From IMG/VR virus record IMGVR_UViG_3300026519_000028, positions 1-37,949 of that record: a DNA stretch of 37,949 bases, one strand, 5' to 3'. The notes beneath the pieces were generated by a model. That model was not told where the DNA came from. It did no database searches and worked only from the letters and a program-made list of their open reading frames with translations. The stretch comes from a virus. The translations under genes and the position numbers were made by a program. Shown piece after piece: positions 1-37,949 of this stretch. Positions within the stretch are counted from its first letter, which is position 1; every line of letters starts with the position of its first letter.

Positions 1-1
1 C

Positions 2-67
2 CAGCCGGTCACCTATGAAGTGGAAAACGGTCCCAAGGGCCCGCAGGCGACCAGCGTCACTGCATAA
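2..67 (+). CDS. Cold-shock protein (CspA family), C-terminal end only
   Basis: The first 21 codons visible read QPVTYEVENGPKGPQATSVTA and then stop at TAA (65-67). The VTYEVENGPKGPQA.NV/SVTA ending is characteristic of the small CspA-type nucleic-acid-binding cold-shock proteins, which are about 70 residues long; the rest lies outside the window. This is the host gene bordering the prophage on the left. It is intact at its 3' end, so the insertion did not break it. Which Csp paralogue it is cannot be told. Confidence 0.85.
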   Translation, partial: QPVTYEVENGPKGPQATSVTA

Positions 68-93
68 GCAGAACCTCATCGGTTGACCGATGC

Positions 94-120
94 AAAAAAC
101 CCGCTCCGGCGGGTTTTTTT
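94..120 (+). terminator. Rho-independent terminator of the csp gene
   Basis: A CCCGC/GCGGG stem (100-104 with 109-113) with loop TCCG is preceded by six A and followed by seven T. It lies 27 bases after the csp stop codon. The host transcript therefore ends before the prophage, which begins about 20-30 bases further on. Confidence 0.9.
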
Positions 121-138
121 GTGCGCGTGTGGGGTGAT

Positions 139-151
139 GATCATTATGAGA
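139..151 (+). repeat. Left terminal inverted repeat / transposase end site L1
   Basis: GATCATTATGAGA here matches, at 12 of 13 positions, the reverse complement of 37912-37924 at the other edge of the element. The TGAGA core recurs at every candidate transposase site in this prophage. The exact terminal base is uncertain. A TG...CA rule would place the ends at 147 and 37916, while a possible ATGATC duplication (137-142 and 37919-37924) would place them at 143 and 37918. Part of that duplication is the palindrome GATC, so it is not independent evidence. Confidence 0.7.
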
Positions 152-228
152 CAAACAAACAAACCAAAAAAAGCCCGGAAACCCAACAACGGCGCGGGTT
201 TCGATGGAATATTAGTGGGTCATTATAA

Positions 229-245
229 ACAGTCAGTTTGAGACA
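229..245 (+). repeat. Internal end-binding site L2
   Basis: ACAGTCAGTTTGAGACA matches the reverse complement of 37888-37904 at 16 of 17 bases. In Mu-type elements the transposase binds several subterminal sites at each end. This pair, in inverted orientation at the two ends, is the clearest sequence proof that both edges belong to one transposable phage. The L1 and L2 cores are 92 bases apart. Confidence 0.75.
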
Positions 246-251
246 AAAATC

Positions 252-344
252 GGCGATTTATCAATTTTTACCAGTAAAAAATGACATGAATACTGGTAAA
301 AAGGCGATTTAAATTGCCAGTTAAGTGACTTTGATGGCGATTTA
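252..344. repeat. Left-end repeats: three GGCGATTTA copies around a 12-bp inverted repeat
   Basis: GGCGATTTA occurs at 252-260, 303-311 and 336-344. A perfect inverted repeat TTTTTACCAGTA (265-276) / TACTGGTAAAAA (291-302), with a 14-base spacer, lies between the first two copies. No T-run follows the hairpin on the minus strand, so a protein-binding site is more likely than a terminator for the leftward operon. No matching repeat was seen at the right end. Role unknown. Confidence 0.55.
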
Positions 345-365
345 TATCACCTTCCATAACCTCGT

Positions 366-1127
366 TCACCAGTTTTTGATTATCAATTCCTGACGATTTA
401 CAGCGCCACGGCCTCCTCCAACCGTGTATCTGATGCCCACGGTTGAGATATCCAGCCCATCGAATACCGCACGCATTTCAGGGTGGTCGTTGAGGCTGAT
501 CAACATCTTGCCTTGGATTGATTTGGCCAGTGTTGCCAGGGCATGGTACTGGCTTAGTTCAAATTCAACTCCGTAACCCTCGGTCCCCCAATATGGTGGA
601 TCACAATAAAATAAGGTGTACTCACGATCATATTTGGTGACGCACTTTTGCCAATCCAAATGTTCCACATACACCCTCGCCAACCGCCAATGGGCTTGCG
701 ACAGTTCCTGGTCAATATTCGTGAAATTCAGCTTTGGAGGGGCGCTAGGCGCAGTGCCGAAGGTCTGTCCATGTACCTTTCCTCCAAAAGAAAGCTTTTG
801 CAGATAGAAAAATCGAGCCGCCCTTTGGATATCTGTCAATGTCTCGACTGGTGTGATCTGCGCCCACTCGAACATCTCACGGCTGACCAGCGCCCGCTTG
901 AATTCTTTGCAGAACTCCTCAAGGTGATACTTAACAACCCTGTACAGGTTCACCACATCACCGTTGATGTCATTAATCACCTCCGTCTTGACCGGATCCT
1001 TCATGAAAAACAGGGCCGCAGCGCCACAGAACGGTTCTACATAGGCTTTGTGTTGCGGAAACAGGGGCAGGAGGTGCTTGGCAAGGCGGCGCTTACCGCC
1101 GATCCAGGGGACGATTGGTTTTGTCAT
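366..1127 (-). CDS. dam: DNA adenine N6-methyltransferase, D12 (Dam) class
   Basis: A 253-residue enzyme predicted to transfer a methyl group from S-adenosylmethionine to N6 of adenine. The N-terminal PWIGGKRR and the SAM-binding EPFCGAAA (residues 31-38) fit D12 class enzymes. The catalytic DPPY is at 176-179 within YCDPPYWG. Length is normal for the family (250-280). The start has GAGG upstream. It is the last gene of the leftward operon, next to the left end. Phage Dam enzymes commonly protect phage DNA from restriction or compete with host regulation; which applies here is not visible. It occupies the position held by modification genes in several Mu-like phages. Confidence 0.93.
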   Translation of the reverse strand: MTKPIVPWIGGKRRLAKHLLPLFPQHKAYVEPFCGAAALFFMKDPVKTEVINDINGDVVNLYRVVKYHLEEFCKEFKRALVSREMFEWAQITPVETLTDIQRAARFFYLQKLSFGGKVHGQTFGTAPSAPPKLNFTNIDQELSQAHWRLARVYVEHLDWQKCVTKYDREYTLFYCDPPYWGTEGYGVEFELSQYHALATLAKSIQGKMLISLNDHPEMRAVFDGLDISTVGIRYTVGGGRGAVNRQELIIKNW

Positions 1128-1283
1128 GTGAGCCTCGATGGTCTGCTTGATTTTTATGATAGGCTTCGCCCTGCTGTGTGCGCACAGCGGGAAGCCTTGG
1201 CTGGCTCACGGTCTGACTACCGTTTGCTGGCGGCCGGTCTGGTGTTGGCGCACTTGGCCGGTCGCTTCCTTCTCCTTCATGAT

Positions 1284-1358
1284 CTATACTTTGCACAGGC
1301 CGCAGTGACGACAGAAAATCGCCGGGCTGTTCGCGTGGTTCATTCGTGATCCATACAT
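1284..1358 (-). pseudogene. Possible remnant of a Com-like zinc-finger regulator
   Basis: Between the MuF gene and dam lie 279 bases without a convincing gene. One frame starts at 1358 and gives 24 codons ending in FCRHCGLCKV and a TAG stop, which resembles the first CxxC knuckle of Mu Com. A neighbouring frame further on reads SAPTPDRPPANGSQTVSQ, which resembles the tail seen in Com proteins (SPTPERP-like). The second CxxC knuckle is missing and the frames do not join. Com-type proteins are small zinc-binding regulators placed just upstream of DNA-modification genes in Mu-like phages. This reading is an inference from weak similarity plus position; the stretch could also be plain spacer. Confidence 0.3.
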
Positions 1359-1406
1359 GAGGGATGCCAGGTGAGAGTCCTGGACGGCGCCCCTCCACTG
1401 CGGCCA

Positions 1407-2657
1407 CTAAATTTCACCTTCGATTATCCTGTAGGACTCCTCTCGCAGATTGTAGAGCGGCACTAGGCCGCCTGATCTGACCGCGTTCGTGGGCGCCACA
1501 TAGCGTTTATCATCACGGCCGCGTGCCTTGGTGACAAAGTTGATTCTTACCACCAGTTTCGCGCTTGTATCATTATTTGGGGTGTCTATCACGAACAGTA
1601 CTGCGGGGTTGCGCGTATCCCACAGCACCGCCTTCGGAGACGCAATTTTGTCGGGCAATAATCGCAGTATCCCAGCCGGCACATGACGGCCATCCTTGGC
1701 GTCACGCAGCATGTGCATCACATCTTTATCCGTCACGGTCACCACCGCTGTGGCTGGGGCGTGTCCTGCTTGCTCGAGGAAATCGACTATCGTCGGTGAC
1801 AAATAACCCACCGTCCTAATCTCGCCCTGCGCCTGGCGCCGACCATTCACCGCATCTATCCACGGGGCAAACTGCTGTCCAAGGTGGCTGGCGAGATCGC
1901 GCGCGTTACTTAGCACCGCCTCGCGCATGTCGGGCGGCAGCGACATGATCTTTTCCCCAAACGCCATGTCCGGCCCCAGCCAAGCCTTTCCAACATTGTG
2001 ATCCCATCCGACATCGATGCCTTCTGGCACCTCGCCGTAGATTTCGCCTGTAGCCGCGTTTATGCGCTCCGTGCGGGTGGCGTCTGGTCGACTGGCCACC
2101 AGCCCTGACCTTTCCAGCTCTCGCTGAGACATGGAGCGCACCGTGCATCGGCAGCCCCATCCATTCGGCGGCAGGTGGGTGTCCCACCAGTCATCATTGA
2201 TTGGTAAGACGACACGATCCCACTGCCGATGCGCAGGTCGCACACGCGCATCTCCGACTGTCAGGTACTGCAAATACGGGCGTGCCGCCTTGGTATCCTG
2301 CAGTTGCTGCCAGCGCCCGGCCATATGAGCACTGCGCAGGTTGTTGTCGTAAATGACACGGGTGCGCCAGCCGCGTTTGCCGCGGTAGCTCCAGCCGTGT
2401 TTTTGCACGGCCTCATCAAATCGCGCCCTGAACTCTGTAATGGTTGCGCCATTGGCAATAGCATCATCAACGGCCGCGCGCAGATCGTTCAGCAGGTCGA
2501 TTTTGGTGGCTCCAGCAACGGTAAAAGCCTTGGCTCTGGTCAGCGCCAGAAAGTCATCCCAGTGTTCCGTCGGTAAATTCAGCTTGCTGCGGAAATAGTC
2601 GATGGCTTGATCGAATGGCAGACCACCAATGTTGACATCAGGCATTGCCAGCTTCAT
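1407..2657 (-). CDS. Minor head protein, MuF/gp30 family, with C-terminal nuclease-like domain
   Basis: 416 residues. Residues about 60-178 form the MuF domain, with the conserved run LRSAHMAGR, then YLTVGDARVRPAHRQWD and LPPNGWGCRCTVRS. MuF proteins sit on the portal and may enter the cell with the DNA. Residues about 283-405 form a separate domain (VLWDTRNPAVLFVID, LVVRINFV) that fits my memory of the PBECR2 (phage Barnase/EndoU/ColicinE5/RelE-like) nuclease fold attached to MuF proteins. The start at 2657 overlaps the portal stop; an alternative ATG lies at 2645. In Mu this gene is followed by G and I, but here the run ends and dam follows. Confidence 0.88.
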   Translation of the reverse strand: MKLAMPDVNIGGLPFDQAIDYFRSKLNLPTEHWDDFLALTRAKAFTVAGATKIDLLNDLRAAVDDAIANGATITEFRARFDEAVQKHGWSYRGKRGWRTRVIYDNNLRSAHMAGRWQQLQDTKAARPYLQYLTVGDARVRPAHRQWDRVVLPINDDWWDTHLPPNGWGCRCTVRSMSQRELERSGLVASRPDATRTERINAATGEIYGEVPEGIDVGWDHNVGKAWLGPDMAFGEKIMSLPPDMREAVLSNARDLASHLGQQFAPWIDAVNGRRQAQGEIRTVGYLSPTIVDFLEQAGHAPATAVVTVTDKDVMHMLRDAKDGRHVPAGILRLLPDKIASPKAVLWDTRNPAVLFVIDTPNNDTSAKLVVRINFVTKARGRDDKRYVAPTNAVRSGGLVPLYNLREESYRIIEGEI

Positions 2658-4164
2658 CCATGCCGCTCAGCAGTCCAGTCAGCAACGCAAGGCTGGTGTA
2701 TTCGCCAAGGCGCTGCTCATCGATCTCCGGGTAGATATCCACCAATCCATTGCGAAACGCCTCCAGCGAATCAACCCGATCCAGCAATTCGCGCACAGGG
2801 GCCACCAGTCCCTCAATGATTGTGTCGGCACCATCCGCGGCCTGCATCGCCAGGCTTGTCACCAGGTCATTGCCATCCTGCTCAAAATCATGGGCGTGAC
2901 CGCAGTGATGGCAGCCACGAAACTCAGACGTGCTGACGGCTGCCGCCGAAGTTGACGCGCCGTCGCGTGGCAACACATCATCGCCATCTTGCGGCATGGG
3001 AATCTGCAGACGCTGATGAGCGAACTGTCGCGGCACATCCATAAATCCACGCGCCACGCTCAACACGTCGACCCATTCTTTCCTCGCCTCGGCTTCCTCG
3101 TAGAACTCAAACGTTGGCGGCCGAGCACCTGCGATGTTGAGTTCAGTGATCCAGGACAGCAGCTCATTGAATGAGCTGCAGATGATCTGCCGGTCTGATT
3201 CGTTAACGTCCTGCTCTCTCCCGCGATGGGTCTCTGATGCAGCCCGCGAACCCTGCCCCTGGATCTCTGTAGCCAGGGTCTGTGACGTCAGTGCCTTGGA
3301 TATCTCCTTGTTGCAGGTATCGATCAGGCGCTCTTGTGGCAACGCCGCCGTCCCGACACCTGTCGTTATCAGCTCGATAGTTCCGTTGTCAGGCACCGCG
3401 GCCACCGCATCCTCGACCATTTTCGCCAGCGCATCGAGTAATTCCTTTTGATCTTTCGGCGGAGTGCCTTGCGGATATTTTCCAACAGCCCAGGGAACGC
3501 CGTATTTCTCACAGAACTTCACGAAATACCGGAATCCTGAATGCTTGAAGGTGTACGGCCAGAAGCACGAGCTGAACAGCGCTACGCCATACGGATTTGC
3601 ATAGCTCGGCATGTGCCGGGTCAGCAACCACTTGTATCCGCCCAGCTCAATACCGTCAGCTGGCCTGCTCTTCGTTTTGAGTCGCAGCTCATTGTCCGTC
3701 GAAAAGGCGAAACGCCGCTGCGGCCTGTCTACCACCTTCACCGGCACAATAAAACGATCCTGCCGCTGCCATACGACCTCATGCACAACAAAGCCGCGGA
3801 ACACCGAGTGAGCCTTGTTCCAGATCACATCTGACCATTGCATGCCTGGCGCTGGTCTGTGGTGCATGACCTGCTCACACAACGCCAGGGCACGCCGATC
3901 GGCTGGAGAGTCTCCACCGGCCTGCAGGCGCCACTCGTACCCCAGTAGGCCGGCGCGGATTGATCGCAGCTCGCCAATCACATGGGCGTCACTGACGATG
4001 GCGTCGTAGACATCCTGAGTTTTCCCCAGCTTGCGCAGGATCGGGTCAGGGTTTGGCAGTACATTCAGCGCTCCATAAAAATGTGAGTCCGTATCACGGC
4101 TGGCGATTTCTTTCGCCAGCGCGCCTTTCCCTCTCGCTGTCCTTTCAATGTCTCGCTTGTCCAT
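2638..4164 (-). CDS. Portal protein, DUF935 / Mu gp29 family
   Basis: 508 residues from an ATG at 4164 preceded by GAGGT; the open frame extends further upstream, but that would run into the terminase gene. The dodecameric portal forms the DNA gate at one head vertex and docks the terminase. DUF935 hallmarks include HVIGELRSIRAGLLGYEW near the N-terminus, the FRGFVVHEVVW stretch, KWLLTRHMPSYANPYG, and FCEKYGVPWAVGKYP. A CHHCGHAHDFE segment near the C-terminus could bind metal. It lies 8 bases after the terminase stop and overlaps the MuF gene by 20 bases, as expected for a co-translated packaging module. Confidence 0.93.
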   Translation of the reverse strand: MDKRDIERTARGKGALAKEIASRDTDSHFYGALNVLPNPDPILRKLGKTQDVYDAIVSDAHVIGELRSIRAGLLGYEWRLQAGGDSPADRRALALCEQVMHHRPAPGMQWSDVIWNKAHSVFRGFVVHEVVWQRQDRFIVPVKVVDRPQRRFAFSTDNELRLKTKSRPADGIELGGYKWLLTRHMPSYANPYGVALFSSCFWPYTFKHSGFRYFVKFCEKYGVPWAVGKYPQGTPPKDQKELLDALAKMVEDAVAAVPDNGTIELITTGVGTAALPQERLIDTCNKEISKALTSQTLATEIQGQGSRAASETHRGREQDVNESDRQIICSSFNELLSWITELNIAGARPPTFEFYEEAEARKEWVDVLSVARGFMDVPRQFAHQRLQIPMPQDGDDVLPRDGASTSAAAVSTSEFRGCHHCGHAHDFEQDGNDLVTSLAMQAADGADTIIEGLVAPVRELLDRVDSLEAFRNGLVDIYPEIDEQRLGEYTSLALLTGLLSGMDEAGNA

Positions 4165-4172
4165 CGTCGACC

Positions 4173-5903
4173 TCAGTGATTTTTTAGGCTTGCCTCGCGG
4201 CGCGGCTGACTGATGATCCTTGGAATGCCGCCAGATCTGGCCACGGCGATAACCCACAGGATGTGCAGCGCCACCAATCCGTCATAATGATGATGCGGTT
4301 GTGGTTCCGGCCACTCCTCCAGCTCTGCCAGCAATCGCGTCAGTCTCGAATGAAAAAGAATCTTCGGGTCGATGTCTGAGATAAACGGCTCAAGGGAGTC
4401 GATGCGAACCTCTGGCGCCACCGTCGCCGTCACGCCATGCAGCGGCAATACGATACCCGCACGCAGTGCGGACTCAATAAACGTCGTGCGCATATGCTCG
4501 AAGGCGCTGTTGTTTTCGAACCCCCATGCCTGGCAGCAGTATTCGCGCTGGGTGCTGATTAGGTCGGCCTCCAGCTTGCTTGGGACGCGTCGCTTGATGG
4601 CGGCTTCGATAACGTGCAGCTTATTGAGTTTGGTGTCATAACCGCCAACGAGGATAGCGCTCGGATCTGACGCTTCCCCTTTTCCCATCGATGGATCGCA
4701 TGCGCCGAACATCACCCAGTGCGGTAACCGCTGTACCCAAAAATTCCAGCGCGTGAATACAGCGTCTTCCTCATTACGCGCCTCGCCCTGCATTTCTGTG
4801 CCGAATGCGCGTGGATTCTTTGCCCGCTGGCGCATCAGCCAGAATAGGGATCGCACGGACGGCCATGAGGTTACCGCGCCCTTGTCCATGCGCTTTTTGT
4901 GCTTCGAGTAAAACCGGAATGATGGCAAGTCGCACTCATCGGTGACACCTCCACGGTCTGCCGCATGGCGTTCGGCCGCAGGATCCTCATTGCGCATGAC
5001 GGCCTCGCACCGCTCCCACAGATCCATCCGCGCCGGCAGCCGTTCGATAGCCTTGAAGTGGTGCACCAGGTGCCCAACCGTGCGCGCCGCACGAGAGATG
5101 GGATCGCCATTATTGAGCACCGTTCCGACGCCGCAATATTTTACCGACCCATCCGGCGGACCGAGGTAATCCACGGCCTTCTCCAGCCAGTTCCACCGGT
5201 TCTCGCGTTCCGTCGGACTCTTGGCCTCCTTGTCTGTAATCAGATCATCGCCCAACAACAGCTTTGGCCTCGACGCGCCGTGGAACGTGCCGCGAATTGC
5301 TTGTTCCGCCCCGAACGGCTCCAGCTTCACGCCCGTGCGTGTCACGCATTCACCCACTTTCCATACCGGTCCCTTGCCGCACACCTCGGGGAAATCCAGT
5401 GCCAGATTCGGATTTAGCGTCAACTCAGCTTTGGTGACCTCCATCAACTTTGTGGGCATTTTCGTCTCTGCGCCAAGCAGCGTGATGTAGTCCACAAAGG
5501 GCGGCGGCTCTCCGACCCATTCAACCTCGGCCCGGACTTCCTGTCGTTGCAACAACGCCACTACCGCGACATAGGTCGGACCGATCTTTGTCAGCAGGGA
5601 CGACTTCGCTTCGCCGCGAGGCGCCACCCACCACTCCCGGCAACCACCAGGCCGTAGTATCAATTGCGGGAACCGAGCACAAAAGTGCGCCTGAAACTTG
5701 GATGGCTTTCCCCACACATGATGCGGAAAGTAGGTATACGCAAAAAAACGGAAATCGCCATCCCTGAGCACACGCCGCCGACGCTCGGCAACGGCCCGTG
5801 GCGATGGATCCAGGCCTAGCTTTCGCGCCTCGATCTCCTGACGCAGCGTGTTGGCCTGGATGGCAACTTCATCCAGGAATTTTTTCCCGGTCAACCGGCT
5901 CAC
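4173..5903 (-). CDS. Terminase large subunit, Mu gp28 family
   Basis: A 576-residue DNA-packaging motor, an ATPase plus nuclease that fills the head through the portal. The Walker A-like motif is APRGEAKSS (residues 94-102), the variant form normal in terminases, and Walker B is LLLGDD (215-220). The C-terminal RNase H-fold nuclease is marked by FGACDPSMG (acid at 403), a central FENNSAF, and HHYDGLVA (acid at 541). The start overlaps the small-subunit stop by ATGA. Mu-type motors package headful lengths from within integrated copies, so host DNA is expected at the virion ends. Confidence 0.93.
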   Translation of the reverse strand: MSRLTGKKFLDEVAIQANTLRQEIEARKLGLDPSPRAVAERRRRVLRDGDFRFFAYTYFPHHVWGKPSKFQAHFCARFPQLILRPGGCREWWVAPRGEAKSSLLTKIGPTYVAVVALLQRQEVRAEVEWVGEPPPFVDYITLLGAETKMPTKLMEVTKAELTLNPNLALDFPEVCGKGPVWKVGECVTRTGVKLEPFGAEQAIRGTFHGASRPKLLLGDDLITDKEAKSPTERENRWNWLEKAVDYLGPPDGSVKYCGVGTVLNNGDPISRAARTVGHLVHHFKAIERLPARMDLWERCEAVMRNEDPAAERHAADRGGVTDECDLPSFRFYSKHKKRMDKGAVTSWPSVRSLFWLMRQRAKNPRAFGTEMQGEARNEEDAVFTRWNFWVQRLPHWVMFGACDPSMGKGEASDPSAILVGGYDTKLNKLHVIEAAIKRRVPSKLEADLISTQREYCCQAWGFENNSAFEHMRTTFIESALRAGIVLPLHGVTATVAPEVRIDSLEPFISDIDPKILFHSRLTRLLAELEEWPEPQPHHHYDGLVALHILWVIAVARSGGIPRIISQPRREASLKNH

Positions 5904-6397
5904 CCGAACACCTCGCTCACTCGCGCGCCGAACGGTTCCAGGATCAAGGCAAACGATTCCAGCTGCTGCGGGTGGTTTTCGCGGATAAACCTGGCCAGTT
6001 CCTCAAGTACTTCCAGGGCAATAGATAGCTTGGCGATCTTCGGGTCGCCGCCGGCGGCGGCCTTCATCGTCTTGGTATACGCATCGGACAGCCTGGACAA
6101 GGCCTCGGCCTTTTTCAGCCCGTCATAATCGCCGTCACGGATCTCCTCGACAGTCGCCTGAAACAGCAGCGCAAAATCTTCCAGCAGTTGAGTCGTGATG
6201 TCGCCAAGGCCACCACCGGCCATGCGGGCAGCCGTGCGCGCCTTATCCCAGCAATCGCCGTTATCCCTCGCCGTGTCCCTCCATCGACGCGCCGTATGAT
6301 AGCCAACGCGATGTTTTTCGGCTGCCGCCTTCAGCGATAGCCGATCATGCACATAGCTCCGCCTGACGGCCTGTCTCGTTTCTGGACTGTGAGCCAC
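5900..6397 (-). CDS. Terminase small subunit, DUF1804 / Mu gp27-like
   Basis: 165 residues. The N-terminal half reads as a helix-turn-helix (SLKAAAEKHRVGYHTARRWRD, about residues 21-41), suited to recognising packaging DNA. A helical oligomerisation region and a C-terminal LEVLEELARFIRENHP helix follow. Length and placement just before the large subunit fit DUF1804 proteins. The C-terminus overlaps the large-subunit start by 4 bases. Confidence 0.85.
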   Translation of the reverse strand: MAHSPETRQAVRRSYVHDRLSLKAAAEKHRVGYHTARRWRDTARDNGDCWDKARTAARMAGGGLGDITTQLLEDFALLFQATVEEIRDGDYDGLKKAEALSRLSDAYTKTMKAAAGGDPKIAKLSIALEVLEELARFIRENHPQQLESFALILEPFGARVSEVFG

Positions 6398-6398
6398 A

Positions 6399-6626
6399 TC
6401 ATGCTCCGCCGGAATGGAAATGCGATTTTATGCTCTCGACAATCAGTGCGATGCCAACGCCAGCCGCGGATCCGAACACGGCGCCGTTACGCGCCGACTT
6501 TACCTCCGCCGCGCGTAATCGCCCGTCGATGCTGTTCAGCTTGGTCTCGTTGCTGTCGAGCCGCGAATGTACCCCCTTTAGCTGCCCCTCGATGCGCCCC
6601 AGCGCCCGCATGATTTCGTTGCTCAT
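6399..6626 (-). CDS. Small coiled-coil membrane protein, possible holin-associated
   Basis: 75 residues from the ATG at 6626, which forms an ATGA overlap with the upstream gene and has GAGG eight bases before it. The N-terminal two thirds (IMRALGRIEGQLKGVHSRL onwards) is a heptad coiled coil. Near the C-terminus, AVFGSAAGVGIALIVESI is a single membrane helix. This build recalls XhlA-type or DUF2730-type phage proteins found in lysis or packaging clusters. The exact role is not shown by sequence. Confidence 0.75.
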   Translation of the reverse strand: MSNEIMRALGRIEGQLKGVHSRLDSNETKLNSIDGRLRAAEVKSARNGAVFGSAAGVGIALIVESIKSHFHSGGA

Positions 6627-6850
6627 CTGATCGTCCTCGTACGGCATTCATGGATTTCCTGGCAAAAAAAACAGCGAGCAGCGCATACCTGTCGCAGCCG
6701 GTCTTCCGGGATCGGGTCGCCACAATCACGGCAGCATACGACATCATCGATCAACACAGGACGTTCAATCTGGCGATTGCGATGATGATCGAGCGCGGTG
6801 CTGTTTAGCAGCTCCTGGCGGGACTGGGCGATGTCTGCGTCATCAGCCAT
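6623..6850 (-). CDS. TraR/DksA-type C4 zinc-finger protein
   Basis: 75 residues with the four-cysteine finger CRDCGDPIPEDRL...CFFCQE in the second half and a short helical N-terminus. Phage and plasmid TraR proteins bind in the RNA polymerase secondary channel and mimic DksA with ppGpp, altering promoter choice. Such small proteins are frequent between lysis and terminase genes of Mu-like phages. Its start overlaps the stop of the upstream peptidase gene. An effect on host or late promoters is an inference. Confidence 0.88.
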   Translation of the reverse strand: MADDADIAQSRQELLNSTALDHHRNRQIERPVLIDDVVCCRDCGDPIPEDRLRQVCAARCFFCQEIHECRTRTIR

Positions 6851-7358
6851 TGGCGTCCCCGGTCACCGGCAAAACAAACTCACACATCCGCAGGTAATCA
6901 CCGGGATCTGCGGTCTGGTCAAAGTGATATCCGCAGGTTTCCCAAATTCGTTGCACGAATGTCGAGCACACCAGTCCGCCAGATAACCTGCGCCTGAAAA
7001 TCTGGGCCAACCAAACAGAAAGCAAGGAAACATAAGAATACCGGTGATTCCGGTAGCTCAACGCGGCCGCGATGATGCCGTCACCATCCTCGACCACCGC
7101 TCTGGGCGCGGCACCATAATAGACGGAGCCGGAAGCCAGCGAATCATCCACCCATAGTGATGCTGGCCGCAGCCGATAGCCGTGGAACTCTTTCATTTCG
7201 GCCACGAACAGATGCTCATCGAACCACAACAGAACGGCGACGTGACTGATACTCTGCCCGGTCAGTGCGCGGATGAGCGCACTGACCCATCCGCGCCCTT
7301 CAACCAGGAGTACATCACCGTCACACGCCGTGGCGCGGAGTTCCTGATAACTCAGCAT
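6843..7358 (-). CDS. Permuted papain-like (YiiX/NlpC-type) cysteine peptidase
   Basis: 171 residues from the ATG at 7358, which follows the stop of the upstream lipoprotein gene by 4 bases. ISHVAVLLWF (His39), FVAEM (Glu54) and GLVCSTFVQRIWE (Cys131) occur in the circularly permuted order of the NlpC/P60 superfamily, His before Cys. Family members cut peptide or amide bonds in the cell wall or in lipids. Its place beside the amidase makes a role in lysis or in handling peptidoglycan likely. No signal peptide is seen with this start. Confidence 0.8.
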   Translation of the reverse strand: MLSYQELRATACDGDVLLVEGRGWVSALIRALTGQSISHVAVLLWFDEHLFVAEMKEFHGYRLRPASLWVDDSLASGSVYYGAAPRAVVEDGDGIIAAALSYRNHRYSYVSLLSVWLAQIFRRRLSGGLVCSTFVQRIWETCGYHFDQTADPGDYLRMCEFVLPVTGDANG

Positions 7359-7362
7359 CAGG

Positions 7363-7971
7363 CTACGTCGCGCCAGACACCAGCATGACTCGCGCCGCGG
7401 CCGCACCGATGGAAATGGTATCGACGATTGCCTGAGTGACATCAGCGCCTTCCCCGGCGCTCAGGATGACCGTCAGGGCTTCCTTCGTCCGCTGCACTTT
7501 CGCATCGAATCCCGTCAGCGTCATGCGGTCCAGCGGAGACATCTCCGCCAGGCGTTCGCAGTTGGTCGATGTCAGCACAACCGACGGCGATACATCGGGG
7601 CACAAGGCCACGCGCACGTCACGATACGCATCTCTGGCTGACCTCACCAGCACGCGCACCTCATCGGCATTGACCAGGGCGCGCGCCACACCGCCACTCT
7701 CATCGATCAGCCGCTGCACGGACTCGCGCAGGGCCTGGATCTCCTGGTCTGCGGACTTGAGCCGCGCCTGCTCATCTGGCGTGAACTGATCCATGCGGTT
7801 GGCAACGGTTTCCCGTGCGCCATCGATTTCCTGATCCAGCAGTACCAGGTTGGCGGCCACGACAGGCACATTGACGGCATACGTCGAGGCCTCCTTGCAG
7901 CCCCCCAGCGACAGCGCCGCGACAACGACCAATAACAAAAGCCAGAAACGACAGAGTAGTCCAGTTTTCAT
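7363..7971 (-). CDS. Predicted lipoprotein of the lysis cassette
   Basis: 202 residues starting MKTGLLCRFWLLLLVVVAAL and ending its signal peptide with the lipobox LSLGGC (Cys about 25), so lipid attachment is expected. The mature part is mostly helical (DQEIDGARETVANRMDQF, DQEIQALRESVQRLIDE) and contains two further cysteines. Placed between an amidase and a peptidase, it may act as an outer-membrane spanin subunit or an inner-membrane lysis regulator. It is longer than typical o-spanins. No family was recognised. Confidence 0.75.
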   Translation of the reverse strand: MKTGLLCRFWLLLLVVVAALSLGGCKEASTYAVNVPVVAANLVLLDQEIDGARETVANRMDQFTPDEQARLKSADQEIQALRESVQRLIDESGGVARALVNADEVRVLVRSARDAYRDVRVALCPDVSPSVVLTSTNCERLAEMSPLDRMTLTGFDAKVQRTKEALTVILSAGEGADVTQAIVDTISIGAAAARVMLVSGAT

Positions 7972-8435
7972 GTTGCATCCTCCAGGATGTTTTCAGGTTC
8001 AGGTTTCATGCCACGCACCAGCCACGCTTGCACGTCAAAACCCGGGCAGGACTTCTCGCTCACTTCGTTATGGCCAATCACCCTCATGCCTGGATACTTG
8101 ACCGTAATGCCGGAGACGAACTCTCTCAACGCCGTCCACTGCGCGGGACTAAACCGGTCGGTGCCCACCAGGCAGATGCCGATGGATGACTGGTTATGGC
8201 CACGCGCATGGGCGCCAACCTCACGGAGGCCGCGACCAGTAGCCACCGCCCCGGAGATGTAGATGACAAAGTGATATCCAATATGGCGCAGCCCAGGCTG
8301 ATTGAATCCAACCAGTGTGGGCAGTCGCCGAAATCCGCGATCACGGTGCCAGCCGTCGATGTCATCAACGGTTGTCCAGCGCCCGTTCGGTGTCGCGGCG
8401 CAATGGATGATGAGAGTGTTTATGGTGCGTTCCAC
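7968..8435 (-). CDS. Endolysin: N-acetylmuramoyl-L-alanine amidase (type 2, T7 lysozyme-like)
   Basis: 155 residues. The zinc ligands expected for amidase_2/PGRP enzymes are visible: His11 in LIIHCAAT, His122 in VIGHNEV, and Cys130 in KSCPGFD. HARGHNQSSIGICLVG is the central conserved strand. The enzyme cuts the bond between muramic acid and L-alanine in peptidoglycan and releases progeny phage. There is no signal peptide, so it would need a holin or pinholin. The stop overlaps the start of the lipoprotein gene by ATGA. Confidence 0.93.
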   Translation of the reverse strand: MERTINTLIIHCAATPNGRWTTVDDIDGWHRDRGFRRLPTLVGFNQPGLRHIGYHFVIYISGAVATGRGLREVGAHARGHNQSSIGICLVGTDRFSPAQWTALREFVSGITVKYPGMRVIGHNEVSEKSCPGFDVQAWLVRGMKPEPENILEDAT

Positions 8436-8464
8436 CGCTACAGATTGTGGAACTTGAAGGGATG

Positions 8465-8500
8465 GCGCTAGAGGTGAATGGTTTCACCTCCAGCGCTTTT
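8465..8500. terminator. Strong hairpin in the gap before the lysis genes
   Basis: GCGCT and GAGGTGAA (8465-8469, 8471-8478) pair with TTCACCTC and AGCGC (8483-8490, 8492-8496), with one A/C mismatch and a TGGT loop. Four T follow on the plus strand only, so as an intrinsic terminator it would stop rightward (antisense) transcription rather than the leftward operon. As RNA in the leftward transcript it could stabilise or pause. A second perfect 9-bp stem (8540-8548 with 8555-8563) lies at the end of the next gene. The 116-base gap 8436-8551 holds no gene. Confidence 0.55.
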
Positions 8501-8551
8501 GGGAGGTAATGAAACGATCCTTCAGTGGCTGGCCGATGTCAAGGTTTGCGG

Positions 8552-9358
8552 CTACAAACCTTGCAGGTCCACGCCGCAGTTGTCCATAATCTTTCGCAGA
8601 GATCGCTTGTCAAAATCATCCATCCATGACACATCGGCATTGCCGAGGCCGGCAGAATGAATGACGTCAGCGGCAATCGTAGTCTCGCCGTGCAGGCTGA
8701 TGATCTCCGCCGCCGCGAACAAAACACCCTGCTCAAAAAAATCGGGTTTTCGCGCAGTACCTTCAACCGGTGTGCCAGGCGCGCCAACCGTTATGATTCG
8801 TTCTGCATCACGCGGGTCACGTATAAAGCCTTGATCAATCACTCTGTCCACCAGCATCTTGGTCAGGCGCACGTCATTGATGCAATAGTCGATGACGCCC
8901 CCGACTTCGCCGCGTTGCCAGGCGATCGGCGCCAGTGCCCCATTGCCGGATTTCTGCGCGCCAAAGTTTGCCGCCGCACAGGCATCCAGACCAAATCCAA
9001 TGTGCGTTGGGGATTCAAACTTTTTCGGCAACCCGGCGCCAGCCCAAATCTCGGCCAATAAATCCCATGATTTGTCGTCACTGACGTTCAGCCCGTTGGC
9101 GCGACACAGCGGATTGTCGAACGCCAACGAATTGAAACCAATCACCACATCAGTATCATCGACCAATGCCTGGAACGCTGACATATTGTCGCCGGTGAAG
9201 ACGCGATAGCGGTCCTCTGCATAATCGTAGGCGCAGATGACCGATATTCCCATGTTTTCGAAATCTCGCCAGCCATCACAGTATTCGATGCCTTCGATTC
9301 GCGGCTCATCTTTTTTTGCGATTGCTTTCACAATCTCGCAGTCATAAATGATCATCAT
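8552..9358 (-). CDS. Predicted DEDDy 3'-5' exonuclease-fold protein
   Basis: 268 residues. The start MMIIYDCEIV gives the ExoI pair Asp6-x-Glu8, VVIGFNSLAFDNP gives the ExoII-like Asn76/Asp81, and IDYCINDVRLT gives ExoIII Tyr158-xxx-Asp162. These are in the order and rough spacing of the DnaQ/RNase H-like family. A C-terminal extension of about 80 residues is unrecognised. Family enzymes remove nucleotides from DNA or RNA 3' ends. GAGG precedes the start; a second ATG at 9355 gives the better spacing. It is the first large gene after Mor, so it is probably in the middle region. Activity is inferred. Confidence 0.65.
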   Translation of the reverse strand: MMIIYDCEIVKAIAKKDEPRIEGIEYCDGWRDFENMGISVICAYDYAEDRYRVFTGDNMSAFQALVDDTDVVIGFNSLAFDNPLCRANGLNVSDDKSWDLLAEIWAGAGLPKKFESPTHIGFGLDACAAANFGAQKSGNGALAPIAWQRGEVGGVIDYCINDVRLTKMLVDRVIDQGFIRDPRDAERIITVGAPGTPVEGTARKPDFFEQGVLFAAAEIISLHGETTIAADVIHSAGLGNADVSWMDDFDKRSLRKIMDNCGVDLQGL

Positions 9359-9395
9359 TTGTCCTCGTGTCTTTGGTTTGGAGTGGCAGCAAACG

Positions 9396-9650
9396 TTACC
9401 GGTATGTCGGCTTGACGAAACCGGCCCGCTGCAGGCACTTGATCTGTGCCGATCTGGCGTTGTAGGAAAACAAGGTCATCTGCACATCCATGAAATTTTC
9501 CGGTATTTCATGATCGCCAGCGGTTTTCTGGACTTCCAACTGCATAGCCTGCATACCGTCCAGGCGCGCCTCGTTGATCTCGTTGGCAACCTGCTCCCAT
9601 ACCTTGCCAGTTCTCTCGTCGAGGGGTGGCAGATCCATCTCGTCAATCAT
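9396..9650 (-). CDS. Small acidic helical protein, unknown function
   Basis: 84 residues from the ATG at 9650, chosen because GGAGA lies nine bases before it; the open frame continues upstream into the neighbouring gene. The sequence is helical (KVWEQVANEINEARLDGMQA) with a basic C-terminus (AGFVKPTYR). No motif is recognised. It is tightly packed after a small membrane-protein gene in the Mor-proximal block. Confidence 0.6.
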   Translation of the reverse strand: MIDEMDLPPLDERTGKVWEQVANEINEARLDGMQAMQLEVQKTAGDHEIPENFMDVQMTLFSYNARSAQIKCLQRAGFVKPTYR

Positions 9651-9828
9651 TTGTGTTTCTCCTTTGAGTTTTCCACGCATCAATAATGTCGTAGAGATCC
9701 TTTCCGTCTTTGAATTTTTGCCACACCATGTTCATCACCCATGCCGAGAAAAAGGCCATGCCCAGCATGACAAAAAAGAGTGCGCTCAGTACCCCAATCC
9801 AGTAGAAAGCCGTTTCGTAAACAGTCAC
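9643..9828 (-). CDS. Small single-span membrane protein
   Basis: 61 residues from the GTG at 9828, which has GAGGAGGG six bases upstream and overlaps the previous stop as GTGA. FYWIGVLSALFFVMLGMAFF is a membrane helix that continues into SAWVMNMVW, and a charged tail KTQRRNTND follows. It could be a holin-like or superinfection-exclusion protein, but nothing in the sequence decides this. It lies far from the amidase, which argues weakly against a holin. Confidence 0.65.
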   Translation of the reverse strand: MTVYETAFYWIGVLSALFFVMLGMAFFSAWVMNMVWQKFKDGKDLYDIIDAWKTQRRNTND

Positions 9829-10082
9829 GCGCGACCCTCCTCTGCAAAATTGTTTGCGGCGTTGTCTGACGCAATTTCCCTTAACCACCCCACAGCTCTC
9901 CTGACGGCAAGCAATTCTGTCGACGCGGTAATCGGCAACACCAAATCGCCAGCGCAAGCCCGAAAGACGGGCTCCATGTCTTCGATATCCATGCGCGCGG
10001 TAACGCCAACGTCAAGCAGAAAACGCGCACGTTCACGCCTCGACTCGAGGCGCTCGAACTGTTCAATCAGATGCTCTCTCAT
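9825..10082 (-). CDS. Small helical protein next to Mor, unknown function
   Basis: 85 residues from the ATG at 10082, with AGGAGA about nine bases before it inside the 3' end of the mor gene. The N-terminus is strongly helical and charged (MREHLIEQFERLESRRERAR). Two cysteine- or proline-containing turns follow. It overlaps mor by 20 bases and the next gene by 4, so translation is probably coupled. No family recognised. Confidence 0.6.
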   Translation of the reverse strand: MREHLIEQFERLESRRERARFLLDVGVTARMDIEDMEPVFRACAGDLVLPITASTELLAVRRAVGWLREIASDNAANNFAEEGRA

Positions 10083-10494
10083 CAAATAAATCTCCTGTTG
10101 TGTTTGCCGCATCGGCGTCGATATCAGCCGTCAAATTGAACACGTGGCGGCGGGTCAGGTTGTATTCCCGTGCGATCTGCGACACGGTCTGTTGCTGTCT
10201 CGCGTTGCGGATGGCGTGATTGCGGATCTGCAATATGAACTTGTCCTTCTTCGGCAGTTCCAGGCACTTACCGCCAAAGGCCTCGGCCAGAGCAGCAAGC
10301 GCGCTCTGGCTCAACACCTCACGCAACACCTGGCATCGCTCAGGCCGCATAGGGATGCGCACCCGGTTGCCGCCCCTGGCGTCTATCAGACGCAGCGTCT
10401 CTGGCAGCCCGATCACGCGCGCGATCATCCTGATCTGTGGCGGTAGCAGTGACTCGTCGATCAGCTCGAGGTCGATATCGCGCACCTCATTCAT
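10063..10494 (-). CDS. mor: Mor-type transcription activator
   Basis: 143 residues of the Mor/C activator family. The N-terminal half (ESLLPPQIRMIARVIGLPETLRLI) is the dimerisation part. The C-terminal half (NARQQQTVSQIAREYNLTRRHVFNLT) is a helix-turn-helix of the family's usual shape. In Mu, Mor made from the early transcript turns on the middle promoter, which then yields the late activator C. Only one such activator was found here, so it may serve both steps. It overlaps the gemA stop and has GAAGG before its start. Confidence 0.9.
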   Translation of the reverse strand: MNEVRDIDLELIDESLLPPQIRMIARVIGLPETLRLIDARGGNRVRIPMRPERCQVLREVLSQSALAALAEAFGGKCLELPKKDKFILQIRNHAIRNARQQQTVSQIAREYNLTRRHVFNLTADIDADAANTTGDLFDERASD

Positions 10495-10936
10495 CGATCT
10501 TCACCTTCTCGCGCCGCGCCCAGTCCTTCAACGCTTCGATGCAATCGTTGAGTTTGCGTGATGTCGCCCAGTCGAGGCGCGCAACGCCCGTCAGTCGCGC
10601 ACACCACTTCGTCATGGCGGCCTCGCCTGGCTGGCGCACCACACCGGCGTCGGCCAGCACATTCCACAACCGGGTGATCTTCGCAATGCGCGGCTTGCGC
10701 CAGTCAGCGATGCGGCTGACGGCTGTGCGCTTTGGTCTGAAGCCAAGGCGCACCATTTCATCCACGACATGCGAAAGTGTTGGCAGCGGCAGCGTCGTGG
10801 CGGATATTCGCCCCTCGACATCGGTCGCGCCGTGACGGGCGAGGAGCTGCCGGTACGCGTCATCGCTCATGCACAGCTCGCGTTTCCCAACAGCCAGTAA
10901 CTGGTAATAACGGGTACGGCGCTTGTCGGCAGGCAT
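10487..10936 (-). CDS. gemA: GemA/gp16 family regulator (DUF1018)
   Basis: 149 residues with the family pattern KRRTRYYQLLAVGKRELCMSDDAYRQLLARHGATD at the start, and a later LTGVARLDWATSRKLNDCIEALKDW. Mu GemA modulates host gene expression and DNA gyrase-related functions. The gene sits just before mor, the same relative order as in Mu, and overlaps its start by 8 bases. The exact molecular activity is not evident. Confidence 0.88.
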   Translation of the reverse strand: MPADKRRTRYYQLLAVGKRELCMSDDAYRQLLARHGATDVEGRISATTLPLPTLSHVVDEMVRLGFRPKRTAVSRIADWRKPRIAKITRLWNVLADAGVVRQPGEAAMTKWCARLTGVARLDWATSRKLNDCIEALKDWARREKVKIDE

Positions 10937-10949
10937 CGTGACGGCTCCG

Positions 10950-11111
10950 TTACTGCGCGGCAGGGATCAGCCGGATCTCGACGACTTCATGGATGTCGAA
11001 GCCGTTGGTTCCATGACAGTGATTGTTGATCAGCACGGACCAGTCAAATTCGGAAAAGGTCTGCGCCTTCAACACCCCACCCTGCAGATAGATCACTTCG
11101 AATTTTTTCAT
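10950..11111 (-). CDS. Small 53-residue early protein, unknown function
   Basis: This reading frame starts at the ATG at 11111 with GGAGG six bases upstream, a very good ribosome site. It ends with TAA at 10950-10952, 13 bases before gemA. The protein begins MKKFEVIYLQGGVL and ends IHEVVEIRLIPAAQ; it looks like a small alpha/beta protein and has a single cysteine. No family recognised. It fills an otherwise empty gap between gemA and the dyad cluster. Confidence 0.75.
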   Translation of the reverse strand: MKKFEVIYLQGGVLKAQTFSEFDWSVLINNHCHGTNGFDIHEVVEIRLIPAAQ

Positions 11112-11300
11112 GCTGCGCCTCCGTGGCATATGTCAGTGATGAAATTTCCCGGCGCCGCATAGGGGCGGCGCCGGGAAAGGTGGCCCGTCTCGTGGGCCGG
11201 TCGGCCGCGTCACCCAGGTGGGAGGTAAGTCTCCCAGGCCGCTGCTGCCGGTGTTTGCGCCACCGCCGGCTGGGCGCCTCCATTGCGGAGGACGGATGTA
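11112..11300. other. Non-coding stretch with a cluster of strong dyads
   Basis: No gene with a convincing start is seen here between gam and the 53-aa gene. A perfect 14-bp stem pairs 11145-11158 (TTTCCCGGCGCCGC) with 11165-11178, loop ATAGGG. A second short hairpin is CCTCC...GGAGG (11279-11292 area), and further dyads with GGCC and GGGAG motifs lie between. No T-run follows on the minus strand. It could fold as a structured leader or attenuator within the leftward early transcript, or mark the early/middle boundary. Confidence 0.6.
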
Positions 11301-11843
11301 CTATGCCGCCCGGGCCTTCTTGACCGGCTCCGCGCGCTCGATCTGGCTTTCGAACGGCTTGGCCACGAATTCCTCCTTCTGGGAGATCGTGATGCCCTTC
11401 ACGCCCTCGATGCGTTCCGGGTCGTTCAGAATCGCCTCCTTGTTGACTTCTTCCTTGGTGCGCACCAGATCGCCAAGGCCGAGGCTTTTGAGGTTCCTGA
11501 TGACCGTCTCCGCGCCGGTTACCCTCACGGAGGGCGGAGACGTGCGCCAGGACAACTCTCCGGATGACAGTTTGGCCGTCTTGCTCTTGCCCTTGAGCAG
11601 GTCGTGCTTGTTGGCCTCAGCCCAGGCATGCAGCGCCTGAAACTTGGTGGTGATCACATCATTGAGCGGACTGGCCTCCTTCTCGAACCGGTCCTTGATG
11701 TCGGCCAGCCGCTCGTTCATGCGTGTTTCAATCACGGTCACCTTGCGCTGCAGGGTGCCGATCTCGGCCAGTAGCTGCTCGGCCTCTGTCTGGTTGGTGG
11801 GCGCCTCGATGGCGGCGGCCTTGATGCGCGTGGGTTTCCTCAT
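11301..11843 (-). CDS. gam: Host-nuclease inhibitor Gam
   Basis: 180 residues of the Mu Gam family, a Ku-like protein that binds DNA ends and shields them from RecBCD and other exonucleases. The long N-terminal coiled coil (ELLAEIGTLQRKVTVIETRMN-like run, residues about 20-60) and the ELSWRTSPPSVRV stretch are hallmarks. The C-terminal half (KEAILNDPERIEGVKGITISQ) is also typical. An AGGAGAAAGG ribosome site precedes the ATG. It lies in the early block, as in Mu. Confidence 0.93.
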   Translation of the reverse strand: MRKPTRIKAAAIEAPTNQTEAEQLLAEIGTLQRKVTVIETRMNERLADIKDRFEKEASPLNDVITTKFQALHAWAEANKHDLLKGKSKTAKLSSGELSWRTSPPSVRVTGAETVIRNLKSLGLGDLVRTKEEVNKEAILNDPERIEGVKGITISQKEEFVAKPFESQIERAEPVKKARAA

Positions 11844-12232
11844 TACCTTTCTCCTTCAGTTTTCAGTTCCAGTTTGTGCTGCTCGATAACATCACTCATG
11901 GGAATGCGCCGCAGCGCCGCCTCCTGGCGCAAGCCGCTCATGGCCCGCGAGTGAAACGTGTTGATGGTGGACGCCAGTTCATCATCGTTGCGCGCCCAGA
12001 AATAGCCGCCACAGCGGCCGCCCTTGAAGCCGATTGGGCAGCCGTCGCGGCGCAGCTCTTCCACCAGGGATCTGACGATCCGTGTCTGGTCAATGCGCCG
12101 CCAGGGGATTACCGTCTCACCTGTCGCGCAGGCGAACACCTCCTCCTTTGTCACGCACATGTCCGGCCCCTGGTAGCGCTCGATGATCTCGCGTACCCGC
12201 TGCTTCGTTGCCTGGCGGTCGTCATCATTCAT
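11843..12232 (-). CDS. Early protein, possible winged-helix domain
   Basis: 129 residues. VTKEEVFACATGETVIPWRRIDQTRIVRSLVEELRRDG followed by GGYFWAR reads like a helix-turn-helix with a C-terminal wing. A helical tail (MSGLRQEAALRRIPMSDVIEQ) follows. Similar proteins sit beside Gam in other Mu-like phages. A role in DNA binding is an inference. It overlaps gam by one base and the next gene by 4. Confidence 0.7.
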   Translation of the reverse strand: MNDDDRQATKQRVREIIERYQGPDMCVTKEEVFACATGETVIPWRRIDQTRIVRSLVEELRRDGCPIGFKGGRCGGYFWARNDDELASTINTFHSRAMSGLRQEAALRRIPMSDVIEQHKLELKTEGER

Positions 12233-12786
12233 TGCTGTTTCCTCTCAAGCGGCCCCTTCCACCCCTTGGGTGGTCGGGACCTCGGTTGCTGGTTGTCGCC
12301 CTCCGTCTTGCCGGCCAGCAGCTGGCCGACAGGCACCGCGCCGGCGGTGCTTCCAGCGCGGCCGCGCTGCCGTTGCCGCTCGATATTCCGCTGCTCCACC
12401 TGCCCGGCCTGCTGCTCGCCAAGGTTGGCCATCATGCCCAGCAGATAACCGTTGCTTTTCAGCGGCAGGCGCAGGTCCGGCGACGGGTGGTCTACCAGTT
12501 TTGTCATGGCGTCCGCCCACTGCTGGGCCGTCACCACATAGGTGTTGCGGTTGCGGGTCACCTGCGCCGCCGTGATCATCGGAGCCAGCTCCTGCGTCAG
12601 CTTCAGCATGCGGCTCCAGCGCAGCCCCTGCGTGGGCGGCTTGAACAGCCGCAAGTACTGCATGAGCGGCCGGATCACGACAGGCGGCAAACCGGTCAGC
12701 AACTCGACAAATCGCCGCCCGTCACCGTCCTCCATCGCCTGGCCCAGGTTGAACCTGGCGCCGCAATCCGGGCAGTTCAGTTGCAT
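12229..12786 (-). CDS. Early protein with half zinc ribbon, unknown function
   Basis: 185 residues starting MQLNCPDCGARFNLGQA, a CPDC knuckle with no second pair in the chain. The middle is helical and includes LTQELAPMITAAQVTRNRN. The C-terminal 50 residues are basic, glutamine-rich and probably disordered (QPRSRPPKGWKGPLERKQQ). Such proteins accompany MuA/MuB in transposable phages, and a role in replication is guessed from position only. Confidence 0.7.
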   Translation of the reverse strand: MQLNCPDCGARFNLGQAMEDGDGRRFVELLTGLPPVVIRPLMQYLRLFKPPTQGLRWSRMLKLTQELAPMITAAQVTRNRNTYVVTAQQWADAMTKLVDHPSPDLRLPLKSNGYLLGMMANLGEQQAGQVEQRNIERQRQRGRAGSTAGAVPVGQLLAGKTEGDNQQPRSRPPKGWKGPLERKQQ

Positions 12787-12917
12787 GGCGGCTCGTTCTC
12801 TTCCCGGTCGCCCTCGGGCGGCTGAATGTCCATCATCATCGCGTCATAGGCCCACCATATTGCGAGGCCGAGACAGACCAGCATCCCCAAAAAAAACATT
12901 ATCAACGCCGTCATCAT
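12777..12917 (-). CDS. Very small membrane protein
   Basis: 46 residues from the ATG at 12917, two bases after the previous stop. The first half, MMTALIMFFLGMLVCLGLAI plus WWAY, is one membrane helix. The second half is acidic (PPEGDREENEPPC). No family recognised. Superinfection exclusion or a membrane-anchored early factor are both possible. Confidence 0.6.
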   Translation of the reverse strand: MMTALIMFFLGMLVCLGLAIWWAYDAMMMDIQPPEGDREENEPPCN

Positions 12918-12919
12918 GA

Positions 12920-13135
12920 TCAGTCCGCCTGTCGTCGAAGGAGAGAAGGAAGCGATTTGCCAGCATGCGGCTCTGTCGCACCACACCAGGAACACGGCTC
13001 GCCGCATTCGATCATCAACGGCCCGTCGACAGGGCAGTCATGCGCCCACATTCCCTTGTCGCTGGCTGCATCGATGCGCGCTTGCACCTCACGTTGTCGT
13101 GGCAATAACGGCAAGTATCCATTCATCTCATTCAT
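12920..13135 (-). CDS. Small Cys-rich early protein, probable zinc binder
   Basis: 71 residues from the ATG at 13135, with AAGGAGA eight bases before it; it starts just after the MuB stop. It has CPVDGPLMIECGEPCSWCGA, four cysteines in a pattern suited to one zinc site. Function is unknown; comparable small zinc proteins follow the B gene in some Mu-like phages. Confidence 0.65.
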   Translation of the reverse strand: MNEMNGYLPLLPRQREVQARIDAASDKGMWAHDCPVDGPLMIECGEPCSWCGATEPHAGKSLPSLLRRQAD

Positions 13136-13136
13136 G

Positions 13137-14171
13137 TCAAAATCTCCTTGTGGCGGAAAACCCCAGCAGCTTCTGGCCGACCTCAAAGATCAGCCGCGGT
13201 GTCAGGTCCATTCCTTTGTTCAATCCGTAGTCGCGCACGCCGGGAATCAGGCTTCTGGCCAGCACGCGCGCAGAGCCGTCGCAGACCTGCCAAAAGGCGT
13301 CATGCACCTCGTCATCCAGGTCGTGGTCAGGCAATGCCGCCGTGCAGATGGCGCGGGCGTCATCCGCGGTAATGCTCTTGATGACCGCCGGCCAGAAGCC
13401 GACACGGGAACTGATCTGGCCGAAGCGCCCGTGCGGATCCTTGATCAACGGTTTGAGTTTCTCGGTGCCGGACAGCACAACGCCGATCTCCGCCAGGTCA
13501 GAGATGCGGCGCACATATTCCAGGGTTTGCGCGGTGACCGTTTCCGCCTCATCGATGATCAGCAGGCTGTCCGTTCCCTTCAGGGCGCGGATCACCGCCG
13601 CCAGCTTCTCCGCCTTGGTGCCTGCGCTGTAACGGTTCGTCTTGTGGACCACCGCGCCGGTCAGCTCGACCAGGTGCGACATCAATACGGTCGCATTCAT
13701 GTCCGCCGTGGCCTCCACCAGGTACACGCCGCTGTGTTCCCGCGCATACCGCCGCACGCTCTCCGTCTTGCCGGTGCCGACGTAGGCGCTCACCACGCCG
13801 AAATTGCGGTACATGTGCGCCCGCGTGCAGGCCGCCACCGCCGCGCGGTAAACGCTGGTCTCGACGAAGGGAGCTGGTGCCGCCCTGCTGCGCTCTCCGT
13901 CACGGGCAATCACTTCCAGCGCGGCGTCCAGTTGCCGCGTGGGTGGCGACGGATACTTGCCCAGCAGGATATTGTTCATCGCGGACTGTGAAACGCGGAT
14001 GCTGGTGGCCAGCTTTGTCTGCGTGCGCCGGTTCGCATAACCAGGCTCATGCACCTGGCCGTCATTGATCCAGGCGATGATCCGCCGGACCTTGTCCCGA
14101 TCGTCCTCGGTGTAAGACGGCGACCACTCGGTGGGCACCTCTGCCAGGCTGGCGGTGTGTTCGATTTTCAT
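13137..14171 (-). CDS. B: Transposition target protein B (AAA+ ATPase, MuB family)
   Basis: 344 residues. The Walker A motif is VGTGKTE (131-137) and Walker B is LLIIDEAE (203-210). Residues about 45-90 contain a helix-turn-helix (TKLATSIRVSQSAMNNILLGKY), like the N-terminal domain of MuB. MuB filaments on target DNA, stimulates the transposase and gives target immunity. It lies directly downstream of the transposase gene with an 18-base gap. It is slightly longer than Mu B (312). Confidence 0.93.
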   Translation of the reverse strand: MKIEHTASLAEVPTEWSPSYTEDDRDKVRRIIAWINDGQVHEPGYANRRTQTKLATSIRVSQSAMNNILLGKYPSPPTRQLDAALEVIARDGERSRAAPAPFVETSVYRAAVAACTRAHMYRNFGVVSAYVGTGKTESVRRYAREHSGVYLVEATADMNATVLMSHLVELTGAVVHKTNRYSAGTKAEKLAAVIRALKGTDSLLIIDEAETVTAQTLEYVRRISDLAEIGVVLSGTEKLKPLIKDPHGRFGQISSRVGFWPAVIKSITADDARAICTAALPDHDLDDEVHDAFWQVCDGSARVLARSLIPGVRDYGLNKGMDLTPRLIFEVGQKLLGFSATRRF

Positions 14172-14189
14172 GTGCTACAATTCCCCTTG

Positions 14190-15869
14190 CTAGTAGTTGG
14201 TATCAAAGATGTCCACCCCGCCCACGGGGTGACCATCGTCGGTAACAACGGGAACGGGTTCGCCAAAACCTGTTCCCGTTTTTTCTTCCAGGCGCACGTC
14301 GAGCCCGGCATTCATTGCCTCCACGTCTTCGAGGGTATCGGTGTGGGTGATGGCCAGGTTGGCACGGGCATCCGCCTCATCCAGTTTGCGCTGCAGGCGC
14401 TGCCGCTGGCCTCTGAGCCGTTTCTTCTGCATCTCCTCGACGCGCGACGATGGCAGGTAGGCCTTGGCGTTCACCAGCGTGGCGTCGCAGATCCAGCGTT
14501 TTTCTTCCCGGGTCAGAATCCGCACGGTGGTGTCATTGTGGATGTCGTACTCCACCACCAGATGCTGGCCGTTGTACGCGATCAGGTCGGGGGCCATGTA
14601 TTCGCGGTTATGCAGCTGGATGCACTGACGCCGCACCATGCGCTCGGCCTGCGGCCGGCAGATGGCGGCCGCCGGGGTGTGCAGCGGCGCGCGTTCCAGG
14701 TTGGACCACAGTTCGGCGGGCGTCTGGCCGTCCAGCGCCGAGTGCACGCGGTGGTTGTAGCGATCTATCCAGGCGCCGAGGGCGTCCTTGTAATCCTGCA
14801 GGCTGGGCGGCGTCCGTTTGCCGGCATTGACGTCCCGCACATATCGGGTGATCACCTCGTCGGCCATGTCCGCGCCGCAGTAACTTTCCCAGCGCTTACC
14901 GAAGGCCTCTTCCATCGTGCGGAACCAGCGCTCTACCTGCCCCTTGCCCTTGGAGTTGCCCGGCAAGGCGAACACGGTGTCGATATTCCAGCGCGCGTAG
15001 AATCCCGTACTCTCATCGTTCATCAGCTTGGCCTTGAAGCCACTGCCGTTATCGATATGCAAGCAGGCGGGCACGTGATCCCAGGTCAGCATGGCGTGGC
15101 TCAGGGCAAACAGCGTGGTCAAGGCCGACTCCGCCTCGGAGATAAACCAGCCGACGATGTAGCGGCTGCGCACATCGATCCACACCGTCAGCTCGGGGCG
15201 CCACAACCTGCCGGTGGCCGGGTGGGCCAGGTACACGTCACAGGTGTGCCCGTCGCCCTGATAAACGAAGCCCACCGGCAGCTCGCCGGTGTCCCGGCGG
15301 TGGAAGGTTTTCTGCGTATCCCGGAACAGCTTCGGCCCAAGTCGGCCGCGCGACAGCACCCCCTGGTCGGCCGGCAGGGCCTTCAGATACCGTCTTACCC
15401 GGGAGGCCGTGGCGGACTCAAAGCCTTCTTCTTGCAGCCACTCGGCCACGGCGCTCATGGCGGGCTTGCTGGGCAGCGCATACAGGTGCTGGGCACGCAC
15501 CTCCCAGCCATACACCTTGCGCTGGCTGCCCTTGTATGCCGGCGCCAGGCCGCACATCCCGCCCCGCCGGTAATCGCCGACCCAGCGATAGAGCGTGCCC
15601 TTGCTGGGCGGCCTGTCACCGCCCTTGCGCCCGAGCCGGCGCGCGGCATCGACGACGGCGCGCGACGCCCGCCCGGTTTCGATGGTCAGGTACAGGTAGT
15701 CGATGGCCGACCTGACCGATCCGCCATCACGGGCCCTGTCGAGCACCGCCTTGACCAGCGTCGCGCGCAGCGCGATGGTGTCCCGGGTCTGCTCCGGCAG
15801 CCGTTGCCACGCATCCAGCAGTGGGGCGGGCGCGGCCGGCGTCATGTCCTGGCGTTTGGTCTGCGCCAT
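14190..15869 (-). CDS. A: DDE transposase A (MuA family)
   Basis: 559 residues. The N-terminal part has helix-turn-helix segments for end binding (SKGTLYRWVGDYRRGG, residues 89-104). The RNase H-like core carries the catalytic triad Asp206 (YQGDGHTCD), Asp273 (LHIDNGSGF) and Glu313 (GKGQVERWF). A C-terminal beta-barrel region (REYMAPDLIAYNGQHLVVEYD) and a basic helical tail (KKRLRGQRQRLQRKL) follow. It cuts and joins the phage ends for integration and replicative transposition. It is shorter than Mu A (663), lacking an obvious enhancer-binding domain at the N-terminus. It starts 3 bases after the upstream stop. Confidence 0.96.
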   Translation of the reverse strand: MAQTKRQDMTPAAPAPLLDAWQRLPEQTRDTIALRATLVKAVLDRARDGGSVRSAIDYLYLTIETGRASRAVVDAARRLGRKGGDRPPSKGTLYRWVGDYRRGGMCGLAPAYKGSQRKVYGWEVRAQHLYALPSKPAMSAVAEWLQEEGFESATASRVRRYLKALPADQGVLSRGRLGPKLFRDTQKTFHRRDTGELPVGFVYQGDGHTCDVYLAHPATGRLWRPELTVWIDVRSRYIVGWFISEAESALTTLFALSHAMLTWDHVPACLHIDNGSGFKAKLMNDESTGFYARWNIDTVFALPGNSKGKGQVERWFRTMEEAFGKRWESYCGADMADEVITRYVRDVNAGKRTPPSLQDYKDALGAWIDRYNHRVHSALDGQTPAELWSNLERAPLHTPAAAICRPQAERMVRRQCIQLHNREYMAPDLIAYNGQHLVVEYDIHNDTTVRILTREEKRWICDATLVNAKAYLPSSRVEEMQKKRLRGQRQRLQRKLDEADARANLAITHTDTLEDVEAMNAGLDVRLEEKTGTGFGEPVPVVTDDGHPVGGVDIFDTNY

Positions 15870-15872
15870 GAC

Positions 15873-16835
15873 TTATTTCACCTTCCGCGGCCGGCCGCGC
15901 TTTTTCTGCCCGCGGCGGTTTTCGCGGACGATCTTGTCCGCACGGCTCTCCGCCAGCAGATAGTCGCGCATGGCCAGCGCCCTGACCGCCTCGTCGTCCG
16001 TCAACACCGGTACGTTATCCAGGTCGATGGGCACATAGTCGTCGCCGATGGTTTCGCGGAACCAGTGCATCAGGTAGGCCGCCTTGGTGTAGACCGCCTG
16101 CAGGTTGACGAACAGGGTGGTGGCGCCGGCGGAATACTCGGTCTGCGCCTTGTTCCTGTCGTCGCTGAGATCCGGCGCCGCGGCCAGCTCCGTCATCAGC
16201 TGCTCAATGTCGTCCAGGTGCAGGGTGGCCTGTTTGGCCAGCACGGAGCTCTCCACCCGTACCCGGTCGATGCTGGGCGGGTATTGGAAGCCGGCCGGCG
16301 TCTGCGCCTGGCTGGCGCTGGCGCGGGCCTGCTCCTCGCGCATCTCGGCCTTTTCGAGGTCGTGGCGCGCCTTGCGCAGCTTCTGCTTGAGTTCGCGCAC
16401 CGACATTCTGTCAATGGCGTCAAGGTCCAACTCGTCTGTCTCGACGATCTCCGCCAGGCTCTCGACGGGGATGCGCGCCAGCTCGATGAGTTTGCTACCA
16501 CCCAAAAGCGTAAACGCTTTCGTTTTTGCGGGAGGCAGCGTCATCAACATGCGAGCCACACTCATCGCTTCTTGCGCTCGCTGTTTGGATATGTCGCGCT
16601 CTGCCAGGGCTTTGCCAAACTCGCCATGCCCAAGACGCTCCTTCAGCATCAGGTAGGCTAGGCCGCGTTTGGCTGTGTTGATCGAATTCTCGTTCTCCAG
16701 CTTGGTTACATATTCCAGCAGGTCGCTGGTTTCTTCCGGCAGGTCAACGTCAATTCGCTTCTTGATCTTTGTGATGCGGTCAACATCTTGTTGCGCGTCT
16801 TTTTCATAAGGGGCCATGATCTTTTTGTTTGTCAC
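15873..16835 (-). CDS. Early protein with coiled coil and C-terminal AT-hook (DUF3102-like)
   Basis: 320 residues from the GTG at 16835 (MTNKKIMAPYEKD), chosen because AGGAGA lies six bases upstream; the frame upstream of it overlaps the next gene. The middle (ALAERDISKQRAQEAMSVAR, then KLIELARIPVESLAEI and LDAIDRMSVRELKQKL) recalls DUF3102 or ParB-like helical domains. It ends in KKRGRPRK, an AT-hook for minor-groove DNA binding. Lying between the Ner-like gene and transposase A, it may be a DNA-architectural or replication factor; this is inferred. Confidence 0.75.
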   Translation of the reverse strand: MTNKKIMAPYEKDAQQDVDRITKIKKRIDVDLPEETSDLLEYVTKLENENSINTAKRGLAYLMLKERLGHGEFGKALAERDISKQRAQEAMSVARMLMTLPPAKTKAFTLLGGSKLIELARIPVESLAEIVETDELDLDAIDRMSVRELKQKLRKARHDLEKAEMREEQARASASQAQTPAGFQYPPSIDRVRVESSVLAKQATLHLDDIEQLMTELAAAPDLSDDRNKAQTEYSAGATTLFVNLQAVYTKAAYLMHWFRETIGDDYVPIDLDNVPVLTDDEAVRALAMRDYLLAESRADKIVRENRRGQKKRGRPRKVK

Positions 16836-16866
16836 TGTTGTTCTCCTGGTATCAAATTCCCGAACG

Positions 16867-17178
16867 TCAGGACTTTTGCCCGGGCTGCAACTCACGGCAC
16901 TGATTCAGCTCAATGGCCAGGGCGGCCATCAACGCGCCCATCCCCTCGGCGATGCTCAGGGAGATGCGCTCCATGATTTCGTAGGTGTGCCGTTCGGTGG
17001 TGCACGGCGCGAAGGATCGCCGTATGGCAGCCGCGGACTCGGCGGCGGTGTCGGCGGTGAGGATCAGGTGGCGGATGACATCCAGGTCCACCTTCAGTTG
17101 CTCGAAGCGGTCGGCCTCGCTCAGGGCCTGCGCGACGATGTCGCGCGGTGTGTTTGTGGCTTGGTTGGTGTCGGTCAT
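16867..17178 (-). CDS. Helical early protein, unknown function
   Basis: 103 residues from the ATG at 17178, which overlaps the previous stop as ATGA and has GGGAGA before it. It is mostly helical (DIVAQALSEADRFEQLKVDLDVIRHLIL, split by a short loop) and has two cysteines. It has no recognisable motif. It belongs to the first genes of the leftward operon. Confidence 0.65.
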   Translation of the reverse strand: MTDTNQATNTPRDIVAQALSEADRFEQLKVDLDVIRHLILTADTAAESAAAIRRSFAPCTTERHTYEIMERISLSIAEGMGALMAALAIELNQCRELQPGQKS

Positions 17179-17654
17179 GGTGTTTCTCCCAGTTTGAGTT
17201 GCAGGGTGCGTTTGCGCTGTCGGGCGCGTTGTTCTTCCACCAGGGTCTTGCCCAGTTCGGCGGCGATGTGTTCGTGTTCGTCGATCAGGTGCAGGCCCAG
17301 GGCGCGGGTCAGCACCTCGACAGGGCTGACGATGCCGCGCACCGCCCAGACCAGGGCGGGCAGGTACTCGGCCGGCATGGGCCGGTCCTCGGCGCTGCTG
17401 GCCAGCCAGCCGTCCAGCTGGCGCTTGGTGACGATGGCCTCTTCCGGCAGGCACAGGTTCATGCGCTCCACCACCCGCTGCCGGGAGAGGCCGTGCTGCG
17501 CCGCCGTGCGCAGGGCATAGGCCATTGCGCCGCGCAGCTCGTCGCGGATGTACAGGTCCGGGGCGTTGCCCGCCAGGTAGACGGGCTCCGCCTCGTCCAG
17601 TCGCTGGAACAGATCGGGCTGATTGGTGGTGAAACTGGCTGCCTCTTTAACCAC
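17175..17654 (-). CDS. Early protein, unknown function
   Basis: 159 residues from the GTG at 17654, which has GGAGG eight bases upstream; a TTG at 17660 is possible but too close to that site. The sequence AMAYALRTAAQHGLSRQRVVERMN, then TKRQLDGWLA, suggests helix-turn-helix-like packing, and the C-terminus is basic and helical (RARQRKRTLQLKL). DNA binding would fit its place right after the Ner-like gene but is not shown. Confidence 0.65.
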   Translation of the reverse strand: MVKEAASFTTNQPDLFQRLDEAEPVYLAGNAPDLYIRDELRGAMAYALRTAAQHGLSRQRVVERMNLCLPEEAIVTKRQLDGWLASSAEDRPMPAEYLPALVWAVRGIVSPVEVLTRALGLHLIDEHEHIAAELGKTLVEEQRARQRKRTLQLKLGETP

Positions 17655-17741
17655 TGACAAAGCCTCCAGGTTCGCCTACGCTGGGCATACAGGGTTGGCG
17701 AGGGGATGGCAGCGGCTGTAGGGGGCACGCCCGGGGCTGTC

Positions 17742-17972
17742 TCATGATGCCCTCCGGCAGGATTTGCGGACCTTGGCGTAGCGTCCGTCGGGGAACATCT
17801 TGTTGAGGGGCAGGCCGGTGACTGCTGAGATGTGATACGCGATCTTGCGGCTGGATGCCTGGCCGCGGATAATCTGGCTAATGGCTGAACGCTGCACGCC
17901 GAGGTCGTCCGCGACCTTGCTGGGTGGGTGTCCGGCCTTGACCATCGCCGCGTAGATGTCGGCATAGTGCAT
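17742..17972 (-). CDS. ner: Ner/Nlp-like DNA-binding regulator
   Basis: 76 residues from the ATG at 17972 with AAGGAGA before it. The helix-turn-helix is PSKVADDLGVQRSAISQIIRG, and the following HISAVTGLPLNKMFPDGRY matches the Ner/Nlp ending, where Mu has PEVIWPSRY. Ner proteins turn down early transcription and also repress the repressor promoter, acting like Cro. It is the first gene of the leftward early operon, as ner is in Mu. A basic tail (AKVRKSCRRAS) follows. Confidence 0.85.
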   Translation of the reverse strand: MHYADIYAAMVKAGHPPSKVADDLGVQRSAISQIIRGQASSRKIAYHISAVTGLPLNKMFPDGRYAKVRKSCRRAS

Positions 17973-17996
17973 GGTGGTCTCCTTGTGTTTTGCGGT

Positions 17997-18023
17997 GGCG
18001 GTCTGGCGGGACCGCCGTTTTTT
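17997..18023 (+). terminator. Intrinsic terminator pointing toward the repressor
   Basis: GGCGGTC (17997-18003) pairs with GACCGCC (18010-18016), loop TGGCGG, and GTTTTTT follows on the plus strand. It lies in the 5' leader of the leftward early transcript, where it has an A-run and cannot act as a terminator in that direction. It would stop rightward transcripts coming from inside the early operon before they reach the switch region. Confidence 0.7.
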
Positions 18024-18033
18024 GGTTTGCGCG

Positions 18034-18049
18034 CCTGCATAAATGCAGG
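18034..18049. promoter_or_regulatory. 16-bp dyad in the early leader
   Basis: CCTGCAT AA ATGCAGG (18034-18049) is a perfect 7-bp dyad just downstream of the predicted early start site. It is a candidate Ner-like operator, placed where binding would block the early promoter. It differs in sequence from the 18066-18083 dyad, which would suit a different protein. Confidence 0.5.
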
Positions 18050-18060
18050 GTGTAGGCAGG

Positions 18061-18089
18061 AGTATTGTGCACAGACGTGCACATGTCAA
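18061..18089 (-). promoter_or_regulatory. Leftward early promoter (sigma70) with embedded operator
   Basis: On the minus strand TTGACA (18089-18084, perfect -35) is followed by a 17-base spacer and AATACT (18066-18061, four of six matches to the -10). The spacer is filled by the dyad TGTGCAC AGAC GTGCACA (18066-18083), a likely operator for the adjacent repressor. Transcription would start near 18054 and read ner and then the transposase genes. Binding by the repressor would cover both promoter elements and keep the lysogen silent. Confidence 0.75.
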
Positions 18090-18107
18090 CATGATAATTG
18101 AGAAAAT

Positions 18108-18536
18108 ATGAACCCTATCGGGAATAGATTAAAAGAGGAGCGGGTTCGCTTGGGGTATAGCCAGGATGTGTTTGCAAAATTTGGCGGAACTGGTAGAAGG
18201 ACACAGGTAAACTATGAAAAGGGCGAGCGAGCCCCAAGCACTGATTACCTCGCCGGCATAGAGAAAGTTGGCGCCGACATCAATTACATCATCACCGGTG
18301 AGCGTCTGTTTGATCCGGAATTGAAGGCGCTGCGCGGGGCGGCCAGAGACAAGGCCATCCTGGAGCGGATCGTCGCGGTCGAGGCGTCGCTGGGCATGCG
18401 TTTCACGGAATCGCAGGTCATGACCCTGCTGGGGTACGCGCGTCAGCATTGCCCGACAGCCGATGCCTTGACGTCGTTTGTCCGGTCCGCCTTTGAGGTG
18501 GCCGGCGTCGATCTTCCCGCCGCCAAAGGCGAGTGA
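18108..18536 (+). CDS. Lysogeny repressor, XRE-type helix-turn-helix protein
   Basis: 142 residues, transcribed opposite to the early operon. Residues about 4-60 are a classic HTH_XRE domain (NRLKEERVRLGYSQDVFAKF, then YEKGERAPSTDYLAGIEKVG, INYIITGE). The C-terminal half is helical, with no S24 LexA-like peptidase, so RecA-induced self-cleavage is not expected. It most likely binds the dyad in the early promoter and prevents transposition. A GATAAT box lies 10 bases before the start, but a good -35 is not seen, and the ribosome site is weak. Confidence 0.88.
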   Translation: MNPIGNRLKEERVRLGYSQDVFAKFGGTGRRTQVNYEKGERAPSTDYLAGIEKVGADINYIITGERLFDPELKALRGAARDKAILERIVAVEASLGMRFTESQVMTLLGYARQHCPTADALTSFVRSAFEVAGVDLPAAKGE

Positions 18537-18919
18537 TCCGGCGCTAGCATTGTGTCTTTTGCCTGGAGGCGGCGGCCAGGCCCCGGGCGGCATCTCTCAA
18601 ATCGTTTTTGGTTTTGTTTTGGTAGGGTTGTCGTCGATAAAAACAGGCAAACGGGAAGATTCGGTACCAGGGTGCCGGGTAGCGGGTCCGAGTCGTTGAA
18701 ACCGACTTTAAGGGTGTTTGGGTCGGGCCGCCACAGAGGGCCGTAGAGGCGCTCTGTCGGGCCTGGCGCTGCGTAGGGTCGCGGATCGCGCGTTATCGCG
18801 GCACGGGCGTTTTTAAATCGGTTTTGGTAGGGGTTGTGTGTGCGCGTATCGACCTGACGGCCTGTCGCCGTGCTCGCACCCGGAAGGAATGGTGTTTTCA
18901 ATCAATCAAGGAGGATGTC
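18537..18919. other. 383-base non-coding stretch with a repeated motif
   Basis: No gene is supported here on either strand. The motif TTTTGGTAGGG occurs near 18617 and again near 18823, each followed within one base by TTGT and preceded by AAATCG-like sequence. Two short hairpins are possible, one with ACAGAG/CTCTGT near 18733-18757. The stretch could hold the promoter of the DUF4124 gene, an untranslated RNA, or the scar of an insertion of that gene. Confidence 0.45.
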
Positions 18920-19399
18920 ATGCGTTATCTGTTGCCACTCATGTTTCTGTTCACTCTGCCGGCGCAGGCGGCGGTCTACAAGTGCGTGGTCGACGGCCGG
19001 ACCACGTTTTCCGACCGGCCCTGCGCCGCCGATGCGGCCCGCGTGGAGATGAAGGTCTACCGTCCGTCGGCCGACGAGGCGGTGCGGGCCGAGGAGCGGG
19101 TGCGCGGGCTCCAGGCGACGCTCAGCGCAAAGCAGGACACGCGCCAGCGCCGGCGGTTGCTGCGGAATATCCGCGACGCGGAGGATGAGATCGCCAGTCT
19201 GCAGCGTGCGATGGACGATGAGCACCGCGCGCTGAAGCAGAAGAAGCGGCGAGCCAGCAACAATCTGGCCGGCGCCACCTGGGAGGAGAGCATCTCGACC
19301 GAGATGCGGGCGGTGACCTCGCGTTATGTGGCGAAGATCGATTTCGTCAAGGAGCAGCTGGCGCGGTACCGGGCCGAGCTGGATCGCCTCGACGACTGA
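18920..19399 (+). CDS. Secreted DUF4124-domain protein, probable cargo gene
   Basis: 159 residues from the ATG at 18920 with GGAGG six bases upstream. MRYLLPLMFLFTLPAQA is a signal peptide with an AQA cleavage site. The mature start AVYKCVVDGRTTFSDRPCA is the DUF4124 pattern (YKC...G...TFSDRPC). The rest is a charged coiled coil (LQATLSAKQDTRQRRRLLRN onwards). It is isolated between repressor and head genes, flanked by non-coding DNA, and resembles a chromosomal envelope protein rather than a virion gene. It is probably expressed in the lysogen. Function unknown. Confidence 0.82.
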   Translation: MRYLLPLMFLFTLPAQAAVYKCVVDGRTTFSDRPCAADAARVEMKVYRPSADEAVRAEERVRGLQATLSAKQDTRQRRRLLRNIRDAEDEIASLQRAMDDEHRALKQKKRRASNNLAGATWEESISTEMRAVTSRYVAKIDFVKEQLARYRAELDRLDD

Positions 19400-19408
19400 G
19401 CCGCCAAA

Positions 19409-19428
19409 AAGCGTAAGCGTTTACGCTT
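19409..19428. terminator. Hairpin after the DUF4124 gene
   Basis: AAGCGTAA (19409-19416) and TTACGCTT (19421-19428) form a perfect 8-bp stem with loop GCGT, ten bases after the stop codon. No T-run follows, so termination is uncertain. Its right half contains AAGCGTTTACGCTT, whose reverse complement also occurs inside the AT-hook gene at 16506-16519. Confidence 0.45.
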
Positions 19429-19433
19429 CTGCC

Positions 19434-19521
19434 ACAAGCCCCAGCGCGCGTGAAAATTTGCCAAATCGCCACGCGCGCGCCGATTTGGTAATGACAAGCC
19501 CCAGCGCGCGTGAAAATTTGC
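19434..19521. repeat. 28-bp direct repeat with 60-base period enclosing a hairpin
   Basis: The 28 bases starting ACAAGCCCCAGCGCGCG at 19434-19461 recur exactly at 19494-19521. Between the copies, CCAAATCG (19461-19468) and CGATTTGG (19481-19488) form an inverted repeat around a GC-rich loop. No gene is supported in 19400-19633. The unit could be a host-type repeat carried in with the DUF4124 gene, or a control site before the rightward late genes. Confidence 0.7.
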
Positions 19522-19633
19522 GCCGCTTGACCTGCCGGCGCGCCTCGTTCAGCCTGTAAGGGCGTCCCTGCCGCGTTGGCGGTGAATCATTTCACCGCTG
19601 TTTGCCGCGCCGCCTCTTGTTCATGATCGCCTC

Positions 19634-20794
19634 ATGGACACACACCGAGACTTCAAAGGCCTCACCGATTGGTTCCCCGTCTTCCGGGCTGGGCGTCAGA
19701 CGGATTCGCGCGGCCGTACCGCCCACTATTCACGTGACGACCTCGATCAGATGGTCGCCAATCATGACCCGGCGCACCCCGCGCCGCACGTCATCACCCA
19801 TAAGGAACTCTATTCGCCGTTCGCTTATGCCCGCACCGCGGAGCTGAAGCGTGAGGGTGACGTGCTGTTCGCCAAGGCTGCCGATGTCGAGCCGCAGTTC
19901 GAGCGTTTGGTGAAGGATGGTCGCCTCTCCGAACGCTCCGTGCGCATCCGCAAGACGGACAAGGGATGGAGCGTGGGACATATCGCCTGGCTGGGCGCCG
20001 AGCCGCCGGCCGTGGAGGGGTTGGCGCCGGTGCAGTTCGAGCAGGACGAGCAGTCCGTCCACGATTACCAGATGGACACCTACGCGGCCGGCGCGCTGGT
20101 GCGCATGATGCGCCGCATGCGTGAGTTCCTGATCGGCAAGTACGGCGTCGACGAGGCCGACCGCGTAATGCCGGATTACGAGATCGAGGTTTTGAACGAC
20201 GATGTGCGCCAGGCGGAAGACCCCGCGCCGTCTTTCAGCTCCGGCGAAGAGCCGTCCGCAGAACACCCCGCAGGAAACCCAGAAGAGGACACCAACATGC
20301 CCGATTTTACCCAGGCCGACTTGGACGCCGCGCGCGAGGAAGCGCGCCAGCAGGCGGAAGCCGATTATCAGCGGCAGCAGGACGAGCTGCGCCAGCGGCT
20401 CGACGAGGAGCGTCGCGCCCGTCTGGCGGCGGAGTTCCAGGCTGACATGAATGCCTGGACGGAAGAGAATCTGCTGCTTCCGGTGCAGGCTGAGGGGCTG
20501 CTGGAATTCATGCTGCAGCTGTCGGATGCGGATGGCGCCGAGTTCGAATTCAGCGCCGGCGACGAGAGCAAGAAGGTGACGCCGCTGGCCTGGTTCCGTG
20601 ACTTCGTGGCCGGGCTGAAGGGGCACGATCTGACCCGCGAGCAGGGCGGCGATGATGGCGCCGGCGTAGACGCCACGGACGCCAACGCGCTGGCGCGCGC
20701 CGCGCAGGATTTCCAGAAGGCCGAGAAGGTGGCCGGGCGCGATATCTCGATGGCGGCCGCCATGCAACAGGTGGTCGCCAAGGCTGGCGGCTGA
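19634..20794 (+). CDS. Head maturation protease with C-terminal scaffold (Mu gpI/gpZ-like)
   Basis: 386 residues. The N-terminal 150 (DWFPVFRAGRQTDSRGRTAHY, VITHKELYSPFAYARTAEL, RLSERSVRIRK) fit the Mu I-type capsid protease. The C-terminal half is a charged coiled coil (REEARQQAEADYQRQQDELR) typical of scaffolding protein. It drives head assembly and then removes scaffold. No strong ribosome site precedes the ATG at 19634. It is the first gene of the rightward structural operon, cut off from the packaging genes that precede it in Mu. Confidence 0.85.
   Translation: MDTHRDFKGLTDWFPVFRAGRQTDSRGRTAHYSRDDLDQMVANHDPAHPAPHVITHKELYSPFAYARTAELKREGDVLFAKAADVEPQFERLVKDGRLSERSVRIRKTDKGWSVGHIAWLGAEPPAVEGLAPVQFEQDEQSVHDYQMDTYAAGALVRMMRRMREFLIGKYGVDEADRVMPDYEIEVLNDDVRQAEDPAPSFSSGEEPSAEHPAGNPEEDTNMPDFTQADLDAAREEARQQAEADYQRQQDELRQRLDEERRARLAAEFQADMNAWTEENLLLPVQAEGLLEFMLQLSDADGAEFEFSAGDESKKVTPLAWFRDFVAGLKGHDLTREQGGDDGAGVDATDANALARAAQDFQKAEKVAGRDISMAAAMQQVVAKAGG
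20297..20794 (+). CDS. Nested scaffold protein, internal start (gpZ-like)
   Basis: An in-frame ATG at 20297 has AAGAGGA upstream with GAGG eight bases away. It would give a 165-residue protein beginning MPDFTQADLDAA, which is just the scaffold half of the protease gene. Mu makes its scaffold Z from an internal start in gene I in the same way. The ribosome site here is clearly better than the one at the full-length start, consistent with more scaffold than protease being needed. Confidence 0.65.
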   Translation: MPDFTQADLDAAREEARQQAEADYQRQQDELRQRLDEERRARLAAEFQADMNAWTEENLLLPVQAEGLLEFMLQLSDADGAEFEFSAGDESKKVTPLAWFRDFVAGLKGHDLTREQGGDDGAGVDATDANALARAAQDFQKAEKVAGRDISMAAAMQQVVAKAGG

Positions 20795-20838
20795 CCAGGT
20801 CGACGCAGCCTCAATCATCTACTGACACGGAGAACAGC

Positions 20839-21219
20839 ATGAACCCGTTACTGATCAAGAATTTTACCGCCCTGGGCGCAATCGCCCGTTATCGCATCGT
20901 CAAGTACGGCGCGGCCGATGGCGAGGTGCTGCAGGGCGCTGCCGCCACGGACGCGCTGCTGGGTGTCGTCGCCCTGCCCAGTGATGTTGGCGCGGTGGCT
21001 GGTGAGCATGTTGACGTGATCACCCACGGCCTTGGCGAAGTGGAATACGGCGGCGCGGTGACGCGCGGCGACCCGCTGACCTCGGATGCTCAGGGGCGTG
21101 CGGTCACTGCCGCGCCCGCCGCCGGCGCCAACAACCGCATCATCGGTTTCGCCAACGTCAGCGGTGTGCTGGGCGATATCGGTCAGGTGGATATCAGCAA
21201 GGGGCAGGTCCAGGGTTAA
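20839..21219 (+). CDS. Capsid decoration/cement protein (DUF2190-like)
   Basis: 126 residues, rich in glycine and alanine, with ATDALLGVVALPSD, GEVEYGGAVTRGDPLTSDAQGRAVTA and NRIIGFANVSG, the beta-rich pattern of DUF2190 proteins found before the major capsid gene. These sit on or stabilise the outer capsid surface. GGAG lies before the ATG. It stands between scaffold and capsid genes as in many siphoviruses and transposable phages. Confidence 0.8.
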   Translation: MNPLLIKNFTALGAIARYRIVKYGAADGEVLQGAAATDALLGVVALPSDVGAVAGEHVDVITHGLGEVEYGGAVTRGDPLTSDAQGRAVTAAPAAGANNRIIGFANVSGVLGDIGQVDISKGQVQG

Positions 21220-21259
21220 TTCCGGCCGCAACCAATTACCTATATAGAAGGAAGACGAA

Positions 21260-22189
21260 ATGGCTAACGCACCCTTTCCCATCGACCCGGTCCTGACCGG
21301 CATCGCCATCGCCTACAGCAACTCACGGCTGATCGCGGACCAGGTCATGCCGCGCGTGATGGTCGGCAAGCAGGAGTTCAAGTACTGGAAGTACAAGCTC
21401 GAAGACGGCTTCACCGTGCCTGACACCAAGGTCGGCCGCCGCTCGGCGCCCAACCAGATCGAGTTCGATGCCACGGAGGAGACGGAGTCCACGGAGGACT
21501 ACGGCCTGGACGATCCGATCCCGCAGGCGGATATCGACAACGCGCCGGAAAACCATGACCCACGCGGCCGGTCCACGGAGCAACTGACCAACCTGATCCT
21601 GCTGGACCGGGAGGTGCGCGTGGCCAACATGGTGTTCAACGCCGCCAACTATGCCGCCGGCAATAAGCAGGTGCTGTCCGGCACCAGTCAGTTCAGCGAT
21701 TTCACCGCTTCCGATCCCATCGGCGTGATCATGGACTCCCTCGACAGCATGGTGATGCGCGCCAACAAGATGACCATCGGCCGGCCGGCCTACTCGGTGC
21801 TGGCTCGCCACCCGGACATCGTCAAGGCGGCGCACGGCAATTCCGGCGACAAGGGCGTGGCCACCCGTCAGGCCATTGCGGATCTGTTCGAGCTGGAGGA
21901 GGTCATCGTCGGCGAGGCCTGGATCAATACGGCGCGCAAGGGGCAGGCGCCCAGTATCCAGCGCGCCTGGGGCAAGCACATTGCGCTGCAGTACATCGAT
22001 CCGCAGGCGGACAACCGCAACGGCACCACGCACGCCTTCACCGCCCAGTGGGGCGGCCGCATCGCGGGTTCCATCGAGGACAAGGACATTGGCCTGCGGG
22101 GTGGCGAGCGGGTACGCGCCGGCGAGTCGGTCAAGGAGATCATCGCCGCCAACGATCTGGCTTACCTCATCGAAAACGCCGTGGCCTGA
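21260..22189 (+). CDS. Major capsid protein
   Basis: 309 residues, beginning MANAPFPIDPVLTGIAIAYSNSR. Length, position after the decoration protein and the run VMPRVMVGKQEFKYWKYKLEDG point to the HK97-fold capsid protein of B3/D3112-like transposable phages. The C-terminal part contains HAFTAQWGGRIAGSIEDKDIGLRGGERVRAGESV, a typical late beta domain. A ribosome site (AGGAAG) precedes the ATG. A hairpin follows the stop. It is the building block of the head shell. Confidence 0.88.
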   Translation: MANAPFPIDPVLTGIAIAYSNSRLIADQVMPRVMVGKQEFKYWKYKLEDGFTVPDTKVGRRSAPNQIEFDATEETESTEDYGLDDPIPQADIDNAPENHDPRGRSTEQLTNLILLDREVRVANMVFNAANYAAGNKQVLSGTSQFSDFTASDPIGVIMDSLDSMVMRANKMTIGRPAYSVLARHPDIVKAAHGNSGDKGVATRQAIADLFELEEVIVGEAWINTARKGQAPSIQRAWGKHIALQYIDPQADNRNGTTHAFTAQWGGRIAGSIEDKDIGLRGGERVRAGESVKEIIAANDLAYLIENAVA

Positions 22190-22211
22190 TCGCGTTGATG
22201 TAACGCATGAC

Positions 22212-22237
22212 GGAGGGGGGGGTGATCGCCCCCTTCC
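22212..22237 (+). terminator. GC-rich hairpin after the capsid gene
   Basis: GGAGGGGG-type bases around 22212-22223 pair with the CCCCCTTCC at 22229-22237 around a GTGATC loop. There is no T-run, so rather than stopping transcription it may protect the highly expressed capsid message from 3' exonucleases or partly reduce read-through. Confidence 0.45.
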
Positions 22238-22255
22238 GCTTGAGGAGAAAAGGAT

Positions 22256-22672
22256 ATGTCAGAGACGAAAACCTATACCTGCGACAGCCCGGTTAATCAT
22301 GACGGCAAGCTGTACGCCATCGGCGCGCCCATCGATCTGACGGACGATGCGGCAGAGTCTTTGCTGGCGCTGGGGCGAATCTCTGCCCCGCCGGCCAACC
22401 CTGTGCCCAGCAACGTGGTAAACCTGGGTGATGCCAAGAAAGGCGCTGGCGAGGCTGACACAGGGACTCCTGCTGGGGCAGGTGACGAGCCCACGGATCC
22501 TGTGGTGCGGCAGGCCGCGATCAAGGTCGCCATTGCCAGCCTGGATCGGGAGGACGAGAGCCTGTGGCTGAAGAGCGGCGCGCCTGACGCCAAGGCCGTC
22601 ACTGAGGTGCTGGGCTGGAAGGTGACGGCTGCGGAGCGGGATGAGGTGTGGGGAGCGCAGCAAGATGCTTGA
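22256..22672 (+). CDS. Structural operon protein, Mu gp35/DUF7210-like N-terminus
   Basis: 138 residues. The first 45 (TYTCDSPVNHDGKLYAIG, then APIDLTDDAAESLLALGRI) resemble the small beta-fold also seen in the 56-aa protein at 27303, where the pattern is AHTHAGVDYQPKDVVEV. A linker rich in Pro, Gly and Ala and a helical C-terminus follow (AVTEVLGWKVTAAERDEVWG). It is placed after the capsid as gp35 is in Mu. Role in the particle unknown. Confidence 0.65.
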   Translation: MSETKTYTCDSPVNHDGKLYAIGAPIDLTDDAAESLLALGRISAPPANPVPSNVVNLGDAKKGAGEADTGTPAGAGDEPTDPVVRQAAIKVAIASLDREDESLWLKSGAPDAKAVTEVLGWKVTAAERDEVWGAQQDA

Positions 22673-23129
22673 CCGTGATCAACTCATCGAGTTGCGAGAC
22701 GACATCCTGGCCAATCCGCGCGGCCTGCCTATAGCCAATGGTGATGGGCTGCTGACTGACGCCCAGATCGCTGACGTGTACAACACCGTGGGGATATCCG
22801 GGGAGTCTGTCCCGCGCACAAGTCTGTCCGGCCAGGAAATTCTTGACGCCCTGGACCCGCAGGAATTCCAGGCGTTGACCGCGGAGCAGCAGACTGCCGC
22901 GCTACAGTTGGCTGGCACCAGCCAGATTGATGTCACAAACCCGGTGATCAAGATCGCGTTTCGTCAGCTGGTGCCCGCTGGCAGTGCCAGCGAGTCAAAC
23001 GTGATGGGCCTGCTGAGTGTCAGCGTATCTCCTGCTCAAGCGAGTGGATGGGGGCGCTTGCACCATCTTGACGTCGCCAACGCTGTGGCGTTTATGACGC
23101 CCGCTCAACGCACTCTCATGGGAAGATAA
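22665..23129 (+). CDS. Structural operon protein, unknown function
   Basis: 154 residues from the ATG at 22665, with GGAG before it and an 8-base overlap with the previous gene; the upstream frame is not needed. It is helical at the start (LDRDQLIELRDDILANPRG). The middle has SGQEILDALDPQEFQALTAEQQ and the end ANAVAFMTPAQRTLMGR. Its place between capsid and neck genes suggests a head-tail connector role; no family was recognised. Confidence 0.65.
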   Translation: MLDRDQLIELRDDILANPRGLPIANGDGLLTDAQIADVYNTVGISGESVPRTSLSGQEILDALDPQEFQALTAEQQTAALQLAGTSQIDVTNPVIKIAFRQLVPAGSASESNVMGLLSVSVSPAQASGWGRLHHLDVANAVAFMTPAQRTLMGR

Positions 23130-23131
23130 TC

Positions 23132-23584
23132 ATGCCGCGCACGACGACACCTATCACAGCAGGCCTTGCATCAAACCTGACTTCGCTGGCCAATAATGCC
23201 GCCAAGGTGATCGGCGAGGTAGACCTCGATGCTGCCGGCGCTCACGAACTCGGCGTGTATGTGCAGGCCCAGCTCGCCGCGGCCGGCGTTGCAGCCGATG
23301 GCCGGGTGGAACTGTGGTGCATCTATTCGCACGACAACGTGCAGTGGACTGACGGTATCGATGTTACCAGTGTGCTGGATGTGTCGGCAGAGTTGTCAGC
23401 CGCCAGGCTGTTGGGCAGTGTTGCTGCAAACGTTAACGGCCAACGGGTGGCCGCGCATGCTGACGTGCATCCAGGGACCGGTAGTGGCTACAAATTCGCC
23501 TGCGTGATCGTGTACAACAAGTCAGGCGCTGCGTTGGACGCTACGGGGAATGATGCCAATTACGCGGCTACGGTTTACAGTTGA
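23132..23584 (+). CDS. Beta-rich structural protein, unknown function
   Basis: 150 residues predicted as beta sandwich (DAAGAHELGVYVQAQLAAAG, VELWCIYSHDNVQWTDGIDV, YKFACVIVYNKSG). It starts 3 bases after the preceding stop, and its own stop overlaps the next start. It could be a partner of the adjacent LamG/repeat protein in a surface fibre, judged from adjacency only. Confidence 0.6.
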   Translation: MPRTTTPITAGLASNLTSLANNAAKVIGEVDLDAAGAHELGVYVQAQLAAAGVAADGRVELWCIYSHDNVQWTDGIDVTSVLDVSAELSAARLLGSVAANVNGQRVAAHADVHPGTGSGYKFACVIVYNKSGAALDATGNDANYAATVYS

Positions 23585-25188
23585 TGTTATACGTCCCGCG
23601 TAAGAAGCCCTGGGAACGGCAGCCCCAACCCCAGATCGCAGTGGATCATGCGAAGTATGGCCCGTTTTTGGCATACACGCCGAATGTGGATCTGCTGGTT
23701 CGTGGCGGGGTCATAATGACGCCGCACGGCTTGGGGACAAATGCATCTGTCGGCAAGGGGGTTGTCAATTACGGTGTAACTGATACCACATCAGTAATCG
23801 TCGAGTATTACGCTATCGCGCCAGCATTGTATTCTGGACAAACCATCTTCGCGGATACAAACGCGTCATTCCCAAATGACCTGGGCATTCGCATGAAGTC
23901 CAGCAGAGGGCTGTATATCTGCTTTGCGAGCGCCCGGGACCAGGCTGGTAACGCACGATATACTGCACAACTCGATTTTTCGTCCGACGCGATGGCCGCA
24001 AACACTATGGCTGTTAAGGCCATAGCTATAGAGGCGGACGGTACTGCGAGGTTGTATGGCCGCAAAGATGGCGGTCCAGTGAAAACGCTCACAGATACGT
24101 CGCTCACGCCCTATGAATTTCCGGTGGCGAGTATTGGTGCCGGCCCGCTAATCGGTGGATACGACGCGGTTAAAGAGCCCGGCACATACGTCGTATTGGC
24201 GCTCAGATTTCCTCGTGCACTATCAGACGGCGAACTGAAGGAGATATTTGCCAATCCGTGGCGTGTATTTAAGCCGCGTACACTCTGGCAGCAGGTTGGT
24301 GTTTTAGACTCATCGTTGAGTGTTACCGATGTCAGCGCTTCCGCCAATATCGATGCGTTGGCGATTTCTCAGGCTCACGCGCTGGCAGTTGGCGGCGTCG
24401 AGTCAGCCGCCTCTGCGGGATCACTGGTGATCAGTCAGGGCCATGAACTGTCGGTCGGCGATGCTGTATCGAATTCTTCCGCTGATGCCGCGGCCATCTC
24501 GCAGGCCAGCAGTATCACCCTGACCATCGCTGACGCCAACGCCGGTGCGGTCATTGATGCGCCCGCTATTACGCAGATCCACCCGCTGATAAGTAGCGAT
24601 ATTCAGGCGCAGCCGGATACCGAAGCGCCGACGATCACTCAACGTCATGTGCTGGCGGCCGCCGAGGCAGAATCCACCGCCACCGCCGACCAACTGGCGA
24701 TGGCTCAGAATCATGCGTTGGCAGTCGCTTTCGCCGAATCATCCACTGCTACGGTTTCACCAGCAATTAGTCAGAGCCATGAGCTGTCAGTCAGCGATGC
24801 TGTATCGAATTCTTCCGCTGATGCCGTGGCCATCTCGCAGGCCAGCAGTATCACCCTGGCCATCGACGGGCTGATTTCTCCGGCTGAGTCTGGCGCGGTT
24901 TCCATTACACAGACTCATGCCCTGGTCGCCGCCGATGCTCAGGCGGCCGCCCTGCTCGACAGTGTTGCCGTCGATCTTGTAACAGTGCATGACCTGGCCA
25001 TCGACGGGTTGATATCACCGGCTGAATCCGGCGCGGCTGCTATTACACAAACTCATGCCCTGGTCGCTACCGATGCTCAGGCCGCAGCCCTGCTCGACAG
25101 CGTCGCGTTTGCCGGCCTTGGTCTGGGGGAAATCCACCATCCAAGCCTGATCAATGTCACCCCTCGTACTGAGTTAAGGAGCATTTAA
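23584..25188 (+). CDS. Surface protein: LamG-like domain plus about 11 stalk repeats
   Basis: 534 residues from the ATG at 23584. Residues 1 to about 240 form a concanavalin-like jelly roll whose end (ALSDGELKEIFANPWRVFKPR) is a frequent signature in phage LamG proteins. From about 245 onwards there are around 11 repeats of 20-25 residues, with pattern I(S/T)Q.H.L.V.DA.S.S.AD. Two repeats are nearly identical in DNA (24442-24522 and 24778-24858), and another pair is 24856-24969 and 24994-25107. It is likely a fibre or decoration on the head or neck that may bind glycans. Confidence 0.75.
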   Translation: MLYVPRKKPWERQPQPQIAVDHAKYGPFLAYTPNVDLLVRGGVIMTPHGLGTNASVGKGVVNYGVTDTTSVIVEYYAIAPALYSGQTIFADTNASFPNDLGIRMKSSRGLYICFASARDQAGNARYTAQLDFSSDAMAANTMAVKAIAIEADGTARLYGRKDGGPVKTLTDTSLTPYEFPVASIGAGPLIGGYDAVKEPGTYVVLALRFPRALSDGELKEIFANPWRVFKPRTLWQQVGVLDSSLSVTDVSASANIDALAISQAHALAVGGVESAASAGSLVISQGHELSVGDAVSNSSADAAAISQASSITLTIADANAGAVIDAPAITQIHPLISSDIQAQPDTEAPTITQRHVLAAAEAESTATADQLAMAQNHALAVAFAESSTATVSPAISQSHELSVSDAVSNSSADAVAISQASSITLAIDGLISPAESGAVSITQTHALVAADAQAAALLDSVAVDLVTVHDLAIDGLISPAESGAAAITQTHALVATDAQAAALLDSVAFAGLGLGEIHHPSLINVTPRTELRSI

Positions 25189-25593
25189 ATGAAGCTGTTT
25201 CACAACGACGTGTTCGATTTCGGCCTCGATGCCGTCAAGACAAATGGCAACAAGTTGGTGCTGTGTAAACAGCCGCCGACCACGTTTGTCGAGGCCAATA
25301 ATCTCGCCAGCGATGTGCCCGCCGGATTCAAGATCGCCGAGGTGGCGTTGGTGCCCGCTGATTTAGTCATCGCCGACAGGACCGGCGGTGGCCGTGAGAT
25401 TACCGTGGCCGCCAAGCCTGGCGTCAATGCGCTGGACAATTCACTCGCCACTGACGACCTGCACATCGCCATCCTGGATGCCACCAACAGCAAGCTGATG
25501 GTGGTCACGGACGAGACCACGGACCAGCCGGTCACTTCCGGCAACCAGGTCAATCTCCCGACGTTCAAGTTCGGCTATCCGGATCCGGTGTAA
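25189..25593 (+). CDS. Structural protein after the repeat protein, unknown
   Basis: 134 residues starting directly after the TAA of the upstream gene. It is beta-rich (NKLVLCKQPPTTFVEANNLASD, LHIAILDATNSKLMVVTDETTDQ). The same type of protein often follows LamG/fibre genes in transposable phages, where its role has not been assigned to my knowledge. It could cap or anchor the neighbouring fibre. Confidence 0.6.
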   Translation: MKLFHNDVFDFGLDAVKTNGNKLVLCKQPPTTFVEANNLASDVPAGFKIAEVALVPADLVIADRTGGGREITVAAKPGVNALDNSLATDDLHIAILDATNSKLMVVTDETTDQPVTSGNQVNLPTFKFGYPDPV

Positions 25594-25596
25594 TCG

Positions 25597-25929
25597 ATGA
25601 TCCGTACCGCCCTGATCCATAAAGACCGAGACAACGCCAGCGACTTTGTGTTGGCGGTTGATGGTGTGCCGCTGGCCGACGCCAGCGCCATCACGCGCAT
25701 GGTGCTGACGCTGGGCAGTGTGACGGTCGACTCCGATACGGACAACGGCATCGACTGGTCCGGCATGACGGTGTACCACGGACGCCCGGCGGCATTGCTG
25801 CGACTCAAGCTGGGCAGCGTCTCGGGCCTGAATGTGGGCGATGAGCTGGAAGGCGACCTGGTGGTCTATGACCCTGACAATCCCGCCGGTGTGGTCTGGG
25901 TGCGCGGGTACCCGTTCAGGGTGGTATGA
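25597..25929 (+). CDS. Small beta-rich structural protein, unknown
   Basis: 110 residues with alternating strands (FVLAVDGVPLADASAITRMV, LGSVTVDSDTDNG, GDELEGDLVVYDPDNPAG, VVWVRGYPFRVV). The stop overlaps the start of the gp36-like gene as ATGA. No family was recognised; it is probably part of the head-tail junction or a fibre. Confidence 0.6.
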   Translation: MIRTALIHKDRDNASDFVLAVDGVPLADASAITRMVLTLGSVTVDSDTDNGIDWSGMTVYHGRPAALLRLKLGSVSGLNVGDELEGDLVVYDPDNPAGVVWVRGYPFRVV

Positions 25930-26339
25930 CGATGAGCTACTGCACGAAACAGAATCTGATCGCGCGGTTCGGCAAGCCCGAACTCGAACAGCTGACCGAC
26001 CGCGATCTTACCGGCTATATCGACGATGTGGTGCTCGACCAGGTCATCGTCGACGTGGGCGCCATGATCGATGCCTACATCGGTAGCCGCTACACATTGC
26101 CGCTGAGTCTGGTGCCCGAAGTACTGGTTACCCTGGCCTGCGACATGGTGCGCTATCGCCTGTACAAGGACGGCGCGCCAGATGAGGTGAGTGACCGCAA
26201 CCGCGCCGCCATGCGCTATCTGGAGCGCATTCAGGAAGGCAAGGCCACCCTGGGTGAGCAGGAGGCCGGTGAGGATCGCAGCGGCGGTCAGGTGGCGGTT
26301 GGCGCCGGGCAGTCCCGGCATGATTGGGGCTCCTACTGA
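25926..26339 (+). CDS. Head-tail connector, Mu gp36 family (DUF1320)
   Basis: 137 residues: YCTKQNLIARFGKPELEQLTD at the start, then DVGAMIDAYIGSRYTLPLSL and LACDMVRYRLYKD, and DEVSDRNRAAMRYLERIQEGK at the end. This is the DUF1320 pattern, a helical adaptor thought to bind below the portal. A second ATG lies 6 bases in. It overlaps the next gene as TGATGA. Confidence 0.88.
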   Translation: MTMSYCTKQNLIARFGKPELEQLTDRDLTGYIDDVVLDQVIVDVGAMIDAYIGSRYTLPLSLVPEVLVTLACDMVRYRLYKDGAPDEVSDRNRAAMRYLERIQEGKATLGEQEAGEDRSGGQVAVGAGQSRHDWGSY

Positions 26340-26848
26340 TGACCGGCACCACCCTGGTCTATCGCGACAACGATGTGCTGGCCAAGCTGAATCGCCTGGC
26401 CGCCTTCGACGCGTCCGCGATGATGAATGAGATCGGCGGGATGTTGGTGGCGTCGACGACGCAGCGCTTTGTGGACGGCAAGGGGCCGGACGGCGTGCCG
26501 TGGGAACCGCTGGCGGAATCCACCCGTCTGGCGCGTATTGGCGGCAGCAAAAAGAGTCGCAAGAAAGACGGCAGTTTTCGGGCCGGGGCCTTGCGGGTGC
26601 TGGGCAACGTGAAGGTGCTGGTCGATCGCGGTCACCTTCGTGATTCCATTACCTACCAGGCCAGCGCTGACGAGGTGGCCGTGGGCACCAACAGGGTCTA
26701 CGGCGCCATCCATCAATTCGGTGGGCAAGCTGGGCGTGGGCAGACTGTGACCATTCCGGCACGGCCCTTCCTGGGTATCAGCGCAGACGATGAGCGCGAG
26801 ATCAATCTGATCGCCCAACATCACATTGCCAGCGCGATTACCGGTTGA
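26339..26848 (+). CDS. Virion morphogenesis protein, Mu gpG family
   Basis: 169 residues from the ATG at 26339, which overlaps the gp36-like stop. The family pattern is clear: TTQRFVDGKGPDGVPWEPLAESTRLA, then KVLVDRGHLRDSITYQ, VAVGTNRVYGAIHQFGG and IPARPFLGIS. These proteins join the head to the tail and were named for tail completion. In Mu, G precedes I, but here it lies after gp36, so the order is changed. Confidence 0.9.
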   Translation: MTGTTLVYRDNDVLAKLNRLAAFDASAMMNEIGGMLVASTTQRFVDGKGPDGVPWEPLAESTRLARIGGSKKSRKKDGSFRAGALRVLGNVKVLVDRGHLRDSITYQASADEVAVGTNRVYGAIHQFGGQAGRGQTVTIPARPFLGISADDEREINLIAQHHIASAITG

Positions 26849-27300
26849 TGGCGATGGATGATTTCCTGGGCCTCGAACCCCTGCTGATCCAGCGCATCGA
26901 TGACTGTGTCGGCGGCTTCCGCGGGCAGGTCTTTGGCGCCCCGGAGCTGGGCACTTTCTCGGACGCCAGGCGTTCACCGCCAGCACCGTCCTGCGACGTT
27001 GTGTATGGCGGTTATCTGCCACTGGAAGATCGCGGCGACGGCGTTACCCGCGTACGGCAGACCTGGTATGTGGTGCCCCGCGTGCGCAACGTGCGGGATG
27101 TCAAGAGCGGCCAGTCGGCGCGCGAGGAAGGCAGCGCTTTGATTGGGCAAACGCTGGCGGCACTACTGGGATGGAAGCCGAGCGACAACCACAAGGCGCT
27201 GGTGCTGGCTCCCGCGCCGCCGCCGGAATACCTGCTCGGCAAACTGGAGATGCCGCTAGCCTTTTTCACTGAAATCGTCGTTAAACCAACAGGAGACTGA
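26848..27300 (+). CDS. Tail terminator-like protein, Mu gp37 family (DUF1834)
   Basis: 150 residues from the ATG at 26848, overlapping the gpG stop by one base. It has LEPLLIQRIDDCVGGF, RVRQTWYVVPRVRNVRD and ALIGQTLAALLGWKP, the DUF1834 pattern. Family members are believed to cap the tail tube at the neck. The preceding genes are the expected connector partners. Confidence 0.85.
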   Translation: MAMDDFLGLEPLLIQRIDDCVGGFRGQVFGAPELGTFSDARRSPPAPSCDVVYGGYLPLEDRGDGVTRVRQTWYVVPRVRNVRDVKSGQSAREEGSALIGQTLAALLGWKPSDNHKALVLAPAPPPEYLLGKLEMPLAFFTEIVVKPTGD

Positions 27301-27302
27301 CA

Positions 27303-27473
27303 ATGAGCAATACAGAAACACAGCTCAAGGAGCAACCCAAGAAGCAACCTAAGAAGGTCAAGGTCGCGCTGAAGAAGGCTCACACCCATGCCGGGGTCGA
27401 CTATCAGCCAAAGGATGTCGTCGAGGTACGTGAGGACCAGCGGAAGCGACTGGTCGAACTGGGCGTCGTTTGA
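27303..27473 (+). CDS. Small basic protein, DUF7210-like
   Basis: 56 residues starting two bases after the gp37-like stop. A lysine-rich N-terminus (PKKQPKKVKVALKK) leads into AHTHAGVDYQPKDVVEVREDQ and RLVELGVV, the small fold often encoded before the tail sheath or tube gene in Mu-like phages. Similarity to the N-terminus of the gene at 22256 is noted. Function unknown. Confidence 0.7.
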   Translation: MSNTETQLKEQPKKQPKKVKVALKKAHTHAGVDYQPKDVVEVREDQRKRLVELGVV

Positions 27474-27517
27474 TCGCACGGCCATCAGCAACCGTTTAAT
27501 CACAGAGGAACGAAATC

Positions 27518-28261
27518 ATGCCAGGTACAGAACAGAGTTATATCGGTAAGGGGTCGATTTATCTTGGCCCTGCCGACGGCAGCGCCAAGGCGCGGCCCAT
27601 CGGCAATTGCGGCAAACTGGAATTGGCCATCAGCGAAGACAAAAAGGAGCTGCCAGACTATCAGAGCGCCGGTGGTGGCGTGGCCAACTCCATCTCGCGG
27701 ATTTCCGGCATCGAGGCGTCAATTACCCTGCATGACATCAGCCCGGAAAATCTGGCGCTGGCGGTGTTTGGATCCACCAGCGCAGTGACGGCGGGCACGG
27801 TAACTGACGAGTCGCACACGGCCTATTTGGGCGGCTTGGTGCGCCTGAATAACCTGCCGGACACGGCCACCATCGTGGTAACGGACAGCGCAGGCACTAC
27901 CACCTATGTGCTGGACACGGATTACACGGTCAATGGGGCGGGCATCGTGCCCCTGGATACCGGATCCATCGCCGACGGCTCCACCATCCTGGTCGATTAC
28001 ACGAAAAAGGTCGGGAACGTGGTCCAGGCGGTGGTGAACAGCGGTCAGGAGTTCGCTTTAACCTTTGTTGGTCTCAATGAAGCGCAAAGCGGAAAGCCGG
28101 TGGTGGTGGATCTGTACCGCGTCAAGTTCTCGCCCACCCAGGGGCTGGGGTTCATCGGTGATGAGTTCGCCGCAATGGACTTGACCGGCAGCGTCCTAAA
28201 GGACACCAGCAAGAGCGGTGCTGGCGTCAGCCAGTATTTCAAGGTCGAGCAGGCCGCGTAA
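27518..28261 (+). CDS. Tail tube protein
   Basis: 247 residues; EQSYIGKGSIYLGPADGS at the start and LELAISEDKKELPDYQSAGGG are features of tail tube proteins of siphovirus-like transposable phages. The middle (ATIVVTDSAGTTTYVLDTDY, IVPLDTGSIADGSTILVDYT) looks like an inserted beta domain exposed on the tube surface. GAGG precedes the ATG. The absence of a sheath gene nearby implies a non-contractile tail. Confidence 0.82.
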   Translation: MPGTEQSYIGKGSIYLGPADGSAKARPIGNCGKLELAISEDKKELPDYQSAGGGVANSISRISGIEASITLHDISPENLALAVFGSTSAVTAGTVTDESHTAYLGGLVRLNNLPDTATIVVTDSAGTTTYVLDTDYTVNGAGIVPLDTGSIADGSTILVDYTKKVGNVVQAVVNSGQEFALTFVGLNEAQSGKPVVVDLYRVKFSPTQGLGFIGDEFAAMDLTGSVLKDTSKSGAGVSQYFKVEQAA

Positions 28262-28273
28262 GTCGGGTAATTC

Positions 28274-28313
28274 AAACAGGGTCGCGCGGCGGACTGTCGC
28301 CGGCCCTGTTTTT
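28274..28313 (+). terminator. Hairpin with T-run between tail tube and tape measure
   Basis: AAACAGGG (28274-28281) pairs with CCCTGTTT (28304-28311), with an inner GGCG/CGCC stem, and a run of five T (28309-28313) follows. It is a good intrinsic terminator form. Since the tape measure gene follows 40 bases on with no visible promoter, it probably reduces rather than ends transcription, so that far more tube than tape measure is made. Confidence 0.7.
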
Positions 28314-28351
28314 GGAATAACGGTTTTCAGCAACGGTCAGGGAATTAAAGC

Positions 28352-31300
28352 ATGAGCAATTTGGTGGTCGAACTGCTGCTCAAAGCGAAGGATCTGTTGT
28401 CGGGTACCGTCAAGGGCAGTACTGCCGCGGTAGAGAAGTTCGACGCCAGTACCCGTGACGCGGTGAAGGGTGCGGACGCATTCGGCGCGGCCGGAAAAAA
28501 AGCGGGCGAGGATGCACAGCAGGGCATGTCGCTGGCCGCGCGTGAGGCCGCCGACCTGCAAACAGAACTGGCCCGTCTCAGTAGCCAGCAGCAGCTGGTC
28601 GAGAAATTCACGCGACTGAAGACCGAGGCCGCGGCAACCGCCAAACAATTAGCCGCATCAAAGGCAAGAACCGCCGAGCTGGCGGTGGCGATGAAGGCCA
28701 GCGATAAGCCTGCGCGGAAGATGGCCACGGAATTCGAGCGCGCCAGAAAGGCCAGCCGGGATCTGGCCGCGCGTCAACGCCAGCAGGCTGTGACCCTGCA
28801 GCAGTTGCGCGGTGAGCTGGCCGATACCGGCGTCAGTACAAAAAAACTCAGTGACCACAGCCGCGATCTGAAAAACAGTATCCAGTCCGCCACAGCCCGG
28901 CTCGATAAGCTGGCCGGTGAAATCGATCGCGCCGGCAAGCAAAGCAAAAAATCCGCTGGAAATGTCAAGGCGTTTGGTGATGAGACCGAAGCCGCTGGCG
29001 ACAAAACCCGGTCGCTGAATGAGTCGCTGAAAAGCGGCGTGCAGCGCGTACTGGCCTACGGCGCGGCTTTTATCGGCCTGAACAAGCTGCGCCAGGGTTT
29101 GTCGGCCATTCTCGATACCGGTGGCCGGTTTGAGCGGCTGAATGTCCAGCTACAGGCAGTGATGGGGTCAGTCGCGGAGGGTGAATCTGCGTTTGCCTGG
29201 ATCAAGCAGTTCACCAAGGATACACCGTACCAGCTCGACCAGGTCAGTGAGGCGTTCATAAAATTGAAGGCGTTTGGCCTGGACCCGATGGACGGCACCA
29301 TGCAGGCCATCGTCGATCAGTCCGCCAAGCTCGGCGGTAGTCAGGAGACGCTGAACGGCATCATCCTCGCCGTGGGTCAGGCCTGGGCAAAACAAAAGCT
29401 TCAGGGCGAGGAGATCCTGCAGCTGGTCGAGCGTGGTGTGCCGGTGTGGGATTTGCTGGCTGAGGTAACCGGCCGCAATACCGCCGAGCTGCAAAAAATG
29501 AGCGCGGCCGGAAAACTTGGGCGCGTCGAGATTGCGCTGTTGATCGACGCTATCGGTCAGTCTTCACGCGGCGCAGCGGCGGAAACCATGACCACCTGGG
29601 GTGGACTGGTATCCAACCTCAAGGACCAATGGACGGCATTCCTCGACAGTATTGCCAGCTCCGGGACATTGGATTATTTCAAGCAGCAGATCATTGAGGC
29701 CGGCGCGGCGGCGAAGCGGCTGGCGGCCGATGGCAGCCTGAAGCGATATGCGCAGAACATTTCAGACGCCATAACCACCACGGCACAGGTGATAAAGACC
29801 AGTATCGCTGTGGTGGCGAAATACAGTGATGCCCTGCTGGCGCTGGGCAAGGCATTCGCTGTCATCAAGGCCGCCCAGGCCGCCGGTGCGGTGGTTCGTT
29901 TCGGCGCGGCGATGGCGGGCAGCGTGGCCAGCGTCACCGGGTTCGGCAAGGCCACCACACAGGCAGCAGGAAAGGTTAAAACCCTGGGCGCGGCCATCAA
30001 GCGTATTCCGACCTCCATCAAGATCGGTGTCGCGCTGGTGGCCTTCGATGTAGCGGTCAAGTCGGCGCGTTTCCTTGGCGAGGCGGTCGCCAAGCTGACG
30101 CAGGACCAGGACGCCCTGCGGGAGGCTCAGGAGCGTTACAACAAGGCGGCCTATGACGGCATTATTTCCGGCCAGAATCTGGCCGCCGCTAATTATCAGT
30201 ACCGGGACACCGTGATCCAGACTGCAGAGGCAGTGGCCAGGATGACGGAAGCCGAGCGGACGTCCTATACCGAGCGCCTGCAAGGGCTGGCGGATTACGA
30301 ACGCGCGCAATTGCGCATTGCGCTGAATGAGCAGCTGCTGGGTGAGGACACGACCAAACGGCAGCAGGCGCTGGGCCAGTCCCTGCAGGCGGTGCGCGCG
30401 GGTTTCGAGGCCATCGAGCAGGGTGCGTCTATTGCGGCGGAGGCGGTGCGTACTGGCCTGTCGCCGGCGGCGCAGTTATTGGTAGCCGAGTTTGACAAGC
30501 TCGTTGGCAAGGGTGGCGAGGTCAAGTCTGTGCTGGCTACTTTGTTCAAGGATTTTGACCCCACCTCCATCGAGTCTGTGCGCACCTACGGTGAGGCGCT
30601 GCTGAAACTAGCCGATGACGGCCGGGTTACCGCGGACGTCATCACCAACCAGCTGGCCGCCTCGCTGGAAAATCTCTCCGGGCAGGATCTGATCAAGTTC
30701 CAGGTCACCGCCGAGGCGGCGTTTGGCGGTGTCAGCGAACAGGCGGGTGAACTGGCCAGCCTGCTGGATGGCTCGCTGTCAGCGGCACTGAAGCGGCTTG
30801 GCGTTGACGTAAACGAGTTGGAGACCGGGATTACCACGGCTGGCCAGGACATTCTCGACACGTTTACGGCCATCGCCGGTAATGCGCAGGCAAGCAGCAA
30901 GCAGATTGGCGCGGCGTTTGAGGCGGCTTTGCAGAAGCTGTCAACAAAAGAAGAGCTGATAGCGCTACAGGCATCCCTAAAAGCTGCATTTGATTCCGGG
31001 CGGATATCTGCCAAGGCCGCGTTGCCTGCAATGGCCGCGGTGGAAAAAAAGATGGCCGAGGTCGCTGGCAGCGCAGGAAAAGCGTCCGCCGAGTTTGATC
31101 GCCAGAAACAGGCGGTACAAGAATTGAAGGCAGAACTGGAGGGGCTAAAAAACGGCCAGGATGACGTTACTGATACGTCCGCAGATTCAGCGGCCGCCGC
31201 CAACGAGGCGGCGAGCGCGTGGTTTGCCTTTTGGAAGAATCTTCAGGCGTCGTTCTACGATATGTCGGATGCCGTTGGCGAAGCCTACGACCGTATTCTG

Positions 31301-31945
31301 GAAAAATCTGCGTTGATGAATGATTCAATGTCCAACTTCTATGCGGACCTGAGTCGGCAGACGGAGCAGCTGACCCGTGACTACGAAGCTCAGGCCGGTG
31401 CCTACGACACGATGATGGAGCGCGTGCAAAGCGGCACGCTTAGCGTTTATGAGCTAAACAATGCGGCGTTGACGGCGGCCGGCGGCTTTACCCTGCTGGG
31501 AGATAACCAGCTGGTCGATCTGCGCGCCGCCATCGATGACGCGCAGAAAAAGATCGACCGCCTGGAGGAGTCCGGGCAGCGGACGTTGGATGCTCTGCAG
31601 GACAAGCTGGACAGATTACAGGGCAACGAGGCAGCCATTCAGCAGCGGGATTATGAGCGCCAGAAGGCCGATCTCGAATCCCAGCTGCAACTGGCGCGGA
31701 AATATGGGTCGCGTGATGCTGTTGCTGATTTGCAGCGGGCCCTGCAGTTGCTGACGCAGATCAATAGCGAGGAGACCCGCCGTCGCCTGGAGCGAGACAG
31801 AAGCAGGGAGACGGCGCGGCGCCCTGACCGCGCGCCGACGGCTACCCGCGATGTGTCCATTACGGTCAATGGCGTTACTGATCCCGAGGCCGTGGCGCGC
31901 AGGATCAGGCCGTATCTGGCAAAAATCGACAGGTTGAGGGCTTGA
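28352..31945 (+). CDS. Tail tape measure protein
   Basis: 1,197 residues, the longest or second longest gene of the phage. The N-terminal quarter is coiled coil (KTEAAATAKQLAASKARTAE). Residues about 230-450 match the tape-measure N-terminal domain (GGRFERLNVQLQAVMGSVAE, FGLDPMDGTMQAIVDQSAKLGG, LNGIILAVGQAWAKQKLQGEE, GVPVWDLLAEVTG). Hydrophobic stretches near 500-570 may insert in the membrane on DNA entry, and the C-terminus is coiled coil again (EDQLRGNEAAIQQRDYERQ-like). It sets tail length; at about 0.15 nm per residue a tail of some 180 nm is expected. Confidence 0.93.
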   Translation: MSNLVVELLLKAKDLLSGTVKGSTAAVEKFDASTRDAVKGADAFGAAGKKAGEDAQQGMSLAAREAADLQTELARLSSQQQLVEKFTRLKTEAAATAKQLAASKARTAELAVAMKASDKPARKMATEFERARKASRDLAARQRQQAVTLQQLRGELADTGVSTKKLSDHSRDLKNSIQSATARLDKLAGEIDRAGKQSKKSAGNVKAFGDETEAAGDKTRSLNESLKSGVQRVLAYGAAFIGLNKLRQGLSAILDTGGRFERLNVQLQAVMGSVAEGESAFAWIKQFTKDTPYQLDQVSEAFIKLKAFGLDPMDGTMQAIVDQSAKLGGSQETLNGIILAVGQAWAKQKLQGEEILQLVERGVPVWDLLAEVTGRNTAELQKMSAAGKLGRVEIALLIDAIGQSSRGAAAETMTTWGGLVSNLKDQWTAFLDSIASSGTLDYFKQQIIEAGAAAKRLAADGSLKRYAQNISDAITTTAQVIKTSIAVVAKYSDALLALGKAFAVIKAAQAAGAVVRFGAAMAGSVASVTGFGKATTQAAGKVKTLGAAIKRIPTSIKIGVALVAFDVAVKSARFLGEAVAKLTQDQDALREAQERYNKAAYDGIISGQNLAAANYQYRDTVIQTAEAVARMTEAERTSYTERLQGLADYERAQLRIALNEQLLGEDTTKRQQALGQSLQAVRAGFEAIEQGASIAAEAVRTGLSPAAQLLVAEFDKLVGKGGEVKSVLATLFKDFDPTSIESVRTYGEALLKLADDGRVTADVITNQLAASLENLSGQDLIKFQVTAEAAFGGVSEQAGELASLLDGSLSAALKRLGVDVNELETGITTAGQDILDTFTAIAGNAQASSKQIGAAFEAALQKLSTKEELIALQASLKAAFDSGRISAKAALPAMAAVEKKMAEVAGSAGKASAEFDRQKQAVQELKAELEGLKNGQDDVTDTSADSAAAANEAASAWFAFWKNLQASFYDMSDAVGEAYDRILEKSALMNDSMSNFYADLSRQTEQLTRDYEAQAGAYDTMMERVQSGTLSVYELNNAALTAAGGFTLLGDNQLVDLRAAIDDAQKKIDRLEESGQRTLDALQDKLDRLQGNEAAIQQRDYERQKADLESQLQLARKYGSRDAVADLQRALQLLTQINSEETRRRLERDRSRETARRPDRAPTATRDVSITVNGVTDPEAVARRIRPYLAKIDRLRA

Positions 31946-31946
31946 C

Positions 31947-34900
31947 ATGACAGGTGTGCAGCGATTTTTCGCCAATAATCGTAATGCGCTGCGGGAAGCT
32001 GTTCTGACCGCCAGTGGCGTTAAGTCGTCGTCGGCTATCTTTCGCCGCGCCGTCAACCGGACTGGCAACGGGACGGTGAATGTCACGGGCAATTACACCG
32101 GTATGAATGACGCCACTTTCGAAGTGGAAATCGTGAACGATGTCAGTGCCACGCCGCGCGTTAGCGCCCCCGTTTTCTCGGGTGTTGGCAATGGCGTGCT
32201 GTCCGGGCTGTCTGTTGCGTCCGGCACGGCGCCGGAGACATTCTCGGTACGGCTGGCCGATCTTGGCTCTGATACAACACAGGCTGTGATCGATGTGGCC
32301 AATGTGGTGCTGGCAGCAAAGGCGAGTGGGGCCGCTGGTAATGCGATCCGTATCGAGGTGGATGAATCCGGCGTGACGGCCGCCGACATGCCGTTTGCGA
32401 CATTGGACGACTGGTCGACAGGACAGCCCTATAAGGTATGCGCGCAGTGGGATTTTGGCGCCCAGCCGTTGAAGGCCGACGGCTGTCTGGAAGACTCCGC
32501 GCCACGCATCATGTTCGGCGCCGATCCGCAGGTATACCGGCAGTACAAGAAGTACGAGGAGAAGCAGTGGCGTTATTATTTGACGCCGGCCCTGGTGCGT
32601 GATGTGCCGGCCGGTACGATCGTTAAGTCGGTATCTGGCGCCAGGACCGTTACGGTAACGGACGGCGTGGCCACGGATGTGCACGCCAATATTGTCACAG
32701 TGTATGACCTGTTGGCGGCTGTCCGCGAAACCAGCACGCTGCTGGATGTCGTCGGCGTGGTGACCAATGATTGCCAGCCTAACGGGGCCGGGGTAACGGA
32801 TTTGCCATTGCAAACGGTGTCATATGTGTTGCCTGTCCAGGTGTCAGGCAGCTCCTATGCAGAGCGACTGGAGGCCCTGGCGGTAAGTCCCACTGCACCG
32901 ACGGAAGTGGTCAGGGTGACGTGTACCGACAACGATCAGATGGGCTATGAGAGATGGAAGGTCGTGGGTGATGTGTCTGGCCGGTTGGCTGATGCCGTTA
33001 CGGGCCTGGATTACGATGGCGGTGCGTTGTCCTTCCGCATTCCACGGCGCCAGCTAGAGTCGACACCGCGCGCTGATGTGTCGTGGTCATCGACGTACCA
33101 GCTGCGCACCAGCGGTCAGGAACCTCCGCCTCTGTGTGTGCGCAATTTCACGCTGGGTGCAAAGTCGTCGTCGAAGTCGATCACGTTCACCTATACCAGG
33201 CGCCCATCGTCGGATTGTGGGTGTGACAAGGCGGTCCCATCTGGAAAGTTGTCCGCTACGTGTTTGGGGTTAAACAAGGAGCTTGATATGGCAACACTTG
33301 ATCCCGCCTATGCGTCGAGATTGCAAGATCTCTACGACTGGCGAGCGTCATTCATGCAGAACAATACCTATATTTTCGGTCCTCGTGTCGATGGTGAAAC
33401 ATTGGACCGGCAGTTGGTTGATTCTGTGGTCAACATATTCGGTTACTGGCTCGAACAGTTTTATGCTAACCCGACAGCCCTCGCCAGTTGGGATGCCGAA
33501 TATGCAAAGATGAAGTCTGAACTGAGTGCGCTGGTTGGCGCGAAAAATCAAACGGTGCCTGGCTGGCAAGCGTCGACGACGTATACATCAGGCTGGATCA
33601 TGCCGACCGTAGCCGCAGATAACGGGCACGTTTATTTGCTGGTTGCTGGAGGTGGCGGGAATAGCGGTGCGACAGAGCCTGCGTGGCCGACAGATGGGTC
33701 GACGGTGACAGACGGGGCGTTGACCTGGCGTGACGCCGGGCCACGTTACAGTAGTGCCATTGCCGCGTTCGATCCTGGCACATCGTACAATCAATGGGCC
33801 GCCGGTGAGATGTTGGGCGCAGGTGTTTTGAGGCAGCCCACAACAACCAACGACAATGGTCATTATTATGTAACACCTATTGATATAGATATTGCAGTTA
33901 CTACAGGGGCTACGGAACCTGCATGGCCTACGAACGGAGGTACTGTCGTCGATGGCACTGTTACCTGGAAGGACCTCGGGTTTAGGGGCAAGAAATATTC
34001 TGCCGGCGATATCGTGCAGCCTACAACGGCCAATGGCCATGCATATATGGCATTGTCCTCCGGGGCGGCAGGGAACGAGGAACCAACTTGGCCGACTGAC
34101 GGCAGCAGTGTCCAGCCTGCATTCAGCGATGTGGCGTGGCAGGATCTTGGATTTATCCGCGACATTCGGATGGCCAATCAATCTGCCATCGATCTGTCGT
34201 CGTCGTCAGACATCTCCGAGTTCGTAACCCGGTACCAGGCAAAGATGGATGCGCTTGGCATCGATGTGGGCATTGTGCCGGGAAAATCTGACGGCTCCAA
34301 CACTGGCAGCGCTGCATGTTGGAGCGACCCAGGTGGCGATTATTGGTGGACATCTCCTGGCTATTTGCCGGCGTTTACCAATCGCATCTGGCACAGCGTG
34401 AGACGTAATAGCGATGGAGACATCGAATCCACCCAGGAATTTGCTCTCGCCATTGTCTGCGCGTGCCCTGACAAGCTGATGGAGGGCGACACAATCACTG
34501 TCTCGATCGATGATGTTACTGGGGTGGCGAAAACATATCAGATCGGCGATGAGTTCAAGGTGCCCGTGGTCAATGCGTCGCCGGTATATCTTGCCGGTGG
34601 TGTCGATGGTAACGATACTCATACATGGCTGGTGACCGGAAGTGTTTCCGGAAAGTTGCCTGATTATGCGGTGGTGAATGGCGCCGAGGTTCCGTATTCA
34701 GCAGGTGGGTTGGGGTTTACCATTTACCGCAAGGGTATGCCGTTTGCGCTGGGTGACCAGTGGACTTTCGCCGTTGAGGGGGGACAGTACCGATGGCGCA
34801 AAAATGACGGAGCATGGTCTACCCCTGCCGATATTCCTGCCGCTCCTGTTGGATTGTCGGATGGGCTGTCGGCTGAATTTACGCCTGGCGCCGCCCCGAG

Positions 34901-35618
34901 CTATGTTTCGGCTGACAGCTATCTGTTCGAGGTCAGGCAGCCGTATTCGCCGAACCACATACGCCAGCCTGGCAAGTATAGGTGGCGATGGAATGGGTCG
35001 GCGGCTTCCGTGACTGCCAATCTCGGTGCCACAAAGACGCTTGATTATATTGTGTTGGGGGCACATTCGCTGCCGGCCGGCGCTATGGTAACTGTAGAGG
35101 GTGGGCCTGACGGCGTGGCGTGGCCTGAGTCTGTGGCGATGACGTGGCGGGCAGGTGCCATGTCTGAGATGCTGGCAGTTCCGTGGAATGTCGCGTGGTT
35201 GCGGTTGTCAGTCTCTAATGCTACTGGTGGGGCTGTCGACTGGTGGTGGGCCGGCGAAGCGCTGACGACCGAATACAGTGCTGGCAGGCTGGTCATGCGG
35301 CGCAATTATTCCGTCACCCGTGGCGGTGGTGTGAATCCCAGTGCTCTGTATGCTGGCCGAGGCATGGGTGGCGAAGTTGCCTGGGAAACATTCCTTGGTC
35401 AGGTTGACCTGGATAATATTTTGCACATGGTCGACCATGTCAAGGAGCATGATGAGTCGATTATTCTGCTGCCTCACTTCAAACATCCGCAGGATGCGGC
35501 AGAAGTCCGTATTGCTGTCGATGATGTCGATATTGTCGATGACTATCAATTCCAGCCTGATGACGCGAGCAACAGACAATTGTCTATTTCCCTGCCCTTC
35601 GATGCGGTGATTGCATGA
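31947..35618 (+). CDS. Large tail-tip protein, possible fusion of two genes
   Basis: 1,223 residues, one base after the tape measure stop. The first about 445 residues are beta-rich with a Cys-containing end (SSDCGCDKAVPSGKLSATC). An internal in-frame ATG at 33288 (residue 448) has a perfect AAGGAG six bases upstream, which suggests that two genes became joined. The second part has three modules with the motif EPxWPT (residues 577, 657, 712) followed by VxDGxxxW, resembling small sugar-binding modules of tail proteins. The C-terminal part ends with LPHFKHPQDAAEVRIAVDDVD. It probably forms the tail tip. Confidence 0.75.
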   Translation: MTGVQRFFANNRNALREAVLTASGVKSSSAIFRRAVNRTGNGTVNVTGNYTGMNDATFEVEIVNDVSATPRVSAPVFSGVGNGVLSGLSVASGTAPETFSVRLADLGSDTTQAVIDVANVVLAAKASGAAGNAIRIEVDESGVTAADMPFATLDDWSTGQPYKVCAQWDFGAQPLKADGCLEDSAPRIMFGADPQVYRQYKKYEEKQWRYYLTPALVRDVPAGTIVKSVSGARTVTVTDGVATDVHANIVTVYDLLAAVRETSTLLDVVGVVTNDCQPNGAGVTDLPLQTVSYVLPVQVSGSSYAERLEALAVSPTAPTEVVRVTCTDNDQMGYERWKVVGDVSGRLADAVTGLDYDGGALSFRIPRRQLESTPRADVSWSSTYQLRTSGQEPPPLCVRNFTLGAKSSSKSITFTYTRRPSSDCGCDKAVPSGKLSATCLGLNKELDMATLDPAYASRLQDLYDWRASFMQNNTYIFGPRVDGETLDRQLVDSVVNIFGYWLEQFYANPTALASWDAEYAKMKSELSALVGAKNQTVPGWQASTTYTSGWIMPTVAADNGHVYLLVAGGGGNSGATEPAWPTDGSTVTDGALTWRDAGPRYSSAIAAFDPGTSYNQWAAGEMLGAGVLRQPTTTNDNGHYYVTPIDIDIAVTTGATEPAWPTNGGTVVDGTVTWKDLGFRGKKYSAGDIVQPTTANGHAYMALSSGAAGNEEPTWPTDGSSVQPAFSDVAWQDLGFIRDIRMANQSAIDLSSSSDISEFVTRYQAKMDALGIDVGIVPGKSDGSNTGSAACWSDPGGDYWWTSPGYLPAFTNRIWHSVRRNSDGDIESTQEFALAIVCACPDKLMEGDTITVSIDDVTGVAKTYQIGDEFKVPVVNASPVYLAGGVDGNDTHTWLVTGSVSGKLPDYAVVNGAEVPYSAGGLGFTIYRKGMPFALGDQWTFAVEGGQYRWRKNDGAWSTPADIPAAPVGLSDGLSAEFTPGAAPSYVSADSYLFEVRQPYSPNHIRQPGKYRWRWNGSAASVTANLGATKTLDYIVLGAHSLPAGAMVTVEGGPDGVAWPESVAMTWRAGAMSEMLAVPWNVAWLRLSVSNATGGAVDWWWAGEALTTEYSAGRLVMRRNYSVTRGGGVNPSALYAGRGMGGEVAWETFLGQVDLDNILHMVDHVKEHDESIILLPHFKHPQDAAEVRIAVDDVDIVDDYQFQPDDASNRQLSISLPFDAVIA
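33288..35618 (+). CDS. Possible separate product from an internal start in the tail-tip gene
   Basis: ATG 33288 is preceded by AAGGAG (33276-33281) and a six-base spacer, as good a start signal as any in the window. It would give 776 residues starting MATLDPAYASRLQDLYDW, with the three EPxWPT modules. It may be a relict of a once separate gene or a real second product. Sequence alone does not decide. Confidence 0.45.
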   Translation: MATLDPAYASRLQDLYDWRASFMQNNTYIFGPRVDGETLDRQLVDSVVNIFGYWLEQFYANPTALASWDAEYAKMKSELSALVGAKNQTVPGWQASTTYTSGWIMPTVAADNGHVYLLVAGGGGNSGATEPAWPTDGSTVTDGALTWRDAGPRYSSAIAAFDPGTSYNQWAAGEMLGAGVLRQPTTTNDNGHYYVTPIDIDIAVTTGATEPAWPTNGGTVVDGTVTWKDLGFRGKKYSAGDIVQPTTANGHAYMALSSGAAGNEEPTWPTDGSSVQPAFSDVAWQDLGFIRDIRMANQSAIDLSSSSDISEFVTRYQAKMDALGIDVGIVPGKSDGSNTGSAACWSDPGGDYWWTSPGYLPAFTNRIWHSVRRNSDGDIESTQEFALAIVCACPDKLMEGDTITVSIDDVTGVAKTYQIGDEFKVPVVNASPVYLAGGVDGNDTHTWLVTGSVSGKLPDYAVVNGAEVPYSAGGLGFTIYRKGMPFALGDQWTFAVEGGQYRWRKNDGAWSTPADIPAAPVGLSDGLSAEFTPGAAPSYVSADSYLFEVRQPYSPNHIRQPGKYRWRWNGSAASVTANLGATKTLDYIVLGAHSLPAGAMVTVEGGPDGVAWPESVAMTWRAGAMSEMLAVPWNVAWLRLSVSNATGGAVDWWWAGEALTTEYSAGRLVMRRNYSVTRGGGVNPSALYAGRGMGGEVAWETFLGQVDLDNILHMVDHVKEHDESIILLPHFKHPQDAAEVRIAVDDVDIVDDYQFQPDDASNRQLSISLPFDAVIA

Positions 35619-37219
35619 TCACCTGGTTACGGCTGGAGACGCAGCCGCCTTTGGAGTTCTATCGTGAGTCTCAATCTGCGGTCACCGCTGACCTGGCGTT
35701 CAGGCGTTTGATCAGCATCGGTAATGTGCGCCGGCCCTTGTCTGGCGGCGGCGGTGAAAACGCGAATACCACAGTTGTCCTTGATAATGGTGATGGCTCG
35801 CTGACGGAGTATTTCAGCCCTCCACCGTTGCGCCAAAAAGCCCGGTTGATTTCCAGCGTTGGAGACATATTTGAGGGCACCGTATCGGCCTGCGTGATAG
35901 GTAGTGATATCGAGGTCGAGCTGGAGGCTGGTGGGCCTATCCCGCTGTCTGATCGCATCCCGCTCAGAGAGACCACTGCATGGGGGAGTTACAAAAACAA
36001 GTCGACATTGCCTCTGGTATATGGTCGTGTGCCGGTCAGGCCGATCCCCTACGACAATAGTGCCACCCTGTTTGTCTGCGCCGATCATGTGTGCCAAGGC
36101 GTCGATGGCGTAACGGTCGACGGGGTTGACGTCATCGCGTACGAGTTCCGCAATGATGTGGATGATACCGGGCATGCTGTGGCTGTGGTCGAGCTGGCAG
36201 ACCCGTTACCTGTTGGGTCCGATTTGATCGTGGAGTTGCGCGGGCGCGTACATCCGGATACTGGTGAGTTGCTTACCAATCCGGCCTTTGTGCTGTGGGA
36301 TCTGATGGCAAACGTCGTCGGGCTGCCTGTGCAGATATCTGATCTTGATCAGTTCCGGACGGAAACGGCTACGCTGGGCATCGAGCTGGGCGGGATCATT
36401 GATAATGCCAGCCGTTCCATTCGGTCTCAGATTGATGAAATCTGCGCCAGCATTGGCGCTGTGTGGTCGGCCGCCATGCCTGGGATTGCCAGGCTTTATC
36501 CGCCGGCAGCATCGGTTGTTCGCGATCCTGATTTCGCTGTGTTTGACAGGATAACTGCCGGAGACGTGAAGGCTGTGTCCAGCCAGGGGCGCATCGTTAC
36601 AGTGTTGCGTGTGCTCTATGATTTTGATGGCAACAAGCCTCGCCGAGCTGTCCAGTTCGAAGCCCCTGATGCCAAGGAAGAATACGGCCATATTGACCGT
36701 GAAATCGAGGCACGATGGTTGCGGTCTCCACGTCAAGCCGCTGATTTGGGGGCGCGCATCCTTGCTTATCAATCACAGCCTGTTTGGGAGATCAGTTGGA
36801 GCGCTGACGGTGGCGACATTCCCCCTGGCGTGTATGTAGAGATCAGACATCCTCGGTCGCCTGTGCAAGGCAGCGTGCTGGTCATGGACTCCGACGTTAA
36901 CCTTGGAGCCGGCTCAATGATTGTCGCTGAGGCTCCGGCCGGAGCGCTAAGTGCGGTTGTAATGACGACCATTTCAACCGCGTTTGAGCCTGAATTGAGC
37001 TCCGGTGCGTCTGTGCTTTATCAGGCCGGCATTGCTACCTTCACCATCACTGATGACGACGGGCGGCCGCTTGTTGGCGCGCGTGTGACGATGGATGGCG
37101 TACAGACAAATACCACCGACAATAGTGGTCGGGTACAGTTTGAGGCCGATAGAGGGCGCCATCTCTTATATGTTGAGGCTAGTGGTTATCAGCCATTGGA
37201 GATAGAGGTGTCAATATGA
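35615..37219 (+). CDS. Tail-tip/baseplate hub-like protein with C-terminal Ig-like domain
   Basis: 534 residues, overlapping the previous stop as ATGA. The main part is mixed beta (AFRRLISIGNVRRPLSGG, LPLVYGRVPVRPIPYDN) as in tail hub proteins of B3/D3112-like phages. Residues about 470-534 form a carboxypeptidase-regulatory-like beta sandwich (DDDGRPLVGARVTMDGVQTN, YVEASGYQPLEIEV), a domain often used for surface adhesion. The two parts could act as hub and receptor contact. Confidence 0.75.
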   Translation: MITWLRLETQPPLEFYRESQSAVTADLAFRRLISIGNVRRPLSGGGGENANTTVVLDNGDGSLTEYFSPPPLRQKARLISSVGDIFEGTVSACVIGSDIEVELEAGGPIPLSDRIPLRETTAWGSYKNKSTLPLVYGRVPVRPIPYDNSATLFVCADHVCQGVDGVTVDGVDVIAYEFRNDVDDTGHAVAVVELADPLPVGSDLIVELRGRVHPDTGELLTNPAFVLWDLMANVVGLPVQISDLDQFRTETATLGIELGGIIDNASRSIRSQIDEICASIGAVWSAAMPGIARLYPPAASVVRDPDFAVFDRITAGDVKAVSSQGRIVTVLRVLYDFDGNKPRRAVQFEAPDAKEEYGHIDREIEARWLRSPRQAADLGARILAYQSQPVWEISWSADGGDIPPGVYVEIRHPRSPVQGSVLVMDSDVNLGAGSMIVAEAPAGALSAVVMTTISTAFEPELSSGASVLYQAGIATFTITDDDGRPLVGARVTMDGVQTNTTDNSGRVQFEADRGRHLLYVEASGYQPLEIEVSI

Positions 37220-37848
37220 TCCGCCGCCGATTCCCTGCTCGTTCAGCTGGCAGCTCTCCGCGCACCGATGCGATTGATATGCGGCTAAAACTTTCGCCCC
37301 AACCTGTCGCTGTGGCATGCCCACCTATCCCAGGCTGTTCGCCTGTCATTGTTGACCCGAATGACGGCTCAGACCCTGTCAGTGTGCCTGCTGGTGGATC
37401 ATATACGTGCCCTTCTGCCACTTCTCAGTATTGGCATGAGGATGCGCCATATTGGTTAAGCGCGTGTTCTGGATGTAGCAGTGGCGTGATATTGTCTGAG
37501 GTAGACATGTCCGGCAAGGTGGATACTCTCCAGCTCCCTGCTTATGACTCGTTTGCCGTTTTATGCGGTTTGGGCGGTGATCTAGATCCTGTAGCAACAC
37601 TGGCATTTGATGTGGATGCCTATTGGCAGGCGTCATCAGAAGGTACCAGCATTTCAAGCGGTGGATTCGCCGATCTTGGGTTGGGTAATGGACATGATTG
37701 GTCGCTGATTGTTATATGCTATGGGCAGTATCTGGTCGTGTCTTCCGCGTCTTCATGCGTGGCCCCCTTGCCGTTTGATTTCCAGCTTGAGGTTCGCGCT
37801 AGGCTGGATTCTACGTTATTGGGTACCTGCATCCTTACTGTTTTTTGA
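37216..37848 (+). CDS. Cysteine-rich tail protein, unknown
   Basis: 210 residues, overlapping the upstream stop as ATGA. It has a basic start (MIRRRFPARSAGSSPRTDAI) and a Cys-rich beta-strand body (VAVACPPIPGCSPVIVDPND, SACSGCSSG, SSASSCVAPL). It is the last gene of the rightward operon, seven bases before the R3 end site. A receptor-binding or tip-capping role is possible from position. No family was recognised. Confidence 0.65.
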   Translation: MIRRRFPARSAGSSPRTDAIDMRLKLSPQPVAVACPPIPGCSPVIVDPNDGSDPVSVPAGGSYTCPSATSQYWHEDAPYWLSACSGCSSGVILSEVDMSGKVDTLQLPAYDSFAVLCGLGGDLDPVATLAFDVDAYWQASSEGTSISSGGFADLGLGNGHDWSLIVICYGQYLVVSSASSCVAPLPFDFQLEVRARLDSTLLGTCILTVF

Positions 37849-37854
37849 ACCGTT

Positions 37855-37861
37855 TCTCAAA
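37855..37861 (-). repeat. End-binding site R3
   Basis: TCTCAAA, the reverse complement of the TTTGAGA core, inside AACCAGTTTGAGAAACGG on the minus strand. It is 35 bases from R2 and shares the CAGTTTGAGA part with L2. It begins 7 bases after the last gene. Confidence 0.55.
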
Positions 37862-37887
37862 CTGGTTGTTTATTGCTCTTTTATTTC

Positions 37888-37904
37888 TGTCTCAAATTGA
37901 CTGT
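37888..37904 (-). repeat. End-binding site R2
   Basis: The minus-strand sequence ACAGTCAATTTGAGACA matches L2 (229-245) at 16 of 17 positions. It lies 22 bases from the R1 core. It is a candidate site for the transposase DNA-binding domain at the right end. Confidence 0.75.
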
Positions 37905-37911
37905 AAATAAT

Positions 37912-37924
37912 TCTCAAAATGATC
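37912..37924 (-). repeat. Right terminal inverted repeat / end site R1
   Basis: The minus strand reads GATCATTTTGAGA, matching L1 (139-151) at 12 of 13 bases. The prophage ends here, within a few bases of 37916-37924. The remaining bases to 37949 are host DNA, too short to assign. Confidence 0.7.
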
Positions 37925-37949
37925 GTTAGGCTACAAGAAGCTGGCCGAG

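Follow-up and report, generated by a model that had tools for sequence, protein, structure and literature searches.

The window, i.e. the whole stretch of viral DNA analysed here (37,949 bases), encodes on its minus strand a transposase, B, gam, gemA and mor (Table 1). The gam stop codon (11301) and the ATG (11111) of the gene for a 53-aa protein are spaced by exactly 189 nt, and the other eight neighbour distances of the ten coding sequences listed (nine successive pairs) are -50, -8, 13, -1, -4, 350, 18 and 3 nt, seven of these eight being overlaps or spacings of at most 18 nt; two small ORFs of 76 and 88 aa, absent from the list of ten, overlap with the 350-nt stretch. A preliminary description of this DNA had drawn attention to a 189-base gap in a packed operon, 5' of the 53-aa gene, gemA and mor, and these distances agree with it. 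No Pfam or PHROG match was retrieved for the 59-aa frame enclosing the 53-aa ORF. The minus strand of positions 11112-11310 folds with -99.5 kcal/mol (z -3.59), one of 200 shuffled sequences doing equally well; RNA from the plus strand of the gap was set aside, its folding not being unusual (z -0.86, with 42 of 200 shuffles as good).

Table 1. Coding sequences and RNA features around the gap 3' of gam.
Feature	Position	Strand	Evidence and remarks
gam (Mu Gam-like)	11301..11843	-	Pfam PF07352, E 4.2e-37
gemA	10487..10936	-	Pfam PF06252, E 1.1e-23
mor	10063..10494	-	Pfam PF08765, E 5.9e-10
53-aa ORF	10950..11111	-	ribosome-binding GGAGG at 11118-11122
Structured RNA element (5' hairpin, pseudoknot core, S3, S4)	11182..11291	-	model R1 match 11241-11280; stretch after gam in L003, L004 homologous
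5' hairpin CCTCC-GCAAT-GGAGG	11277..11291	-	last base shared with S1
S1 5' strand GCGCC	11273..11277	-	partner 11257-11261; covariation
S2 5' strand GCCGG	11266..11270	-	partner 11247-11251 across S1 (pseudoknot); covariation
S1 3' strand GGCGC	11257..11261	-	covariation
S2 3' strand CCGGC	11247..11251	-	A-rich loop AAACA (11252-11256) just before; covariation
S3 helix	11207..11242	-	GCG 11240-11242 pairs CGC 11207-11209; inner hairpin 11219-11236; TGA right before 3' strand
S4 hairpin GGCCC-ACGAGAC-GGGCC	11182..11198	-	loop type ACGNNAC
Perfect 14-bp hairpin	11145..11178	-	begins 3 nt 3' of S4; T-run absent

The 14-bp hairpin

The arms of the stem first noticed in the gap (11145-11158 and 11165-11178) are indeed 14 nt long and 100% complementary, with a 6-nt loop. 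Nowhere else in the window is there a perfect hairpin of at least 12 bp (loop 3-12), nor was one present in any of 20 dinucleotide shuffles; the only other perfect 11-bp hairpins with loops of this size lie at 94-119 and 7260-7287. The 3' flank of the stem reads TTTCATCA and holds no T-run, so the combination of GC-rich stem and T-run typical of an intrinsic terminator is not found at 11145-11178 and the terminator scan omits the hairpin, which lends no support to the attenuator that had been suggested for the window. At the matching position of a Mu-like relative (L003, see below) a 12-pair hairpin is followed by seven T, a canonical terminator. The 14-bp stem is a mere tail of a larger RNA structure. 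The several further dyads reported around it are real as well, but most of them belong to one RNA structure including a pseudoknot, which is invisible to a dyad search.

A conserved pseudoknot core

The search for relatives confirmed 98 Gam homologues, the best 80 of which were kept. The two loci L003 (Gam 76% identical, the closest) and L004 (64%) carry recognisably the same RNA directly 3' of gam and encode GemA further downstream (E 1.8e-20 and 3.8e-22, respectively), the element thus being placed 3' of gam and 5' of gemA; the space between the element and gemA is taken up by other small ORFs in L004, and in L003 a Mor-like protein is encoded past the terminator (24.1 bits, cut-off 24.9). 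Compared with the window, L003 shows paired changes in both helices, from GCGCC/GGCGC to GCGTC/GACGC in S1 and from GCCGG/CCGGC to GCCAG/CTGGC in S2, and, as judged by eye, a similar 5' hairpin at the corresponding place. A scan for the core and its pairing over loci L003-L084 (80 Gam and 2 GemA loci) was positive solely for L003, L004 and L005; L006 and L007 (Gam 60 and 59% identical) contained no element, and neither did shuffled loci. In L005 the element is found 1.9 kb 3' of gam, past gemA and a helix-turn-helix ORF in the place of mor.

The core can be written as (S1)CA GCNGG CGGU(S1') loop AAACA CCN'GC, and it is an H-type pseudoknot because S1 and S2 cross. In the pattern used for searching, N, N' and the inner bases of S1 were unconstrained. 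The variable pair N/N' of S2 is complementary in all 68 unique matches preceded by CAGC (41 GC, 23 CG, 2 AT and 2 TA), against only 9 of the 42 matches without AGC there, which are non-members. Pairs 2, 3 and 4 of S1 are formed in 59, 57 and 47 of 59 non-redundant members, a set including the window itself and L005, the shuffled means being 33.0, 26.8 and 26.0. These are anchored counts, used because a MAFFT alignment of the window, L003 and L004 put the core of L004 in the wrong place. When a larger, unfiltered set was considered, N paired in 87/87 and S1 in 84/87 viral matches, and in 69/102 and 63/102 host-genome matches, chance ones included. In the set pre-filtered for pairing the proportion of paired cells is 98.4%, with a covariation score of 0.406 (0.091 shuffled, at most 0.051 when slid); this result is partly circular, since an exact pattern and a filter for S1/S2 pairing had decided which rows entered. 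Of the 107 eligible rows 57 were used in A6, and the rows of model R1 had passed the same pattern choice and pairing filter. An early pairing of CCCAG with CTGGG, proposed from three sequences, was dropped after 59 sequences fixed S1 and S2. Compensatory changes across relatives, the very evidence proposed beforehand as a check of an RNA element, are thus present, and it is near certain that the gap encodes a real, conserved, pseudoknotted RNA.

Downstream helices and exchangeable 3' hairpins

The S3 helix begins at a conserved GCAGC. Its helix score averages 9.73 over 141 members and 8.49 when the downstream parts are swapped, and scores of at least 9 are obtained in 66% versus 42% of cases; for the S3 region of the window RNAfold by itself favours a GGCC/GGCC pairing instead. 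Two motifs recur in the 133 regions inspected, namely GGTGA (40, with 8.6 expected) and CCTCC, CTCCT or TCTCC (73, with 37.0 expected).

Further 3', a hairpin with the loop NCGNNAN is present in 35 of 133 members and in 4.2 of their shuffles, the stem control being a plain letter shuffle. The loop ACGNNAC stays fixed while the arms change together (GGCCC/GGGCC, GACCC/GGGTC, AACCC/GGGTT, CACCC/GGGTG and GCCCC/GGGGC). Eight of the 133 members carry instead a GAAAGA-loop hairpin with a covarying stem of its own (0.05 in shuffles), so the hairpin at the 3' end looks exchangeable, in the manner of a module. One further ACGNNAC hairpin, of 4 bp, lies near position 2968 of the window.

The hairpin GGCCCACGNNACGGGCCAC was also seen without a core detected by R1, at L110, L111, L118, L122, L127, L128, L129 and L141 among others, in several cases directly 3' of a stop codon (by eye). 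R1 found a core at E values up to 1 in 10 of 64 S4-bearing loci, these being the ones submitted out of 73 (L094, L095, L097, L102, L104, L107, L108, L112 and L132 were omitted); since R1 misses the true member L092, lack of a core among these loci means merely that R1 detects none. Variant cores were recognised by eye at L088, L100, L101, L114 and L119. At L111, L118, L128 and L156 the hairpin GGCCCACGNNACGGGCCAC stands 3' of long GC-rich repeats of short units, apparently at the end of a repetitive ORF, and about 0.7 kb 3' of the 3' hairpin of L107 a type II hammerhead ribozyme (L107:4865-4932, plus strand) scores above the Rfam threshold.

Distribution of the element

A pattern for the 3' part, drawn from the window, L003 and L004, retrieved 23 stretches from viral_contigs, about two thirds of which also have the upstream part (by eye). 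The core pattern matched at least 119 stretches of the same collection and 109 stretches of bacterial genomes, some of the latter by chance; about 64 of the 80 bacterial matches listed belong, judging by their titles, to Pseudomonadota. Model R1, built from 57 members with no Mu-like sequence among them, finds the window (46.3 bits, E 4.9e-9) and the Mu-like loci L005 (1.3e-11), L003 (1.1e-6) and L004 (2.8e-5), together with Cronobacter phage JK004 (9.5e-8) and the Pseudomonas phages Solano (8.7e-6) and phiAH14a (0.0024, a weak match). Weaker hits at L017 (0.0085), L009 (0.034), L084 (0.31) and L027 (0.9) are not claimed as members. Judged from these matches, the element occurs in Mu-like, lambda-like and other phages and in bacterial genomes.

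BLAST of the gap of the window against phages gave a single short match, to Cronobacter phage JK004, where the element (L085:1450-1500) is located 3' of a tRNA-like 3' half in which ARAGORN finds no tRNA gene. The same search with L107 gave no match and with L175 just short matches to streptococcal phages. The form present in P. aeruginosa phages (BLAST with L165) also occurs on the plasmid records NZ_CP137513.1, NZ_CP137518.1 and CP092847.1, possibly phage-plasmids. Among 185 genomes of the class of Stenotrophomonas G020 searched at E 1e-5 with stricter filters, the centre genome alone was positive, with two matches, and the element therefore looks rare in whole genomes; six of eight genomes taken from the bacterial core-pattern loci gave a match at E 0.01.

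Relationship to Proteo-phage-1

At curated thresholds Rfam identified no family in the window. Under relaxed conditions Proteo-phage-1 (RF03044) was placed on the core with 14.5 bits (E 3.1), below the gathering threshold of 42 bits, which is passed by L092 (49.3) and L235 (65.3) and closely approached by L004 (41.8). Both the window (with no mismatch) and L235 match the core pattern exactly in S1, CAGCNGGCGGTG and AACACCNGCAGC; in L235 this exact core is followed by an S4 of type II, and in L092 a variant core by an S4 of type I. The window thus shares an exact core while scoring below the cut-off of the family, and as far as sequence comparison can tell its RNA is very likely a relative of Proteo-phage-1, a divergent one. 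Only 1 of 20 loci with pattern-defined cores reaches the RF03044 threshold, the other 19 remaining below. The second hairpin of the Rfam model corresponds to S1, whereas the printed structure of its 82 positions contains neither S2 nor S3 nor S4; where the model has its 5' hairpin the window has a short one, in a region that the Rfam alignment covers poorly. Proteo-phage-1 RNA is reported to stem from a survey of 2017 that listed candidate structured RNAs. A literature search by name found no paper on Proteo-phage-1 or RF03044, and a broader one no title on this RNA among the matches listed. The core is therefore already represented in Rfam by Proteo-phage-1, and what is new is the full architecture, the interchangeable 3' hairpins and the Mu-like branch.

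Genomic setting

In Detrevirus PAJU2 the element belongs to the cI-side operon, ahead of the annealing protein and exonuclease; in Solano it has a terminator on either side, and further on are genes for lysis and terminase; and in phiAH14a it lies between NinG-side and terminase-side genes and is overlapped by an annotated ORF of the opposite strand. The proteins encoded next to viral members, 138 downstream and 144 upstream, were compared through the 25 commonest families of each side among the matches listed. Those upstream include helicases, exonucleases, DNA polymerases and repressors; terminases are on the downstream list alone, exonucleases on both, as are endolysins (3 downstream, 2 upstream), and among these 25 families per side no one neighbour gene dominates.

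Strand, stop-codon and same-strand-gap counts rely on mechanical ORF calls. Coding on the same strand predominates upstream in 56 and downstream in 48 of 66 members, and by these crude calls downstream coding is mainly on the opposite strand in 18. Cores begin at most 20 nt from an upstream stop codon in 41 of 133 cases, against 6.9% of random positions, a proximity due in part to the element filling gaps. A terminator-like hairpin occurs within 120 nt 3' of the element in 26 of 133 members (3.9 in shuffles), and terminator-like sites were counted in 15/122 downstream and 7/122 upstream regions and in 2.4% of random windows. When other same-strand gaps serve as the reference there is no enrichment (4/56 versus 18/195; Fisher p 0.79), L003 and Solano being picked examples outside the 4/56 count.

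At L175, L234, L160 and L249 a terminator-like hairpin comes 3' of the element, together with TATATATAGGGAGA, by eye similar to a T7-type phage promoter. One contig stretch (L188:2259-2335, minus strand) harbours a CyVA-1 RNA (RF02965, 44.2 bits) besides an element.

Possible function

The preliminary description had proposed that the dyads form an RNA attenuator or a protein-binding site controlling the step from early to middle expression. A DNA-binding protein site is disfavoured because the arms covary while the loops stay fixed, and attenuation as a rule for the whole class is weakened by the lack of enrichment of terminator-like sites over other same-strand gaps. As for the early-to-middle step, it would suit the window, L003 and L004, where the element separates gam from gemA, but not L005, where it lies beyond gemA, nor other phages, where it is placed elsewhere.

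The mechanism that we favour, albeit tentatively, is control by the nascent RNA of transcription read-through toward gemA-mor; next in our ranking comes a trans-acting RNA, followed by an element of mRNA processing or translation. In Mu biology mor has to be made from the early promoter, and no sigma-70-like promoter was found between gam and gemA in L003. Once the early transcript extends past gam, the knot and S4 would fold as nascent RNA and may bind a conserved host component, for which the elongating RNA polymerase is the simplest candidate, possibly joined by a factor on S4; the bound RNA would then decide the passage of the next hairpin into gemA-mor, a full terminator in L003 that would be weakened in the window. 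No single neighbour family stands out in the lists shown, which makes a component shared by the hosts the probable partner. For the Mu-like branch, controlled read-through is a sensible guess. The promoter scan of the minus strand between 9300 and 17500 is weak evidence in this regard because it listed no promoter anywhere over these 8.2 kb.

Such a mode of working could be likened to that of EAR or put RNA. The EAR RNA of Bacillus eps operons is a pseudoknotted RNA of about 120 nt within a long operon that acts in antitermination; it resembles the element by description and belongs to other hosts. The boxB hairpin of lambda nut combines a short stem with a GNNA-like loop, a feature shared with the element, the likeness being that of the hairpin alone. 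The put RNA of phage HK022 acts in cis on RNA polymerase from within early transcripts and comprises two stem-loops in about 70 nt, with putL immediately behind PL and putR some 270 nt downstream of the start of PR (PMC9378689). Both would be phage RNAs inside early transcripts, but the element has a pseudoknot core in mid-operon, and this architecture differs from the two stem-loops of about 70 nt described for put (PMC9378689). In positions 23000-33000 of HK022, four motif searches retrieved two half-matches standing alone but not a single complete core, and R1 gave no match at E values up to 1.

That cleavage or termination releases the element from the operon transcript as an sRNA or ribonucleoprotein RNA of the phage, acting in trans on the host or its defences, is possible though rather doubtful. 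The related family is typed in Rfam as 'Gene; sRNA', the neighbours vary, and the 18 of 66 members with downstream genes mainly on the other strand fit such an RNA better than read-through control; the terminator-like hairpins behind some members, Solano included, point the same way, and the T7-promoter-like sequences noted by eye in four contigs would place the element at the end of a transcript. However, the 41 of 133 cores that start next to a stop codon leave little space for a promoter of their own, no sigma-70-like promoter was found near the elements of L003 (3300-3900, between gam and gemA) or Solano, and so long a sequence conserved across host classes would be unusual for an RNA pairing with host mRNAs.

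An inter-cistronic spacer acting in cis, on which the processing or stability of the mRNA or the translation of the following gene would depend, is in our view unlikely. CTCC, reminiscent of the 16S anti-Shine-Dalgarno, abounds in the loops of S3, in agreement with the excess of CTCC-type motifs given above, and at many loci the element fits closely between stop and start codons (by eye). In the window, however, the predicted fold has CCTCC base-paired within S3, and conservation does not extend to the following gene: when the 53-aa protein was compared by tblastn with the post-gam stretches of L003, L004 and L005, the best E was 1.1. Small H-type pseudoknots are common among metabolite-sensing riboswitches, and the element has invariant loops and an A-rich third loop, in rows chosen by pattern; a riboswitch is nevertheless improbable, no shared downstream metabolic gene appearing among the 25 commonest families shown. 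That the gap holds no more than an intrinsic terminator or dyads clustered by chance is very improbable, since the strong GC-rich hairpin and the terminator at the matching place in L003 are set against the missing T-run in the window, the R1 match and the conservation and covariation of the remainder, which contradict a plain terminator as a full account.

Returning to nascent control of transcription, a broader and distinctly speculative proposal, which we hold to be unlikely as a whole, is that of a modular RNA class of Mu-like, lambda-like and other phages in which the pseudoknot core would touch a conserved host machine and the exchangeable ACGNNAC or GAAAGA hairpins would be read by a phage-specific factor, both jointly steering early-to-later transcription, with the ACGNNAC hairpin also working alone in other phages. 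Should RNA polymerase be the target of the element, an RNA-based way of controlling transcription would be added for phages outside the lambda group. An unexplained gap has become a testable RNA, and the Proteo-phage-1 class, whose Rfam model passes over relatives, gains a fuller structure backed by covariation. In the window the element adjoins mor, a known switch gene, where an effect on transcription is measurable.
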